Shown here in pieces: positions 1 to 64,000 of a stretch of DNA of 64,000 bases. Origin of the DNA: an uncultured Rubripirellula sp. (GTDB taxonomy: Bacteria; Planctomycetota; Planctomycetia; Pirellulales; Pirellulaceae). The DNA is taken from the NCBI GenBank assembly GCA_938045805.1, contig CALIBL010000002.1, positions 124,001-188,000 of the forward strand, given 5' to 3'. A program made the translations under genes and the position numbers. Each line of letters starts with the position of its first letter. The first letter of the stretch is position 1. The notes under the pieces are model-generated. The model was not told the DNA's origin and did no database searches. It saw only the letters and a program-made list of their open reading frames with translations.

Positions 1-2509
1 GATCGAGGTGAGTATCTATCTTGGCGAAATGTAGAACGATCTGTTTTTCCGAAAGCGCAGCAGCGATGCGATAAAGAAGCCCAATGGAATCGTAAGCAAA
101 GTATGAGAGGATGGTGTATCGATCTACGGTGTCGTTATCAATCACGACCTTTGTGGGCAAAAGGTTAACCGAATCAGGTTCAATTTCCTGCTGCAACGCC
201 CATTTCTTACGATAAGGGGGTAAGGGCATCTCTGGACTATCCAATAACTGGCAGAGCCTCTGACAAATCTTCTCGGTCTCCGATACCGGTATCCCTCCGG
301 GCTTTGAGGAATCAACCGCCCAGAAATAATCCCATGCAACGTCTCCCACCGTCTCGATCCGCGCCCTCAAAATAGAAAGGCCACACGTGCTCAACGCACC
401 GGTTGCACGAGCAAATGTGCCGATGGAGTGGGATGCTTGTTGACGAATCACGGTAAACCGAGTGGCTTGAACCTCGGTGTCGTAATGTGCCTTGCAGAGT
501 GTCCGTGTATCGGTTGTGTTGACCTCTTGAAACATCTCGATTTCGTCAACTAGACACGCTGGGTCACACCGATCTAACAAAGATAATGGAAGATGATTCA
601 AAACAACAAAGCTATCTTGTGGTGCTCGCCTTCTCTGCAACTCCTCTTGCACTGCCTGCCGTCCACTTTCCAACTCGGGATCATCTGGGCTTCCAGGGAG
701 ATTGCCGGAATCAAAGTAACGGCGTGTCCGCCGATACAAGTCATCTATCAGATTAACTTTCCAATCACTGGCAACCCCAGGTCCCACTGCGACTAAATCA
801 GCGTAGGTGTGCACGACCAACAATTCCAATCGACGAATGGAACCCACCTCAGAGGCAAAAGCTAGAACAATCTCAGGGTCGGTTAGATCATGACGAAAAG
901 CAATGACATTCACAGCCAAATGCTTTAGAACTAGCCACTCTAAGATCTCTGAGTCATCAACATTTAACATCAAGCGCTCAGCAGTGGCCCGAGCAATTCT
1001 TGCACCTACAAGACAATGGTCCTCTTCGTAACCTTTACCAATGTCGTGGATAAGTAGCGCAAGATGCAACAAACGCTTATCGGCAATTCGGCGATACCTA
1101 CGCCCCATTCCCCCCGTGCTCTGAATGAGGTCAGTGGCCGCCTCGACGGCTCGAATGCTGTGAGCGTCAACTGTGTATTGATGATAGGCATTGAACTGCA
1201 GCAAGCCTCGCATCCGCTTGAACTCAGGAATCAATTGCTCCAGCACTCGGAGTTCGTGCAGGCGTCTCAATAACGGTGCGAGGCGACCTGAACTGCCAAG
1301 TAGATTCAAGAACTCATCGATTGCATCTCGATCCGGTGTCGAAATCTCACGATCCTGCATCGCAAGCCGAATTGCTTGCCAAGTGGGATGGGAAATACGC
1401 TTACCGTGTTCATTGGCAAGCCTCATCAGTCGTAATACATCAGTAAGACTACAAGCGAATTCCTCAATCTTGTCTTTTCTCACCCAGATGTGTGCGGGCC
1501 CCATCAAGATTGCATCATCAACCTTTTTTGCCCTCGCCCACTCGTATGCGCTCGCAAGCAAAGGGCGAGAAACCGCATCATCAACAAAAAACTTCGATGA
1601 ATAACGAACATTTCTCGTATGGGCAAAATAGTCCTGCATGAATTGCTCAACCGCCAAGAGACTACCATCTCCGCAATAACCCCACGCTTCCGCTATCTCC
1701 ATCTGCATTGCACGATCCAAGACGTCCTGACTCTTCTGCTCGCGAAAGTGCAACTCATTTCGGAGTCTCAACAAGAAAGAATAAGCAACTCGGACCGATC
1801 GGAAATCTTCTTCCGAAAGCACTCCGAGTTTCACCAGACGCTCGAGATCCGTCTCACCGATACGGGCAAATCCTAACCAGCGAATCAATTGAATATCCCG
1901 GAGAGCTCCACGAGAACGTTTGACGTTGGGACGCAATAAGTAGATGGTCTCACCCCACTTGCGTCGCTCTTCGACCCGCGCCTGAACAACATCTCGAATT
2001 AACCGCTTTGCTCTCCGGTTTGCACCACGGCTAAACTGATAAAAGTATTTTGAATAAAGTTGCAGACTTCCGGCGAGAAGGCGAGATTCAGCTAGCGAAG
2101 AATACACTACCGGATCAGTCCAAGACATTCGGCATGCTTCATCTGGCAAGCGAATTGATAAGCCAGGAGTAATACCAGCATCAGCGAGATCTCGGGTCAG
2201 GTTACCCGCGATCTTATTAGCTAATGACTCACTTGAGCGAGTCGTGAGGATCATCAGATCCGCATCAGAATATGGAGCTAGGTCCCGACGTCCAAAACCA
2301 CCATGAGCAACTAACGAAAGACCTACGATACGCTGATCTTCCGAATGCTCTTTGATGGCGGCATTCCAAATCTCCAAAACCACATCATCGTAGACATCCG
2401 CAAGTAGCGTGCAGACTTGCATCGCAGGAGTGCCGGAGTCATGGCTTTCTCGGGCCTTCAGCCGCCCCTGACGTAACATCTCTCTGCATTGGAGAACAAT
2501 CTGTCTCAT
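1..2509 (-). CDS. glnD: [Protein-PII] uridylyltransferase / uridylyl-removing enzyme GlnD (3' end cut by window)
   Basis: The frame is open from the ATG at 2509 to the window edge, about 836 codons, so only the last few dozen residues are missing. The N-terminal nucleotidyltransferase motif GGFGRRDLAPYSDADL lies near residue 70. An HD-type hydrolase motif, LLIHDIGKG, has its His-Asp pair near residues 488-489. ACT-like regulatory sequence follows, and the frame runs out in a segment ending HFAKIDTHLD, typical of the last ACT repeat. In this family the enzyme uridylylates PII when glutamine is low and removes UMP when it is high. It lies 95 bp downstream of glnB on the same strand, so the sensor enzyme and its target probably share a transcript. 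No frameshift was seen. Confidence 0.93.
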   Translation of the reverse strand, partial: MRQIVLQCREMLRQGRLKARESHDSGTPAMQVCTLLADVYDDVVLEIWNAAIKEHSEDQRIVGLSLVAHGGFGRRDLAPYSDADLMILTTRSSESLANKIAGNLTRDLADAGITPGLSIRLPDEACRMSWTDPVVYSSLAESRLLAGSLQLYSKYFYQFSRGANRRAKRLIRDVVQARVEERRKWGETIYLLRPNVKRSRGALRDIQLIRWLGFARIGETDLERLVKLGVLSEEDFRSVRVAYSFLLRLRNELHFREQKSQDVLDRAMQMEIAEAWGYCGDGSLLAVEQFMQDYFAHTRNVRYSSKFFVDDAVSRPLLASAYEWARAKKVDDAILMGPAHIWVRKDKIEEFACSLTDVLRLMRLANEHGKRISHPTWQAIRLAMQDREISTPDRDAIDEFLNLLGSSGRLAPLLRRLHELRVLEQLIPEFKRMRGLLQFNAYHQYTVDAHSIRAVEAATDLIQSTGGMGRRYRRIADKRLLHLALLIHDIGKGYEEDHCLVGARIARATAERLMLNVDDSEILEWLVLKHLAVNVIAFRHDLTDPEIVLAFASEVGSIRRLELLVVHTYADLVAVGPGVASDWKVNLIDDLYRRTRRYFDSGNLPGSPDDPELESGRQAVQEELQRRRAPQDSFVVLNHLPLSLLDRCDPACLVDEIEMFQEVNTTDTRTLCKAHYDTEVQATRFTVIRQQASHSIGTFARATGALSTCGLSILRARIETVGDVAWDYFWAVDSSKPGGIPVSETEKICQRLCQLLDSPEMPLPPYRKKWALQQEIEPDSVNLLPTKVVIDNDTVDRYTILSYFAYDSIGLLYRIAAALSEKQIVLHFAKIDTHLD

Positions 2510-2604
2510 GATTGGTCACCATTCTCAGATGCCTTGTATGGAGCGTAGTCAAGACAGGCAGAGGGCGTCTTTTAAGTCCGTCAGACCGTTCGCATCAAAA
2601 ATGC

Positions 2605-2952
<348 letters not shown>

Positions 2953-3115
2953 TCAGACAAGAGCAGCTAGAATTCGCTTATGCGTCATGACAAATTGTAC
3001 ACCACTTGGACAGCCGAGCCACAGGGGTTGAACACCAGAAGTTACCGCTGGTAAAAACCGGCTGAAGTCGCGGATGATGGGATAAGCCATCAAACAGCTG
3101 TATCCGTCAATCACC

Positions 3116-3688
3116 CTATTGGTCGGCTTCACGGAGAGCGTCTAGGCCAATCCACGTCACCTCCCGATCACCTGCCGAAGCATTAGCGACGCGCGAGAGG
3201 ACAAAAAGCAGATCGCTTAAACGATTCAAATAAACCGCTAATTCATCTGAAACCGCTTGGTCTGGCAACCGACATAGAGTCACGATCCTGCGTTCCGCTC
3301 GCCGGCAAATCCCTCTCGCGAGGTGCAGTGCACAGCCTCCACGATTACCGGAGGGCAGGATAAAACTGGTAAGCGGTTCTAAACCCTGCTCATGTTGGTC
3401 AATCCACTGCTCTAGTCTCTGCGTGTGTGCCGTACCCAGCACACGAGTGCCGTGCTTTTCGGGGTCGGGTGTCGCTAATTCTGCCCCCATCGCGAATAAC
3501 TCGTGCTGAATCTGCTCAATTTGAGAATCAACGATTTCTCCGACCCCAGCATTCCTCGCAACACCCAGTGCCGCGTTCAATTCATCAACAGTCCCATAGG
3601 CTTCGATTCGGGCATCGTCTTTAGATACTCTCGGCCCACCGAACAGTCCAGTACTACCTCGATCACCAGTTCGGGTATAAATCTTCAT
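3116..3688 (-). CDS. Cob(I)alamin adenosyltransferase (PduO/MMAB type)
   Basis: The 190-residue protein begins MKIYTRTGDRGSTGLFGG, the ATP-binding N-terminal motif of PduO/MMAB-type ATP:cob(I)alamin adenosyltransferases. A helical bundle follows, containing GTVDELNAALG and the conserved segment FILPSGNRGGCALHLARGICRRAERR. The enzyme transfers the adenosyl group of ATP to reduced cobalamin to make coenzyme B12. It stands alone here. The nearest genes are glnB on the same strand 172 bp further on and a divergent Nudix gene. No cobalamin biosynthesis cluster or riboswitch is visible next to it. The family assignment is secure, but which B12 enzyme it serves cannot be told from the context. Confidence 0.92.
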   Translation of the reverse strand: MKIYTRTGDRGSTGLFGGPRVSKDDARIEAYGTVDELNAALGVARNAGVGEIVDSQIEQIQHELFAMGAELATPDPEKHGTRVLGTAHTQRLEQWIDQHEQGLEPLTSFILPSGNRGGCALHLARGICRRAERRIVTLCRLPDQAVSDELAVYLNRLSDLLFVLSRVANASAGDREVTWIGLDALREADQ

Positions 3689-3796
3689 CAGCGTTCATTT
3701 CATAAAGGTGGACGATAGACCTGCGGCAGTCATCACGGAAGTAGACCACCTTTCAGATTCACCCTGTTGTACGCCACTGTCTCTATCAGGCAAGTC

Positions 3797-4237
3797 ATGT
3801 CCGAGCAAATTCGAACAACGGTCCACGCCGGCGGCTTTTTTCTTCTCCTGAAAGATAGCGAAAATTGGCGTTTTCTCCTTTTGCGACACGCCGATCGATG
3901 GGATTTACCTAAGGGGCACTGCGAACCGGGGGAAAGTTTCTTGGATGCTGCAATCCGTGAATTGGAGGAAGAGACAAGCATTCGAAGAAAAATGATCGAA
4001 CTCGACCCCTCCTTCACTTTTGAACTGAGCTACACGGTCCATTACAAAAAGCCTGTGCCACAGACGTGCCAAAAAGTCGTCCGCTACTTTCTGGCATACC
4101 TTTACAAACCACCACGGATTGAACTCACGGAACATCTGTCTGCAAGCTGGTTAGAATGGCGCCCCGACAAGCAAATACAAGCTGAAACCATTGACTCAGT
4201 GATCTCTGCGGTCGCGATTCACTTAGAGAACCGCTAG
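3797..4237 (+). CDS. Nudix hydrolase, Ap4A-hydrolase-like
   Basis: The Nudix box is complete: GHCEPGESFLDAAIRELEEE followed by TSI, matching GX5EX7REUXEEXGU except at the last small residue. The N-terminal stretch AGGFFLLLKDSENWRFLLLRH with WDLPKGH resembles asymmetrical diadenosine tetraphosphate hydrolases of the MutT group. I chose the ATG at 3797, giving 146 residues, because an AGG lies just upstream. The frame also allows a start at 3767. The gene is divergent from the cobalamin adenosyltransferase gene, with about 108 bp between them. Substrate is inferred only from family resemblance and could be another nucleoside di- or polyphosphate. Confidence 0.85.
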   Translation: MSEQIRTTVHAGGFFLLLKDSENWRFLLLRHADRWDLPKGHCEPGESFLDAAIRELEEETSIRRKMIELDPSFTFELSYTVHYKKPVPQTCQKVVRYFLAYLYKPPRIELTEHLSASWLEWRPDKQIQAETIDSVISAVAIHLENR

Positions 4238-4554
4238 ATCATTTACGGAAGCAGTCCCCTAAACCCCTGAAATCAGAGGCAAAACACCTCGGTCTGTTGA
4301 TGAAAGTCAACAAATCGTTGAGCTAAATCACCCTATGCCTCCGCACAATTAGCACCGGATTATGCCGATTCTTCGGATATTACCATTCGTATCACTTATT
4401 TCGATTACGTTTAGATTGCTTGCGTGAAAGTCTTCACGGTTTTGATCCCCCATCAAAAGAATTGACCTACGGTTCAGTTGTTATCGGAAGAATACGACTC
4501 TTCCCAATGACGCTCGCTTTTTGCCAGAACCATGAGAACACGGTCAGAGATAGA
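4238..4554. other. Intergenic stretch, no gene recognised
   Basis: This 317-bp gap separates the Nudix gene from the next unknown gene. It holds one small inverted repeat, GTTGA-N6-TCAAC at 4296-4311, with no T-run after it. The open frame continues upstream of 4555 to 4420, but that part has no convincing protein character. No RNA gene was recognised. Confidence 0.4.
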
Positions 4555-5235
4555 ATGGGATTTCTAAAACGCATCCTTCGGAACAACCTCAAAGAGTCAG
4601 AATCGGTTCGTCTTCGACAAGGAAGTTTTGAAACTTTAAGTCAGGACGAATTGCAATCACATATGGGAATCCGAACCTACGGATCCTTTGATCTCACTGA
4701 TGCGATTCGCCCTTCGTATGACCTACAAGTCGTCCCGAAGCAAGGCTTTCGATTCGACGAATATGTAGACGATGTCACAGGCATCAAAACTCCCGCGATC
4801 ATGGCTTCGGTCACTGGCCATTGTTTACTAGAGCTTTTCTTTGATTTGATCGACCAGTTAGGTTCAGTTGTTGACGTTGTGCTCGAGTCAAGCCACCGCG
4901 TACAAACTTCGCACCAAGAACTTTATCGAGAACACATCGATACCGCTGTCCTTAAAAGTATCCTCTTGGATTTCGAAGATCTCCTATTGAATGATGGCTG
5001 CACCGGGATTGCCGTGATCAACCCCAAGAAACGTCAGGAAGTTCAGCTCGACGAGCACAAGCTACTTGTGATGTACGGTCGCCCTCTAGATCAATTTGTC
5101 TCAACCTTGATCCAAGAAGATGTCTATCCGGATAAGAACCTCCGATTTATTACCGAAGCCGAACATGTTCATAGCAGCAGCGAACGCATGCATGATCAAT
5201 TCAATATTTTGAGGAATCGCCTTGGTATTGATTAG
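4555..5235 (+). CDS. Conserved-looking hypothetical protein
   Basis: I do not recognise this family. From the ATG at 4555 it encodes 226 residues, soluble in appearance, with no signal peptide or membrane segment. The sequence starts MGFLKRILRNNLKESESVRL and has well-mixed amphipathic composition, with acidic segments such as DDVTGIKTPAIMASVTGH and FEDLLLNDGCTGIAVINPKK. The frame is open back to 4420, but the upstream part looks like read-through. The gene is followed after 228 bp by a flavin reductase gene on the same strand, so they may or may not be co-transcribed. Composition and length support a real protein. Function is unknown. Confidence 0.7.
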   Translation: MGFLKRILRNNLKESESVRLRQGSFETLSQDELQSHMGIRTYGSFDLTDAIRPSYDLQVVPKQGFRFDEYVDDVTGIKTPAIMASVTGHCLLELFFDLIDQLGSVVDVVLESSHRVQTSHQELYREHIDTAVLKSILLDFEDLLLNDGCTGIAVINPKKRQEVQLDEHKLLVMYGRPLDQFVSTLIQEDVYPDKNLRFITEAEHVHSSSERMHDQFNILRNRLGID

Positions 5236-5463
5236 TGTCGCAAAAAATTAGACGACAGCTGTAACAGGCTACCCCAAACACAATGGTCTATTACGGTTCT
5301 GGTGGCTCCTATTGATGCATTAACTTCTCGATGAATCGCGGCAGATTCTGTTGTTTTCAGTGCGGATTTCTCGACATTGCAGGGGTCTTCTCGACAATTG
5401 GTGATTGGTGTGGCACGATGTATTTGGTTATACGCAATCCAACACCTCGCTATAGTCTGCCCA

Positions 5464-5985
5464 ATGATCCTCGTTCTTAGTGCAAGTTTACATCCAGAAA
5501 GTCGCAGCCGAATTCTTGCAAATACAGCCAAATCAAAACTGGAACACTTAGGTCAGCATGTCGTAATGTTTGACTTGGCTAGCAAATCACTGCCACTATG
5601 CGATGGCATGACCTGCTACGGAGACCCGAACGCTCAGGAATTAGGGTCACTCATTGAACAAGCTGAAGCGGTGCTTCTTGCATCACCTGTGTACAACTAC
5701 GATGTGAATGCGGCTGCAAAAAATGCGATTGAACTGACGGGAAAAGCTTGGTCGAACAAGCTAGTAGGAATCATGCTCGCTGCAGGAGGTCCTGGAAGCT
5801 ACATGTCAGCGATGGGTGTGGCCAACAGCCTAATGCTTGACTTTCGTTGTCTCGTCGTGCCGCGATTCATCTATGCATTGGGTGACTCTTTTCAAGCCAA
5901 CGAACTCATTGATCCACAGATTGAAGAGAGAATCAACGAGTTAGCAGAAGAAATCGTGCGTCTTAAATCAGCAATGACGCGGTGA
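5464..5985 (+). CDS. NADPH-dependent FMN reductase family protein
   Basis: The 173-residue flavodoxin-like protein begins MILVLSASLHPESRSRILA, the phosphate-binding loop used to hold FMN in NADPH-dependent FMN reductases. The motif LLASPVYNYDVNAAAKNAIE corresponds to the family's SP-x-YN flavin-contact segment, and AAGGPGSYM is another conserved loop. Members reduce FMN, quinones, chromate or azo compounds with NAD(P)H. The ATG at 5464 fits the family N-terminus. An upstream extension of the open frame to 5377 is not family-like and was dropped. The 228 bp upstream of the gene carry nothing recognisable. The natural substrate is not evident. Confidence 0.88.
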   Translation: MILVLSASLHPESRSRILANTAKSKLEHLGQHVVMFDLASKSLPLCDGMTCYGDPNAQELGSLIEQAEAVLLASPVYNYDVNAAAKNAIELTGKAWSNKLVGIMLAAGGPGSYMSAMGVANSLMLDFRCLVVPRFIYALGDSFQANELIDPQIEERINELAEEIVRLKSAMTR

Positions 5986-6026
5986 TCCTGATTGATCATG
6001 TCCGATTGAAAAGTCACTGTGAGCAC

Positions 6027-6641
6027 TTAGGTGCGTACCGAGTAGAGGTCTTCAGACCGAATATACGCTTCTACCGCTGATGGTATGCGATAGCGAACGC
6101 TACAACCCTTGGAGAGTTTATCTCTTACTTCTGAACTAGAAATCTCAATTGCGGGAACTTTGACTTCCGCAGATCGGATCCGTTCTAGAACCTCGTCATT
6201 CACAATTCCTTCCAACACCGAATATTCCGGCCTTTCCTGACCCCCTCTGACCACAACAGCCAGCGTCACTAAGTCGAGAAGTTCTTTCGGCTTGAACCAA
6301 TCTGGCATGGATGCCAAGGAGTCACCTCCCACGATGAGGAAGTACTCGTTGTGTGGTTTTTCAGTCGTGATTTCCTTAATCGTATCGATTGTGTAGCTAA
6401 CATTCCCACGTCTCAATTCTCGCTCGTCAACACTGTGATTGGGTGCCCCAGCAATGGCTAGGCGAATCATCATTGAGCGTTGCTCATTAGAAGCAATCGG
6501 TGAAAATTCTTTCAAAGGTGATTGCGATGCGGGAATCCACCAGACCTCATCCAACTGTAGATACTCGCGAGCTGATTCAGCGATCCACAAATGACCTAGG
6601 TGCACTGGATCAAAAGATCCACCATATATTCCGACCTTCAT
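6027..6641 (-). CDS. nadD: Nicotinate-nucleotide adenylyltransferase
   Basis: The 204-residue protein begins MKVGIYGGSFDPVHLGHL, containing the nucleotidyltransferase GGSFDPxHxGH motif. It ends with the ISSSEVRDKLSKGCSVRYRIP segment, equivalent to the ISSTxIR motif of NadD. The enzyme adenylates nicotinate mononucleotide to deamido-NAD in NAD synthesis. Length is normal for NadD and shorter than bifunctional forms. It is convergent with the flavin reductase gene, with 41 bp between stops, and divergent from priA. It is a single-gene unit without an obvious partner gene such as rsfS or obg. Confidence 0.95.
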   Translation of the reverse strand: MKVGIYGGSFDPVHLGHLWIAESAREYLQLDEVWWIPASQSPLKEFSPIASNEQRSMMIRLAIAGAPNHSVDERELRRGNVSYTIDTIKEITTEKPHNEYFLIVGGDSLASMPDWFKPKELLDLVTLAVVVRGGQERPEYSVLEGIVNDEVLERIRSAEVKVPAIEISSSEVRDKLSKGCSVRYRIPSAVEAYIRSEDLYSVRT

Positions 6642-6875
6642 TACCTATCCTTAACTGACGGCAGATTCATCATGGCATATAAGTCTAATACACTCAGTTC
6701 CAGTTCATCTATTGATGTAGCAATTAAGGCTACAATGATGTTTGGGGCACAAGATAACCGTCCTCTGGTTTCTTGGGGGATTGGAGACACCCAATTGCCA
6801 TGAAACTATTTTCTGAGAACAATTTCCCTGCTTTGTGTCTTCATCCACCGCGCCGATATTTCACCAGAATAGTTC

Positions 6876-9278
6876 ATGTCAAAACGAACACACAAATCTA
6901 ACGGTGAAACACCTCAGCGGTCCCCGTTAGTCGAAAAGCAGATTTTGCCTCACGGCGACAATTCTTCCGACATTGAAGGCAATTTGGCTCAGCAGACTGA
7001 GCTCTTTGATTTGTCACCACCACCTTGGGAAATGCCGGACAGCCAACCTACCACCATAGCAACCGTTGTCTTCAGTGAGGCGCCACACGGACCTTATGAC
7101 TACTCTGTAAACGGGACTGATCGCTATCGACTCCAAGCCGGAATGAGAGTGAAGGTACCACTTGGCAAACGTCGACAGCCTCTAATTGCATGGTGCACGA
7201 GCGTTGAAACGAAGCCTAGCACTGGCCGGTCTTTGCGAGAAATTACGGAGATTGTTGACGATCACCCTCTTTGCGATGAACCACTTGTAAGACTCGTACT
7301 TTGGATGAGTCATTATTATCAAGCGCCTGCAGGTCAGGTTTTTGACACACTCATCCCGTCAAGCGTACGTGCTTTGGCGGGAACGCGAGAAAAGATCTAC
7401 TACCACCCCACAGATCAAGCAAAGAATGCTGAGATCATCGAGTCGCTCCCAGTAAAGCAGAAAGCGGCGTTGCTAGCCCTAATAAGAAGTGGCAAACCAA
7501 TGACTGCGGCAGAACTAATGCTATCTGCCCAATGCTCACAGGATCCGATCAAGCGATTAACACAGAAGAATCTTGTAAGCACCGAAACAAGACGAGAGCT
7601 TTCACATACGAGTAGTAACCGTTGGCAACTCGATGATGGTGAAGCAGATCGAAAACTCACTCTAACACCAGATCAAACAACTGCACTTGAACAAATTGTT
7701 GGAGCGATTGACCAAGATACCCACAAAACATTCTTAGTCCATGGAGTTACAGGAAGTGGTAAGACTGAGATCTACATCCGAGCCATTGAACATGTGGTTA
7801 AGTTCGGTCGCGGTGCAATCGTACTCGTTCCTGAAATTAGCCTAACACCGCAAACAAGGGGACGTTTTGAGCGTCGTTTTGAATCTGTCGCCGTTCTTCA
7901 CAGCCAGATGACACCCGCGGAACGACATCACCAATGGCAGAGAATTAAAAATGGAGATGTACAGGTTGTCGTCGGCCCGCGTAGTGCTGTTTTCGCCCCC
8001 TTCCCACGATTGGGGTTGATTATTCTGGACGAAGAACATGACTCTTCTTTCAAACAAGACACGCAACCTCGCTACCATGCAAGGAAAGTTGCTCACGCTC
8101 GCGCGAAGTCACTTGGTATCCCACTACTGCTAGGATCAGCAACGCCATCGCTGGAGTCATGGCAAGCTGCATCGACGGGTTACGCAAACCTGATCTCACT
8201 TTCTGGGCGCGTCAATACGCTACCTATGCCTGACGTGCAATTAGTAGACCTGAGGCTCCGAGAGGAACGAGGTAGCGGTGCTATTTCGCGACCTTTGCAT
8301 AATGCAATTCACGAGACGATCAAAGATAAGGGTCAGGTGATGCTGCTTCTTAATCGGCGAGGCTTTGCAACAAGCATCCAGTGTCCAGCATGTGGACATG
8401 TAGTTGCATGTCCCGATTGCGACCTGCCTCTCACGCATCACCGAGACGGAAGCAAAGCTGTATGCCACTACTGCGATTACACCATTGCCTCACCACCATG
8501 GTGTCCTGCATGCCGATTTGATGGAATTCGTTTCGGAGGCTTAGGAACACAGAAGCTTGAAGTGGAATTACAAAATCGGTTTCCCAATTCAAAAATCGCC
8601 CGCATGGACAGTGACACTATGCGTCGCCCGGGAAGTCATCAAAAAGTGCTATCCATGTTCCGAAGTGGAGAAATTGACATTCTCCTCGGGACTCAGATGA
8701 TCGCAAAGGGCCTCGACTTTCCCAACGTCTTACTTGTTGGTGTCATCAATGCAGATAGCGCCCTGCACTTTCCTGACTTTCGTGCGGCTGAACGAACCTT
8801 CCAACTGGTCACGCAGGTCGCTGGTCGAACGGGACGGGGGAACCGACCGGGGCGCGTGGTAGTGCAAACATTCTCACCAGAACACCCTGCAATCCAAGCA
8901 GCATCCAGACACGATTACATCAAGTTCGCAAAAGATGAGCTAACCAATCGTCGACGTTTCAACTACCCACCCTTTGGTTGTGTTGGGCGACTGATCATAC
9001 GGGGACCGGATGAAGAGCTAACCGAGGCTTTTGCGCAGACTTTAGCTACGCGACTGGAATCAACGAGAACCAAATTAGGAGTTGAAGTACGCATTTTGGG
9101 CCCTGCCCCTCCGCCCATCACACGATTAAGGGGAAAATATCGCTTTCATATTCTCCTTCAATCAACCAATGCGGCTCATTTGGGTGAGACCATCCGGAAA
9201 GCAACAGATCAGCTAAAAGCGCCCGATCAAAGTGAAATTCAATTTGTCGTCGATATCGACCCAGTAGATATGCTTTGA
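6876..9278 (+). CDS. priA: Primosomal protein N' (replication restart helicase PriA)
   Basis: The 800-residue protein has the PriA layout. An N-terminal DNA-binding domain with GMRVKVPLGKRRQP lies around residues 60-165. Walker A GVTGSGKTE is near 290 and Walker B DEEH near 385. A zinc module has four CxxC pairs between residues 503 and 546. The C-terminal helicase motifs include GTQMIAKGLDFPNV and QVAGRTGRG. PriA reloads the replicative helicase at stalled forks. About 60 extra N-terminal residues, rich in polar residues, precede the conserved start and make the protein somewhat longer than typical PriA. That part may be disordered, or the true start may lie downstream. A small cold-shock-domain gene follows after 132 bp on the same strand. 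Confidence 0.95.
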   Translation: MSKRTHKSNGETPQRSPLVEKQILPHGDNSSDIEGNLAQQTELFDLSPPPWEMPDSQPTTIATVVFSEAPHGPYDYSVNGTDRYRLQAGMRVKVPLGKRRQPLIAWCTSVETKPSTGRSLREITEIVDDHPLCDEPLVRLVLWMSHYYQAPAGQVFDTLIPSSVRALAGTREKIYYHPTDQAKNAEIIESLPVKQKAALLALIRSGKPMTAAELMLSAQCSQDPIKRLTQKNLVSTETRRELSHTSSNRWQLDDGEADRKLTLTPDQTTALEQIVGAIDQDTHKTFLVHGVTGSGKTEIYIRAIEHVVKFGRGAIVLVPEISLTPQTRGRFERRFESVAVLHSQMTPAERHHQWQRIKNGDVQVVVGPRSAVFAPFPRLGLIILDEEHDSSFKQDTQPRYHARKVAHARAKSLGIPLLLGSATPSLESWQAASTGYANLISLSGRVNTLPMPDVQLVDLRLREERGSGAISRPLHNAIHETIKDKGQVMLLLNRRGFATSIQCPACGHVVACPDCDLPLTHHRDGSKAVCHYCDYTIASPPWCPACRFDGIRFGGLGTQKLEVELQNRFPNSKIARMDSDTMRRPGSHQKVLSMFRSGEIDILLGTQMIAKGLDFPNVLLVGVINADSALHFPDFRAAERTFQLVTQVAGRTGRGNRPGRVVVQTFSPEHPAIQAASRHDYIKFAKDELTNRRRFNYPPFGCVGRLIIRGPDEELTEAFAQTLATRLESTRTKLGVEVRILGPAPPPITRLRGKYRFHILLQSTNAAHLGETIRKATDQLKAPDQSEIQFVVDIDPVDML

Positions 9279-9410
9279 AAGAACTTCTTTTAACGCTAAT
9301 CAAAAATAGAACCATTGGTTATGCTAGGCAGAGTCGAAATTGCAGGTATCCGCCAGCACTGCAATGAAGAACGCACGCAACCCCACATCGTTTTCATCGG
9401 AATCGCTTGA

Positions 9411-9812
9411 ATGCCATTGCCAACAGATGGACAATCTGAACCCCAAAAGAAGTTCAGAATACAGAGAAGACGCTTGGGAAAAATAAAATTCGTTGCAGAA
9501 AACGGTGACTACGGGTTCATCACTGCAGAAGACTACCGCGACGATGTTTTTTTCCACGCATCGACATGGCAACCCAGCCCTCCACAAGAACAACAATCCC
9601 CTGACACTGACTTAGTTGAGGGCCTTTGGGTTGAATTTGAACTCGATGACGATCAGTTTGATGAAGATAAGCGTCTAAGAGCAAAAGTAGTTCGCCCAAC
9701 AACTCGCCCCATTGGACGAAAACTCTCAGGGCGTGACGCCACATTTCAGATCATCACGCACCACCCAAAAGCTAGACGCCGACGGCCGTCTTGGCGCGGT
9801 CAGCAGGAGTAG
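9411..9812 (+). CDS. Cold-shock-domain protein
   Basis: The 133-residue protein carries one cold-shock (CSD) OB-fold at about residues 22-95. GKIKFVAENGDYGFITAED contains the RNP1-like stretch and DDVFFHAST the RNP2-like stretch. The loop after RNP2 is expanded by about 20 residues rich in Pro, Gln and Ser, and the C-terminal tail is strongly basic, ending KARRRRPSWRGQQE. Such proteins bind single-stranded RNA or DNA. The expanded loop and basic tail differ from the compact 67-70 residue CspA type. It follows priA on the same strand and could be co-transcribed with it. Its target is unknown. Confidence 0.82.
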   Translation: MPLPTDGQSEPQKKFRIQRRRLGKIKFVAENGDYGFITAEDYRDDVFFHASTWQPSPPQEQQSPDTDLVEGLWVEFELDDDQFDEDKRLRAKVVRPTTRPIGRKLSGRDATFQIITHHPKARRRRPSWRGQQE

Positions 9813-9884
9813 CTATTTCGCTGCTTTCCTAAGCCAAATATACACTTCATGGACGATCATCCAAAAGGTTGGTGTAAAGCCGAG

Positions 9885-11942
9885 CTAACTGCTACTTGAA
9901 TCCTGACTTGCACTTGGCTCATCAGGTGCCCCCTCGGTCGATTGGCCGTCAGCAGAATTATCAACTTTTGGCTTTTTTTCCCGAGGTGGCAACTTACCGC
10001 CATTTTCTTGAGCCTCGATGTAAGCAAGTTCTAAATCCTGAACTAACTTCGGAGTAATGTGCTTTTGCAACAGTTCTCGAGTATTCGTAAACATCTCGTC
10101 AACCTTACGGCTTTGATTAGCATTTTTTGTCCCAAGAAGATTGATGAAATCCTGCTGCTTCTTACCAATCGCTCCATATAAGGCATCACTAGTAGGCTGA
10201 TCCCGTAATGCAGTCAAAAGCTCTTCTGCCTTCTCCATCTCACCACGCTCTAACCTAAGTAGTATTCGTGCTTTAAACAGCTCACGTATGGCAACCAAAT
10301 CAATGATTGAGTTCTGGGCGCCGCGAATATAAGCCTCGGCTTGGAGTCGAATATCATCACCAGATAAGTCCGCTACCACATTGTGGTATAACCCAGGCAC
10401 CAACGGCAAACGTGCAAGAATGGCCCCACCATTTTTAACGTACAGTAGCCTTAAAGGATCATCTGTTGCCTCAACGCGAAGGACTCCATCCCAATTGGTT
10501 CGCCCAACAAACGTCATGTCTCCTGACTCTAAGTCTTTCTGGTACAGCTCATAACCAATCAACGGAAAGTCTGGATCCCGTTGCAAATGCAGACGCACAT
10601 CAGTCGAACTTAATTCGGGGCGAACTCGTAACGCTGTTTTAAAGGTTCGCTTGTTTTTTCGACCTTGCAGACCGCCACCACGACCAGAATAGAAGTCCAT
10701 CTGGACGTTTCTTTCTTGGTAACCATCTAGTTCCGTTACATGTAGATAGGCCCAATCCAAGGCCCCAATCATGATCGGGTTGCCATTGCGATCATTCTTC
10801 CTGGTCATCGGTTCTAGAATATCGCCAACGCGGATCCATGCAGGAGAGTGGTCGCGATCTTTTTCTTTGACAAGGCCACCCGCTCTCAATAACCCCAAAG
10901 CAGATCTCTGACCAGCGTTCTCAATTCGCACCATTGGTCCAAACGCTTTAGTTAAGCAAATACCGATACCCCTTGGTAGAAAACTAGCGCCGGTTGAATT
11001 GACGCTCGCGACAGGACCGAAATGCCGCATGAGAGTATCGAACTCAATCGCTTCAATCCGATTGGGCACTTGACTGGTTTTGACTGAAACAATGAACACC
11101 TTGTCATACTTTTCAACCGTCTGCCCCACCAAGTCGGCGATTTCGGGAACGATTAACTTAGCTTCAGGACTTAGTGTGCTAGCGATCCCGCGAGAAACGA
11201 GAATCGCTTCAATTCCCTTTTCATTATTACTCTCCGCTGAAACGGATTCGGAATCATCAACCGCTGCGTTGCTCGGGGCCGATTTTTCATCGTCAGCCTC
11301 GTTGTCACCACTTTGCTGTAATGCTGATTGATTCCATAAATCCCTGACGATGGATTCGTCACCGACAACCGCTTTAAACTTTCCCTTGATTCCGTTGAAG
11401 TCGTCATTGGCGACCTCCGCTGCTCTTCTAAGAACCTCTTCAGCACGACCCTCCGTTATGTAAACACTATCGACAAATTCACCTACATTTTTAGCAACAC
11501 GAATCCTAACGGCATCCGGATGATCACGTTTAACGGCTAATACGGGATCAGAAGCCGTTAACTGGTCATAGGTTAAATCTGATAAACCACGCTTTGCAGC
11601 AGTCGCTACGGAGGGTGGAGCGACAGCAAAATCCAGCCTCCACACTGATTCAAAATCTCGAGCTAAGTAAGCCCGAATCGCCGGCTCCAACGAAGCAAGA
11701 GAAACACGATTGTCGTCGGTTACGTACCACACCAAAACTTTATACGGATCATAGTCCCACGGGATCTCTTCCTCAATTGATTCGTCGGCTATTGTTGAAC
11801 CACCTGCTGCTACGGCCTGAGCCAATCCAGCTGCCTGAGATGTTTCTTCATTGGAAGCTGAACTGTTCTGAGCACGTATCGACCCAGTCAATACCAACAG
11901 AATAACGAACGCCGCCATGGATCGCATTTTCATACTAATCAT
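9885..11942 (-). CDS. Secreted protein of unknown family, last gene of the ExbB/ExbD operon
   Basis: This 685-residue protein begins with a signal peptide (MISMKMRSMAAFVILLVLTG, cleavage after IRAQ). The rest is soluble, with an N-terminal part containing VLVWYVTDDNRVSLASLEPA, beta-rich middle segments, a helical region near residues 550-640 and a Ser/Glu-rich tail ending in SSSS. I do not recognise the family. The ATG at 11942 overlaps the stop of the upstream solute-binding gene by 4 nt (ATGA), indicating translational coupling and supporting this start. It is the last of eight minus-strand genes. Its position implies a role on the outer side of the inner membrane together with the upstream products. 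That role is inferred. Confidence 0.85.
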   Translation of the reverse strand: MISMKMRSMAAFVILLVLTGSIRAQNSSASNEETSQAAGLAQAVAAGGSTIADESIEEEIPWDYDPYKVLVWYVTDDNRVSLASLEPAIRAYLARDFESVWRLDFAVAPPSVATAAKRGLSDLTYDQLTASDPVLAVKRDHPDAVRIRVAKNVGEFVDSVYITEGRAEEVLRRAAEVANDDFNGIKGKFKAVVGDESIVRDLWNQSALQQSGDNEADDEKSAPSNAAVDDSESVSAESNNEKGIEAILVSRGIASTLSPEAKLIVPEIADLVGQTVEKYDKVFIVSVKTSQVPNRIEAIEFDTLMRHFGPVASVNSTGASFLPRGIGICLTKAFGPMVRIENAGQRSALGLLRAGGLVKEKDRDHSPAWIRVGDILEPMTRKNDRNGNPIMIGALDWAYLHVTELDGYQERNVQMDFYSGRGGGLQGRKNKRTFKTALRVRPELSSTDVRLHLQRDPDFPLIGYELYQKDLESGDMTFVGRTNWDGVLRVEATDDPLRLLYVKNGGAILARLPLVPGLYHNVVADLSGDDIRLQAEAYIRGAQNSIIDLVAIRELFKARILLRLERGEMEKAEELLTALRDQPTSDALYGAIGKKQQDFINLLGTKNANQSRKVDEMFTNTRELLQKHITPKLVQDLELAYIEAQENGGKLPPREKKPKVDNSADGQSTEGAPDEPSASQDSSSS

Positions 11943-14305
11943 TGCCCCAATCGCCAGTTATCTGCATTCTGATACAGCGAAACAATATCGGAACCCATCC
12001 CGATCAAGTCACGTCGGTACGCATAGGAATCAACCATTTGCCACAAGGGTAAAACGGGTAATTCATGATGAACGATTGAATGCAAATCCAACAATCGATC
12101 TCTTACTTCTCGCCAATTTTTTGCCTCTTCAAGTTGACGCAAACCAAGACCAACTAACTGGTCTTCGCAGCGAGCCAATCCGCTCGGCCCGAGCAAACGC
12201 CCCGCATCAATCACTGGCTCCCAAACCGCTGCTGAGACATAGACGATGTCCGCTATGTTCTTCTCACGATCCGGAAATGTTTGCCCCACCTCCAGTTCAA
12301 CTAACTCAACGGTCAAGCCAAGAAGTTCCCATTGTGTACGGATTCCTTCGCATGCAACGCGCGACAAATTGTCAGGTGGATAAGCGAGCCTAATTGGAGT
12401 CATCTCAGGCATGGTCTCTTTTTTTCGCTCTGCTTCCGATTTCATTTGGTTAGCATTCATCGCGATCAGCAACTGTGCCAACGGAGGCTCATAAGATCTA
12501 GGCTCGATATTCTGGTCATACGCGTAACCCAGTGGGTCGTTCAATTCGAGCCCCGCAGGAAACGGACCTGACAAAACCCTGCATCCTTCAGAGTCCAGTC
12601 CCTCCAGCAGTTCGCCAGTGAGAATATCCTGTCGATTGATTCCATAGAGCAAGGCTCGACGAAAGGTTCTCTGAGCGAGATAAGGATGTTCCGAACACGG
12701 AATCAGCATATGCACAGTTGGCAACGGATAATTAGCAACTTTAATATCCCGGCTCTTGCTCAATCGTACCGCGTCTGCTGGAAAGAGTTGGTCGAGCACA
12801 TCAATTTTCCCCTGAAGCAATGCGTTGACACCATCGGATGCAGATGCACTTCTTATCTCTACAATCTCGCGTGGCTGAGTCGGAACCTTGGGAGAAGCGG
12901 AAAGGACGTAGCGAACCAAATCTTTTTCAACCGCTTCACGCCGATAGTCACCGGTTGGTGATAGTGGCTCTCCCCCAAACCAACTTCCATCTACGGGAAT
13001 TTGAAGAAGGCATGTTGGTAAGACATGAGGGCGCCGAAGATTGAAGGTAACTTGTTGAGGACCCTGCAGTGCAATCGACTCTACCGCAGAAGCCCATGGT
13101 GCAAAATACGTCTCTGATTCCGGCTTGGCACGATCAGCCATAACATCAGCCAAATAAAAGGCCTGTATCTTATCAAGAGGTGGAACAATCTCATTTGGCT
13201 GTAGAAACAAGTCGAACTGCATTCGATCGGGGCTCATCTCCACCTCACCGAAGATAAAATCGTATTCACCACCCTCTGGTCCCGCTCCCTGTATCTCAAA
13301 CAGAGTCCGATAGATCAAACGTCCCGCCCTTCTGGCACCCCAGTTATCCATTCTTGTTGGATCCAACGCAGTCGCACTCTGCAACACACCCACATTGACC
13401 AAGGGATAGATCGTATCAATCTCGCGTATCAGCTCTTGCCCACCCTCGATGTCGGGTTTGAGATAAACACTTTCGCGAGCAAGTAATCGTGCGGATCGAT
13501 AATCCTTCGCGTCTCTCGCTGCGATCGCTTGTCCCCGTTTTACCTCCGCCATACCTAAAAATTCAGCGTTCCATTTGGCAATGGATTCAAGAGTGTTCCC
13601 AGAGTAGTCCTTCGTAAGTCGTGCAAGTAACTGCTGTGCGAGATCTAATTCTTGCTCGTTCATCAACTGCTGCATCAGCTCATCTGTGACTTTGGAGATG
13701 GCTTGCAGCACCGTGGACTGCTTGTATTCCGGCGCGTAGCGTCTTAATTCCTCAAGCATTGCCAGGGTCGATTCAAACTCACCGCGATTCGCTCTTCCCA
13801 CAGCATCTTGATAAAGATAATCACACCGCAGTTCCCTCAACCCTGGCCTTGCGGGATAGTCACGAATTAGTATGGATAGGAATGGGTAGGCTCCCACAAA
13901 GTCTCCAGCCGCGATTCGTTCTTTGGTTTCTCTCTCAAGGCGTACCTCCCAAAGATCAAACCGCTCGATCTCAGTCCATTTCGTAGCAAATTCTTTTCCC
14001 TCGATCCCCAAAACCTGAAACCGCAATGATCCCGTTGGATTCGTCGGGGGCGTACGCCCGGGGAAACTAATGGGAAATACCTTAGCCCATCCACCGCCTG
14101 AGGCTTCGGTGAAAAAAACGAGGTCGTGAGGTTCCTCTTGCAGCAAACCTAACCCGAGATCCGGAGGATCTCCAGTCTGGGCATAGTTGACGGATTGGGC
14201 TTCAACCTGGCTTACCAATAAGGTAGCAGCTACTGTTACCCAGAGTCCGACACGGTGTGAGCAGGTATACATCGATCGTTTCACGGTTGAGAAGAAATAG
14301 CTCAC
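11939..14305 (-). CDS. Extracellular solute-binding protein, family 5 (SBP_bac_5-like), with helical N-terminal region
   Basis: The 788-residue protein begins with GTG at 14305, sharing one base with the upstream stop, and has an N-terminal signal segment ending SQVEAQS. Residues of about 100-300 are helical and TPR-like. The second half resembles family-5 oligopeptide/nickel-binding proteins: RRALLYGINRQDILTGELL is the typical segment, followed by TPIRLAYPPDN and ELPVLPLWQMVDSYAYR near the end. Classical members feed ABC permeases, but no permease or ATPase gene is present here. The gene is coupled to a PQQ-propeller gene upstream and a secreted protein gene downstream. It may bind a ligand in the periplasm for the ExbB/ExbD-linked system, which is inference. 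Confidence 0.85.
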   Translation of the reverse strand: MSYFFSTVKRSMYTCSHRVGLWVTVAATLLVSQVEAQSVNYAQTGDPPDLGLGLLQEEPHDLVFFTEASGGGWAKVFPISFPGRTPPTNPTGSLRFQVLGIEGKEFATKWTEIERFDLWEVRLERETKERIAAGDFVGAYPFLSILIRDYPARPGLRELRCDYLYQDAVGRANRGEFESTLAMLEELRRYAPEYKQSTVLQAISKVTDELMQQLMNEQELDLAQQLLARLTKDYSGNTLESIAKWNAEFLGMAEVKRGQAIAARDAKDYRSARLLARESVYLKPDIEGGQELIREIDTIYPLVNVGVLQSATALDPTRMDNWGARRAGRLIYRTLFEIQGAGPEGGEYDFIFGEVEMSPDRMQFDLFLQPNEIVPPLDKIQAFYLADVMADRAKPESETYFAPWASAVESIALQGPQQVTFNLRRPHVLPTCLLQIPVDGSWFGGEPLSPTGDYRREAVEKDLVRYVLSASPKVPTQPREIVEIRSASASDGVNALLQGKIDVLDQLFPADAVRLSKSRDIKVANYPLPTVHMLIPCSEHPYLAQRTFRRALLYGINRQDILTGELLEGLDSEGCRVLSGPFPAGLELNDPLGYAYDQNIEPRSYEPPLAQLLIAMNANQMKSEAERKKETMPEMTPIRLAYPPDNLSRVACEGIRTQWELLGLTVELVELEVGQTFPDREKNIADIVYVSAAVWEPVIDAGRLLGPSGLARCEDQLVGLGLRQLEEAKNWREVRDRLLDLHSIVHHELPVLPLWQMVDSYAYRRDLIGMGSDIVSLYQNADNWRLGQ

Positions 14306-17300
14306 TAGTTCGGCACCTCGGTTGAATAAACCACACCCTCTGCACCTGGCACCAACAGTGTCTGATCATCGTAAAGTAAAGGCGTCGATGAAATTGGCTG
14401 TCCAAGATCGATCTCACTTAATAGTTCGCCAGTGCGCCTATCAATCACAACAATCCAACCCGAGCGTCCGGCCAAAATGATTTGATCACCATTTCGCAAA
14501 GGCTGACCAACAACTTCCCCGGCTGGCACAACCACTTCAAATCGCTGCTGACCATCACCTTCAAAAGCTCGTAAGGCGCCGTCATCGGTCCGAATCAAAG
14601 CAATGTCACCATGCGCGACTGGGCCCCAGTTGATCCTTCCATTGAGAAGGGTTCGGAATGTTTCCGATAAAGTGGTTAAATCGAAACCAATCAAAAAATC
14701 AGCTGCCGGCCCGACGGTACTCGCTACCATTGCATTTTCGAGACGAGTTGAGGGTCCAATCAATTGAAATTCAAGATCTTTTGACTGAAGCTCACGGATT
14801 TGTTCACCGACACGCAATCGATAAATTTTCTTACGACTGTCAGCGAGAACGACCTGATCCGCGTCATCTGGCAACGGAATCGGCTTTGTCCACTGCACCT
14901 TGCCAACAGGATCGCTTGGTGGCTGAAATGGCGTTGCAATAACCGCGCCCGTCCGCCAATCCACCAGCACAACACGACCACTGTCGAGGGGCAAAAGTAA
15001 ACCACCCCCTGATGCGACTCCTCCGGCGGTGGGGAGGGCTGAATCAAGTCGCATGGTTACCCGCCTTAGTTTTTCGGTTTCTCGATTCGGGTCATAAATC
15101 AATAGCGAGGGATCTCCCACTTCATTGAGCATCACTCGACGTGTTTCATCAATTTCAATAGGGTCGCTAAATCGAATCGCTACCGCTCGATCACCGGGAT
15201 TTTCCAGCGGCTTTTGTCCGCCTGCAAACTTGCTCTTGCTCCCATCAAACTGCAAGTTGAAAAGCGCAGCTTGGGACGTTACGACGTGAATGCCGTCAGA
15301 AGTAGGCTGTAATAGAGAGACGGGAACTCCCACATCTGTACGCCATATCTCTGATCCCGTTTTTGGATTGGCTGCCGTAATCCTGATGGCAGATGTATCA
15401 CGCAGAACTCGAGCATGCACCAAAGCTTCATCAGTTGCATAGGGCTTACCAATAAACGTATCTAATTCATGAATCGACCAATCTCGTATGACACGCCCGG
15501 TGTTAATTTGCAATTCATAACGTCCGAGTCGTGTTCCGGTGATCCACATCTGACTTTTGCCAACAGCCATCTGTGTAGATGTGGGTTCTTCATAAAATGC
15601 AGGAAGCGTTGCGGCAACCGTCACCTGCTCGCGCTCAGCAGTGGGTTCAATATCGTAGACCGTTACCTCACCGCGATCAGTGAGAACAATCAAACGCCGG
15701 CCATTGACAACTGGATCAACAATTACGTTTCCGATCAACCGAAACGGCGCCTGTGCCTGCACAAGAGTCTCGCCACGTTCATCAACCCGAAGAACATGAA
15801 CATTCGCGTAATCCGCACCCGCATTCTCAATCACGAAAACGTGCCCCAGTAGCGGCACGGGCGCGACCGACACTGTCGAGGATTCATGCCCAAGGTAATA
15901 GCTCTCAATACAACTACCATCGCGACTGTTAAGGACGTAGAGATTGCTGTGGTCACCAGCCAAATAAGCTCTGCGCAGACGATCATCGATACCCGGCCCA
16001 ATATTCAAATTCTGTGGTATTTGCGTTGCCCATTTGGCATCACCTGAAATCGCATCGAAAGCGAGTAACCTGCCAGACTCAGTTGCTACATAGATGTCAT
16101 CTTTGACTGCAATCGGCTCGCTGAAGTTCTCGTTGATTCCAGATCGCCAAGCGACAGTCCCATCACTCTCGCTGCAGCGCAGAATCTCGAGCGTTGAGGA
16201 CTGACTCAAAAGCACACCGTCTTCCAACTGCACCGGCGGCAAATCCTTGGCAGCCCCAACATACTTGCGCCACGCAAGTGAACCACTTTCACCGTCAATG
16301 GCCAGAATGGAACCGCCAGCCCGGAAATACAATGTTTCTCCTCTCAAGTCTGGAACTGAACCTCCCTCGAGCGATGTCAAGACGACATTACCCGTCGTCG
16401 CGTTCTCCGGTTCATCAGTACTAACTTTCGGTAATTCACTAGACGATTTAACCAACGTTTGCTGAATTTCGCTCGCACGCTTGATCAATGTCTCTAATCG
16501 TTCATGGTCATATAATTCAGGGAACGACTGGAGCAACTGCTTCCGAGTGTCATATGCCGCCTTGGTATCACTCTGATTGAGAGAACCAATCATCGATGCT
16601 TCCGCTTCATCGAGTCTAATATTGCGGCTAATGTCCCTTTGGACTCTGGCACGAGACTCAACGACATTTTGTATTTGTGATGCCAGAGTCACTTTCATCG
16701 ATGACATCATGTATTGAGGGTTTTCCATCAGCAACAACTGCTCATCTAGCACCTGCAGAAGGCTCTGTTTTTTTTCCGTCTCACTCGCTCGACTTGCCGA
16801 TTCAGCCAGATTCGCTGCAATGTCCACCATCAAGGCAGCGAGATTCCCCCTCTCTTCGTTCATCCCCTCCTCATCAGCAATCAGCGGCAACTTTTCTTTT
16901 TCTAACTCGACCGCTTGCCAAGGCTCCTGCTTGAATGTTGCAGCCTTATACAACTCCGTCATCGTGATTCTCACGCGAGACATGGACGAATACTGATGTT
17001 CGTTACCGAAACTCTCGAGAAACCCAACGTACATCTTCTGTGCCAAATCGTAGTTCTGATTATCGTACTGCTCATTAGCTCCTGTAATCACTTGATCTGC
17101 GTCTTCACGAGTCAACACAAATGTGATTCCACCACCAACTAAGAGCAGGGCAAGAATGATCCCGATGTAACCGTAAATCTTGAAGGAATCCCATTGAGAC
17201 TTATTGGGATCTGCTTTTTTCAGTTTTGATTTTGGTCTAGCCGGTTCACCAACTCCAGATGAATCATCTTCTAGCTCACTCACCTCAACAGCCTCGACCG

Positions 17301-17673
17301 CAATCGGTTGACCTCCGTCCATCGAGCCAGCGTCATACAATGAGCCTGAGGCCTCATAGAGCGGTGCGGCCTCCTCAGGCTCGACCTCCACCACTTCAAC
17401 CTCGTCGTCAGTCAAAATGTCGAGCTCACCAATTTCTTCAACCAACTGATCGGCCCCATCGTCGGTTGTGTCGTATTCACCACTTCGCAGCTCACCGATT
17501 AGCTTGGTTGCTTGGAAACGTGTGAGGTGCCCATTATCCACCAGCAACTTAGCAACGGCCTCGGGAGTGACGCGAGTTCCACCCTGCACTAACTGCTCGC
17601 GCAACGCTTCGATAATCTCTTGGTCGAGTAGACCGAGTCTCTCCAATCGATCAATCAATTCATTTGCTAACAT
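14305..17673 (-). CDS. Membrane-anchored PQQ-type beta-propeller protein
   Basis: This 1122-residue protein has four parts. Residues 1-66 form a helical domain with DNGHLTRFQATKLIG, a motif also seen before kinase domains in planctomycete proteins. Residues 70-150 are acidic. One membrane helix lies at about 167-187 (YIGIILALLLVGGGITFVL). The large outer part has a helical segment followed, from about residue 420, by repeated PQQ/BamB-like blades such as LYFRAGGSILAIDGESGSLA and AFDAISGDAKWATQIP. The orientation is presumably N-in, with the propeller in the periplasm. The stop overlaps the next gene's GTG by one base. No catalytic PQQ-dehydrogenase residues were recognised, so a scaffold or binding role is more likely than an enzyme. 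Confidence 0.85.
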   Translation of the reverse strand: MLANELIDRLERLGLLDQEIIEALREQLVQGGTRVTPEAVAKLLVDNGHLTRFQATKLIGELRSGEYDTTDDGADQLVEEIGELDILTDDEVEVVEVEPEEAAPLYEASGSLYDAGSMDGGQPIAVEAVEVSELEDDSSGVGEPARPKSKLKKADPNKSQWDSFKIYGYIGIILALLLVGGGITFVLTREDADQVITGANEQYDNQNYDLAQKMYVGFLESFGNEHQYSSMSRVRITMTELYKAATFKQEPWQAVELEKEKLPLIADEEGMNEERGNLAALMVDIAANLAESASRASETEKKQSLLQVLDEQLLLMENPQYMMSSMKVTLASQIQNVVESRARVQRDISRNIRLDEAEASMIGSLNQSDTKAAYDTRKQLLQSFPELYDHERLETLIKRASEIQQTLVKSSSELPKVSTDEPENATTGNVVLTSLEGGSVPDLRGETLYFRAGGSILAIDGESGSLAWRKYVGAAKDLPPVQLEDGVLLSQSSTLEILRCSESDGTVAWRSGINENFSEPIAVKDDIYVATESGRLLAFDAISGDAKWATQIPQNLNIGPGIDDRLRRAYLAGDHSNLYVLNSRDGSCIESYYLGHESSTVSVAPVPLLGHVFVIENAGADYANVHVLRVDERGETLVQAQAPFRLIGNVIVDPVVNGRRLIVLTDRGEVTVYDIEPTAEREQVTVAATLPAFYEEPTSTQMAVGKSQMWITGTRLGRYELQINTGRVIRDWSIHELDTFIGKPYATDEALVHARVLRDTSAIRITAANPKTGSEIWRTDVGVPVSLLQPTSDGIHVVTSQAALFNLQFDGSKSKFAGGQKPLENPGDRAVAIRFSDPIEIDETRRVMLNEVGDPSLLIYDPNRETEKLRRVTMRLDSALPTAGGVASGGGLLLPLDSGRVVLVDWRTGAVIATPFQPPSDPVGKVQWTKPIPLPDDADQVVLADSRKKIYRLRVGEQIRELQSKDLEFQLIGPSTRLENAMVASTVGPAADFLIGFDLTTLSETFRTLLNGRINWGPVAHGDIALIRTDDGALRAFEGDGQQRFEVVVPAGEVVGQPLRNGDQIILAGRSGWIVVIDRRTGELLSEIDLGQPISSTPLLYDDQTLLVPGAEGVVYSTEVPN

Positions 17674-17764
17674 GATTCGTAAACGTCTGGGAATAAAAAG
17701 GGCAACAAACTATCTGATAATCACCGTCCCGAGACGGCTCGTGAAAAACTAAAACGAACAAGAA

Positions 17765-18523
17765 TTAATCAAATTCCTCAACCTGTGTTACCTCCAGCTG
17801 GGCATAGCCGGCAATTGTCCCTGCATCCATCGCATCCACAAGTGATTTCAATTTTGCCATTTCATGAACTTTAACAACTAATCTCATCCCGTCGCTATTT
17901 CCAGCAATCGCTTCTCGAAGAGCTGAGATCAAATTCTGCTTGCCTGGCGTTTCTCGCTCCCACTCAGGTGCCATCACTAGAAACGAACCAAACTCATCCA
18001 CCTGCAGCTCCACCATATCCAACTCTTCGACCTCTTCCTCCTGCACGCTTGTGCTGGGAGCATCGGTCTGCTGCCTTGGCATCTCAATTGACTTTTGCAA
18101 GCTGAACGCAGCGGTCACCATAAAAAAGATCAAAAGCAAGAAGGTGACGTCCACCATCGGTGTCATATCCATCTCTTCTTCTGGACGCCGTTGCCGAGCT
18201 AAGACCGGCTCGTCATCCTCATCGTCATCGGCATCCTGCTTACTCGTTCCCGAATGACTCGAGTGCACTGACGACTTTGTATGACTTTCATTCAGCGTGG
18301 CCGCATCGCTTTTGTCACGCAAGCCAACAGAACTCAAAGAGGCGAACGATGGCTCAGCGTCGCCAGTCGAATTACCTGCCTCAACAGGAGCAACCTCAAC
18401 TTCACTCTCCATCGGAACAAGCATCGGTGACTCACACTTGGGACAGCGAACACGCTTGCCCGCAAAGCGGTCATTGACCAGATGCTTCGCATCACAACTG
18501 TTACAAGTGAATTGAATCGACAT
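17765..18523 (-). CDS. ExbD/TolR-type biopolymer transport protein with N-terminal zinc ribbon
   Basis: The 252-residue protein fuses two parts. Residues 1-36 are a zinc ribbon with CxxC pairs at Cys7/Cys10 and Cys27/Cys30 (FTCNSCDAKHLV, VRCPKCESPML). After a polar acidic linker comes an ExbD/TolR domain. Its single membrane helix carries the family signature MDMTPMVDVTFLLLIFFMV, with the proton-carrying Asp at 125, followed by a periplasmic domain. ExbD and TolR couple proton flow through ExbB/TolQ to movement of a partner in the envelope. It is the second ExbD in this operon, 92 bp upstream of the PQQ gene. The cytoplasmic zinc ribbon is not part of classical ExbD and could serve as a docking or sensing element. 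Confidence 0.9.
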   Translation of the reverse strand: MSIQFTCNSCDAKHLVNDRFAGKRVRCPKCESPMLVPMESEVEVAPVEAGNSTGDAEPSFASLSSVGLRDKSDAATLNESHTKSSVHSSHSGTSKQDADDDEDDEPVLARQRRPEEEMDMTPMVDVTFLLLIFFMVTAAFSLQKSIEMPRQQTDAPSTSVQEEEVEELDMVELQVDEFGSFLVMAPEWERETPGKQNLISALREAIAGNSDGMRLVVKVHEMAKLKSLVDAMDAGTIAGYAQLEVTQVEEFD

Positions 18524-18638
18524 GGCAGAAATCTTAGTAGACGAAAAAACTTGTCAAAACCAGTTAAGTAGAGAGCAAATCAAAAGTCTTTGGCTCAATG
18601 CGAAAACGCAAACAGAATTCATTAACTTCAAAACCTGA

Positions 18639-19124
18639 TCATTGCTCTTTTACTGCAATGTAAGTGGAATCAAGATCTTCAAAAGCATCACCGATCAGCT
18701 TCTGTATTCGCGTCACGTGTCCAACCTTAACTTCAGAATCACCGAAAAGCATGACATGCTCTTTGGGTGTGCCGAAAGACTTCTCCAGCTCCCCAGTAAT
18801 GTATTCAATGATCTCCGATGCCTGCTCATTTTCGTCTGAACTGAACTCGGTACCGTCTGGTGTGCTCAAAACAACACTGTCGCTACCAGATGGCTTTATG
18901 AAAATAACTGCCGATGTCTTAGCGGAAATCGCCAACCCATTATCTGCCTCAGGAATGGTGCCAATTTTGGTTGGATCCATTGTGGAGCAGACAATGAAGA
19001 AAATCAGAAGGAGAAAGGTGATATCAATCATCGGCGTGATATCCATTTCGTCATCCTCACGCTTCTTGCGTGGAACCACGAAGTCATCATCGTCTTCTTC
19101 AATTAGGTCGTCATGATCACTCAT
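18639..19124 (-). CDS. ExbD/TolR-type biopolymer transport protein
   Basis: From the ATG at 19124 this encodes 161 residues. A GTG three codons upstream is a less likely start. An acidic cytoplasmic N-terminus precedes the ExbD signature MDITPMIDITFLLLIFFIV, which contains the conserved membrane aspartate, and a periplasmic domain of about 110 residues follows. It sits between exbB-like and second exbD-like genes on the same strand. Pairs of different ExbD proteins can occupy one ExbB channel or serve two channels. With only one ExbB gene here, a mixed complex is possible but not shown by sequence. Confidence 0.92.
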   Translation of the reverse strand: MSDHDDLIEEDDDDFVVPRKKREDDEMDITPMIDITFLLLIFFIVCSTMDPTKIGTIPEADNGLAISAKTSAVIFIKPSGSDSVVLSTPDGTEFSSDENEQASEIIEYITGELEKSFGTPKEHVMLFGDSEVKVGHVTRIQKLIGDAFEDLDSTYIAVKEQ

Positions 19125-19200
19125 TGCAAACACTCTCTAGGAATAAGCTCGCGTTCGATGCAACCTTTGCCACAAACACGGAAGACCGCAAAACCCACTT

Positions 19201-19833
19201 TTACTTCCTATCGCTCTCAGCAAGCGCGTCACGGTAAGAGGCCATAAACCTCGCCAACCCAGCACCCACTAAATCTTCCATCTTTGCGATACGAATATTA
19301 ACGTTTGCAACCAAGATCATTAGCGGGATGGCAATCGCCAATCCACACGCCGTTGTTCTCAAAGCAATGTTGATGTCGCTTGCCAATAAACTTGGCTCGA
19401 CGGACTCCGCGGTGGCGAGTGTCTCGAAAGCCCCCATCATTCCGAACACGGTCCCAAACAAACCGATCATTGGTGCACTCTTGATGACCGTACTCACCCA
19501 CGAGAGGCGGTACTCGATATCACTCATCACATCTCTTTGGAACCGATCCATCACAAACTGTCGTGACTTTTTGTAGCCCATGTCACGATGACGCACCGCC
19601 ATCTCGACAATTTGCGGAATCGCTCGCTGATCCCCGTTGCAGTACTCGGAAATACCGTCAAAGTCTCCCTGTTCGAGCATCTGATTGATGTCATCCATAA
19701 AGAGATCTTGCTGATCTTCGGTTCTAAATCTTTTGTTTTTGACCCGAGTCCAAACAATCACGATGCAAAAAAGCCCCCACAACGCTACCGCAGCGAGTGC
19801 GCCGTATGTCGCGTTGGAGATCAACTCGAACAT
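19201..19833 (-). CDS. MotA/TolQ/ExbB proton channel family protein
   Basis: The 210-residue protein has three predicted membrane helices, near residues 9-29, 112-135 and 160-180. The helix region WVSTVIKSAPMIGLFGTVFGMMGAFETLA and the following ALRTTACGLAIAIPLMILVANV are the hallmarks of the MotA/TolQ/ExbB family. Five such subunits normally surround ExbD/TolR dimers in a proton-driven motor of the inner membrane. Length fits TolQ/ExbB. It lies 76 bp upstream of the first exbD-like gene and about 141 bp downstream of the TonB-shaped protein gene. No tolA, tolB, pal or classic tonB gene accompanies it. Confidence 0.93.
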   Translation of the reverse strand: MFELISNATYGALAAVALWGLFCIVIVWTRVKNKRFRTEDQQDLFMDDINQMLEQGDFDGISEYCNGDQRAIPQIVEMAVRHRDMGYKKSRQFVMDRFQRDVMSDIEYRLSWVSTVIKSAPMIGLFGTVFGMMGAFETLATAESVEPSLLASDINIALRTTACGLAIAIPLMILVANVNIRIAKMEDLVGAGLARFMASYRDALAESDRK

Positions 19834-19974
19834 GTTCTAGTCCTTTGTTTAAAGAAAACGGATGGGTGTTGTGTCCACGTCAAATTAAGTTATCCATCTT
19901 CCCTCGGGAAAATGATTTTCTACCGGAAGTTGCCCCGGAAGATTGTCTTCCAATCAGTAACGGTGACGAGTTGA

Positions 19975-20901
19975 TTAGCGAGGCTTCCTATAACGCTGGC
20001 TGACCACCTCAAAAATATAATTTCCGCCATCTGACTTGCTCTCAAAAACTGTTTTTGCAATTTCAGTAACCGAGGGATGTCCCTTTTTGGTGGAGTACTC
20101 AAGCTCAATCACAGCAAGCTGATCCTCTAGTTCCTTGGGAATGAACTTGAGCATTTGCCGATTAGCAAGTTGAACACCAGCTGTGTTGAGTAGTTGCCGG
20201 TCAAATTCCATCAAGGGACTGGGGCTATTCCACATGAAGTACAGTCGCTTCTCTGATGCGGTATCTTCAATGCGTGACTTTCGGATTCGGGTAGAAAGAC
20301 TTGAGGCCACATCAACACCCTGGATGGAACCACCGATGGCGCCCAATTCGATTTTGAAATAGTCAAGTTGGGTCGCGTAAGAACGAATGTCTCGTGCGGA
20401 AAAGTTAAGCTGCCAGCGTTCAAATCTCGGAATAATGTCTTCACCTTCACCCGGTGGACCGGGTGGACGACTATCTCCGGCTCCGGTGCCAGAGGTTGTT
20501 GCCGTCGAAGCCGTGTCAGTTGTCGCTAGTGCTCCAGCAACGGTGCTCACCGCATCCGTAACCGCCTCAAGAGTATCCTGAAGCGTTGGCTCCATTAACT
20601 CCTCCACTTCCTCAGCTCCGGGAGGCTCAAAGTCACGTTCAAATCCTTCGGGATTTTCACCACGCCCGGCGGGCTCTTCAATCGGTGGCATGATCGGCGG
20701 TGGAGAATAAGTCCATCTCGACAGGATGAAGATAATCACCAACATGCCTACAAATGTACCGATGAAAATAATCAAGGCCATAAAAAACGAAGTGATCGAA
20801 TCAAAACGACTCGTCCGCAGTTTCTCCCTCTCTTCAAGTCTCGCCGCGACTTGAGGGTTATCAATTGAGCCTTGAGATGGCGAATTTGGAATCGATGCCA
20901 T
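19975..20901 (-). CDS. Single-pass membrane protein with TonB-like architecture
   Basis: I do not recognise the family, but the layout of this 308-residue protein is notable. It has a short charged cytoplasmic N-terminus, one membrane helix at about residues 38-62 (FFMALIIFIGTFVGMLVII), a Pro-rich stretch right after it (YSPPPIMPPIEEP and PPGAEEVEE), and an Ala/Thr/Gly/Pro linker to about residue 155. A compact C-terminal domain of some 150 residues follows. This is the arrangement of TonB and TolA, which are energised by ExbBD and TolQR, the gene products encoded next door. No sequence match to the TonB C-terminal fold is evident by eye, so it is called TonB-like in shape only. Confidence 0.75.
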   Translation of the reverse strand: MASIPNSPSQGSIDNPQVAARLEEREKLRTSRFDSITSFFMALIIFIGTFVGMLVIIFILSRWTYSPPPIMPPIEEPAGRGENPEGFERDFEPPGAEEVEELMEPTLQDTLEAVTDAVSTVAGALATTDTASTATTSGTGAGDSRPPGPPGEGEDIIPRFERWQLNFSARDIRSYATQLDYFKIELGAIGGSIQGVDVASSLSTRIRKSRIEDTASEKRLYFMWNSPSPLMEFDRQLLNTAGVQLANRQMLKFIPKELEDQLAVIELEYSTKKGHPSVTEIAKTVFESKSDGGNYIFEVVSQRYRKPR

Positions 20902-20995
20902 GCGATATGGACCTGAAACAACAACTTACAAGAAAGGCGATTAACGCTCGGTGTGAGTAGCGCAACCAAAACTGTTCATGACAGACTAACAGACA

Positions 20996-22678
20996 CTAAA
21001 GGTCATAATCGAGGAAGACATACTTCGGATTGATACTGCGGTACCACTCCCTCCATTCCTGCTGAGCTTGATCGATTTCAACTCCAGAAGGATCATCCGG
21101 CATCCCATAACCATCAAACTTTCGACTTAAAAATCGCAGGCCGTCCCGAGCGTAAAGCTTGACCGGGCCATCTGGATCACTAAGAGCAAAAATCAAGGAC
21201 GGGACGACTCGCAAGTCGTCGCTACGCGCCAAAAGCTGTGCGGCTACTCGTCGCGCTTGCCAAGATCGGCTGCCCCTTACCAATCTTTCCAACCGATCCA
21301 ACTGGGCGGCGCGGGTCGTGGGGTCTTTAGCCAACTGCAAATCATCGGGTAAAGACTTCCCTTCTGTCTCACCTGCACCATCCTTTTCCAAGATATCAAG
21401 CATATCTGTCACCTGAGCCGCAACCGGACGTCCCTTGATCTGCGTCCCATCCACTCGGATGTCCGTTGTGTCACTAGGCAACCCGTATCCACCTGCAAGA
21501 CTACCTTGGCTCATCGTGAAGATTGTTTTCTGCGTACTGCGAATCATAAACAGGAGAGCAAATGCTGTGGCAATTGGCTTGCTTTCCCAAGTTTCCTTCC
21601 CATTGAACGAACCATCTGGCTGCTGGAGTCGCCGAAGTTCGTCAATTCCTTGGTTGTACCAAGCTGGGCTCGAATCCTTTGGCAGTCCCTTGGCGATCTC
21701 CCAAAAACTCTCTAGCCGTTCAAGAGTGTACAGGCGATAAAAATAGTAACTATCGGATGCCTTCGCTGGATTCGCCTGCCTCCATCGATTCAACAAACTT
21801 ACTGAGCCCAAAACGGGTTCAGGAGCAATTTTGACTCTGCTTCGACGAGATTTATTCTCGTCTTCTTTGTAAAGCTTGATTGCCTCAGGGAGCCCCACGA
21901 TTCCAGGATCTTTGTCATCGGTTGTGTCACCCCAAATTCTCAAGGCATCTCCAGCGATCAAAACACTGCTACCACCTGCTAAAGCCATCGATTGACTCAC
22001 TCCGGAATGGCTGTGATTACGCGCACCGGTCTGAGCAGATAACGGTCTTCCTGGGCCAGCATCACGGGCAAAGTAAGGCCAAGCTCCCTGGATGTCCTGC
22101 ACCCTCATCAACCACTGGAGGGTACTTGCAACCTTGGCGTAATCGAGAGGCAAGCCATTTCTATCCAAAGTCCAAATTGCTAGTAACGCGTACTGCGCCT
22201 GCGAGATATCACCCTCGGATAGCTCGTCAAACATTGGGTATCCAAATGCACCATTCCGTCCCTGATGATCGAAAAGAAACTTCTGAACGATCTCAAGCTG
22301 TGGTCGATATCTTTCAGGGTCTACCTCTGCAAACAAAAGCACACAAACCGCAGCCTCGTAATTTCGCTTTGCTCCACTCGCCCCACGTGTCGGCAGCGTT
22401 CCTACAATTTGCTCAGCAACACGGAGACCCCTTTTGACAACAGGATGTTCAGGGTCGTGACGACACTTGTGGTGCGCGTAGGCAACCAAAACCGGAACGC
22501 CTGAAGAACCGGAAAAACTTCCTGGTTCTCCCGGAAGATCATTATCCGTAAGCTTTTCGAGGTACTCCAAACCACGATCCACCATCTTGGTTACCACCGG
22601 GTCGGTCGGCGTATAAGCACGTGCCGCCGGAGAGCCAAACAGAATTACTGCAAACGCGGTAAGTGCGCGTAGTCGCAT
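20996..22678 (-). CDS. Secreted prenyltransferase/squalene-oxidase-repeat (alpha/alpha toroid) protein
   Basis: The ATG at 22678 follows an AAGGA and opens a signal peptide (MRLRALTAFAVILFGSPAAR, cleavage near ARA). The body of the 560-residue protein contains alpha/alpha-toroid repeats as in squalene cyclases and prenyltransferases. Examples are FLFDHQGRNGAFGYPM, WLMRVQDIQGAWPYFARDAG and ELRRLQQPDGSFNGKETW, which carry QxxDGSF-like turns. The cyclase DXDD catalytic motif was not found, and the protein is exported, so it is probably a binding or structural protein and not a terpene cyclase. A HEAT-like segment follows near the C-terminus. It is the first gene of the eight-gene minus-strand operon. 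Two direct repeats lie about 130 bp upstream. Confidence 0.85.
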   Translation of the reverse strand: MRLRALTAFAVILFGSPAARAYTPTDPVVTKMVDRGLEYLEKLTDNDLPGEPGSFSGSSGVPVLVAYAHHKCRHDPEHPVVKRGLRVAEQIVGTLPTRGASGAKRNYEAAVCVLLFAEVDPERYRPQLEIVQKFLFDHQGRNGAFGYPMFDELSEGDISQAQYALLAIWTLDRNGLPLDYAKVASTLQWLMRVQDIQGAWPYFARDAGPGRPLSAQTGARNHSHSGVSQSMALAGGSSVLIAGDALRIWGDTTDDKDPGIVGLPEAIKLYKEDENKSRRSRVKIAPEPVLGSVSLLNRWRQANPAKASDSYYFYRLYTLERLESFWEIAKGLPKDSSPAWYNQGIDELRRLQQPDGSFNGKETWESKPIATAFALLFMIRSTQKTIFTMSQGSLAGGYGLPSDTTDIRVDGTQIKGRPVAAQVTDMLDILEKDGAGETEGKSLPDDLQLAKDPTTRAAQLDRLERLVRGSRSWQARRVAAQLLARSDDLRVVPSLIFALSDPDGPVKLYARDGLRFLSRKFDGYGMPDDPSGVEIDQAQQEWREWYRSINPKYVFLDYDL

Positions 22679-22810
22679 TTTCCTTGTGTCCTGACAGTCG
22701 GTCGAATGAAAGGTCATAAACGAATGCTCGGCTCGTGGCTTGGATAAGTTTTTCAGACGGTATCCTCAGACAAAGAAGGGATAGCTCTGCAGGGGGTACG
22801 TCTCGAGAGT

Positions 22811-22840
22811 TTAGGAAATCCATAAAGTTAGGAAATCCAT
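22811..22840. repeat. Pair of 13-bp direct repeats upstream of the envelope operon
   Basis: TTAGGAAATCCAT occurs at 22811-22823 and again at 22828-22840, a 17-bp period. The repeats lie about 133 bp upstream of the first gene of the minus-strand operon and about 137 bp before tRNA-Phe. They are candidates for regulator binding or may be a simple duplication. Confidence 0.6.
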
Positions 22841-22976
22841 CCCAGTCGGTCTTAATCGTGAGGCAACCGATTGACGATATCCTGCATCATACCCTACTAT
22901 CCCTTCGCAACGAGTTGATTCATCGGCCATCTCGAACTACTTTCATGAGATTCCGGTGCATCCCCTAGTACGTTTT

Positions 22977-23049
22977 GGTCAGGTAGCTCAGTTGGTAGAG
23001 CACGGCCCTGAAAAGGCCGGTGTCGGCGGTTCGAGCCCGCCCCTGACCA
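22977..23049 (+). tRNA. tRNA-Phe (GAA)
   Basis: The 73-nt sequence folds as a standard cloverleaf. The acceptor stem is GGTCAGG with CCTGACC and discriminator A. The D arm is GCTC-AGTTGGTA-GAGC. The anticodon stem is CGGCC/GGCCG around loop CTGAAAA, giving anticodon GAA. The T arm is GGCGG-TTCGAGC-CCGCC. CCA is not encoded. Two terminator-like hairpins follow directly. Confidence 0.97.
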
Positions 23050-23066
23050 CTCAGACAGTCTTATCA

Positions 23067-23109
23067 CCTCCGACGGGCCAGACACCCCCTCTGCGGAGGC
23101 AATTTTTTT
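23067..23109 (+). terminator. Probable intrinsic terminator of tRNA-Phe
   Basis: A CCTCCG/CGGAGG stem with a long loop is followed by AATTTTTTT at 23101-23109, 18 bp after the tRNA 3' end. The T-run is strong, but the 21-nt loop is larger than usual. Confidence 0.6.
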
Positions 23110-23113
23110 GCTT

Positions 23114-23134
23114 GGATAACGCTTATCCTTTTTT
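23114..23134 (+). terminator. Second terminator-like hairpin after tRNA-Phe
   Basis: GGATAA-CGC-TTATCC is followed immediately by six T residues. The stem is short and AT-rich, so it may act as a backup to the hairpin just upstream. Confidence 0.45.
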
Positions 23135-23336
23135 GCTGTCGATGCTAAGTTGCGTTCAGCGCGCTGAATCAGCCTCTTCTTGGAAGGCGTGGGCTATGGA
23201 TTCGAACGCATACTCGGTTGCATTGGTGAATCCTTGGCGACGTCGACTTTTTTTGCACTCGGGACAACATCTTCAATGACATTTGGCCGACAATCGCTAC
23301 GCCGGTGACATCTATCACGCATACTAATTTAATTTC

Positions 23337-25226
23337 ATGAGCCTTCGACACCGATTCGACACAGCACAGAAAAAACGACTGATGACCAAACTCTCTAAGG
23401 CCCCTTTGTTTTTATTCTCGGCGTTTCTGGCTGTAGTGATGGCGTTTTATCATCCGACCGCCATCGCCCAAGACTCCGCCCAAAGCGACGTGATAACTGA
23501 ATCGACTGACAACAGCAAAGCGGAGGTCAGCAAATCAGCAGAGGACGGAGATGCCGCCGTCCCAGAGGCAAAAACTTGGAGCCAAGAGCTCGACGGGGCG
23601 TTTGGTCAGTACTTGGTTGGGCCCGTGGCCTCCGTCCTATTTTACGACTTTGGAACAGGACCGAGAGAGAAAGAAACAACGGATGCGGATGGTAATACCG
23701 TCAAAGAAATCCAAAAAGGCTGGCTGATTACCGAAGCATACCCGAATGGCATCTCTGTTCCATTTGTTGTTGCATGGTTGCTATTTGGAGCAAGCTTTTT
23801 AACGCTCCGTATGGGGTTTATCAATTTCCGAGCATTTCGTCACGCGATCGATCTTACCCGTGGTATTTACGATAACCCCGATGAAGAGGGTGACGTTTCT
23901 CACTTCCAGGCACTATCGGCAGCTTTGTCTGCAACCGTTGGCCTCGGGAATATTGCGGGAGTTGCCATCGCAATCGGACTTGGTGGGCCCGGTGCTACTT
24001 TTTGGATTATCATGATCGGGCTCCTCGGGATGACCGCGAAGTTTAGTGAATGCACACTTGGGCAAATCTATCGGGCAACTGATAAAGATGGGCACGTATT
24101 GGGTGGCCCCATGCGATACCTAAAAGTTGGTCTTGCTGAGATGGGTTTGCCGGGACTGGGAAAAGCCCTTTCGATCCTGTTCATGGTACTCTGCGTCGGT
24201 GCAAGCTTTGGAGGTGGAAATGCCTTTCAAGTCGGACAGTCTCTCGAAGCGATCCGTGGTGAGGTAGGAATCCTTCAGGACTTCCCTTGGATTTATGGCG
24301 TTTTGATGGCAATTGCCGTTGGCACAGTGATTCTCGGTGGAATCAAAAGCATTGGCGCAGTTGCGGGTCGCTTGGTGCCATTGATGTGCGTCGCTTACGT
24401 ATCGGCAGCGCTGTATATTTTGGCCGTCAACGCCTCTGAGATTCCGGCCGCTATCTCCCGAATCGTCACCGAAGCGTTCTCGCCGCAAGCCGCCTATGGC
24501 GGTTTCCTCGGAGTTCTAATCATTGGTGTACAACGCGCAGTGTTTAGTAATGAAGCAGGCGTTGGATCTGCTGCAATCGCACACTCCGCAGCTAAAACCG
24601 ACGAACCGGTAAGCGAGGGAATCGTTGCTCTATTAGAACCTTTTATCGATACGGTGCTGGTCTGCACCATTACGGCTTTGGTACTTGTGGTTAGCGGAGC
24701 TTACGATGCCGACACATTTGTCGAGAGGCAAACGGCAGAGACTGTCATCGCTGCTATCGAGGGCACCAGCCCAATGGGGGAAATTAGCGAAAGTCAGATC
24801 GCGGCGGCTAAAGCAACACTAGATGAAAGCATCAAAAGTAAAAGTGGCGCGGCGATGACACTCGTCGCCTTCAGAAGTTGCGGCTACACATGGTTTGGCT
24901 ACATCTTATTTATTGCAGTCGTACTCTTCGCATTCTCAACTTGCATCTCTTGGTCATATTACGGAGAACGATGCTGGGTGGAGATGTTCGGCGAGAGCTC
25001 CTCAAACGCCTACAAGTATCTGTTCCTAATCTTCACAATTTTAGGATCAATTGTGACTCGCGGTAACATTTTAGATTTTAGTGATTTGATGATTCTCGGC
25101 ATGAGTTTTCCAAACTTAGTCGGCGTGTTTCTCATGAGTGGAATGGTCAAGAGGCGACTTGATGACTATTGGGGCAAGTATCAATCTGGGGAAATGAAGC
25201 CGTACAACGCCCAAGAGAACAACTGA
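23337..25226 (+). CDS. Alanine/glycine:cation symporter family (AGCS) protein
   Basis: The 629-residue protein has an N-terminal hydrophobic signal-like segment (LFLFSAFLAVVMAFY) and an acidic outer stretch. A multi-pass transporter core follows, with the AGCS signature ALSATVGLGNIAGVAIAIGL and VFSNEAGVGSAAIAH further on. AGCS proteins import alanine or glycine with sodium or protons. It is longer than typical 450-500 residue members because of about 100 extra N-terminal residues and a loop insertion around residue 480. A second ATG at 23382 is an alternative start. Its stop overlaps the start of the phosphodiesterase gene (TGATG), so the two are translationally coupled. Confidence 0.9.
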   Translation: MSLRHRFDTAQKKRLMTKLSKAPLFLFSAFLAVVMAFYHPTAIAQDSAQSDVITESTDNSKAEVSKSAEDGDAAVPEAKTWSQELDGAFGQYLVGPVASVLFYDFGTGPREKETTDADGNTVKEIQKGWLITEAYPNGISVPFVVAWLLFGASFLTLRMGFINFRAFRHAIDLTRGIYDNPDEEGDVSHFQALSAALSATVGLGNIAGVAIAIGLGGPGATFWIIMIGLLGMTAKFSECTLGQIYRATDKDGHVLGGPMRYLKVGLAEMGLPGLGKALSILFMVLCVGASFGGGNAFQVGQSLEAIRGEVGILQDFPWIYGVLMAIAVGTVILGGIKSIGAVAGRLVPLMCVAYVSAALYILAVNASEIPAAISRIVTEAFSPQAAYGGFLGVLIIGVQRAVFSNEAGVGSAAIAHSAAKTDEPVSEGIVALLEPFIDTVLVCTITALVLVVSGAYDADTFVERQTAETVIAAIEGTSPMGEISESQIAAAKATLDESIKSKSGAAMTLVAFRSCGYTWFGYILFIAVVLFAFSTCISWSYYGERCWVEMFGESSSNAYKYLFLIFTILGSIVTRGNILDFSDLMILGMSFPNLVGVFLMSGMVKRRLDDYWGKYQSGEMKPYNAQENN

Positions 25227-26515
25227 TGGCAACGAAGCCACTTTGTGTCATCAATGCTGTGGGCTTGACACCCGAATTACTTAAACATGCACCACAGACC
25301 GCGGCGATTGGTGGTGTATCACCTTGGATTAGCCCCACACCCGCTGTTACGTGCACCTCACAAGCAACAATGCTCACGGGCCTGCAACCGTCGGAACATG
25401 GCATTGTTGGCAACGGATGGTACTATCGCGACACTTCGGAAATCCGCTTCTGGCAACAAGCATCCAGCTTAGTGAATGGCAAGAAGTTCTATGAAGATTT
25501 TCAAACTGCAAAAATGTTTTGGTGGTTCAATCAGTCGGCCCCCGTTGAATATAGCGTGACCCCCAAACCACATTATGGCTGTGATGGATCAAAAGTATTC
25601 GACATCATCGACGAAACAGGATGTGATCTGACAGGTCGACTTGGTGCGTTTCCTTTTTTTACTTTCTGGGGTCCTAATGCGGGACTTCCGTGTAGTCGCT
25701 GGATAGCGGATGCGACCGCCATTGTGATGAAGGAAAAGCGCCCCGAGCTAACACTCGCTTACCTGCCTCACCTGGATTACGACTTCCAACGCTATGCCAA
25801 TCCGTCGCTCGAACGCGTGCAAGAACTTGACGATTGTGTCAGCACCATTGCACAAGCCGCAAAGGAAATAGGCGCCACAACTGTCGTGGTTTCAGAGTAT
25901 GGAATCACACCCGTCAATCATCCTGTTCATTTGAATCTCCACCTGAGACAAAACGGACTATTGAAGGTTCGCTCCGGCCCATTTGGTGAATCACTCCTTC
26001 CCGCAGATAGCATTGCTTTCGCCGTACCAGATCATCAGCTCGCGCACCTGTATGTTCGAAATCACGCAGACATCCAACGCGTGAGACAGCTTGTCGAGAA
26101 AGTTCCTGGGGTTGCTGGAGTTTATGAACCATGCGAACTCCGGCTCGATCACCCTAGGAGTGGCGAGCTCATTGTCCTTGCGAATCCTGATTCATGGTTC
26201 ACCTACTATTACTGGCTGGAAGAGAATCAGGCTCCTGACTTTGCCAGAACGGTTGATATCCATCGAAAACCGGGCTACGACCCTTGCGAATTGTTTGCCA
26301 CCAGTCGGGTACGCGCGATCACTCGTCTCGCGCAAAAAAAATTGGGATTCCGTTATCGCATGGATGTCATCCCACTCGATGCTTCACTGGTGGGTGGTAG
26401 CCATGGCTTACCCGCTGCTTCACCTGAAAGCGGCCCACTCATCATAGGACCAGGCCAACTCCCCGATAACATGCAAGAGTTTCCAAACTATTGCAGGGGA
26501 CTCCTTTCGTCTTAG
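25226..26515 (+). CDS. Alkaline-phosphatase-superfamily nucleotide pyrophosphatase/phosphodiesterase
   Basis: The 429-residue protein begins MATKPLCVINAVGLTPELL and contains PAVTCTSQATMLTGLQPSEH, where the threonine preceding SQATML is the expected metal-bound nucleophile. Later metal-site segments include AYLPHLDYDFQRY, SEYGITPVNHPVHLN and GGSHGLP. This is the type I phosphodiesterase/nucleotide pyrophosphatase group of the alkaline phosphatase superfamily. Similar enzymes occur in the ebo prenyl-ether gene cluster, but no other ebo gene is present here. No signal peptide is visible, so it is probably cytoplasmic. The ATG shares a base with the upstream symporter stop. Substrate is unknown. 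Confidence 0.87.
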   Translation: MATKPLCVINAVGLTPELLKHAPQTAAIGGVSPWISPTPAVTCTSQATMLTGLQPSEHGIVGNGWYYRDTSEIRFWQQASSLVNGKKFYEDFQTAKMFWWFNQSAPVEYSVTPKPHYGCDGSKVFDIIDETGCDLTGRLGAFPFFTFWGPNAGLPCSRWIADATAIVMKEKRPELTLAYLPHLDYDFQRYANPSLERVQELDDCVSTIAQAAKEIGATTVVVSEYGITPVNHPVHLNLHLRQNGLLKVRSGPFGESLLPADSIAFAVPDHQLAHLYVRNHADIQRVRQLVEKVPGVAGVYEPCELRLDHPRSGELIVLANPDSWFTYYYWLEENQAPDFARTVDIHRKPGYDPCELFATSRVRAITRLAQKKLGFRYRMDVIPLDASLVGGSHGLPAASPESGPLIIGPGQLPDNMQEFPNYCRGLLSS

Positions 26516-26598
26516 AACAGGATCTGACGGCTGTTGTTATTTAGACAGGCTGATGACTTACCTCGAAACCCTGAAACCGCAATAACGGTGAAAGCAAT

Positions 26599-27618
26599 CT
26601 AACTCTCTTGTGGGTCATCTTGAGGAAAAAAGTCTCTAACCACCTGGTAAAACTCATCTGCTGTAGCCACTCGAGCGACATGCGTACGAAAAAACCTCGC
26701 TCCTCGCTTTCCCTGTGCGTAACAACACGCATACTTTCGCATCAATACAGTCCCCTTTTCTTCTCCAAAACGCTCCACAACTAGCCTGTAATGGTTCAGC
26801 ATCACATCCCGTTGCTCTTGAAGAGTTGGTTCAGCAGGAATTGGTGTTCCTTTTAAAGCCGCTTCAGCTTGAGCAAATAACCAAGGACGACCGAGGCATG
26901 CTCGAGCAATCATAACTCCATCAACGCGATAGTTGGAAAACGCGTGGACCACTTTTTCAGCGGAGTCAAGATCACCGTTTCCAATCAGCGGTATTTGCCT
27001 CAGGTGGCTTTTAATCTCGCTGATTCGCTCCCAATCAGCGTGACCCTTGAACATATCCTGAGCCGTTCGACCGTGCACCGTCAGCGCTGCTGCTCCGGCT
27101 TCCTCAACGACTCTAGCAATTTCATTGCAGTTGATATGATCACGACTACAGCCAAGACGAATTTTCGCAGTTACAGGCGTCGGGCTACACGCTTCAACCA
27201 AACGGCTAATAATCTTTGACATACGCGAGGGCTCACGAAGTAAATAGCTACCGCTGTGAGCTTTTTCGGTGACTTGCCGCACGGGGCACCCGAAATTAAT
27301 GTCCACAATACTAACGCGGTATTCCTCGACAAGTCTTGAACCAACCTTTGCCATTGTTTCTGGATCGTTGTCCCAAATCTGCACCGCTAACGGTCGAGCC
27401 TCCTCGGCAACTCCCCACAATCGGTCAGGATGTTCCGCAACATTTTGATCCATCCAGACAAAACCTCGTGCGTTGACCATTTCAGTGGCAAGAAGACCAA
27501 CGCCGCCAAATTGCCTGACCACCTCTCTGAAGGCGGCGTTTGTGAAACCCGCCATGGGTGCCTGTAGTATCGGTGGGTCAATCTTAATATTGCCGATGCA
27601 GAGGCTTGGAACATCCAT
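26599..27618 (-). CDS. dusB: tRNA-dihydrouridine synthase (DusB type)
   Basis: The 339-residue protein has the Dus TIM-barrel motifs. LQAPMAGFTNAAFREVV is near the start and INFGCPVRQVTEKAHSGSYLL carries the catalytic Cys at about 111. KIRLG and VHGRTAQDMFKGHADW follow, then IGNGDLDSAEKV and the phosphate-binding MIARACLGRPWLF. The enzyme reduces specific uridines in the tRNA D-loop using FMN and NADPH. DusB is the most widespread bacterial type, and the IGNGDI and GRP motifs fit it, although DusA/C discrimination was not computed. It is convergent with the phosphodiesterase gene and 88 bp downstream of no same-strand partner except the ABC-F gene. Confidence 0.92.
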   Translation of the reverse strand: MDVPSLCIGNIKIDPPILQAPMAGFTNAAFREVVRQFGGVGLLATEMVNARGFVWMDQNVAEHPDRLWGVAEEARPLAVQIWDNDPETMAKVGSRLVEEYRVSIVDINFGCPVRQVTEKAHSGSYLLREPSRMSKIISRLVEACSPTPVTAKIRLGCSRDHINCNEIARVVEEAGAAALTVHGRTAQDMFKGHADWERISEIKSHLRQIPLIGNGDLDSAEKVVHAFSNYRVDGVMIARACLGRPWLFAQAEAALKGTPIPAEPTLQEQRDVMLNHYRLVVERFGEEKGTVLMRKYACCYAQGKRGARFFRTHVARVATADEFYQVVRDFFPQDDPQES

Positions 27619-27706
27619 GGTGAATCCACTCAGGTGACTAACAAAAAAATACGAACAATGATTGTGGTGTTAGATTCTCGCTCAATGTGAATCTGATGAA
27701 ACAAAT

Positions 27707-29497
27707 CTACGATTGGAATTCTTCATTCAGCTCCAGCCAACGCTCTTCGCACTCTCCTAATTGTTGGCTTAAATTTTGAAGGCTTTCGTGTAACTCCATC
27801 GCTTTCTCTGGATTGGTCTCAGACATTAACTCCGCATTCATTTGCCGCTTTTCGTCATCCAATTTGGCGATTTTTTTTTCTAGATTCTTGATCTCTTTTT
27901 CCACTTTGCGAGTATCGCGACGTGCCTGCCGATAGTCGCCTGATGATGATGGTTTTTGCGACTTTGAATGACTTGCGTTGGAATTGCCACTATTTCGCTC
28001 ACGTTCACCTGATTCAACTTCCTGCTCAACCGACTCGAGATACGTTGAATAATCGCCAAAGTAGTTCTTCACTTTTCCATCACGAACCTCGATCACGCTG
28101 GTTGCAATCTGACCCATAAAATGTCGATCATGACTGGTGAAGACGACGGTTCCTCGATACAGCTTCAATGCCTCTGCTAACGCTTCAACCGTTTCGACGT
28201 CTAAGTGGTTGCCTGGTTCATCCAAAACGAGAACATTTGCAGTCCCCAACAACAACCCCGCCATACACAGCCTTGCTCGTTCACCACCACTGAGAACTTT
28301 GATTTTCTTCTGAATGTGTTCGTCACGGAATAGAAGGGCACCAGCCATTGCAAGGACATCTTGCCGCGTTGTGTTGCTATCCGACACGTACTCAAGATGC
28401 TCAAGAACTGTCAAACGTTCATCTAGACTTGTATAGACATGTTGTGCGTAAGTGCCTATCTCGACACCAAACCCCCATTTGAGCGTGCCGTTCAGGGGAT
28501 CGAGTGAATGGACAATCGTTCGCAACAAAGTGGTTTTTCCCTGACCGTTATCACCCACAATGGCCACCCGCTCACCGTGCTCTAACTCGAGGTGGATTCC
28601 ATCGGCGACAACATGATCAGGGTAGCCAATGCTCAGATCTTCACAACGCACCACGGTACCACTTCGGGGCTCAACCTTCGGAGCTTGAATGAAGACCGTT
28701 GGCTCATCCACAGCAATCTCAGTTGTCTGCAAACGTTCAAGTTGCTTGGCTTTACTTCTTGCCTGGCTTGCAGTCGACGCGTTCGCGCGATTCTTTTCGA
28801 TAAAGCGTTTTAATTGCTTTTGTTTCGCGATTACGGTGGCGTTAACTCGCCGATCATGCTCACGACGCTCCTCGCGGTAATCCAAGAAGTTATCGATTTT
28901 ACCGGGAAACATGGTCAATTTACCACGAGACAGCTCTAACGTCTGCGAACAAGTCGCACCGAGGAAAGCTCGATCATGGCTAACAATCAACGCCGCTTTG
29001 TTAAACCCTTTCAGGAAATGCTCAAGCAGGATTTGTGTCCGGAGATCGAGAAAGTTGGTTGGCTCATCGAGCATGAGGAGATTTGGATCCTGAAGCAACA
29101 ATGCCGCTAACTTGACTCGTGTCTGCCAACCACCGGAAAGCTCCTTCACTGGGCCATCTAAGTAAGTTCCCTTGAGCTCGAATTGACCGGCAACCTCGCC
29201 ACAGCGCCAATCGGGTTGCCCGCTGTCTCTAATGAGAAAATCAAGAGCCGACTCACCCGGTAAGAATGGATCGTGCTGCCGCAAATAACCAATTCGTAGG
29301 GAGGGGTGATGTGTCACCTCACCCCTCTCAACCTCCTCTTCACCCAAGAGAACCCGCAAAAGTGTGGATTTGCCGGCCCCATTGCGACCAATAAAACCGA
29401 CTTTCACGTCGTCCACCAAAGAAAGCTCTGCGCCATCCAGAAGAACTTGATCGCCAAATCTTTTGTGGGCTTCCCTTACTTGTATCAATACAGCCAT
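27707..29497 (-). CDS. ABC-F family ATPase
   Basis: The 596-residue protein contains two ABC domains in one chain and no membrane segment. Walker A motifs are GRNGAGKSTLL and GDNGQGKTTLL. The signature sequences are KELSGGWQTR and KVLSGGERAR. A charged linker (KQLKRFIEKNR...) and a C-terminal coiled coil of about 80 residues complete the ABC-F plan. These proteins act on ribosomes, as EttA, Uup, YbiT or antibiotic-protection factors do. The coiled-coil tail recalls Uup. The ATG at 29497 is preferred over a TTG at 29509. The divergent sucA starts 260 bp away. Subtype and any role in drug resistance cannot be decided here. Confidence 0.9.
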   Translation of the reverse strand: MAVLIQVREAHKRFGDQVLLDGAELSLVDDVKVGFIGRNGAGKSTLLRVLLGEEEVERGEVTHHPSLRIGYLRQHDPFLPGESALDFLIRDSGQPDWRCGEVAGQFELKGTYLDGPVKELSGGWQTRVKLAALLLQDPNLLMLDEPTNFLDLRTQILLEHFLKGFNKAALIVSHDRAFLGATCSQTLELSRGKLTMFPGKIDNFLDYREERREHDRRVNATVIAKQKQLKRFIEKNRANASTASQARSKAKQLERLQTTEIAVDEPTVFIQAPKVEPRSGTVVRCEDLSIGYPDHVVADGIHLELEHGERVAIVGDNGQGKTTLLRTIVHSLDPLNGTLKWGFGVEIGTYAQHVYTSLDERLTVLEHLEYVSDSNTTRQDVLAMAGALLFRDEHIQKKIKVLSGGERARLCMAGLLLGTANVLVLDEPGNHLDVETVEALAEALKLYRGTVVFTSHDRHFMGQIATSVIEVRDGKVKNYFGDYSTYLESVEQEVESGERERNSGNSNASHSKSQKPSSSGDYRQARRDTRKVEKEIKNLEKKIAKLDDEKRQMNAELMSETNPEKAMELHESLQNLSQQLGECEERWLELNEEFQS

Positions 29498-29758
29498 ATC
29501 AGAAGTCAAAATCTTTGGATTGGTGTTTCTCTCGTTGCTTGAGTCCTACTCTTGATCGGATGGCTTGAATTCGCAAGGTCCCTCCCGCAGGAACATCGCA
29601 TGAAAAGCGCATTTCCAGCCCCTGAATTCAAGCGGAACATCTATCGCGGGGTGCCGTGATTTTCTAAATTTAGCTGGAGAAGTCATCGGTTCACCGCAGA
29701 GACCGGTTTCTGCCTTTGACTGCACCTGATCAGCCCTTCAGATCGGCCTGTCGCAAGC

Positions 29759-32539
29759 ATGAATGATTACAACTTGGACTACATTGACGACCTTTACGTC
29801 CAGTACGTAAGAGATCCCTCCAGTGTATCGGACGGGTGGCGTCAATATTTTGAGCAGTTCTTGGTAGTTCACCGACCGGACACCTCGGCCGAACTGAAAA
29901 AGGACTCACTATCACCAAGTCCTGCCGGGACACCCGATGTTTCCGAAACACCATCAGGGCTGGACCAAGCGATATGGCTCTCTCGAATCCAAGACCGCGT
30001 GAATAATCTGGTTCGAGAATATCGAGTCCGCGGACATCTCATTGCAAACTTAGATCCACTCGGTTTGCAGCGATCGGAGGCTCCTGAACTCAACCCAGAT
30101 GCGTACGGACTAAGCGAGGAAGACCTGAATCGTCCCTACGACAGCACCGCCCTAGAAAATGTGATGGGCGGAACAATTGAAGCGATCCTAACCCGTCTCA
30201 AAAATACTTATTGCCGAAGCATTGGTGTGCAATTTATGCATATCAACCGGCGGAGCATTCGAGATTGGCTTCAGCGCCGAATGGAGTCGACTGAAAATCG
30301 TCTCGAACTACCGCATGAGGTTCAACGTCGAATTTACGCAAGACTTGCGGACGCATCAATCTTCGAAGAATTCGTTCGACGCAAATTCGTGGGTGCTAAG
30401 ACATTCTCACTTGAAGGTGCAGAAACTCTTATCCCAATGCTCGACCTTGCACTTGAAAAAGCAGCTGAACATCAGGTGAAAGAAGTCGTCATGGGAATGG
30501 CGCACCGCGGTCGGCTTAACGTGATGGCAAATATTCTAAAGAAACGAGCCATGAATATTTTCTGGTCGTTTGACGATCCGGAACCAGAGATGAATCGTGG
30601 CGGCGGTGACGTTCGGTATCACCTCGGATACAGCAGCGACTGGAAGACGGCCTCTGGGGACAATTTACACATCTCACTTTGCTTCAACCCGAGTCATCTT
30701 GAGTTTGTCAACACAGTCGCTCAAGGACGATCACGTTGCAAACAAGATCATCGCAAAGATCAAAGTCGCCAGGAGGTGATGACGATCCTCATCCACGGAG
30801 ATGCCGCTTTTGCCGGTGAGGGAATCGTCCAAGAAACACTTAACCTCAGTGAGCTGGAAGGTTACCGAACAGGCGGAACCCTTCATGTCGTTATTAACAA
30901 TCAGGTTGGTTTCACCACTGAACCGCAACAAGGAAGAAGCACGACCTACGCAACTGACATTGCGAAGATGCTACAGATCCCTATTTTCCACGTAAACGGT
31001 GAAGACCCAGAAGCAGTCGCGCAGGTCGTCTCACTCGCGATGGACTTTCGACGTGAATTCCAAAAGGATGTCGTCATTGACCTCTACGCCTTCCGACGCT
31101 GGGGACATAACGAAGGCGACGAACCTCGGTTCACACAACCGACGATGTACGCCGAGATCGATCGCCGAGCTAGTGTACGCGAGCAATACCTCGCAAGATT
31201 ACTCAAGCTTGGTGAGATTAGTCAGGAGGAAGCCGAACAGATTCAGCAAGATCGAATGGAGAAACTCGAATCCGAGTTTGAAGCTAGTAAGCATGAGCCA
31301 TTCGTACCAGATACCCAAACGCTTTCCGCCAATTGGAGCGAATACTTTGGAGGACGCGAGCCCAGCGAGCCAACTGACACTGGCTACAACCTCGATGAGC
31401 TTTCAAACATTCTCGACTCCTTAACTCGCCTGCCGGATCATTTTTCAGCCCACAAGAAACTCAAAAGGCCAATGGCTCTGCGCCGCGAAATGGCACTGGG
31501 TAAAAAACCGTTAGATTGGGCAAGTGCTGAAGCGGCTGCGTTTGCAACCCTGCTCGTTAACGGGCACCCCATCAGGATGACCGGCCAAGATTGCGAAAGA
31601 GGAACATTTAGCCAGAGGCACGCGGTACTGCACGATCCCAAAACGGGAGAGAAGTATATCCCCTTGAAAAATCTCGCTCCCGATCAGGCGACACTTGAGC
31701 TCTACAACAGTCCTCTCTCTGAAGCGAGCGTACTGGGTTTCGAATATGGATACTCACTCGATTGCCCCGATGGCCTAGTAGTATGGGAAGCCCAATTTGG
31801 GGATTTCTGGAATTGCGCGCAAGTCATTGTCGATCAATTCATTGCGAGCGCGGAAGATAAATGGAATCGACTCAGTGGATTAATCATGTTGCTTCCACAC
31901 GGATTCGAGGGACAAGGACCTGAACATTGCAGCGCTCGAGTTGAACGTTTTTTGGCAATGGCGGCTGAACATAACATTCAGGTCTGCCAACCCACCACTC
32001 CTTCGCAGTACTTCCATCTGCTAAGACGCCAAGTCATCCGAAAGTGGCGCAAGCCCTTGGTCATCCTTTCGCCGAAAAGTTTGCTTCGCCATCCCAAAGT
32101 GGTCAGCTCACTGGAGGAAATCTCGAGCGGAAGCTTTAAAAAGATCTTGGCCGACGAAACCGTCGAATTATCAAATTGCAAACGTCTAATTTTGTGCAGC
32201 GGGAAAATTTACTACGACCTAATTGAAGAACGCGAACAACGCGAACTAACTGATGTTGCGATCATGCGAATTGAGCAGCTCTACCCACTCACGATTGAGG
32301 AAATTTTCGAGTCGATCGACGGATTGAAAGACGGGACCGAGATTCTTTGGGTTCAAGATGAACCGACCAACATGGGTGCGTGGCCGTACATTAAGTTTAA
32401 TTTCGGCGATGATTTGGAAAAGAGATTTTGCCTACGCAGAGTTAGCCGAGTGGAGTCAGCAAGTCCCAGCACTGGTAGTATGGCTGCACACAAGCTAGAA
32501 CACGTGGAATTAATTGAACAGGCATTTGAAAATAGTTGA
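29759..32539 (+). CDS. sucA: 2-oxoglutarate dehydrogenase E1 component
   Basis: The 926-residue product matches the full length of SucA. It starts with the E2-binding segment YIDDLYVQYVRDPSSVSDGW. MGMAHRGRLNVMANILKK and the thiamine diphosphate region GDAAFAGEGIVQETLNLSEL follow, then the transketolase-like half with GFEYGYSLDCPDGLVVWEAQ and LLPHGFEGQGPEHCSAR. It decarboxylates 2-oxoglutarate in the citric acid cycle. No E2 (sucB) or lipoamide dehydrogenase gene is adjacent, so the complex is encoded at separate loci. About 260 bp of non-coding sequence lie upstream. Confidence 0.97.
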   Translation: MNDYNLDYIDDLYVQYVRDPSSVSDGWRQYFEQFLVVHRPDTSAELKKDSLSPSPAGTPDVSETPSGLDQAIWLSRIQDRVNNLVREYRVRGHLIANLDPLGLQRSEAPELNPDAYGLSEEDLNRPYDSTALENVMGGTIEAILTRLKNTYCRSIGVQFMHINRRSIRDWLQRRMESTENRLELPHEVQRRIYARLADASIFEEFVRRKFVGAKTFSLEGAETLIPMLDLALEKAAEHQVKEVVMGMAHRGRLNVMANILKKRAMNIFWSFDDPEPEMNRGGGDVRYHLGYSSDWKTASGDNLHISLCFNPSHLEFVNTVAQGRSRCKQDHRKDQSRQEVMTILIHGDAAFAGEGIVQETLNLSELEGYRTGGTLHVVINNQVGFTTEPQQGRSTTYATDIAKMLQIPIFHVNGEDPEAVAQVVSLAMDFRREFQKDVVIDLYAFRRWGHNEGDEPRFTQPTMYAEIDRRASVREQYLARLLKLGEISQEEAEQIQQDRMEKLESEFEASKHEPFVPDTQTLSANWSEYFGGREPSEPTDTGYNLDELSNILDSLTRLPDHFSAHKKLKRPMALRREMALGKKPLDWASAEAAAFATLLVNGHPIRMTGQDCERGTFSQRHAVLHDPKTGEKYIPLKNLAPDQATLELYNSPLSEASVLGFEYGYSLDCPDGLVVWEAQFGDFWNCAQVIVDQFIASAEDKWNRLSGLIMLLPHGFEGQGPEHCSARVERFLAMAAEHNIQVCQPTTPSQYFHLLRRQVIRKWRKPLVILSPKSLLRHPKVVSSLEEISSGSFKKILADETVELSNCKRLILCSGKIYYDLIEEREQRELTDVAIMRIEQLYPLTIEEIFESIDGLKDGTEILWVQDEPTNMGAWPYIKFNFGDDLEKRFCLRRVSRVESASPSTGSMAAHKLEHVELIEQAFENS

Positions 32540-32585
32540 TTGATGCGGGTCGATCTTTGCTCGACAAACCAGATTAGATCCCTAT

Positions 32586-34265
32586 TCACCTACCCTCACG
32601 TAGCTGATCGAAGTACTGCTTGGCATGCTCTCTTTCAGCTCGCGGTAAAACTTGAGCACTTGAGGGGCTACCCTGCTCTTTTAGAGATGCTTCGATTACT
32701 TGCTTCAATGCCTCGCGACTTACCCCTTTTCGGTTTGGTCCATCAGCAATTCCATTGATCACCACTTTTCCTTTTCCAATCTGAGCACGCACTTGACTCT
32801 GATAGGTATTGGTATCCGTCTCGGCTTCAGGCCGATCACCGTATCCACTTCCTTCTCCTAACCCATTCCCGCGACCTGCTGAGTTAGATGGCTGACCAGC
32901 AAGCTGTCCCGCTTGGGAATTTAGAGCAGCTCCGTTACAAGCTGAGCAACCTGCCCCGCTGCAGCTATTACATCGCATTGCATTCTTGGATTGTGCAATC
33001 TGATTCAGAGCGTTTTGTAAATCATCCAGTTCTGACGCATTTTGCTGCATCCGATTCATCTCTGAAGCAATCTCCTGTAAATCGGCTGATGCTTCAAGCA
33101 AACGCTCACCGGCTAAGGATTCATTGACTTGACTTAGCTTCGAAGCCATAGATCGCAATGCCTCAGAGTCTGCATTTCGCGAGTTGAAATCAGCAAGTTG
33201 ATTTTGGAGTTTCTCTAACTCATCCTGATTGCCCGTTGCGCTTGCAGCGGCGATTTTGTTTTCCAGCTCTTTCCTTTGCTCCTCAATCTGCTTTGCAGCT
33301 TCGTTCAGCGATGCTGCCATCGCCTCAAGTTGCTTACGCAGTTCGTCTTTTTCCTTTGCCGTTAAACGACTGCTCTGCACACTTTTTGCAATTTCCTCAA
33401 TTGATTCTGCAGCCTTACGGAAATCTCCCTCGCTGAGAGATTTCGCTAATTTTTCTGTTGCTCCCCCCTGCAAGCCTTTGAGTTGAGAGAATACCCTTTT
33501 CATCGATTCTGCATTTCCCAATTCTTCTCTTCGTTGTTCCAATTGAGTTTTTAAATCATTAATCGCAATCATTGCTTGCTTCGGATCAAGATCCTTCTGG
33601 GTCAGGATACGGTCAACGTTTCGCTCAAGGCGACCATAAAGCTGTTCCGATTCAAGCAGCCCTTTCTCCGCAGCCAATTTCTTACGCTGACTCATTTCCC
33701 GTTTAAGGATCTTGGCAACTTCTTGTGTCTGCGATTTCTCGAGTCCCTGCCCTGAAACTGACGTCTTGCTGTTAGCTAAAGCATCAGAATTCACAAAGAA
33801 ATAACAGAAGAACAAAAGCAACAACAAACTACATGGCCAGCACAAAAGCGTTGTCGGCCGCAAAGCAAACTTCTCTGCCACATCTATCTGTTTAGCCACC
33901 TCCTCTGACTCAGCGATTACGGCACGAGTGACCGCATCATTTGTGTGAATTTTCTTCATCATCACAACAGTACAGAGGCGTTCCTTGAGTGAGAAACGGC
34001 GATCCAGTTCCTGTGCTGCCAGCACCTCACTTGGACGATCAAGCCATGTGTACAATATTGAAATGATGAGCGCTAAACCAAATGCAACGGCGGGGACAAC
34101 TTGGGTCAAGACAACTGAATTGTGCACCCCAGCTAGAACCAGCGTCAGATTAGAAACAATTGATACAATGGCGGCGGCAGAGATCGTGTAACACACCGAT
34201 CGCCCAAAGGCAGCCAACATCAAACGGTTTTTTGCTCGACGCACTACCAATTGAATCACTGTCAT
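32586..34265 (-). CDS. Membrane-anchored coiled-coil protein with a DnaJ-like CxxCxGxGC motif
   Basis: The 559-residue protein, from the ATG at 34265, has two hydrophobic segments near the N-terminus and a third around residue 155 (TLLCWPCSLLLLLFFCYFF). About 300 residues of charged coiled coil follow, with many Lys/Glu/Gln. Next comes a short cysteine cluster, CNSCSGAGCSACNG, like half of a DnaJ zinc module, then a Gly/Asn-rich stretch and a basic C-terminal part. The N-terminal section (LDRRFSLKERLCTVVMM) resembles that of planctomycete membrane proteins usually found near MoxR/DUF58 gene sets. I do not recognise a named family. It is convergent with sucA. Confidence 0.78.
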   Translation of the reverse strand: MTVIQLVVRRAKNRLMLAAFGRSVCYTISAAAIVSIVSNLTLVLAGVHNSVVLTQVVPAVAFGLALIISILYTWLDRPSEVLAAQELDRRFSLKERLCTVVMMKKIHTNDAVTRAVIAESEEVAKQIDVAEKFALRPTTLLCWPCSLLLLLFFCYFFVNSDALANSKTSVSGQGLEKSQTQEVAKILKREMSQRKKLAAEKGLLESEQLYGRLERNVDRILTQKDLDPKQAMIAINDLKTQLEQRREELGNAESMKRVFSQLKGLQGGATEKLAKSLSEGDFRKAAESIEEIAKSVQSSRLTAKEKDELRKQLEAMAASLNEAAKQIEEQRKELENKIAAASATGNQDELEKLQNQLADFNSRNADSEALRSMASKLSQVNESLAGERLLEASADLQEIASEMNRMQQNASELDDLQNALNQIAQSKNAMRCNSCSGAGCSACNGAALNSQAGQLAGQPSNSAGRGNGLGEGSGYGDRPEAETDTNTYQSQVRAQIGKGKVVINGIADGPNRKGVSREALKQVIEASLKEQGSPSSAQVLPRAEREHAKQYFDQLREGR

Positions 34266-34486
34266 AATGCTGGTTCTTGAACGAACAATAAAATGGATAC
34301 ACACTAGACTTCTTAAAGCCTATCCCCAGTGCGTCCAGAAGTCAGTAGAAACCAGCAAATCTGATTGCAAAAACCACCGGAAATGTAATTTATTGATGAA
34401 AACGCAACCAAGTCGCGCTAATTATCAAGTGGTTGATGTGTACGCGAATTGGCACCTTTTGTTTGATTCTTGATTCGTAGACTGTT

Positions 34487-34918
34487 ATGCCCGAACCAAA
34501 GAATATATCGAGTGACCACACCGAAGAAGGACTGAGGAATAGTGTGGTGGTCATCTATGACGGCAACTGCAATTTTTGCCAGTCGCAAATCAATCTCCTT
34601 CGACGTCTCGATATCGGCCAAAAACAACTGTGCTACCTCTCACTCCATGACCCATCCATTGATACACTTTTTCCTAGAATCGAACATCAGCGTCTGATGC
34701 AGGAAATGCATTTGATCGACCAAGATGGTAGGACGTTTGCTGGATCAGAGGCAGTCAAGTATCTGACTAGAAAACTTCCATTACTTTGGGTCGCGGCACC
34801 GATTGTGCATCTTCCCGGCACGAGTTTTCTATGGCGTTGGCTATATAAAATAGTTGCAAAAAATCGCTACCGTCTCGCTGGTAAAAAGTGCGACTCGGGT
34901 GGTTGCAAACTCGATTAA
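34487..34918 (+). CDS. DCC-family thiol-disulfide oxidoreductase (DUF393)
   Basis: The 143-residue protein contains the family hallmark YDGNCNFCQSQINLLRR, in which DxxCxxC sits at the N-terminus, and later FAGSEAVKYLTRKLPLLW. The DCC (DUF393) family has a thioredoxin-like fold with a CxxC pair and is thought to carry out thiol-disulfide exchange. The length matches. The protein is predicted soluble or peripheral. It ends near the purQ stop on the other strand, with a 27-bp gap. Physiological partner is unknown. Confidence 0.88.
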   Translation: MPEPKNISSDHTEEGLRNSVVVIYDGNCNFCQSQINLLRRLDIGQKQLCYLSLHDPSIDTLFPRIEHQRLMQEMHLIDQDGRTFAGSEAVKYLTRKLPLLWVAAPIVHLPGTSFLWRWLYKIVAKNRYRLAGKKCDSGGCKLD

Positions 34919-34945
34919 CCGTAACGTATTGACCTAATAGAGGTA

Positions 34946-35746
34946 CTATTCAAACCAAGACACTGCGTTTTTGAAGATTGCGAAACCGTCGCCAAATTCG
35001 GGCTGCTCGGTTCGCCGAGTCCAATGTGGGTGATGCGTGGCTTCGATATGCCTTTCCGGATGAGGCATCAAACCAAAGACTCGTCCAGACAGGTCACACA
35101 CACCCGCAACGTTTGCGTCGGCACCATTTGGATTCTGTGGAAAAGGCAGAATCTCTTCCTGCACTCCAGATGCGGCATCTTTTGAATACCGGATGGCGAG
35201 CCTACCCTGCTTGCGAAGTTCGCTTAATACAGCATCGCTGGCGGCAACAAACTTTCCCTCCGCGTGAGCCATTGGCAAATACATCTGCGATACATCGCGG
35301 AGAAAAACGCAGGGTGTTTGATCAACCGCGAGATGCACCCAACGATCCTCGAAACGCCCGTGATTATTCCATGTGAGAGTTGCGGGCTCACGTTCGCCAT
35401 CACCTACACCGGTGGTCAACACTCCCAACCTCATCAGCACCTGCATGCCGTTGCAGATCCCGAGAATCAATCGATCGCCATTTCCCTCAGCAAATGCATG
35501 TACCAAATCGCCAAGATGCTGCCGAAGACGTGTTGCCAAGATTCGACCGGCAGCGATGTCATCGCCGTAACTAAATCCCCCCGGGACACATAGAATCTGA
35601 TAACGATCTGTAAGTGTTGAGTTTTCAATCAGTCGATTCACATGAATACGTTCTGCTATGGCTCCTGCTCGCTCAAATGCGTAGGCAGTTTCTTCATCGC
35701 AGTTGGTGCCCGGAGCACGTAAAACAAGGACGCGTGGCAACGACAT
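34946..35746 (-). CDS. purQ: Phosphoribosylformylglycinamidine synthase subunit PurQ
   Basis: From the ATG at 35746 this encodes 266 residues. Class I glutamine amidotransferase landmarks are present. MSLPRVLVLRAPGTNCDEET opens the protein, CVPGGFSYGDDIAAG contains the oxyanion-loop segment, and LGICNGMQVLMRLGVL carries the nucleophilic cysteine. The expected His/Glu pair is in GLMPHPERHIEATHHP. PurQ supplies ammonia to PurL in de novo purine synthesis. The protein is longer than the Bacillus-type PurQ of about 227 residues, as is common for PurQ outside Gram-positives. No purL or purS gene is adjacent. Confidence 0.93.
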   Translation of the reverse strand: MSLPRVLVLRAPGTNCDEETAYAFERAGAIAERIHVNRLIENSTLTDRYQILCVPGGFSYGDDIAAGRILATRLRQHLGDLVHAFAEGNGDRLILGICNGMQVLMRLGVLTTGVGDGEREPATLTWNNHGRFEDRWVHLAVDQTPCVFLRDVSQMYLPMAHAEGKFVAASDAVLSELRKQGRLAIRYSKDAASGVQEEILPFPQNPNGADANVAGVCDLSGRVFGLMPHPERHIEATHHPHWTRRTEQPEFGDGFAIFKNAVSWFE

Positions 35747-35951
35747 TGTGATCCACAATTCAAAAGTAGGAAATATTTACACGAGAAGTCTAGACGGGTA
35801 ATTCATATTTGGAAAGCTCCTCAAAATTTACAGTTTTTCACTGTGCACAAGAATCGTCTTCGAGAAAATCGCCAGAAAACTGCACGGAAATCAAGACTCA
35901 CGTGTCAGACGATGATCCATCTAACGCCGGCTTACCACTGAAAGAATTCCT

Positions 35952-36647
35952 GTGCACACTCAAAAGATCAAGTGGGTCATCGCCTTAGGGTTAGTCACTG
36001 GTATCGGCATACTGAGTTACCTCGATATTCAAGTCGAGTCCGCTCAACAACTACTTCAGGATGCTAATGTTCATCCGGTGGCCTCATTCCTCGTTGGCGG
36101 AACAATCGCCCTGATTATGCTCGTCCCCAAAACACCGATATCGATCCTAGGCGGCATGATATTTGGATGGTGGCTTGGCACACTGCTAATGTTGGCGGTG
36201 GCTCTATTGGCAGCGGTGGTCAATTACTATCTCGGTCGTTTCTTATTCCGGTCTGCAATGGATCGACTGGAACAGACTTCGACGCAAAAAACGTGGATCC
36301 TAGCGGTGAGGCGGGCGGCGAGAGAAGCCAATGTGTATTTACATTTCCTCGTACGCCTAACACCAATACCCACATCCATGATTAGCTATTCGATGGGCGC
36401 TAGCGGAAGCCGACTTATGCCATTCCTACTCGGCACCTTGTTGGCCGTCATACCGCAATCTCTATGGATCAATGTTGGAGCAAATTACAGCCAATTAGAA
36501 GCATCTCACACGACAACGGCTAAAATCATCAGTTTCGTCACCTCACTGTTCGCCGCTGTCTTTGTGGCATGCTGGATTACTAAGATTGCCAAAAATCATA
36601 TTCGCACATCAAATTTAATTGAAACAAAACAAAACCAATCTCAATAA
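35952..36647 (+). CDS. TVP38/TMEM64 (DedA-like) family membrane protein
   Basis: The 231-residue protein starts with GTG and has at least five membrane helices. The core segment TPISILGGMIFGWWLGTLLML and the later RLTPIPTSMISYSMGASG match the VTT/SNARE-associated domain of TVP38/TMEM64 and DedA proteins. These inner-membrane proteins take part in lipid or ion homeostasis and have no single established activity. The gene stands alone between divergent purQ, 205 bp away, and a convergent methyltransferase gene. A start other than the GTG cannot be excluded. Confidence 0.82.
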   Translation: MHTQKIKWVIALGLVTGIGILSYLDIQVESAQQLLQDANVHPVASFLVGGTIALIMLVPKTPISILGGMIFGWWLGTLLMLAVALLAAVVNYYLGRFLFRSAMDRLEQTSTQKTWILAVRRAAREANVYLHFLVRLTPIPTSMISYSMGASGSRLMPFLLGTLLAVIPQSLWINVGANYSQLEASHTTTAKIISFVTSLFAAVFVACWITKIAKNHIRTSNLIETKQNQSQ

Positions 36648-36662
36648 GATCGCAAAGACGAT

Positions 36663-37502
36663 TTAATCATCATCGCAACATTTCTCGAGTGAAAAAAGAA
36701 ACTCATTACAACCCCAACCACTGCCAACTGTTTTTAGCTTCTCGAGTATAAAGCCCTCGGCTCTAAGTTGCGTTACTATCTCATCCGGTCTTGCAACCTC
36801 AAAAGGTAGACCACCAATCCAATCAACCCAGTCATGCCATACCGACATGCCCCTGTCTATTTTCTTCTTCTTCCAATCTGAAAATGGCATAGGATTTTCC
36901 AACCTCGATAAACGGGCGAGGGCAAAACGCAACTCATGATATGCAGCAACGACGACAGCAAATGCGGGCCTAAGTGCTCTGGGTAGCTCATTATAAATCT
37001 GTTTGGTTCTTAACCACCTCTTACTGGCCCCACCTTGATCGTTGTAAACAGCTAAGCACAGTAAGCCGTTCACGCTTACCAGAGAAGCAACATTAGCGAT
37101 CGCTTCTCGCATTTTCCCAGTGTGATGAGCTACACCCCAACAGTAAACAAGATCCCCCTTACCAAGTTGATCAATTAAAGATTGATCCAGAACTGAACCC
37201 TGATGAATCTCCCACTGATCATCTAGAAATCCGCCCTTCGCCTTGAACGATTTCGCACAACTCACGGATTTTGGATCGTAATCGATTGAAACGACACGCG
37301 CCCCAAGACTTGCCGCAGCTAATGAAAAGAGCCCGCTACCACACCCAATATCCAAGAAACGTTTGTTTTCGAAAGCATCTAAACCAAAGAGATTTTGAAG
37401 GGAAGAAACGGCTTGATCAAAACGTTCTTCATCCATTTGATTAGAAAACGAAGCCCAGTTTGCTCCAAATCCAAATCGCTTGAGTTCTTGTTCGGCTACC
37501 AT
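36663..37502 (-). CDS. SAM-dependent class I methyltransferase
   Basis: The 279-residue protein has methyltransferase motif I, FLDIGCGSGLFSLAAASLGA, followed by VVSIDYDPKSV (acidic residue for SAM ribose) and LVYCWGVAHHTGKM (motif IV region). A C-terminal extension of about 110 residues contains HDWVDWIGGLPFEVARPDEI, a segment often found in methyltransferases of polysaccharide or lipid modification. The target is unknown. The nearest genes are the VTT protein gene (convergent) and a Tat-exported propeller gene (divergent). Confidence 0.88.
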   Translation of the reverse strand: MVAEQELKRFGFGANWASFSNQMDEERFDQAVSSLQNLFGLDAFENKRFLDIGCGSGLFSLAAASLGARVVSIDYDPKSVSCAKSFKAKGGFLDDQWEIHQGSVLDQSLIDQLGKGDLVYCWGVAHHTGKMREAIANVASLVSVNGLLCLAVYNDQGGASKRWLRTKQIYNELPRALRPAFAVVVAAYHELRFALARLSRLENPMPFSDWKKKKIDRGMSVWHDWVDWIGGLPFEVARPDEIVTQLRAEGFILEKLKTVGSGWGCNEFLFSLEKCCDDD

Positions 37503-37614
37503 GCTCGAGTGAACCTTATTATGCTGTTGACGGCGTTTTTGATACCGCTAAACACTAGACTTCGTTGCAAGAAATTACTGACCAATACGCTACGGACCGC
37601 TGCAGGCCGCAAAT

Positions 37615-38709
37615 ATGGCAAAACAAACTACCGCTTCACCAAACCGACGCAAATTCATTCAATCCTCCTGCATCCTTGCTACGGCACCAGCAATCTTGAC
37701 CTCGAAGCGAACCGCCGCGCAGGAGATTATCGGCGATGCCAATCTATCATATCACTACAAACATCAGTTCCCTGAACTACCCTCTGATTTTCACTGGCAA
37801 ACCACCCATAATGTTGCCGTTGACCACGAGAATAATCTGTATGTGATACACGAGGGTCTCGAAAAACTATCAGATCACCCCTCAATCTTTGTATTCGATG
37901 AGAATGGCAAATACATACGATCCTTTGGTGAGCAATTCCAAGGTGGAGGTCACGGAATTGATATCCGAGTCGAGGGTGGTACTCCTTTTTTGTATGTCGC
38001 AGCCTATCAACAAGTCAAAGCTATTGCGAAGCTAACTCTCACCGGAGAAGTTGTTTGGATTCGGCATGCGCCGACGGACAGCGGACACTACGCAGAAGGC
38101 GAAGCAACGAACCCAAAAAAGATTTGGGGCCGCGATCGTTTTATGCCAACCAATTTTGCTTTTTTACCCAACGGAGATTTTCTCGTTGCCGATGGATATG
38201 GCTCTTATTATATCCACCGCTATAGCCAAGATGGCAAATGGATCTCTTCCTTTGGAGGCCCCGGCAAGGGCGAAGGTACGTTCAGCCTACCACATGGCAT
38301 CTGGATTGACGAACGAAGCGAAAACGAAGCGACTATCGTCATTGCTGATAGAGCACACAATGCCTTGCAGGTATTCAGTCTTGACGGTGAATATAAAAAG
38401 ACCGTTCCTGATTTGGGACTACCCGCAAACCTTGATACACATGGAAACCTTTTGTTGGTTCCCGAGTTAGTATCGAGGGTGTCAATTCTCGATCAAAATT
38501 ACAAAACCGTGGTCACCCTCGGTGATGATCGTGAGAGAATTATTCAAGATAAAACTGAGAATGGTGGTTACACGATCCGCACAGATTCAAACAAGTGGAA
38601 GCAGGGAAAGTTCGTTCATCCCCATGACGCCTGTTTCGATCTCGCTGGTAATATTTACGTAGCCGAATGGGTCTCAACCGGTCGCATTACGAAACTCACA
38701 CTTGCCTAG
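37615..38709 (+). CDS. Tat-exported NHL/6-bladed beta-propeller protein
   Basis: The N-terminus carries a twin-arginine signal, NRRKFIQSSCILATAPAIL, with probable cleavage after TAAQE. The remaining about 330 residues show repeated NHL-like blades: VAVDHENNLYVIHEG, FVFDENGKYIRSFGEQF, YSQDGKWISSFGGPGKGEG and FDLAGNIYVAEW. Such propellers bind ligands or are peptidylglycine-lyase-like domains. No catalytic residues were recognised. Tat export suggests folding or cofactor insertion before secretion. The gene ends four bases from a convergent transporter gene. Confidence 0.87.
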   Translation: MAKQTTASPNRRKFIQSSCILATAPAILTSKRTAAQEIIGDANLSYHYKHQFPELPSDFHWQTTHNVAVDHENNLYVIHEGLEKLSDHPSIFVFDENGKYIRSFGEQFQGGGHGIDIRVEGGTPFLYVAAYQQVKAIAKLTLTGEVVWIRHAPTDSGHYAEGEATNPKKIWGRDRFMPTNFAFLPNGDFLVADGYGSYYIHRYSQDGKWISSFGGPGKGEGTFSLPHGIWIDERSENEATIVIADRAHNALQVFSLDGEYKKTVPDLGLPANLDTHGNLLLVPELVSRVSILDQNYKTVVTLGDDRERIIQDKTENGGYTIRTDSNKWKQGKFVHPHDACFDLAGNIYVAEWVSTGRITKLTLA

Positions 38710-38713
38710 ACAA

Positions 38714-39778
38714 TCAGGTACTCACCTTCATTCGTTTGCGTTGAAACATCGCGAGCAGGCCCAAAAAAGTGAGACTAACACCGATTAGCAGAGAGCTTGT
38801 TACGGGCTCTGCAAAGAAAATGATTCCTGCAATGGCCGCCATTGCGACCTGAGAAGCATTGAGCAGGTTGACCGCTACAACGGGCAAAGACTTTAAAGAA
38901 ATTGATAACGCCACAAATGCTGAAAAATTTAAGACCCCAGCGATAAACATGACTTTCCAGTCATCGAACGGCAAAAGGGCAATGGCATTCCCGCCAAGGC
39001 GGTACAGAGAGACGCTCCAAAGAGAAATCGCTCCCACGCCGCCGCTAATAAACATCGTCAAGGGAGCAGAGAGTCCGCCCGTCAGAGCCTGTCTCATGGT
39101 TGTGCCAAAAACTGCATAAGCTAATCCGGAACAAGCCGCGCATATCGACCCAAAACCGATTTCCGCTGCAGTACTAAGCGGTTCTGACTCACTAGCCGTC
39201 ACCGACTCATCTTCTAGTTGCAACTGATTTTCAGGTGACGAGAGGACAAGAATCGAAGCCAACAAGATCACCATCGCGACGCGAGTTCTGAGGCTAACGC
39301 TCTCGTTCAACAACAGTTTTCCCAAGATGGAAGCACCAATAATCATCGTACCCAACGTAATAGGCACGGAGACTGCTAAACCAATTCGCCCCAGTGCCAA
39401 TTGAAAGAATGCATTGCCAATAAATTGCCCCACTAATGCCGCAGCAACAAAGCGTGGCACCATTCGAAAGCTACTGGCTATCGCCTCACCTCGCTTCAAC
39501 ATCCAAATTAAATAAGGCCCAAGTATCACCACTGTTGGAACGGCCTTTACCGCCGATACAAGAAAAGCATCAATCTGCACACAATGGCGTAAGGCAATAT
39601 TCGTGGCTGTATACAAAACTGCTGAACTAAGTCCAAATAAGGCGCCCGCCAGCATACTCATAGGTGGTCGTAACGATTTCCCTTCGGCACCTTGTGTTTT
39701 TTCCTGATCCAACTTGTTTGGCCTTAGCTTCCCTAAAGATTTAATGAACACACCGGAAAATAATAAATTGAGCATCAT
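38714..39778 (-). CDS. EamA/DMT-family transporter
   Basis: The 354-residue protein has about ten hydrophobic helices in two repeats, with sequences such as ALFGLSSAVLYTATNIALR and SGLAYAVFGTTMRQALTGGL, each beginning an EamA domain. Members of this drug/metabolite transporter superfamily export amino acids, nucleotides or other small molecules. Two adjacent ATG codons begin the frame. The first 40 residues are an unusual hydrophilic extension, and an internal ATG at residue 40 is an alternative start. The central loop between the repeats is Glu/Ser-rich. Substrate is unknown. Confidence 0.85.
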   Translation of the reverse strand: MMLNLLFSGVFIKSLGKLRPNKLDQEKTQGAEGKSLRPPMSMLAGALFGLSSAVLYTATNIALRHCVQIDAFLVSAVKAVPTVVILGPYLIWMLKRGEAIASSFRMVPRFVAAALVGQFIGNAFFQLALGRIGLAVSVPITLGTMIIGASILGKLLLNESVSLRTRVAMVILLASILVLSSPENQLQLEDESVTASESEPLSTAAEIGFGSICAACSGLAYAVFGTTMRQALTGGLSAPLTMFISGGVGAISLWSVSLYRLGGNAIALLPFDDWKVMFIAGVLNFSAFVALSISLKSLPVVAVNLLNASQVAMAAIAGIIFFAEPVTSSLLIGVSLTFLGLLAMFQRKRMKVST

Positions 39779-39824
39779 CCCACTTAGGTTGAATCAGCAG
39801 TTTTGATACAACTCGACATTTAAA

Positions 39825-41726
39825 TTATTCGTCTTTTTCGATCTCCTGCGCTAAAGCAAGCAATAATGGCTCGTACGGGCATCCCCCGAATCGCATTCGC
39901 CGGTAAGAACGCAGAAATTTATCAGCAGACAGAGAAGCCTCAACGTAGCCTGCTTCTCTCAATCGATCGATGACTACTGTATCGCTCTCGTTCGCATCCA
40001 TTCGCACCTTTTTTCTGCGCAGAGTTTTCAAAAAAACCTCGTAGGCGCGCGAGATATCTTGATCCTGAATTGCGAGGGATTGACGCATGGAACGTCTGCG
40101 ATAACGTCCAACTCTTATCCCAAGCACTAATAACGTAACGAGGATTGGAAACCAAAGATACGTGACCACCATTCGAAGTAGGTGCAGGAAAAATAAATGG
40201 GGCTTCCTCCCCGAAAAAATCCATGCTCTGTGGAGGTAAGAAACGACGGCATCCAAGAAATCCGCTCCCCAGCTTCGTGATGACGACAAACCAAGTATTT
40301 GATTTCTAGAATCGATCGGAGTTGGATCAAAAGGCACAAACTTTTGCTCGCTGTCTAACCAAACCTCAACCCAAGCATGCGCGTCCCGTCTTCTTACCGT
40401 GGTTCGATTTGTGATCCCATTGGTTTCTAAAGGAAGGTAGCCCGTAACAAGTCGTGTTGGGATCCCTTGCATCCTTAAAGTTAACGCCATGGCACTCGCA
40501 AAATGCACACAGTAAGCAGCTGTTCCCGGTTTCAACATCTCCAAGACGGGGTGACCGTTAGTATCGAATTGTGTCGTTAACGAATAAGAGTAATTTTGGT
40601 GAAAGTAATCCTGAAGTTGCGAGGAAACAAAAATCACATCATCGTTTGTGCCAACTACCTGATTCCCAAAATCACGAAGTTCATCCTGTAAATCCGCGGG
40701 CACATCCAGCATTAAACCCAAAGAGATCGTTTCCGACGGCAATTGTTCTCTTGGATCAAAGATCAATTCGACGCGTGAAGGTGGGTCGCTTAAACGATAA
40801 ATCCAACCCTGCGCTCTGAGGGCTCTCTGATTCATTACGTGTATCGTTCCGGGAGGGGTCGGAAAACCAACCGCCGGCTTTTCGAGCCAGACGTACTCAA
40901 GTTGCTCACCAAGAAATTCATCTACTGCGAGACTTGGTTCTTGTGATTCAAACCTCATCAGCTCTTGGGATGCTGTCCAGCGAATGCCATCAAAACGGTC
41001 AAACACCTTCGTTCTCAGCCTAGAGACAGGACGTGAAAGCTCTAGCACTGCGATAGGCGAGGAAATCATGTTACCCCTAGAACCTATGTAGACATCTTCA
41101 CTCAATCCACTCACGCCCGTAATCGGTCCAAGCTCATAATAACCACTAAGCACGTTCTGAATTGCAGACTGGGCAACGCGAGTCAAAGACGCAAATCCGA
41201 ACGAAGCGACTCCTGTCAGCACAAGAAAAATAATCCAGATCACACCCATCCGTCGACACTGTCTCAACAGCCCCGCATCGTGAGCCGCAACAATCAGTAG
41301 ACTGCCCCCGAATAAGCTCAAGAGCAACGTCGCCGCAAAGGTTTGCTGATCTTGAACGGATAGACCTATCACGCCCCAAGCCAACAAATATGACCGCTTA
41401 TATTTTTCAGTGCTTGCCAAAAAAACACCAAAAACGGTCACAAGATTTAACAGTAAACCACCAAAAACTGGGGGCAGGACACCGATTGACGGACTGTGCC
41501 CGCTAGGCAGAAGCAATGCAGCTACGCTGAAAAACGAAATTGCCAGCGTCGAACCGAAATCCAGTTTCCATTCCCATTGAAAAACTCGTTGAAGAAACAC
41601 CAAGGTGAATGCCAATATTGCTAACCACCACCCGTCCATCACTACTGCTTGGAAGAAAATTGCCGCAAAAAATGGTGTGATACGCATTGAGTGCGTGAGC
41701 AAATCAAGATGAAAACTCAAGACCAC
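39825..41726 (-). CDS. TgpA-like transmembrane transglutaminase-domain protein
   Basis: The 633-residue protein has several N-terminal membrane helices, a periplasmic transglutaminase domain and a final membrane helix near residue 515 followed by a DUF4129-like cytoplasmic tail. The cysteine protease-like triad is visible: Cys406 in AAYCVHFASAM, His450 in RRRDAHAWVEVW and Asp467 in FVPFDPTP. It starts with GTG, overlapping the stop of the DUF58 gene by 10 bases. The set MoxR, DUF58, transglutaminase is a widespread bacterial operon thought to assemble or process envelope proteins. Confidence 0.9.
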   Translation of the reverse strand: MVLSFHLDLLTHSMRITPFFAAIFFQAVVMDGWWLAILAFTLVFLQRVFQWEWKLDFGSTLAISFFSVAALLLPSGHSPSIGVLPPVFGGLLLNLVTVFGVFLASTEKYKRSYLLAWGVIGLSVQDQQTFAATLLLSLFGGSLLIVAAHDAGLLRQCRRMGVIWIIFLVLTGVASFGFASLTRVAQSAIQNVLSGYYELGPITGVSGLSEDVYIGSRGNMISSPIAVLELSRPVSRLRTKVFDRFDGIRWTASQELMRFESQEPSLAVDEFLGEQLEYVWLEKPAVGFPTPPGTIHVMNQRALRAQGWIYRLSDPPSRVELIFDPREQLPSETISLGLMLDVPADLQDELRDFGNQVVGTNDDVIFVSSQLQDYFHQNYSYSLTTQFDTNGHPVLEMLKPGTAAYCVHFASAMALTLRMQGIPTRLVTGYLPLETNGITNRTTVRRRDAHAWVEVWLDSEQKFVPFDPTPIDSRNQILGLSSSRSWGADFLDAVVSYLHRAWIFSGRKPHLFFLHLLRMVVTYLWFPILVTLLVLGIRVGRYRRRSMRQSLAIQDQDISRAYEVFLKTLRRKKVRMDANESDTVVIDRLREAGYVEASLSADKFLRSYRRMRFGGCPYEPLLLALAQEIEKDE

Positions 41727-42931
41727 ACCTCAATCTTTGAATCTTGTCGCCACTGATCGGGAATTTGCTTAGACATCCCAATCCATATCACCAATTCGTA
41801 ACCCTCTGAGCGCAATGTGGAGATCAATGCACGTCGACTAGAGTCCAACCTCAAGAACATCAATACGATTTTCTTGTCGGATCGCCGCCCTGAAAACAAG
41901 ATCTCCAGCTCTTGAAAATTTGTTTTCCTCACCGACTCGATGCCCACCATGTCCAGAATCAGGTTCTCGTACTGTTTTGGATCTTTAGCGCGCAAACAAA
42001 TGAATCGGTTTTCATGGGCTCGGCACAGCGTTAAGTCAATTTGCCGACGAGAGCATTCTCTTGCAAATTGGATGGCGACTGTGAGCATTTCATCGAGTAT
42101 TTTCTCATCGCTCGCCGACCTTGTTTCAACATCGAGCCAAACCATTCTCTGCCAAGAGGTCAAATCAGCATATTCCTTTGCGACTAACTCACCACGACGG
42201 GCTGTGGCTCTCCAATGCACATCGCGGAGTTGATCACCGGATCTCCAACCACGAATTCCAATCAATTCAGTCGAAGATCCGGCATGCGTCGAAAACTGAT
42301 GTTCTCGGTCGTCAGTAATGGGTGCTAAATCAGAATAATTAGAGGTTAAAGGTAATGGCTCAACCACCACTTCAGTATGTACGTGTTTGCGGCGTCCCCA
42401 CTTGATCATTCCTGTTGGCAATGAATTTGCAACTTGAAGATGGTTAAGAAAGTAGACTCCGCGTCGAGTACCGCGAACGCGAAGCGTCACTGATCGACAT
42501 TCACCTGGCTCAAGTTCGGCGATCACCGGAGGTGACCCAACCGGTCGCAACTCGGGAACCAAACCTCTCTCCTCAACCACTATCGAGCGAAGTCTCCGCT
42601 TACCGATGTTTTCGATTTCGACTCGATAATGAAGTGTGTTGCCCTCCACTAACTTCAATAGCCCATCTCGCCGAACCCTGAATGTCTCAGGAATCCTATA
42701 AAAGAAACCAAGGATATAGGAAGTAATCAACGAAAAGAAACTGAACCAAAAGGTTGCAGCGATTAAATAAGAACCTGAAGCTAAAAGAGAAAGCGAAGAG
42801 ATCAGCATCCCCCACACCGTCAAGCGGCCGATATCCGTCAGCGATCCACGGTACAAGTCGTCTAACCAAAGAATCGGAGGATGCTCAAGCGGCGGCATCC
42901 AGAACGACCATCTTCTTCGCCTCGTCATCAT
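41717..42931 (-). CDS. DUF58 family protein
   Basis: The 404-residue protein has two N-terminal membrane helices and an outer beta-rich domain (VEIENIGKRRLRSIVVEER). The DUF58 core follows, with its signature IRGWRSGDQLRDVHWRATARR. A von Willebrand-like half (MVWLDVETRSASDEKILDE) ends the protein. DUF58 proteins accompany MoxR ATPases. Here the moxR gene lies 17 bp upstream and the transglutaminase gene overlaps downstream, so all three form one operon. Confidence 0.9.
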   Translation of the reverse strand: MMTRRRRWSFWMPPLEHPPILWLDDLYRGSLTDIGRLTVWGMLISSLSLLASGSYLIAATFWFSFFSLITSYILGFFYRIPETFRVRRDGLLKLVEGNTLHYRVEIENIGKRRLRSIVVEERGLVPELRPVGSPPVIAELEPGECRSVTLRVRGTRRGVYFLNHLQVANSLPTGMIKWGRRKHVHTEVVVEPLPLTSNYSDLAPITDDREHQFSTHAGSSTELIGIRGWRSGDQLRDVHWRATARRGELVAKEYADLTSWQRMVWLDVETRSASDEKILDEMLTVAIQFARECSRRQIDLTLCRAHENRFICLRAKDPKQYENLILDMVGIESVRKTNFQELEILFSGRRSDKKIVLMFLRLDSSRRALISTLRSEGYELVIWIGMSKQIPDQWRQDSKIEVWS

Positions 42932-42948
42932 CTACCTCGCGTGTAAAT

Positions 42949-43908
42949 CTAACGAGGAAGATTGGCATTCTTGAGCAGATCATCCAGTACAGCTAGTTTC
43001 GCTTCTGAACCATCTCCAGCCCTTGAATTCAATATCAAACGATGAGCTAAAACAGGTTTAGACATCCTAAGTACATCATCCGGTATCACGTAGTCTCTAG
43101 CATTCATCAAGGCATTTGCTTTAGACATTGCAACCCAATGCAACGCTCCGCGTGTTGAAATACCAAGCTTAACGAGGGAAGCTGCACGTGTTTGTTTCGC
43201 AATCTGAAGCATATAACTCAAGATGGATTCTTCGATTAATACCTCGTCTACCGCTGTCTGAACACATCTCAATTGGTCGATCGTAACAACAGACTTGAGT
43301 TTCAAAAAATCTTTTGAAGCACCACCATTTTTAAGCAAACTCATTTCGTCTGGTTCGTTCACGTAACCAAGATTTAACTGAATCATGAATCGGTCTAATT
43401 GGGCTTCAGGCAAATGATAAATTCCCTGAAAGTCAAATGGGTTCTGCGTAGCGATGCATAAAAATGGGTTCTCCAGTGGATAGGTTGTCCCATCCACTGA
43501 AACCTGTTGCTCGCCCATCGCTTCGAGCAATGCAGACTGCGTCCTCGCCGATGCACGATTAATTTCGTCGGCCACCAAAACATTAGTAAAAATCGGTCCT
43601 GGCTGGAACGTGAACACACCCGTGGCAGGATTAAATACGGTTCCACCAAGCACATCAGCCGGTAAGAGATCAGGAGTAAACTGCAATCTTCGGCATTCTC
43701 CATCAACCGATTTAGCCAACGACTTTGCAAGCATCGTTTTTCCGGTTCCCGGAATATCTTCTAGCAAGATATGGCCACCAGCAGCCAAGCAGCAAACAAC
43801 GAGTTCGAGCGCATCCGATTTTCCCAAGATGACAGTCTCTAGATTCTGCATCAATCGGTGGAGTACTTCATGACCTTGGTCGACTGAAATTGCTTTTAAT
43901 TGATCCAT
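42949..43908 (-). CDS. MoxR-type AAA+ ATPase
   Basis: The 319-residue ATPase has Walker A EDIPGTGKTMLAKSLA, Walker B VLVADEINRA and the MoxR-specific segments PDLLPADVLGGTVFNPATG and ATQNPFDFQGIYHLPEAQLD. MoxR proteins act as chaperones for metal insertion or complex assembly, often with DUF58 or von Willebrand factor proteins. It leads the operon with the DUF58 and TgpA-like genes. The start codon lies about 555 bp from the divergent comM-like gene. Confidence 0.93.
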   Translation of the reverse strand: MDQLKAISVDQGHEVLHRLMQNLETVILGKSDALELVVCCLAAGGHILLEDIPGTGKTMLAKSLAKSVDGECRRLQFTPDLLPADVLGGTVFNPATGVFTFQPGPIFTNVLVADEINRASARTQSALLEAMGEQQVSVDGTTYPLENPFLCIATQNPFDFQGIYHLPEAQLDRFMIQLNLGYVNEPDEMSLLKNGGASKDFLKLKSVVTIDQLRCVQTAVDEVLIEESILSYMLQIAKQTRAASLVKLGISTRGALHWVAMSKANALMNARDYVIPDDVLRMSKPVLAHRLILNSRAGDGSEAKLAVLDDLLKNANLPR

Positions 43909-43987
43909 GGCTGTGATTTTGCAAAGGAATGACGGGACGTTATCAGCAGTTTAGCGCGAGGTAACCCCCACTGCGTTAACGAATCAT

Positions 43988-44350
43988 TCACTCCTCGGAT
44001 TCTTGACCAAAAAAATCGTGAATCACAAGAAATAAAATCAATTCCCGCGACTCACTGCCATCGGTGTTTGCTGAATATAGAAGAAGCGGGCCAACTGGCT
44101 GGGGAAAAAGAAGCCAAAGTGTCGAAGGTGTTTTCCCGAATGGCAGTTCCTTATTTCGTGATTCATTGATCGGATTGGCCGCCGTCTTTCGTTGATGGGA
44201 GAAATCTCTTTCTATGTAAAAAGCGAGCCAAAAGCACTCGTTAGCAGGTGGAATCGAAGGACAGTCACACAAGAAGGTTGCATGGAAAGAAAGCACTTCG
44301 CGAGGTTTGTTTGCGAGTGCCGATTTGACGCTGACTTGAAGCGTTCGCAA
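43988..44350 (-). CDS. Possible small hypothetical protein upstream of moxR (weak)
   Basis: A 120-residue frame starts with TTG at 44350; a stop lies only two codons upstream in the same frame, so no earlier start exists. The translation has a mixed but plausible composition, with segments such as ECFWLAFYIERDFSHQ and GPLLLYSANTDGSESRELI, and no recognisable domain. It sits in the 555-bp gap between divergent moxR and comM-like genes, oriented like moxR and ending 79 bp before it. It may be a real small gene or a remnant of one. No strong ribosome-binding site was seen. Confidence 0.25.
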   Translation of the reverse strand: MRTLQVSVKSALANKPREVLSFHATFLCDCPSIPPANECFWLAFYIERDFSHQRKTAANPINESRNKELPFGKTPSTLWLLFPQPVGPLLLYSANTDGSESRELILFLVIHDFFGQESEE

Positions 44351-44463
44351 ATCGCCCTATTGTAAAACCACTTCAGTTTTGGGGTTAGCAATCCGGAATG
44401 TTCTAAGCGTTGCTGATCACTTGTATCAATACACACTTTAAACCAAAAACAGCAAACATCTAA

Positions 44464-46005
44464 ATGCTGGCCAGACTAAAGACTTATACCTTATTGGGAA
44501 TCGATGCGATGTCAGTCGACTGCGAGGTGGACATTTCATCTGCAGCGATGCCAAAAACGATTTTGGTAGGACTGCCAGACACCGCGGTCAAAGAAAGTAC
44601 ACACCGAGTCGAACGAGCGATTGTCAACAGCGGGTTTTCCAAACCTCAGGAACGGGTGGTGATCAATTTGGCCCCCGGAGACCTTCCAAAACAAGCGTCC
44701 TCCTTTGATTTACCAGTGGCGTTGGGTGTGCTCGCGGCAAGTGGGCAAATTTCCATGAATGAAATTGATCGATACGTCGTAGCGGGCGAGTTAAGCTTGG
44801 AGGGATTTACAAGGCCGATCAAAGGTGTGCTATCAATGGCAATCGAAGCCAAACGCTCGAGCAGCAAATGCGGCTTCATTATCCCAAGATCAAATGCGTT
44901 TGAAGCATCTGTTGTCGAAGATTTGAATGTCATCCCAGTGGACAGTTTAGCGCAAGCTGCTGCATTTCTAACCGGTGAAATTGAGCTAGACGCCGCTCCA
45001 ACCCGCATTGGTTCAATCTTCAAAGAATTCGGAACTTATGACGTTGATTACTCTGACGTTCGCGGCCAAGAATCAGCAAAGCGTGCAATGATCATTGCAG
45101 CGGCCGGATTCCACAACCTGCTAATGCTCGGACCTCCGGGGTCTGGGAAAACAATGCTTGCGAAACGAATGCCGACGATTTTACCCACATTGCATGCGAG
45201 TGAATCGATTGAAACGACGCGAATCTATAGCGTGTTAGGTCAATTGCCAGACAATCAACCGCTACTAGCAACACGGCCCTTTCGAAGCCCACACCACACC
45301 ATTAGCAATGCCGGTTTAGTGGGCGGCGGAAACCCACCTTCACCAGGCGAAATTAGCAAAGCACATCACGGAGTTCTCTTTCTCGATGAAATTCCAGAAT
45401 TCAATCGAAAAACCCTTGAAGTCATGCGGCAACCTTTAGAGGAACACACAGTAACCATCTCGCGGGCGCTGCGGTCGACTCAATTTCCTGCTGACTTCAT
45501 GCTTATTGCAGCGGCAAATCCTTGTCCATGTGGGTACCGTAGTGACGAACGAAAAAATTGCCATTGCACACCGCATCAAATCCAAAACTACATCGGTCGC
45601 ATTTCTGGTCCACTTCTCGATCGTATCGACGTTCAAATTGAGGTACCCGCGGTAACCTATGACGAACTTGAGGTGGTTCAGTCCGATGGGTTGAGTAGTG
45701 AGTCCATGCGTCACTCAGTAAGTAACGCTCGAAAAATCCAAATCGATCGATTCCAAAAAACAAACACACGCTACAATTCACAAATGAGCTCACGACAACT
45801 TCGTCACTTTTGCACGCTGAATAACGGCTGCCGTCAACTGCTACGGCACAGCGTCGAAACCTTAGGTTTGTCTGCCAGGGCGCATGATAAAATCATCAGG
45901 TTATCGCGAACGATAGCAGATCTAGAAAGCGAGCCAGAAATCCAAGAGCATCATTTGGCGGAAGCCATTGGCTACCGAGCTTTGGACCGCAATCACCAGT
46001 CGTAG
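44464..46005 (+). CDS. comM: YifB/ComM-family Mg-chelatase-like AAA+ ATPase
   Basis: The 513-residue protein starts MLARLKTYTLLGIDAMSVDC, typical of YifB/ComM. An N-terminal Lon-protease-like fold contains LPDTAVKESTHRVERAI. The AAA core has Walker A LGPPGSGKTMLAKRMP and RPFRSPHHTISNAGLVGGG. A four-cysteine-type segment, AANPCPCGYRSD, follows and a C-terminal Mg-chelatase helical part ends the protein. ComM proteins act as branch-migration helicases during natural transformation. No other competence gene is nearby, so a role in transformation is inference from the family. Confidence 0.92.
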   Translation: MLARLKTYTLLGIDAMSVDCEVDISSAAMPKTILVGLPDTAVKESTHRVERAIVNSGFSKPQERVVINLAPGDLPKQASSFDLPVALGVLAASGQISMNEIDRYVVAGELSLEGFTRPIKGVLSMAIEAKRSSSKCGFIIPRSNAFEASVVEDLNVIPVDSLAQAAAFLTGEIELDAAPTRIGSIFKEFGTYDVDYSDVRGQESAKRAMIIAAAGFHNLLMLGPPGSGKTMLAKRMPTILPTLHASESIETTRIYSVLGQLPDNQPLLATRPFRSPHHTISNAGLVGGGNPPSPGEISKAHHGVLFLDEIPEFNRKTLEVMRQPLEEHTVTISRALRSTQFPADFMLIAAANPCPCGYRSDERKNCHCTPHQIQNYIGRISGPLLDRIDVQIEVPAVTYDELEVVQSDGLSSESMRHSVSNARKIQIDRFQKTNTRYNSQMSSRQLRHFCTLNNGCRQLLRHSVETLGLSARAHDKIIRLSRTIADLESEPEIQEHHLAEAIGYRALDRNHQS

Positions 46006-46027
46006 ATAAATCACTTTTCGTATTGTG

Positions 46028-46735
46028 CTAACTCTTGACTGCAAGAACCAAGTACTGAGCCCCAAGGGGAATTTTGCACAAGCCTTTTTCTGACCACCTC
46101 ATCCAACTGAAAATGGCAGGGAAAATGAAACAGTAATCAGTCCCAAGAATCTCCAGACCGACTTGTTTTATCAATCGCCTAGCCTGCCGAGGCCAGACCA
46201 TCACCGCATCGTGATCAAATGGGATACGACTCATTACATAACGAGCAGGTAAGCTATACGGGTTATTTTCCCAGAATGCAAAAACCCCGCCTGCTCGAAG
46301 ACAACCAGCAACGAGACTCATCGCCTCTAAACGCTTCTCCAAGTCTATGTGGTGAAACACTCCATTGCAGTAAGCAAGATCGAATTGCTGTGATAAATCT
46401 CGGTCGCCTAAGCAATCAAAGCGGACATCGCAACTTGCTGATCTTTTCGTAGAAAGATGCTCTCGCCGCGCAACTTTGATAGATTCGCTCGAGGTATCCA
46501 CTCCCTGAAAAACAGATGGTGCAAACACATCAAGAAAGTGTTTGGTTGTCGCACCGACACCACATCCAAAATCTAATATTGAGTCCACTTTCTGATCGCG
46601 CTGAGCTAAACGCGAACTGAGCCAGCGAACACGCGAGAGAGCAAAGAAGTCACTCGCCTCACCACTTACCGACAGACCCGCCTGCAAGGCTTCATCGTAA
46701 TCGGTGGCATATCGATCAAAGGATGAATCATTCAT
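46028..46735 (-). CDS. SAM-dependent class I methyltransferase
   Basis: From the ATG at 46735 this encodes 235 residues. Motif I is ILDFGCGVGATTKHFLDVF, the acidic SAM contact is in VDTSSESIKVARR, and motif IV is LAYCNGVFHHID. The start overlaps the stop of the di-heme peroxidase gene by 8 bases (ATGAATGA), and a strong GGGGGAGG lies just upstream of the ATG, deciding the start. Coupling to the peroxidase gene suggests co-translation. Target molecule is unknown. Confidence 0.87.
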   Translation of the reverse strand: MNDSSFDRYATDYDEALQAGLSVSGEASDFFALSRVRWLSSRLAQRDQKVDSILDFGCGVGATTKHFLDVFAPSVFQGVDTSSESIKVARREHLSTKRSASCDVRFDCLGDRDLSQQFDLAYCNGVFHHIDLEKRLEAMSLVAGCLRAGGVFAFWENNPYSLPARYVMSRIPFDHDAVMVWPRQARRLIKQVGLEILGTDYCFIFPAIFSWMRWSEKGLCKIPLGAQYLVLAVKS

Positions 46736-47957
46736 CCGCCTCCCCCTCCAACGCAATATCTTGTTTGGGGACGAATGGATCTGAAAATTTCGGATCACTA
46801 ATGAATTGATGGTCTGTCAATGTTCGTAGGAAAGCAGCCAAGGCGACCTTCTGCACCTCGGGCATTGCCATGCCATTTGCTGCGAAATCTTGTAGACGCG
46901 AATCTAAATTCGGGTGCGGCTTTACACTCCAATTGTAGTGTTCCAACACCTGATCAAGGGTTCGAAATCGACCGTCGTGCATATACGGTGCGGTCAGCTC
47001 AATATTCCTCAAACTCGATGCTTTGAACTTACCAATATCTTGAGTTCTATTGGTCACGGTCTCAACACCACGATCCGCCTCAAGTGTGTCCGAGTCCACG
47101 CCATTCACTGCTGGGTTCAATAGTTGAAAAAATGCATTCTGCTGAACACTTTTCTCACTTCCAGGTATCTGTGGAAGATGGCATTCGGCGCAACGGCCAC
47201 GACCAAAAAACTCGTTCTTCCCCATATTCTCTTGTTCGGTGAAGTTTGGAAATGGAAGCGTTAAGTCATTGGTGATCGCCAATCCCTGATCATATCGCGA
47301 ATTAAATGAGATCATCGACCGGAGAAACTGCGCGAGTGCCATTGCGATGCGATCTCGTGTAACCAATGGATCACCAAAAGCCGAAGAGAACAACTCAAAG
47401 TAAAGCGGATCATCTTGCAACATTTGTTCAACACCACCAAGTGAATGCCCCATTTCATTGGGATCAACAATTGGCATAAGCACCTGAGTCTCCAACGAAT
47501 CAGCGCGTTCATCCCAAAAGAACCGGCCGCTTGGATTGAAACGTAGATTCACTAGCGCCATTGAATTGCGACTTCCTAATTGACCTTCATAGCCCGTGCT
47601 CTTTCTTCTGGGATCGGAGAATGCATAGCGTTGAAGATGACATGAACCACACGAGATTGATCCATTAATGGATAACCGCTTTTCGTAAAACAATACTCGC
47701 CCTAACGTGGCTCCATGATTCGTGATTTGGTTCGTACTGGGATCATTATCGAACGCAAATTGATGTTCACTGGCATGATCAGGAATCGGTTGCCCAGCAT
47801 AGCTGAAAGGCTCAACTGGAAGATTTAAACGCTCGGACAACTGAACTCGACTCGACGTCGAAGAAATCCCTTCTTCCGCGTTAACTTCAGAGTTTGGGAT
47901 TAGGCAAGCAAGTAGAATAGATAACAGAAGCGCTCGTGGACTACTAAGAGACTTCAT
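46728..47957 (-). CDS. Di-heme cytochrome c peroxidase / MauG family protein
   Basis: The 409-residue exported protein begins with a signal peptide ending NSEVNAEEG. Two CxxCH haem-binding sites are visible: CGSCH in ISCGSCHLQRYAF and CAECH in RGRCAECHLPQIP. Other family segments are GRVLFYEKRLSINGS, FFWDERADSLETQVL and TAPYMHDGRFRTLDQVLEHY. These are characteristic of bacterial di-heme cytochrome c peroxidases and MauG-like enzymes in the periplasm, which reduce hydrogen peroxide or oxidise protein residues. It overlaps the downstream methyltransferase gene and lies 92 bp after a barrel-like protein gene. Confidence 0.93.
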   Translation of the reverse strand: MKSLSSPRALLLSILLACLIPNSEVNAEEGISSTSSRVQLSERLNLPVEPFSYAGQPIPDHASEHQFAFDNDPSTNQITNHGATLGRVLFYEKRLSINGSISCGSCHLQRYAFSDPRRKSTGYEGQLGSRNSMALVNLRFNPSGRFFWDERADSLETQVLMPIVDPNEMGHSLGGVEQMLQDDPLYFELFSSAFGDPLVTRDRIAMALAQFLRSMISFNSRYDQGLAITNDLTLPFPNFTEQENMGKNEFFGRGRCAECHLPQIPGSEKSVQQNAFFQLLNPAVNGVDSDTLEADRGVETVTNRTQDIGKFKASSLRNIELTAPYMHDGRFRTLDQVLEHYNWSVKPHPNLDSRLQDFAANGMAMPEVQKVALAAFLRTLTDHQFISDPKFSDPFVPKQDIALEGEADE

Positions 47958-48049
47958 AGGATGAACCTAAGGCATTCGATCAGCATTCGCTCCTGAGCAC
48001 ACCGTTTCAGAATAACATCGTGCATTGAAACTGCATGATCGAAAGCGAG

Positions 48050-48931
48050 CTACAACAAGATTTCAAACATCAGTTTAATCAAAAGCCCATCCTCATACTC
48101 AATCGCAGCAAATTCTCCATCGGTACGACTGATAACGGGCATCTCTCCCAGATGAGTGATACCAATCGTTGTGGAAAGCCGTATATCCCGCACATTACGG
48201 TACATTGTGAAAGCAGCGTCCACTGTCATGGGGTTTGTATAGCGATACGTCTCAACACGATTACCGCTCTGAGTTGCCACGCCACTGTAATCCGCTCTCA
48301 GTTGATAGAAGCCGAGCGCAAAATCCAAAAACGATGGACAATTATGGATAAAACCATCCCAACCAAAGACAGCTTTTCCACCAATAAACTCGGAATCTAA
48401 AGCCTCATGCAAAAACTGCTCTTGATCAAATGATGCGACATAATCTTGATCAAAAATCATGTAGCTAAATAATGCCCCGGCTGACAAGCCACCAAGACGA
48501 GTTCTCCAAGTGTCCCTCAAGCCAAGATCATAGCCGTAATGATCGAGTCCCGAAGTGAGACTTGCTGTGCCGTCACTCAATGGTGACAGAGGAACTCCTC
48601 CAACGTCATTTAGAGAAAGAGAATTAACGTTTTTTGATTGACTCGACTCAGAGTGACCATAAAAGACCCTAGCCTCAACATTGGTTCTTGTATGCAAAAA
48701 GCGACGATTGATCCTGAGATCACCTTGATAGCCCAAGAATTGTCCGTCATCGGTAATTGCTACCTGATTATCTAAATCTCGACCAAGTTCATAATCAGGA
48801 AGGAAAACGCCCCAAAGACCATTTCCAACCGTGATATCAAACGGCCGCTGGGAAATCGTTGTCTGCGTTTTGCCACTTTTTGGCAGGAAAGCGAAGCAGA
48901 GCAGTAATAAGAAAAAGCGGGCCTGACGCAT
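48050..48931 (-). CDS. Exported protein, probable outer-membrane beta-barrel
   Basis: From the ATG at 48931 this encodes 293 residues with a signal peptide (ARFFLLLLCFAFLPKSGKT). The body alternates polar and hydrophobic residues with many aromatic residues, as in beta-barrel strands (DLRINRRFLHTRTNVEARVF, GLSAGALFSYMIF, AFTMYRNVRDIRLSTTIGI). I do not recognise a named family, and the C-terminal residue is Leu, not Phe. It lies on the same strand as the di-heme peroxidase gene, 92 bp before it, so an operon is likely. Barrel assignment is inference from strand pattern. Confidence 0.7.
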   Translation of the reverse strand: MRQARFFLLLLCFAFLPKSGKTQTTISQRPFDITVGNGLWGVFLPDYELGRDLDNQVAITDDGQFLGYQGDLRINRRFLHTRTNVEARVFYGHSESSQSKNVNSLSLNDVGGVPLSPLSDGTASLTSGLDHYGYDLGLRDTWRTRLGGLSAGALFSYMIFDQDYVASFDQEQFLHEALDSEFIGGKAVFGWDGFIHNCPSFLDFALGFYQLRADYSGVATQSGNRVETYRYTNPMTVDAAFTMYRNVRDIRLSTTIGITHLGEMPVISRTDGEFAAIEYEDGLLIKLMFEILL

Positions 48932-49138
48932 CCGAGCATCACCTGAGATAACAAGAAAGAACTTCGTGTTCGTTCTTGATATCGATCGAAAAAGCTGAAA
49001 GATCCACATCCAAGTCGTTGATTGGCAGACAATGCATCATCGAAGCCAGACAATCACGCCAGAAAAAAAACTTGGATAAGAGAGTCGGAAAAGTAAAAAT
49101 TTAACGCCTAGGAAAACTTTCAGGGCTCCATCATCGAC

Positions 49139-49864
49139 TCAGAATAAAAGCTGCTGCGTAGCATCTAGCTTAGCTGGATTTTCTATTTTCTGAATGCAGG
49201 TCTTAGTATCAACCGCTACGCGATTAACCACAGTTGAAACCGGCCACCTCTTCAGCGAGTTTGCTTGCGTCGACTGTAGCAATCGCTGGACAGTCGATAT
49301 TTCGTTGGCAGGCGCGCACAGCCATTTGTGATAACACGCCGGATCAATAATGACCGGCATACGATGGTGGAGATCCGAGACTTGCGAGTTAGCTGCAGTT
49401 GTCAAAACACAAAATTGAGCATCTTGATTTGGGTTCCCCTGTATACCGCTTGGCTGCGCCCATATTGCTGCCATTGCAAACACACTACTACTTGCAAGGG
49501 AGAAATAATAAGGCTGTTTCTTGCAGCCAACCCGACTCCACTCGTAGAAACCATCTGCGGGGACCAAACATCGTCGGTACCGAAAAGCTTCAGCAAATGA
49601 CACTCGTTGCTCGATTGTTTCCGCTCTTGCATTGGTCAACAGTGAACGTCCACCAGCTCCGGTGTGGCAATCTAATCCCCATCGCATCTGTTCAAACTTG
49701 ACATAACCGGTGTTGCGGTCTGCAAGGCAAACGGGCGCTTTTTGCGACGGAGCGATATTAAATCGCTCAATTTCCGGAGTGGCAAGCTGATCGTCATGCC
49801 AACAAGGAAAGTGCATTTGACCCCAGCTAGAAACACTGGAATAGAGGCAATACCGACCGCACAT
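49139..49864 (-). CDS. SRAP-domain protein (YedK/HMCES), DNA-protein crosslink at abasic sites
   Basis: The 241-residue protein starts MCGRYCLYSS, so removal of Met exposes the catalytic Cys2. Further SRAP motifs are FNIAPSQKAPV, LLTNARAETIEQRVSF, CLVPADGFYEWSRVG and SDLHHRMPVII, holding the conserved Asn, Glu and His. SRAP proteins form stable crosslinks with abasic sites in single-stranded DNA and protect them. Length is normal. It lies within about 4 kb of the translesion polymerase gene dnaE2, but the genes are not in one operon. Confidence 0.94.
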   Translation of the reverse strand: MCGRYCLYSSVSSWGQMHFPCWHDDQLATPEIERFNIAPSQKAPVCLADRNTGYVKFEQMRWGLDCHTGAGGRSLLTNARAETIEQRVSFAEAFRYRRCLVPADGFYEWSRVGCKKQPYYFSLASSSVFAMAAIWAQPSGIQGNPNQDAQFCVLTTAANSQVSDLHHRMPVIIDPACYHKWLCAPANEISTVQRLLQSTQANSLKRWPVSTVVNRVAVDTKTCIQKIENPAKLDATQQLLF

Positions 49865-50168
49865 GAAACCAATGCTCCTTGGTCTTCAATCCACATGAAT
49901 GCCAAAACGCCCCACTCCAACGCTGTTTCATATCGCTACAGCAAAATTGCACAGGCGACTCCAAAAAAATAAAAATACTCTAGAATCCCAAACCTCGCTT
50001 CAATTTGCTCCCGAGTTGCTAAGCAATAAAAAACACGAGACGCTACCGCCTCCAGCAGCGTCTCGTGTGATCTGAATATGGACGGTGGTCAATCTGGGGA
50101 AGACCAACCAACCGCTTATTCGTACAGACGCAGCAAACACAATGCCAAAGTTTGTGGTGCGACAAGAA
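49865..50168. other. Intergenic stretch containing a minus-strand terminator
   Basis: This 304-bp region separates the SRAP gene start from the end of the DUF4432 gene. Apart from the terminator at 50022-50068 nothing was recognised. The SRAP promoter must lie in it. Confidence 0.4.
50022..50068 (-). terminator. Intrinsic terminator downstream of the DUF4432 gene
   Basis: A perfect 12-bp stem (arms at 50033-50044 and 50057-50068, loop 12 nt) is followed on the minus strand by a T-rich run read from the AATAAAAAA at 50025-50033. It lies about 100 nt after the stop at 50169. Confidence 0.88.
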
Positions 50169-51446
50169 TCATTCGAAATCTGGCAAATTCGGAGCCGACC
50201 TGTTTTTGATGGTTGCGCGACCGTCTCTGATCCGTTCAACATTTTGCAGTGCAGATCTAACCGAATCCGCGCCATCAAGAAGCTCAAATGAAATACTAAA
50301 TGCCTTGGACTCTCCGGCACCTAATACCGGAACACGCCCGAAGTGCCGTTCGATTCTACGGTTGAATGGATACCCGCTTCCCGGCTCAATGCCAGTCACG
50401 TAGCCATCTAATTCAGCTGCTGTGTTTTTCCAGATAGTTAAGTGCGGCAACGTCCCCGTGGACCAAATCATTTGTGCGCCGCGTGTGAGCTTTCGATTGT
50501 GCAAAACCGAGGCGGTCAAGCCGTTTTCATCTGACCAAGGCTCTACGAGATAAACTTGCTCGGTAAATCCTTGGGTTGGCTTGCTATAAGTATCGTATGT
50601 CGATATCGACTGTGCAGCATGATCATTCATTGGTGTAATCTGCTTTGCCGCAACGACCACTTTCGAACCTTGCTCTAAAAGTGGGCGGCCAAAGTTCGTA
50701 TGGTAAATAATCTGATACTCTTGATCACCAGCTGAAAGATTTTTCACCGTTTCATCAAGTCTGAACAGTCGCTCTCCTGCCTTGATCGTCAAAGTGCTAT
50801 CCAACCTCAACTGCGGACCGTAGAACATTCGTTCTTCTACCACAGCATCAATTTTTAATTCACTCGGATCCTCCGCATCGAAAACAAGATGCACTTCTGA
50901 GGCAGGTATATTGCCAATTCGACCATGCAAGGTCAAATCGAGTTCTTTGTCATCCCCAGTGTTAGAACGCATAACATCGCGTCCGGGATGCCCAGCGAAC
51001 TCTAGACCACAGCGGACCAGCCACTCATTGAAGCCATAGAGCCAACCGAGTCCACCGCGGCCTTCCAGATCGATGTATTTGGGATTCACAACCTCTTTAA
51101 CAGGAGAATCCCAACCAAAAACGTCTTCACCTGTCCTTGCATCCTGAACTTTCAGGATACTCATCCCACGATCAAAAACGATCGTCAAAATCAATTCGCC
51201 ATTGTCCACGCGGAGCAACTGGACTCCCTCCTGCATGCCACCATGAAGCGTCTGCAATTGCAATTCCCAGCTTTCCGAGATTAAAGCCGGAATGTGGTCA
51301 TTTAGTGTTAACGATTCGTGCCGAATCGACTCTTTAGCGCTGAGTAAAATCAATCGTTCTTCATCGGCCAAAGCATGCCCAACGGAAAAAGTTAGGTATG
51401 CGACGATCAAACACAATGCGTCTCGCAATCGTTTTACTTGCACCAC
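50169..51446 (-). CDS. Exported DUF4432 (aldose-epimerase-like fold) protein
   Basis: The 425-residue protein starts with a signal peptide (CLIVAYLTFSVGHALADE). The mature part resembles DUF4432, a galactose-mutarotase-like beta-sandwich family. Segments are ILTIVFDRGMSILKVQDARTG, LGWLYGFNEWLVRCGLEFAG and YQIIYHTNFGRPLLEQGSKV. Such proteins bind carbohydrates, but a substrate is not known. A clear terminator lies about 100 nt downstream, showing the transcript ends here. The gene is divergent from trkH with about 326 bp between starts. Confidence 0.87.
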   Translation of the reverse strand: MVQVKRLRDALCLIVAYLTFSVGHALADEERLILLSAKESIRHESLTLNDHIPALISESWELQLQTLHGGMQEGVQLLRVDNGELILTIVFDRGMSILKVQDARTGEDVFGWDSPVKEVVNPKYIDLEGRGGLGWLYGFNEWLVRCGLEFAGHPGRDVMRSNTGDDKELDLTLHGRIGNIPASEVHLVFDAEDPSELKIDAVVEERMFYGPQLRLDSTLTIKAGERLFRLDETVKNLSAGDQEYQIIYHTNFGRPLLEQGSKVVVAAKQITPMNDHAAQSISTYDTYSKPTQGFTEQVYLVEPWSDENGLTASVLHNRKLTRGAQMIWSTGTLPHLTIWKNTAAELDGYVTGIEPGSGYPFNRRIERHFGRVPVLGAGESKAFSISFELLDGADSVRSALQNVERIRDGRATIKNRSAPNLPDFE

Positions 51447-51772
51447 AACATCACCCTAGAAAAGTTATTGATTGATCCATTCACCCCATGCTACCGGATA
51501 CCTCCGTGAAGTTCATCGGGTCACAGCCTGTTTCTGACTGAGGTTAATCTGATGAATAGCTCCATGCGACTTCAACTCAATCAACGCTAGCGGATGAAAA
51601 ATAGAATAAAGACGCACCATGGCATGTTCTTTCAAAACGCAATCAATCAAAATCAATCTGCATCTATCAGTATTAAGAAACGTCTGATCATTAAAAGCGT
51701 AAAATCGAATACGGTCTAGAAAGACAACAACGAAGTTCAGATACTAATTCAAAGCAGTGTCGCTCCATCTTA
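51447..51772. other. Intergenic stretch between divergent DUF4432 and trkH genes
   Basis: This 326-bp gap must hold two divergent promoters. It is AT-rich, especially at 51640-51770. No operator, RNA gene or repeat was recognised. Confidence 0.35.
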
Positions 51773-53395
51773 TTGATAGAATCTCCATTGAACTACAAGC
51801 TCCTATTTCGATTGCTGGGAATCATTTGCATCTTGATCGGTGGATCGATGCTTTTCAGCTTGCCTTTTGCGCTACCGGCCATCTCAGGATCCCCCCATCA
51901 AGACTTTGCTTTGAACGAACGCAGAGGAGTGATCGCCCTTCTGCAAAGCATGATGATTTGCATTGTGATTGGTTTGGTGCTGCGATGGCTTGGCCGCGGT
52001 TCCCGCCCGGGCACCCTATACCAGAAAGAAGCGATGGCGGTTGTTGGACTGAGCTGGATTCTTGCGACCATTCTTGGTGCCCTACCCTTTAAATTGAGTC
52101 AAACGCAAGTCGCGCCAGACAAGCCGATCACATTTATCGAATCAATGTTCGAGTCACAATCTGGCTTTAGCACCACCGGAGCCACTGTGCTGACTGACTT
52201 GGAATCGGTGGAATCTGTCCCTAGGTGCATTCTCTTTTGGCGTTCTTGGACTCATTTCCTAGGTGGACTTGGCATCATTGTTCTCTTTGTCGCAATCTTG
52301 GGCCAAGGATCCTCTGGTAAAGCGATGATGCGTGCAGAAATGCCCGGACCAAGTAAAGAAGGCAGTCAGCCGCGCATGCAGCATACAGCTCTAGTCTTCA
52401 CTTCAATCTACGTTTCGTTGAATATCCTTCTCGCAATCATTTATATGTGCGAAGGAATGAATCTTTTTGATGCTGCATGCCACGCATTCGGAACAATGGC
52501 AACGGGAGGCTTCAGTACTTACAACGCCAGCTTGGGACATTTTAAAAGTCCAATCATCGAATACACCACGATTGTCTTCATGATGCTTGCGGGAACCAAT
52601 TTCACCCTCCTGTACCTCACATTGATTAGTGGACCACGAAAGCTATTCGGAGATACTGAGTTTCGCGTCTTCATCGGTATCATCGCGGCAGTCAGTTCGG
52701 GTGTAATCTTGTTTGGGATGCGAGCAAGTGATTTCGGGTTCAGCACCTTTGATGAAGCACTTCGCAATGGACTGTTTCAAGTGGTCTCTATCCTTACCAC
52801 GACCGGTTATGGTACAGCCAACTACGATCAGTGGAATGCCTTTGGACGTGGTATCTTGCTTCTAATCATGTTCATTGGTGGTTGCGCAGGCAGCACGGGA
52901 GGAGGACTAAAGGTCATCAGACATGTTCTTTTTTACAAAATCTTGCGACTTGAAATTGAGAAATCGCATCGTCCGAGGGTAATTCGTGCTTTGCGGATCG
53001 GGGGACGCTCCATTGAGGAACCAAATCTACCTCATTCGATTGTTGTTTACTTCTCCATCATTCTTGCGCTGTTTGTTTTCTCTTGGTTGATACTGATCAC
53101 GTTTGAACCCAACACAATGTGGGAATCAAGACAGTTTTCCAGCGCATCAAGAATCGATTCACAGGATGTCAGTCGAGCCGATTTACTTGAAGAAAAGTTA
53201 CTTGATTCAGCAAGTGCTGTCGCTGCTACCTTGAACAACATTGGCCCAGGTCTCGGAGTCATTGGGCCAGTCAACAATTACGCTGAATTTAGCCAAGGCT
53301 CTAAGCTGCTATTCGTTTGGCTGATGATGCTAGGACGAGTAGAAGTGTTTAGCGTTCTTGTTCTAGTATTCCCGAGTTTTTGGCGTCGGGTTTGA
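51773..53395 (+). CDS. trkH: TrkH/KtrB-family potassium uptake protein
   Basis: The 540-residue protein has many membrane helices and the four pore-loop motifs of potassium transporters of the Trk/Ktr family. These are SGFSTTGATVL, MATGGFSTYNA, TTTGYGTANYDQW and LNNIGPGLGVIGP, each with the selectivity-filter glycine. It forms the membrane channel that works with TrkA/KtrA regulators. No trkA gene is adjacent. The start shown is TTG; there is no clear ribosome-binding site, so another start a few codons downstream is possible. Confidence 0.92.
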   Translation: MIESPLNYKLLFRLLGIICILIGGSMLFSLPFALPAISGSPHQDFALNERRGVIALLQSMMICIVIGLVLRWLGRGSRPGTLYQKEAMAVVGLSWILATILGALPFKLSQTQVAPDKPITFIESMFESQSGFSTTGATVLTDLESVESVPRCILFWRSWTHFLGGLGIIVLFVAILGQGSSGKAMMRAEMPGPSKEGSQPRMQHTALVFTSIYVSLNILLAIIYMCEGMNLFDAACHAFGTMATGGFSTYNASLGHFKSPIIEYTTIVFMMLAGTNFTLLYLTLISGPRKLFGDTEFRVFIGIIAAVSSGVILFGMRASDFGFSTFDEALRNGLFQVVSILTTTGYGTANYDQWNAFGRGILLLIMFIGGCAGSTGGGLKVIRHVLFYKILRLEIEKSHRPRVIRALRIGGRSIEEPNLPHSIVVYFSIILALFVFSWLILITFEPNTMWESRQFSSASRIDSQDVSRADLLEEKLLDSASAVAATLNNIGPGLGVIGPVNNYAEFSQGSKLLFVWLMMLGRVEVFSVLVLVFPSFWRRV

Positions 53396-53480
53396 GATTG
53401 TCCAATGAGGCATAGTCGCGTGATTTAACGCTGCTTAGCAGTCGCTCCTACATCGATTGATTAAGAAATAACGATTGCAG

Positions 53481-53510
53481 TTGAAAATTCTGCCTGAACT
53501 GCCGTATAGT
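53481..53510 (+). promoter_or_regulatory. Sigma-70-type promoter of dnaE2
   Basis: TTGAAA at 53481-53486 and TATAGT at 53505-53510 are separated by 18 bp, close to consensus spacing. The promoter lies 38 bp upstream of the preferred dnaE2 start. Confidence 0.6.
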
Positions 53511-53524
53511 GAACATTTATTCAC
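53509..53524. promoter_or_regulatory. Perfect inverted repeat GTGAA-N6-TTCAC over the dnaE2 promoter, candidate SOS operator
   Basis: GTGAACATTTATTCAC is a perfect 5/6/5 palindrome. It overlaps the last two bases of the -10 box and the expected transcription start of dnaE2. Since dnaE2 is SOS-controlled in many bacteria, this is a natural LexA operator position. The motif does not match the E. coli or Gram-positive LexA boxes, so the regulator identity is inferred. Confidence 0.5.
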
Positions 53525-53547
53525 CTTTGGTATTTGGTCAGATAAGC

Positions 53548-56500
53548 GTGCGATACACAGAACTTCGCTGCAAAAGTAATTTTTCCTTCTTGAGGGGCGC
53601 GTCTCACCCACACGAATTAATTGAGACAGCCTCGGAACTCGGATACGCCGGAATCGCTTTGACCGATATCGCCTCCGTTGCAGGAGTCGTCCGTGCGCAT
53701 ACCTCCGCGAAAGAACTGAATCTTCCTTTCATCGTCGGAACTGAAGTTCAACTAATGGACGGGCCAGATGTCACAATATGGCCAATGAACCGAACTGGTT
53801 ATGGCCAAATGTGTCGACTCATCTCAGTTGGCCAAACTCGTTCGGATAAAGGGGAACATAAACTGACTTGGAAAGATTTATGTCAGCATCAAAAAGATCT
53901 AATAGTTGGCATCATCGCACCTTCATCAGCTTTATCGATAAACAAACGCCATTCAACTTTTTTCGAATCCACTCACATCCATGATCTTTTTGGTGATCGA
54001 GCATATCTGCTGAGCGATCTACATCGAAGTGTTGATGACTTAACAACTCTCGCTCAGCTAAGTAATTTATCAACGAAGATTAAATTGCCATTAGTTGCCA
54101 CGGGCAACGTCCATTATCACTCCGCTGAACGGATGATTCTGCACGATTGCATCACGGCAATCCGCCATCGAACCAGCATTGAATCGATCTCTTCAAAACG
54201 TTTTCCCAACAGCCAGTATCATCTGCGATCGATAGCGGAGATCTGCGACCTATACAACGCCTATCCCAGCGCAATTGCCCGAACGGAAGAGATTAAGAGT
54301 CGATGCTGTTTTTCTCTCGATGAGCTTCGATATGAATACCCAGAGGAAATTGCGCCGACCGGCGTCACGCAATTAGAACATCTTCGAAGACTAACCTGGG
54401 AAGGCGCTCAGCATCGGTGGCCTAACGGTGTCCCACAATCCGTCATTGAATTAATCAAACACGAATTAGCAATCATTAAGGACCTTAGATATGAATCTTA
54501 TTTCCTAACTGTATGGGATCTTGTTCGTTTCGCCCGTCAACAGAATATCCTTTGCCAAGGACGTGGATCCGCCGCAAACTCTGCTGTCTGTTACTGCCTA
54601 GGCATTACAAATGTGGACCCAAGTCAGTCAGATGTTCTTTTTGAACGATTCATTAGCCGAGAGCGAAACGAGGCTCCAGATATTGACGTTGATTTTGAAC
54701 ATCAACGTCGTGAAGAAGTCCTTCAATACCTTTATGCCAAATATGGTCGTGATCGGGCAGGATTGACTGCCACCATTGTTTCCTATCGCATGCGGAGTGC
54801 CGTTCGTGAAGTGGGAAAAGCAATCGGCTTATCTGGTGACACATTAGATTCCATCACAAAACTCAGCAGTCGCGATGATAGCTTCGAAGATCAATGCAGA
54901 CGCGGCGGACTAGATCCCCAAACAGAAATCGGAAAGCGATTTAACTACCTCGTGAAGACGATTATCGGTTTTCCTCGGCACCTATCTCAACACGTAGGTG
55001 GAATGGTCATGACTCAAGGTAAGCTTTGTGAGCTTTGCCCGATTGAGAATGCATCAATGGATGGCAGAACAATTATCCAGTGGAATAAAGATGACCTTGA
55101 CGAGCTTGGCATTCTTAAAGTTGACATACTTGCATTGGGAATGCTATCCGCGCTACACAAGTGTTTTGACCTTATCCAAGATCATCACCATCAGACGCTG
55201 ACGCTTTCAAATATTCCCCAAGATGATCGGCAGACCTACGCAATGATTTGCAAGGCAGACACCGTCGGCGTCTTCCAAATTGAGAGTCGTGCTCAAATGA
55301 GCATGTTGCCGCGACTTCGCCCCAAATGTTTTTATGACCTTGTTGTTGAAGTAGCAATTGTTCGACCTGGTCCCATTCAGGGGAATATGGTTCACCCTTA
55401 TTTGGCAGCGAGGAAAAACCCAAAGTCGGTGAAGTACCCGAATGATAAAATCCGACGAGTCCTTGAGAAAACACTAGGTGTTCCTATCTTTCAAGAACAG
55501 GCAATGCGTCTCGCTGTTGTGGCCGCAGGATTTACCCCTGGCGAGGCTGATCAACTTCGACGCGCGATGGCTGCATGGCGAAGGCCGGGAGTGATTGAAA
55601 AATTTCGAATTAAGCTTCTTGAAGGGATGAAAAAGACTGGCCTGACAGAAACATTTGCTGAACATGTATTCAATCAAATCCGCGGCTTCGGAGAGTACGG
55701 CTTCCCTGAATCGCATGCAGCTAGCTTTGCATTGCTCGTGTACGCTTCCTGTTACCTTAAATGCCACTATCCCGCTGCATTTTGCACAGCCTTGCTAAAC
55801 AGCCAGCCAATGGGATTTTATTCACCCGCTCAGTTAGTATCTGATGCTCGACAACATGGCGTCCAATTTGCTCCAGCAGATGTGAACTTCAGCGATTGGG
55901 AATGCACTCTCGAAAAGGCAACGTGCTTGCCACTATCCCATACCGCTAGCCAAAAGAACGAGCTAGTAGTACGGTTCGGCTTCAATACAATCAGCGGGCT
56001 CCAGCAATCAACTGCAAAGCTGATTGTTGCAGAGAGAAAAGCTCGAGGACGATTCATTTCGATGAATGATTTCACTGAAAGAACCTGCCTCGGCAAGACC
56101 ACCATATCGCTACTTGCGGACGCTGATCTTTTCAGTTCGCTCAAACAAGATCGCCGAAAAGCAATATGGGACTCCTTGGACTGCGAAACATCAAAACGAC
56201 CCCAACCTTTACTCAATCAACTAGACATAGAAGATCCGATACCCAACGCCATCCTCCCGATGTCTAAAGAAGAAGAAGTGCGGGCAGACTATCAAATGCA
56301 AGGCCTTAGCCTAAGAGGACACCCTATTTTCTTTCTTCGCAACTGGATCGCGGATCAAAAGTGCAGAAAAATCATCGACCTGCCCCACATACGCAATGGA
56401 CTCTACGTCAAACTAGCCGGTCTCGTATTACTTCGGCAGCGGCCGGGAACCGCAAAAGGGATTACCTTCGTCACGATCGAAGATGAAAGTGGACAGGCCA

Positions 56501-56682
56501 ACCTAATTATCCACCCACGGGTATGGAAGCGATTCCTAAGAGTCGCGCAAATGAGCGACGCATGGATTGTTCGTGGCAAAGTAGAAAGAGCCGAATCCAT
56601 CATGCATGTAATTGTAAATCACATTGAGGATATCAGTGGAGCTCTAAGTTCTTTTCGGCCACAGTCAAGAAACTTTCACTAA
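53548..56682 (+). CDS. dnaE2: Error-prone DNA polymerase DnaE2 (ImuC)
   Basis: From GTG at 53548 this encodes 1044 residues starting VRYTELRCKSNFSFLRGASH, the standard N-terminus of DnaE2; the frame is open 39 bp further upstream, but that part covers the promoter. The PHP domain comes first, then the polymerase III alpha core with GRGSAANSAVCYCLGIT, catalytic PDIDVDFEHQRRE and FGEYGFPESHAASFALLVY. A C-terminal OB domain follows (GLVLLRQRPGTAKGITFVTI). It is a C-family translesion polymerase used in SOS mutagenesis. Usually imuA and imuB lie next to it; neither is in this window, so they are elsewhere or missing. Confidence 0.93.
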   Translation: MRYTELRCKSNFSFLRGASHPHELIETASELGYAGIALTDIASVAGVVRAHTSAKELNLPFIVGTEVQLMDGPDVTIWPMNRTGYGQMCRLISVGQTRSDKGEHKLTWKDLCQHQKDLIVGIIAPSSALSINKRHSTFFESTHIHDLFGDRAYLLSDLHRSVDDLTTLAQLSNLSTKIKLPLVATGNVHYHSAERMILHDCITAIRHRTSIESISSKRFPNSQYHLRSIAEICDLYNAYPSAIARTEEIKSRCCFSLDELRYEYPEEIAPTGVTQLEHLRRLTWEGAQHRWPNGVPQSVIELIKHELAIIKDLRYESYFLTVWDLVRFARQQNILCQGRGSAANSAVCYCLGITNVDPSQSDVLFERFISRERNEAPDIDVDFEHQRREEVLQYLYAKYGRDRAGLTATIVSYRMRSAVREVGKAIGLSGDTLDSITKLSSRDDSFEDQCRRGGLDPQTEIGKRFNYLVKTIIGFPRHLSQHVGGMVMTQGKLCELCPIENASMDGRTIIQWNKDDLDELGILKVDILALGMLSALHKCFDLIQDHHHQTLTLSNIPQDDRQTYAMICKADTVGVFQIESRAQMSMLPRLRPKCFYDLVVEVAIVRPGPIQGNMVHPYLAARKNPKSVKYPNDKIRRVLEKTLGVPIFQEQAMRLAVVAAGFTPGEADQLRRAMAAWRRPGVIEKFRIKLLEGMKKTGLTETFAEHVFNQIRGFGEYGFPESHAASFALLVYASCYLKCHYPAAFCTALLNSQPMGFYSPAQLVSDARQHGVQFAPADVNFSDWECTLEKATCLPLSHTASQKNELVVRFGFNTISGLQQSTAKLIVAERKARGRFISMNDFTERTCLGKTTISLLADADLFSSLKQDRRKAIWDSLDCETSKRPQPLLNQLDIEDPIPNAILPMSKEEEVRADYQMQGLSLRGHPIFFLRNWIADQKCRKIIDLPHIRNGLYVKLAGLVLLRQRPGTAKGITFVTIEDESGQANLIIHPRVWKRFLRVAQMSDAWIVRGKVERAESIMHVIVNHIEDISGALSSFRPQSRNFH

Positions 56683-56693
56683 TCGTATCGACA

Positions 56694-57425
56694 TCAAAGA
56701 ACATTCGGTGCAACAAACCGCTCTGCTCGATAAGACTGCACATTGGAAACGTGCCATTGCCCCTGACCTTGCGAATCAACCAAATAATCCAGTGTCATAC
56801 TAATTTTCGTATTGATCGTTCCCGTCGGATCAGCAATGACCAATTCAGCATGCTGATTGCGGTATCGTGTGTAGAGACGAGTCGGCATGTCAAAGATCCA
56901 TTCAGCACCGGGTCCGCGTTGCCGAATCATCTCATTCACGCCATTATTCTTGAATTGCTCAAAGTTCTCACGTGCTTGAGGTTGACCTTGATAATGCTCT
57001 TCGAGTGACATCGTTGGATCCATCCGGTTGACGTAGTCCTTGTTTAGCTCCATGGCAAACTCTGTCTCGTCCATCGCAATAACATCGAGATAGATCAAAG
57101 CGAAAGCTTCAGCCTGCCGCGACAAAACTAAAGTCTTGAACCATGGCGTAAAGAAACTGCATACTCCGAAACCAACCGCAAGACAAATCCCCACGCGTGC
57201 TGGTTTGAGGCCGACAGGAGCAGGTCCGCTGTATTTTCTGAGGGCATGGGTACCCACCAAGATTGCTGCCACGGAAAAAGCGATCAGGGGAAGGCCAAGC
57301 AAACCTAGGACGCTCAAACCGCCAAGAATCAAACTGAAGAAGCCGCTGATCCGCAAAGGCACAACATCGGACTCCGCTACTTCGAACCCTGCCTCTGCAT
57401 TCATCTTTGGAATGGATGAATCCAT
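56694..57425 (-). CDS. Small membrane protein of unknown function
   Basis: The 243-residue protein has two membrane helices in its first 110 residues (ISGFFSLILGGLSVLGLLGL and RVGICLAVGFGVCSFFTPWF), arranged like DUF4190-type proteins. A soluble outer domain of about 130 residues follows, ending with a beta-rich part (AELVIADPTGTINTKISMTL). I do not recognise a named family. It is convergent with dnaE2, with 11 bp between stops, and stands alone in its orientation apart from lpxB 315 bp upstream. Confidence 0.78.
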   Translation of the reverse strand: MDSSIPKMNAEAGFEVAESDVVPLRISGFFSLILGGLSVLGLLGLPLIAFSVAAILVGTHALRKYSGPAPVGLKPARVGICLAVGFGVCSFFTPWFKTLVLSRQAEAFALIYLDVIAMDETEFAMELNKDYVNRMDPTMSLEEHYQGQPQARENFEQFKNNGVNEMIRQRGPGAEWIFDMPTRLYTRYRNQHAELVIADPTGTINTKISMTLDYLVDSQGQGQWHVSNVQSYRAERFVAPNVL

Positions 57426-57740
57426 GCTGTCATTACCCCATAAAAGCTAATCCAAATAATCTTTACCCTATCGATCTGACTCGCGAATTCGATAACTCGA
57501 GCATAATCAATAAGGGTCTTCAACTCATTCGCGCGGTCGCCGAAGGTCACCTCGGACCGTCGTTCTTAAATTTAGCACTTCCGTGGCTAAACCAATCTAT
57601 TTTAGCGTGGGTTTCTGCCACTTTTATACCCGCCAAACACTCTTCAACCGTAATAGCCGTTACGCAGGTTAAGTTGGAGAGGTTTGACAGTGAATGATGT
57701 ATTTTCAGAGAAAAATTTTCCGACGAAAACCGACCGTCAC
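57426..57740. other. Intergenic stretch between lpxB and the small membrane protein gene
   Basis: In this 315-bp gap only an imperfect hairpin was seen near 57537-57564 (CGGTCGCCGA paired with TCGGACCG), without a T-run on either strand. No gene was recognised. Confidence 0.35.
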
Positions 57741-58925
57741 CTAGCTGGGTACGTTTTTGACGCCCGCGACTCGATCCAAATCTCGAACGATGCACTCTGC
57801 CGCCCTGCGTGATGCGCCAGGAGACGCATAACGGTTCGCCAACTCATCAAGCTTTTGACCAATCGTACTCATGTAATCTTGGTCTGTCAGCAATCTCTGG
57901 ATCGAAGTGGTCAACATATCAACAGTAGGCTGGGGATCACCGACGGAGACCATCTCAGGGTAAATCTGTTCTCCCGCCATAAGATTAGGAAGTGTGAAAC
58001 TGTCGAGTTTTACCAAGTGCTTTGCGAGACGATGAAAAACCCTCCCGATTCGATAAGTCACGACAGCGGGAGTTTTTCTTGCCATCAATTCTAGACTGAC
58101 ACTACCACTTACCATCATTGCGCATTCACTTGCGTTGATGATTTCACTTGTCTTACCCACCCAAAATTCGATCGGCAACTCCCTGTCTGCTTCGCGTAGG
58201 CATTGACGACAATATTCTGCTTGCGATTCTCGATAGGCCGCGACCAAAAACTTGACATTAGGATTAGCCGCGTGGATCTGTCGAATGGACTGAAGCATGA
58301 TTGGCCATGTGCGATGCACTTCATGCTTCCTCGAACCGGGTAATACGGCTACTAAACGCGAGCCTCTTTCTTTAGCACGCTCGCATTGCATGAGGAAATC
58401 TTCATCCAAATCCGCTTGATAAACCGCATCAAAGAAAGGATGTCCGACGTATGTGGTTCGAATTCCATGAGAAGCATAGAACTCTTTCTCAATGGGAAGT
58501 ACAGCTAATACGTGATCAACCCAGCGCCGCATCTTTCTGATACGCCATCCCCCCCAAGCCCACAACTGTGGCGGACAGTAATAGTAGACCGGTATTCGTT
58601 GCTCTTTTGCTGCCTTCGCTATGTGCCAGTTAAAACCAGGAAAGTCAACCAACACGACCGCGTCAATCTCCTCTTGTTTGAATATCTGCTTAGCTTGGTC
58701 TGCAAACTTAAAAAACTGCCTTAGTTTTGGTAGCACCTCGACAAAACCCATTACAGCATGTTGTGTGAGATCAACGTCAATCATGCAGCCACAGCTTGAC
58801 ATGTTGTCTCCACCAAAGCCGCGAAACTGGAAACCTGAGTCTAGATCCTGCAATTCGCAAATCAGCTTTGCAGCATGCTGGTCTCCACTTGGCTCACCAA
58901 CTGAGAAGAAAATATTCCGAGACAT
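57741..58925 (-). CDS. lpxB: Lipid-A-disaccharide synthase
   Basis: The 394-residue protein begins MSRNIFFSVGEPSGDQHAAK, the conserved LpxB start. Later motifs are HAVMGFVEVLPKLRQFFK, VLVDFPGFNWHIAKAAKEQ, YYCPPQLWAWGGWRIRKM and VAVLPGSRKHEVHRTWPIML, followed by SGSVSLELMARKTPAVVTYR. This glycosyltransferase condenses UDP-diacylglucosamine with lipid X to lipid A disaccharide. Its presence implies an outer membrane with lipid A. Other lpx genes are not in the window. Confidence 0.96.
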   Translation of the reverse strand: MSRNIFFSVGEPSGDQHAAKLICELQDLDSGFQFRGFGGDNMSSCGCMIDVDLTQHAVMGFVEVLPKLRQFFKFADQAKQIFKQEEIDAVVLVDFPGFNWHIAKAAKEQRIPVYYYCPPQLWAWGGWRIRKMRRWVDHVLAVLPIEKEFYASHGIRTTYVGHPFFDAVYQADLDEDFLMQCERAKERGSRLVAVLPGSRKHEVHRTWPIMLQSIRQIHAANPNVKFLVAAYRESQAEYCRQCLREADRELPIEFWVGKTSEIINASECAMMVSGSVSLELMARKTPAVVTYRIGRVFHRLAKHLVKLDSFTLPNLMAGEQIYPEMVSVGDPQPTVDMLTTSIQRLLTDQDYMSTIGQKLDELANRYASPGASRRAAECIVRDLDRVAGVKNVPS

Positions 58926-59060
58926 TCAGAAGCTTTCGCAGGCAGTTAAATTTTTTTGCACTATGCACATGTTCATTATTAAAAAAACTGCACGACAATC
59001 GCGTCAATGCTGATCGACACAGCCATCAAATCACTCACCATTCGATTAGGGTCTGCGCAT

Positions 59061-59096
59061 AAAAAAGGCCCGCCAAGGATTACCATTGGCGGGCCT
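59061..59096 (-). terminator. Intrinsic terminator of the cysteine-rich protein gene
   Basis: A perfect 11-bp stem (59066-59076 with 59086-59096, loop 9 nt, core GGCCCGCC/GGCGGGCC) is followed on the minus strand by a run of T residues read from AAAAAA at 59061-59066. It lies about 50 nt after the stop of the gene at 59147. Confidence 0.92.
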
Positions 59097-59146
59097 CGTA
59101 TTCGCTGCGACTGAGAAGTTACAGTGAAGATACAAACGCTGTTGAT

Positions 59147-59884
59147 TTAGCGAACGTAAACTGCACTGGCTTGGATGACGCGACGATTAGTAGAAACACG
59201 TGCACTTGGATCAACCACTGGGGTTGGGATTGGAGCAGCCTTCATAGAAGTAACAGGTGCTGCTGGTTCGCATCCGCAAGCTGGCTCTTCACATCCACAA
59301 GCGGGCTCACCAGCCTCTTCGCCGGCATCGCAAGCATCACAGCTTTTGTCGCTGCAGGTCGAGAAAAGCTTAGCGAGAAGACCGCCGCACTTTGGACCTG
59401 AAGCTGCATCGCAAGCGTCTTCACATCCTTCAGCCGCAGGCTCACAACCGCAAGCAGGATCTTCGTCTGCTGAATCATCACAACTGCTGTCGCAACCGTT
59501 GAGCGTTGGGAACAACTTGGACAGTAGTCCGCCACAGCTCTTCGCTGCAGGCGAATCACATCCTGCTTCACAACCCTCAGCCGCTGGTTCACACCCGCAA
59601 ACTGGTTCTTCGCAGCCGCAAGCTGGATCTTCGGTAGCGCCAGGAGCTTCACAGCCGCAAGCTGGATCTTCGGTAGCACCGGGAGCTTCACAGCCGCAAG
59701 CAGGCTCTTCGCAGCCACAGGCTGGATCAGCTTCACTGCCAGCGTCAGCAGCGTCACACGCTGCTGTGTCACAACTTGAACCGCACTTGATACCAAGCAT
59801 TCGATCCAGTAGGTCAAAGCCGAATGATGGGCTGCTGATTCCAGCACCGATCACAAAGGCCATCGTTAAAATTGTCCGCTTCAT
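59147..59884 (-). CDS. Secreted cysteine-rich repeat protein
   Basis: From the ATG at 59884, with GGGAG 11 nt upstream, this encodes 245 residues: a signal peptide (MKRTILTMAFVIGAGISSPS) and a mature part with 30 cysteines. Most are in repeated ACGCEEP or ACGCEPAAEGC units, and two tandem GATEDPACGCEAP copies are encoded by a nearly identical 39-bp DNA repeat. Two CGGLLxKLF segments and an N-terminal DLLDRMLG form short hydrophobic helices. The C-terminus (RRVIQASAVYVR) is free of cysteine. I do not know a named family. A role as disulfide-linked envelope protein or metal binder is possible; planctomycete cell envelopes are known to be rich in Cys-containing protein. Confidence 0.82.
   Translation of the reverse strand: MKRTILTMAFVIGAGISSPSFGFDLLDRMLGIKCGSSCDTAACDAADAGSEADPACGCEEPACGCEAPGATEDPACGCEAPGATEDPACGCEEPVCGCEPAAEGCEAGCDSPAAKSCGGLLSKLFPTLNGCDSSCDDSADEDPACGCEPAAEGCEDACDAASGPKCGGLLAKLFSTCSDKSCDACDAGEEAGEPACGCEEPACGCEPAAPVTSMKAAPIPTPVVDPSARVSTNRRVIQASAVYVR
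59623..59700 (-). repeat. Two tandem copies of a 39-bp coding repeat
   Basis: Inside the cysteine-rich gene the units CTGGATCTTCGGTAGC...CCGCAAG (plus-strand reading) occur twice in tandem with only two base differences, encoding GATEDPACGCEAP twice. Recent duplication is likely, so copy number may vary between strains. Confidence 0.7.
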
Positions 59885-60511
59885 TGGAGCCACGTCTCCC
59901 TTTCGCAATTTGGCGGGTCGGTTTGTGTTGCTGCTTGCCGGGAATTGATTAATGTCGAATTGACTGATGTTTGAGATGGTTCCGAGAGGTGCAGTCGGCG
60001 GACGAAGTCGCCGGCGAGCACACCTCTTCGCGATTCATTCAACTCTAACCCACTCGCTAAACAGCTTATGGATCGACTTCGTTCAGTTGATTGATACTCA
60101 CACCCCGATCAAATCGGCCAGCGATCTTTCTCTGTACAAAGCCGCAACACTCGGCCGCTGGCATCCTCTGCCAGTCAGCACTAATAATGAGTTCAAAAAT
60201 CGGACTACACTGGCCACGAGCCCTTGATCCAATTGATGTCTCTATCGATATCGACGCGTGGTAGCCTCAAAAACAGTGTTCCAACGGATTTTCACGCGGA
60301 TGGTAAAGTTTGCCGGCAAGGCAATTTTTGACGTCGCCCAGAGGCAAAGCAATCTCCACTGGATCAAAAAATGGGGCTCGCTAGCCACCCTGTGGAGCTA
60401 CTCACTGTCTTGTGCTTCGTTTTATTCGCGTGAGTTGCATTAATAACCTGCAACAATCTCTTCTGTGAAGAACGACCCCATACACGCTTTCACAATCAGA
60501 ACTGATGACAA
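59885..60511. other. Long intergenic stretch between the cysteine-rich gene and the cupin gene
   Basis: This 627-bp gap holds divergent promoters and one nested inverted repeat at 59985-60027. No protein with convincing composition was found, and no known RNA family was recognised. Confidence 0.4.
59985..60027. repeat. Nested inverted repeat in the leader of the cysteine-rich gene
   Basis: AGAGGTG at 59985-59991 pairs with CACCTCT at 60021-60027, enclosing an inner CGGCG/CGCCG stem. It lies about 100 bp upstream of the cysteine-rich gene start and could form a hairpin in its leader RNA if transcription starts beyond it. Confidence 0.45.
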
Positions 60512-60862
60512 ATGGCCAATTCCCCACCCCAAATCATCAACTTATGCGAAATTCCGGCGGTTGATTGTCCATGCGGGAAGGCTCGACGCGCCTTCATCGA
60601 CCAATCGACCTTTCCAGGAACGATTCATCTCACTGACATTCATCAAGACGCCCAGGCTCATTTCCATGAGGAACACACCGAAATTTACGTTATTTTATCG
60701 TGCAAATCCGACGCAAAGATTGAGCTCGACGGTATCAATTATCCCGTCAGTCCCATGACCGCTATCCTGATACCGCCGAAGGTGAGACACAGAGCAATCG
60801 GGGAAATGCAAGTGCTGATCATCTGCAACCCAAAATTCGATCCTGCAGATGAGAAATTCTAG
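60512..60862 (+). CDS. Cupin-domain protein
   Basis: The 116-residue protein is one cupin barrel. The first cupin motif is AHFHEEHTEIYVIL with metal-binding His/His/Glu, and the second is in PMTAILIPPKVRHRAIG with the conserved His. A preceding Cys pair, CPCGKARRAF, is unusual and could add a metal or redox site. Small single-domain cupins are often sugar or metabolite-binding, dioxygenase-like or isomerase-like. No specific activity is evident. It is 108 bp upstream of a PQQ-propeller gene on the same strand. Confidence 0.88.
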   Translation: MANSPPQIINLCEIPAVDCPCGKARRAFIDQSTFPGTIHLTDIHQDAQAHFHEEHTEIYVILSCKSDAKIELDGINYPVSPMTAILIPPKVRHRAIGEMQVLIICNPKFDPADEKF

Positions 60863-60970
60863 AGGATTTCGTAAGACGGCCGATTCGCGTAAACTCTGTG
60901 GGTAAGCTAGAAGCAGGTTGAGTCTAGCTCAGCGCGGTACTATCCCACCTCATTCAACTCGGATTATTCA

Positions 60971-63220
60971 ATGCGTCTTTTCGCAAACACGCAAGCGATT
61001 TTTAGCACCCTCGCTTTCACCATCTGCATCAACTGCGTTAATGCAGCAGACTGGCCTTATTGGCGGGGCCCAAAATTCGATGGAACAGCTACAGCTTCAC
61101 AATTGCCTGACGACTGGAATCCAGAAGGCGGCGAGGGAAGCAACTTAGTTTGGGTGCGTGAGGACATTGGTGGCCCTTGCACACCCATCGTCATGAATGG
61201 AAAGCTTTACACGATTCAAAGATCTGAGCCCGGTACGTCGAGAGAGGGCGAAAAAGTTGTTTGCTTAGACGCAGTCACTGGTGAGACCCTGTGGGAGAAC
61301 CGTTACAACGTTTGGCTCTCTGATGTTCCAGCCGAGAGGGTTGGCTGGAGTAGTGTCGTCGGCGATCCAGAAACGGGACATGTTTATGCACTGGGTGCTT
61401 GCGATGTTTTTAACTGCATCGACGGTACTTCTGGTGAAACTCTGTGGAGTCGCCCACTTCATGAACAGTTTGGCATGCTCAGTACCTATGGTGGCCGAAC
61501 CAATTTCCCCGTGATTCACGAAGATTTGGTCATCATCAGCGGAATCATCATTAATTGGGGTGATTCCGCAAAACCGAATCATCGACTCATTGGAATGGAC
61601 AAACTCACCGGAGAAGTTCGTTGGTTTAGCGGCACTCGAGATCTCCCCTATGACACCACCTACTCCGCTCCTAGCTTGGTAACGATTGATGGTCAGCGAC
61701 AGCTTGTGATGGGGGCAGGTGACGGCGCGATTTGGGGATTTCAACCGAGAACCGGAAAACCTCTCTGGCACTATGACCTTTCACTACGAGGTATCTTTGC
61801 GACACCGCTTGTGGTTGGTAACCGTGTTTACGCCAGCCATAGTGAAGAAAATGTTGCACCTTTCAATAACTTGATGGGAGCCGTTGTTGCGATCGAGGTT
61901 TCGGGTCAAGGAGAGCAGACCCAAGCAAAAGAATTGTGGAAGCAGATGGAAGTCGTCTGTGGTTACAGTGAACCGGTTCTGATTAATGATCGACTTTATG
62001 TCGTCGATGACCGCTGCAAGATGTGGATCTTTGACGCGACGACTGGTGAACCGATTGTTGAACGCAAGGCTTTTGTTGGAAGTCGCCAACGTTCGGCACT
62101 GCTGTACGCAGATGGCAAAATCTACGTCACAAGCGAGAATGGCCGATGGGCAGTTGTTGCTCCGACAGAAGACGGATTCGAAGTTCTCAGTAAAGGCCGT
62201 ATTCGCGATGGAGACTTTGCTGGATCTCCAATCGTGGCAGACGGCAAACTCTACTTCCCAAGTACGACTGCTCTTTATTGTGTTGCGACTGAAAATTCGA
62301 CGCAGACCCCACAAGTCCTTTCTGAACTGATGGGACAGGAGTCGCCCGTGGAAGGTAACCCTGAGATCGCACAGCTCCAAATATTCCCTGCCGAAGCAAT
62401 TCTAAAGCCTGGCGAACAATTATCGTTGCAAGTGAACGCTTTCAACTCGCTAGGCCAAAAAGTAGCGATTAATGGAGAACTCAGTTTTGAAGTCACGGGA
62501 GCGGGATCCGTTGAAGGCAATGTCTTCTCCGCCCCGAGTGATGCAGCACATACCGGTTCGACGATCACCGCAAAAATTGGCTCCATCACTGGATCAACTC
62601 GCGTTCGAATCGTTCCGGAATTACCCTGGAAGTTCACATTTGATGAGCTCAAAGACCCACCTCTTTCTTGGGTAGGTGCTCGGTACCGACACGTCATTCG
62701 GCAGATTGATGGCTCGCCTGCATTAGTCAAAGTGAATACGATTCCAAAAGGTGCGAGGAGTCGAGCATGGATGGGTCCGAGTGACCTCAAGAACTACACC
62801 ATCAGCGCTGATGTACGAGGCTCTCGCATGAGTGAGCAGCTTCCTGACATTGGGCTTACCAACCACGGCTATGTGCTTGATCTGATGGGTGAAAGTCAGC
62901 AAATACAAATGAGAACCTGGTCCGCACAGAACCGACTCTCTCTCGGCAACGAAGCTTCCACCGTCGATTTTGCGTGGAAAGAAGACACCTGGTACCGCAT
63001 GAAGTTTCGTGTCGATATTCAAAGTGAACCTCCCGCAGCGGTGGCAATCCTGCGTGGCAAAATCTGGCCTCGTGACGAAGCAGAACCAGACCAATGGACT
63101 ATTACCGCTACCGATGAATCCCCGAATCTTTCTGCAAGCCCCGGTTTGTATGGAAATGCTAAAGTCGCGGAACTCTACCTTGATAACATCGAAGTGACCG
63201 CCAACGGCGATGACCTCTAA
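60971..63220 (+). CDS. Exported PQQ-type beta-propeller protein
   Basis: The 749-residue protein has a signal peptide (ending CVNAADWPYW) followed by a PQQ/BamB-like propeller opening with DWPYWRGPKFDG. Repeated blades such as LDAVTGETLWENRYNV, NCIDGTSGETLWSRPLHE and FQPRTGKPLWHYDLSLRG follow. The last about 300 residues form beta-rich domains, including an Ig-like part (LKPGEQLSLQVNAFNSLGQK) and a concanavalin-like region near the end. This layout is common in planctomycete secreted proteins. No catalytic residues of quinoprotein dehydrogenases were identified. A second PQQ protein gene follows after about 100 bp. Confidence 0.9.
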   Translation: MRLFANTQAIFSTLAFTICINCVNAADWPYWRGPKFDGTATASQLPDDWNPEGGEGSNLVWVREDIGGPCTPIVMNGKLYTIQRSEPGTSREGEKVVCLDAVTGETLWENRYNVWLSDVPAERVGWSSVVGDPETGHVYALGACDVFNCIDGTSGETLWSRPLHEQFGMLSTYGGRTNFPVIHEDLVIISGIIINWGDSAKPNHRLIGMDKLTGEVRWFSGTRDLPYDTTYSAPSLVTIDGQRQLVMGAGDGAIWGFQPRTGKPLWHYDLSLRGIFATPLVVGNRVYASHSEENVAPFNNLMGAVVAIEVSGQGEQTQAKELWKQMEVVCGYSEPVLINDRLYVVDDRCKMWIFDATTGEPIVERKAFVGSRQRSALLYADGKIYVTSENGRWAVVAPTEDGFEVLSKGRIRDGDFAGSPIVADGKLYFPSTTALYCVATENSTQTPQVLSELMGQESPVEGNPEIAQLQIFPAEAILKPGEQLSLQVNAFNSLGQKVAINGELSFEVTGAGSVEGNVFSAPSDAAHTGSTITAKIGSITGSTRVRIVPELPWKFTFDELKDPPLSWVGARYRHVIRQIDGSPALVKVNTIPKGARSRAWMGPSDLKNYTISADVRGSRMSEQLPDIGLTNHGYVLDLMGESQQIQMRTWSAQNRLSLGNEASTVDFAWKEDTWYRMKFRVDIQSEPPAAVAILRGKIWPRDEAEPDQWTITATDESPNLSASPGLYGNAKVAELYLDNIEVTANGDDL

Positions 63221-63321
63221 TCGCATGGTGCGTATTCGCTTTACCCCTTTCGCAGCTTTACCTCATGGGAAAGCTCACAAAAACTAACCAAAATCACCTC
63301 TCGTTCACCTACACCCGAAAC

Positions 63322-64000
63322 ATGTTGAAAAAAGAACTCTCTGCTTGGTCGCTACTCTTCGGCGCAACACTTGCTGGTTGCTTGGCTGTGGTCGCCGCGA
63401 GTGGTTGTAAACCACCAACACCAGAAAATGTCGATCTCTCAACGGGCGAGTACAAACCCGAAGTTTCAGAATCAAGCAATGTGACTGAGGCAGCCGAGAC
63501 CGTTAGTGGCAACGTCACCGCGGAACCAAGTGATTCCGTCGAGACGCCTGTCGAGGATGGTCAGGTCGGTGAACAGTCCGAAGTAGCAAAAGAGTTCGCT
63601 GCCCCAGAGGATGTGCTTGCAGCCGGAGGAGATTGGCCACAGTGGGGCGGCACACGCGAGAAAAACAACGTCCCAGGCGTCAAGAATGCCCCCACCGAGT
63701 GGAATATTGGGAAATTTGACCGTCGAACAGGAGAGTGGGACAAATCGAAAGCCGTCAACATCAACTGGTTTGGAAACCTCGGTAGTCAAACGTACGGAAA
63801 CCCAGTGGTCGCTGGTGGAACCGTCTATGTCGGCACCAATAATGGCGCGGGACATCTACAACGATATCCGTCAGAAGTTGATCTGGGATGCCTGCTAGCA
63901 TTCGATGAGAAAACGGGCGAGTTCCTTTGGCAACATAGTAGTGAAAAACTGATCACCGGTCGTGTCCATGACTGGCCACTCCAAGGCGTTTGCTGCGCAC
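63322..64000 (+). CDS. PQQ-type beta-propeller lipoprotein (3' end cut by window)
   Basis: The frame opens with ATG at 63322 and stays open for 226 codons to the window end. A signal segment leads to a lipobox-like VVAASGC, so Cys29 is the probable lipidated residue. A Ser/Thr/Glu-rich linker follows, then DWPQWGGTREKNNVPG, the usual opening of PQQ propeller proteins, and blade sequences VVAGGTVYVGTNN and LLAFDEKTGEFLWQH. It lies directly after a second PQQ propeller gene on the same strand and is probably co-transcribed with it. Ligand or function is unknown. Confidence 0.85.
   Translation, partial: MLKKELSAWSLLFGATLAGCLAVVAASGCKPPTPENVDLSTGEYKPEVSESSNVTEAAETVSGNVTAEPSDSVETPVEDGQVGEQSEVAKEFAAPEDVLAAGGDWPQWGGTREKNNVPGVKNAPTEWNIGKFDRRTGEWDKSKAVNINWFGNLGSQTYGNPVVAGGTVYVGTNNGAGHLQRYPSEVDLGCLLAFDEKTGEFLWQHSSEKLITGRVHDWPLQGVCCA

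Follow-up and report, generated by a model that had tools for sequence, protein, structure and literature searches.

The eight minus-strand open reading frames that together span positions 9885-22717 of the window (the whole 64,000-nucleotide stretch of DNA that was analysed) probably encode one machine of the class, which would be a Ton/Tol-like force transducer that is driven by the proton motive force, independent of a receptor and equipped with periplasmic partners (probability about 0.7). The computed support consists of a conserved gene order, joint presence and absence of the components, their retention after scattering (with one exception), the motor residues, the hydropathy segments, and the lack of any match to Plug, TonB_C or TolB_N in the organism's own genome. 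Because the eight-gene set is kept in many related bacteria, it points to an undescribed envelope machine, and literature searches, with subscription journals mostly outside their coverage, found no description of the operon among the papers listed. The unit bears on how planctomycetes energise outer-membrane work.

Composition of the eight-gene unit

All eight open reading frames named in the initial annotation are present on the minus strand, to which all coordinates below refer, and Pfam and profile searches bear out the families given there for the motor, toroid, propeller and solute-binding proteins. From P0001 to P0008 the intergenic distances are, in order, 94, 141, 67, 115, 91, -1 and -4 bases. 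The spacing had been described as short gaps or overlaps, which is correct for the overlaps of 1 base (P0006/P0007) and 4 bases (P0007/P0008), whereas the other gaps are moderate (67-141 bases), so that internal promoters are possible; an uninformative promoter/terminator scan found 6 promoters versus 13.2 expected. As had also been claimed, Pfam detects no TonB receptor, TolB, ABC permease or ABC ATPase among the eight genes (the flanking open reading frames were assessed for the latter two by eye alone), nor does it detect a Pal or OmpA family.

The first gene, P0001 (20996-22717), encodes a predicted secreted alpha/alpha-toroid with C-terminal HEAT repeats, as judged from its open reading frame and family profile; its likely start is 22678, an in-frame ATG 13 codons into the open reading frame beginning at 22717. 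P0001 matches no Pfam family above a cut-off, and the toroid-family profile matches HEAT-type designs at its C-terminal part (8.6e-32) and squalene-hopene cyclase ahead of the HEAT part (2.9e-12). P0006 (14305-17673; Pfam PQQ_2/BamB, 8.4e-25) appears to be an inner-membrane-anchored propeller of the BamB/PQQ type, with an N-terminal domain, one membrane helix (residues ~163-190) and then a helical part and the propeller; hydropathy gives a single hydrophobic segment, and the propeller-family profile matches BamB (1.9e-17) after designed propellers.

P0007 (11939-14305; Pfam SBP_bac_5, 7.2e-14) would be a secreted protein in which a TPR-like part is joined to a family-5 solute-binding protein (SBP), and its family profile matches AgaA (4.1e-19), DppA (2.1e-15) and also NikA. 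Its C-terminal part is what it has in common with the family-5 proteins of ABC importers (DppA, AgaA, NikA), from which it differs in its long, TPR-like N-terminal part (judged by eye) and in that the eight genes encode neither a permease nor an ATPase. Most of the intact loci that were read keep the SBP gene clustered with the TonB-like gene.

Conservation of gene order

Gene order is conserved in three sets of loci (which overlap in genomes), so that the possibility, raised in the initial annotation, of an order not conserved in related genomes falls away. In the ExbB-anchored set (n = 49, window included), 29 loci have the identical eight genes in the identical order, well beyond chance, and 38 have the seven genes from the TonB-like gene to P0008 in order; as read by eye, the 20 loci without the full eight-gene order comprise about ten that reach a contig end, seven without an adjoining toroid gene, and three true exceptions (L065, L079 and L082). 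The seven ordered genes were also found in 23 of the 48 TonB-anchored loci with a pattern (toroid first in 12 of these) and in 33 of the 79 named loci (toroid first in 21). Matches below 50 bits were excluded from the order tally, as a result of which 2 of the 50 TonB-anchored loci gave no pattern, and the paralogue loci L083-L088 were excluded from the gene-order and motif tallies alike.

Within the class, the gene arrangement recurs across the taxonomic order as well as in one further family, and the unit is spread over the class: a sample of 98 class genomes gave a clear P0002-type match (E 1e-30 or better) in 70 and any match in 91. When the phylum was sampled, the TonB-like protein turned up in 21 genomes, every one of them of the organism's own class, and in no genome of another class (by row order). 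Shared descent alone can yield a conserved order, which we count against the machine.

Retention after scattering and joint loss

Components that have become scattered are mostly kept in the genome, with one exception (G055). The toroid, annotated as a member of the operon, is indeed the first gene in many loci but is often encoded elsewhere: a near-full-length toroid was found in 16/16 searched carriers whose locus has no toroid gene (the matches in G028 and G029 each reading through one stop codon) and in 0/4 searched non-carriers, while in G040 toroid and operon each lie at the end of a contig and could be adjacent. Among genomes in which genes have moved, orthologous ExbB was found elsewhere in 10 of 11, G055 being the exception. 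Eight genomes have clusters without motor genes. In seven of these (G054 and six from family f111) an orthologous ExbB was detected at another site (1e-46 to 1e-78), with ExbD1-ExbD2 beside it in 3/3 longer f111 loci and also in G054 (L079). In three further genomes (G031, G274 and G341) the set is split, and ExbB-ExbD1-ExbD2-propeller-SBP-P8 lies away from the TonB-like gene.

Presence and absence point the same way within the order, where the TonB-like gene and P0008 are both present in 57 of 70 genomes, both absent in 12 and discordant in one, at a contig end. The 12 unit-free genomes (in families f3, f6, f8, f9, f16 and f18) mean that the unit is dispensable. Agreement is looser outside the order (TonB-like gene in 154 versus P0008 in 137 of 178 genomes), where P0008 also occurs without the TonB-like gene, e.g. 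in G415. In G055, locus L192 has the toroid, TonB-like, propeller, SBP and P8 genes, and the ExbB matches are of paralogue level only (best 2.9e-21). The same level was reached in the three f112 genomes searched; five of the six f112 loci have no clear linked gene, and in the sixth (L191) weak ExbB/ExbD matches adjoin on the opposite strand. The G055 and f112 exceptions and the looser agreement outside the order are counted against the machine.

The genes may also not form one machine. They could instead combine a motor with a separate, ordinary unit for periplasmic uptake (its ABC permease lying elsewhere) in an old operon shared by descent, as solute-binding proteins of this type normally feed ABC permeases, the first genes are moderately spaced and G055 retains the other genes without an orthologous ExbB. 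That the components have relocated separately yet mostly stayed in the genome, and that their losses are joint, makes such an arrangement improbable.

The motor

Judged from its sequence, the unit contains an ExbB/ExbD-type motor with the membrane Asp and the channel Thr, which we take to be the equivalents of the E. coli residues. P0003 (19201-19833; Pfam MotA_ExbB, 3.6e-22) is the putative ExbB/TolQ-type channel, and its Thr128 and Thr161 are invariant in 24/24 aligned rows. It is followed by two ExbD/TolR-type proteins, ExbD1 (P0004, 18639-19133, membrane Asp37; Pfam ExbD, 2.3e-13) and ExbD2 (P0005, 17765-18523, membrane Asp125; Pfam ExbD, 2.3e-20). With matches below 80 bits excluded, the membrane-Asp motif was matched in 48/49 ExbD1 proteins (the Asp of the 49th being visible by eye) and in 47/47 ExbD2 proteins. 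The N-terminal part of P0005 is a predicted zinc ribbon: CxxC..CxxC is present in 40/47 ExbD2 proteins, and P0005 matches Zn_ribbon_4 at 9.6e-4, which is below the family cut-off.

The Agl-Glt machinery of Myxococcus also combines one TolQ-like with two TolR-like proteins, and the unit might in the same way be a motor for surface appendages or gliding that moves stalk, fibre or holdfast material. The N-terminal part of ExbD2 weakly matches GltJ (3.8e-4; 19.7 bits, where the cut-off is 450), but this match is confined to the short ribbon part and no Glt protein was found among the eight genes, so that we consider such a function quite improbable.

The transducer candidate

P0002 (19975-20901; open reading frame, hydropathy, no Pfam family) is the candidate transducer. 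It has one hydrophobic segment (residues 33-65 by hydropathy), within which lies the membrane helix (residues 33-62; 20716-20805). The initial description of the protein as TonB-shaped holds for its single-pass topology, but not for a TonB_C domain or the SHLS histidine, neither of which was detected. In column counts over 59 rows, P0002 included, the TonB/TolA histidine is absent from the helix core, and a His occurs in four of the rows only, at position 31, 32, 33 or 62. The P0002 profile also matches 11 divergent loci, however, and nine of them have [STA]xxxHxxxxxx[LMIV] in the helix (in two other loci, L054 and L126, the expression has a match lying outside it), which we count in favour of a transducer link. 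One of the histidine-bearing loci, in G398, lies in a divergent copy that reads TonB-like x2-ExbB-ExbD1-ExbD2-propeller-...-SBP-P8. That P0002 and its close relatives are without the SHLS histidine, which binds the motor in TonB/TolA, is counted against the machine.

A C-terminal periplasmic domain is predicted by the AF2 model at residues 159-305 (19987-20427), with a mean pLDDT of 75.8 for the protein and 82-95 per ten-residue block from residue 161. P0002 matches no Pfam family at 0.1, and 23 members of its family, P0002 included, match none at 0.01, hence no TonB_C; scans with Pfam, NCBIfam, PHROGs and PADLOC gave it no name. A PDB profile search returned chance-level matches only (best E 0.082), Foldseek found no match to the model (best E 0.16), and VIA scored at best Z 3.1 for the C-terminal domain and Z 3.9 for the helix. 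The fold matches listed do not include TonB, TolA or vWA, any of which may still apply, as may a family beyond those listed. The lack of a Pfam or fold match tying the domain to TonB, TolA or vWA is likewise counted against the machine. Soon after the helix, 'VPVxxxE' is seen by eye in many relatives and less clearly in P0002 itself; an ExbD-binding D-box pattern after the transducer helix is described in PMC10907165.

According to PMC12204202, vWA force transducers of the PVC group are encoded next to TolQ and a TolR pair. Like the eight-gene unit, these systems combine a TolQ-like protein with two TolR-like proteins that differ from each other, and their transducer is likewise not TonB and built in three parts. 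They differ in that their transducers have the SHLS histidine and a vWA fold, whereas P0002 lacks the histidine and gave no vWA or other match, and in that the partner genes described there are unlike those of the unit. The C-terminal domain of P0002, which resembles none found here, would add a third transducer build beside TonB/TolA and vWA.

Receptor and Tol markers across the class

With the Ton system the unit shares the ExbB/ExbD families, the ExbD membrane Asp, the ExbB channel Thr, and a single-pass transducer with a linker and C-terminal domain; Xanthomonas campestris likewise has its genes arranged as tonB-exbB-exbD1-exbD2. The unit differs from the Ton system in having no TonB_C match, no SHLS histidine in P0002 and no Plug match in its own genome, and in having four extra envelope proteins. 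Both the topology and the gene order (tonB-exbB-exbD-exbD) would suit a TonB system serving TonB-dependent receptors encoded elsewhere, yet no Plug was detected in the own genome (93.86% complete), nor in 49 of the 70 clear carriers, 65 of the 91 genomes with any P0002-type match, or 71 of all 98. TonB_C was found in 17/98 genomes and not in the own one. Among the 27 genomes with Plug, a separate TonB_C protein is present in 17; the other 10 have no TonB_C match, so that the P0002-type protein could serve receptors there. For carriers without a Plug match the receptor-energising role is largely rejected, and overall we regard it as very improbable. The Plug genomes without TonB_C are also counted against the machine, together with the gaps that allow promoters and the loss in 12/70 order-level genomes.

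TolB_N was found in 0/98 class genomes, the own genome included, and in 3 of 14 control genomes, E. coli among them. This would fit a stand-in for Tol-Pal, in which the motor and P0002 would keep the two membranes in register as the cell divides, while the propeller takes a TolB-like role and the TPR-like stretch of P0007 a CpoB-like one (for CpoB and other Tol-Pal parts, see PMC12204202). In both systems the operon holds, besides a TolQ/TolR-type motor, a propeller and a TPR-like part, and the make-up Q-R-R-transducer-propeller-TPR (TPR judged by eye) resembles Tol-Pal. On the other hand, the eight genes include no Pal/OmpA family, the propeller is of the BamB type and membrane-anchored, Tol-Pal has no place for a solute-binding domain, and the unit is missing from the 12 order-level genomes, which makes a Tol-Pal-like role rather unlikely.

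Proposed mechanism and role

In the preferred reading of one force-transduction machine, a pentamer of ExbB and a heterodimer of ExbD1 and ExbD2 would form a complex with P0002 and use proton flow to pull on it. The novel C-terminal domain of P0002 may then engage a periplasmic partner, likely the solute-binding protein P0007, P0008, the toroid or the membrane-anchored BamB-like propeller, and the transferred force could drive the capture, release or hand-over of a periplasmic ligand. Ligand handling is the least certain part of this reading; it is our tentative first choice for the role of the unit, ahead of a Tol-Pal-like one. No outer-membrane part of the unit is known, which is counted against the machine.

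Crateriform structures are press-stud contacts between the outer and inner membranes of Planctomycetia, thought to admit whole macromolecules into the large periplasm. It is conceivable, if unlikely, that P0002 is the first member of a force-transducer family of its own and that the unit is the engine of these structures. The phyletic fit of the TonB-like protein with them is suggestive; Phycisphaeraceae are reported to be without them (PMC8882080), and the uptake system is described by Boedeker et al. as still to be characterised (PMC5394234). Isosphaeraceae are described as having crateriform structures (PMC7716859), and if f112 corresponds to this family, its divergent and mostly unlinked version speaks against the crateriform reading. 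Eight deletable genes would offer a handle on the entry of large molecules into the periplasm, or on envelope integrity during budding. In Rhodopirellula baltica, an exbB (RB12053) and an exbD (RB12055), for which no tie to the operon was found, are salt-induced according to PMC2754498.

The last protein of the unit

P0008 (9885-11942) is a predicted secreted multidomain protein, characterised through its AF2 model (mean pLDDT 84.3) and structure search. It was left unnamed by the Pfam, NCBIfam, PHROGs and PADLOC scans, and its PDB profile search gave chance-level matches only (best E 0.75). The structure search also pointed to CorA helices (Z 9.5), to periplasmic-binding domains (Z 9.3 with 102 aligned) and to the F1-ATPase barrel (Z 8.3), but these scores are near the level that the tool calls common and were set aside. 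Residues 445-528 appear to form a CnaB/transthyretin-like domain (3e8v, Z 9.6 over 80 residues at 2.3 A), and the C-terminus of the model is helical.

The eight-gene cluster

Eight ORFs occupy positions 9885-22717 on the minus strand, in agreement with the initial annotation, which had claimed eight minus-strand genes, and their successive spacings in reading order are 94, 141, 67, 115, 91, -1 and -4 bases, the last two being the 1- and 4-base overlaps claimed for the final three genes. Upstream of the first ORF, at a distance of 259 bases, is a plus-strand tRNA-Phe gene (22977-23050). By Pfam, P0003 is an ExbB (3.6e-22), P0004 and P0005 are ExbDs (ExbD1 and ExbD2; 2.3e-13 and 2.3e-20), P0006 is a PQQ_2/BamB propeller (8.4e-25) and P0007 a family-5 solute-binding protein (SBP_bac_5, 7.2e-14); the same scan of the eight proteins gave no family for P0002 (the TonB-like transducer candidate) or P0008 (the last, secreted multidomain protein). 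The family profile of the toroid, P0001, matched squalene-hopene cyclases (2.9e-12), plus a C-terminal HEAT part, that of P0006 matched BamB (1.9e-17), and that of P0007 matched AgaA, DppA and NikA. Hydropathy gives one membrane segment each in P0002, P0004, P0005 and P0006, and Sec-type signal peptides (judged by eye) open the toroid, P0007 and P0008, among whose sequences lipobox-like motifs are uncommon (1/34, 1/41 and 4/40, respectively). The P0008 model (mean pLDDT 84.3) holds a CnaB/transthyretin-like domain at residues 445-528 (Z 9.6), its other structural likenesses being weak. By eye, the N-terminus of P0006 (window 17480-17673) resembles the start of ORFs directly downstream of the operon at two other loci (L058 and L076). 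N-termini of this kind occur in planctomycete kinases.

Gene order and phyletic range

Orthologous ExbB (E of about 1e-50 or better, paralogues lying near 1e-20) was found in 48 of 60 genomes, own genome counted, and yielded 49 loci, namely that of the window, one from each of 47 further genomes and an additional copy in G037. All eight genes stand in order at 29 of these, which bears out the conservation in related genomes that the initial annotation had proposed as a check, and the seven-gene order from the TonB-like gene through P0008 is present at 38; among the loci without the full order, about ten are contig ends, and L065, L079 and L082 are real exceptions. When anchored class-wide on the TonB-like gene, a pattern was obtained for 48 of 50 loci: the full eight at 12, the eight minus the toroid at 11, toroid-TonB-like-propeller-SBP-P0008 at five, the ExbB-ExbD1-ExbD2 block ahead of the TonB-like gene at one (L167) and the TonB-like gene by itself at nine, the rest being partial. 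A set of 79 named loci (Rubripirellula, Rhodopirellula, Stieleria, Roseiconus and others) gave the full eight at 21, seven at 12, a swapped ExbB/TonB-like order at two and the TonB-like gene by itself at 13, some of them on short contigs. The three sets are not independent: L035 and L195, for example, both derive from contigs 27012 bases long. Tandem duplicates of the TonB-like gene occur at L054, L220, L227, L228 and L246, and lone paralogues in Rhodopirellula, Stieleria and relatives (L240, L244, L247, L249, L252 and L267), with none of the other seven profiles reaching 50 bits anywhere in the 20 kb read.

The TonB-like protein was matched in 21 of 294 phylum genomes, every one in the own class, and among the rows listed we read no own-class genome as unmatched. 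Class-wide it is present in 212 of 248 genomes and P0008 in 194, the matches in families f112 and f115 being weak. Within the own order (70 genomes), 57 have both and 12 neither, the sole discordant genome (G513) carrying the TonB-like protein without P0008 at a contig end. Across the 178 class genomes outside the order the counts are 154 and 137, and disagreements do occur, e.g. in G415 (f112).

Retention of scattered components

The strongest sign of one function is that components are retained in the genome after scattering. An ExbB search of eight genomes whose clusters have no motor genes found it elsewhere in seven (six of family f111 and G054; 1e-46 to 1e-78), where its score is at least some 50 bits above those of the other resident ExbBs. 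ExbD1 and ExbD2 adjoin the relocated ExbB in all three f111 loci fetched longer and in G054 (L079). The true exception is G055, with paralogue-level ExbB matches only (2.9e-21) and a cluster (L192) of toroid, TonB-like gene, short propeller ORF, SBP and P0008, the motor genes missing. In G031, G274 and G341 the block from ExbB through ExbD1, ExbD2, propeller and SBP to P0008 is separate from the TonB-like gene. Likewise, all 16 searched carriers without a toroid gene at the operon locus have a near-full-length toroid (305-575 bits), on the same contig as the operon in G029 and possibly neighbouring it in G040, where both lie at contig ends. In all four non-carriers searched the matches are partial, ending before the HEAT part, at 160 bits or less; partial matches occur in carriers as well.

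In three f111 genomes (G413, G363 and G421) the TonB-like gene and the P0008 homologue share a contig but stand about 25-26 kb apart, which suggests that the cluster was split there by insertion or local shuffling.

The transducer candidate

The AF2 model of P0002 (mean pLDDT 75.8) is of low confidence in the linker and scores 82-95 over the C-domain (159-305); neither of two PDB searches with it found a relative, and 23 family members gave no Pfam match. In a 59-row alignment its helix conserves Ser38 (49/57), a small residue at 42 (57/57) and Gly48 (56/59), whereas the histidine of the SHLS motif that TonB and TolA use at the corresponding site (available text of PMC12204202) is missing, no row having a histidine in the helix core. 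The motif [STA]xxxHxxxxxx[LMIV] is nevertheless found in the helix at nine of 11 divergent loci (f112, f115, f13 and f20; the exceptions are L190 and L192). Among the nine are a divergent operon copy in G398 (L193, L286), with three extra ORFs between the propeller and SBP genes, one with a zinc-ribbon start, and L191 (f112), where weakly matching ExbB and ExbD genes adjoin on the opposite strand. The inferred origin of P0002 is a TonB-type motor-binding helix fused to a different C-domain, with later loss of the histidine. The closest published idea found, in the same available text (PMC12204202), is that of PVC-group vWA transducers whose genes adjoin those of TolQ and a TolR pair; their histidine is missing from P0002, which gave no vWA match. 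Among the literature matches listed, drawn mostly from outside subscription journals, none describes the eight-gene operon.

Mechanism and possible role

Beyond the parts, their order, their joint presence or absence and the motor residues, all of which are observed, ExbB5 would enclose ExbD1/ExbD2 and the motor would exert force on P0002, whose partners may be among the co-encoded secreted proteins. Among 98 class genomes, Plug domains (TonB-dependent receptors) occur in 27, TonB_C in 17 and TolB_N in none (3 of 14 control genomes matched in each search), and the own genome (93.86% complete) has no match to any of the three, which sets the unit apart from ordinary Ton and Tol systems. That the unit is a TonB system serving receptors encoded elsewhere is very improbable: 65 of the 91 genomes with a TonB-like match have no Plug, nor do 49 of the 70 with a match of E 1e-30 or better. 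On the other hand, TonB_C is missing from 10 of the 27 genomes in which Plug occurs, and there the unit might serve receptors. With receptors this rare, and an SBP without a permease among the eight genes, handling of ligands or macromolecules is tentatively favoured (probability about 0.4); a stand-in for Tol-Pal comes second and is rather unlikely.

According to the available text of PMC5394234, crateriform structures join outer and inner membrane, in P. limnophila and Gemmata the fibres of these structures bind dextran, and the uptake system is described as uncharacterised; Phycisphaeraceae are reported without them (available text of PMC8882080). As far as these texts describe it, their distribution fits the range of the unit, a correlation and no more; family f112 may count against the link.

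Besides the ExbB gene of the cluster, the own genome carries four others (L083-L086), with two ExbDs at L083, and at L084 and L086 with an ExbD and a large membrane protein that matches the toroid profile weakly (37 and 29 bits).
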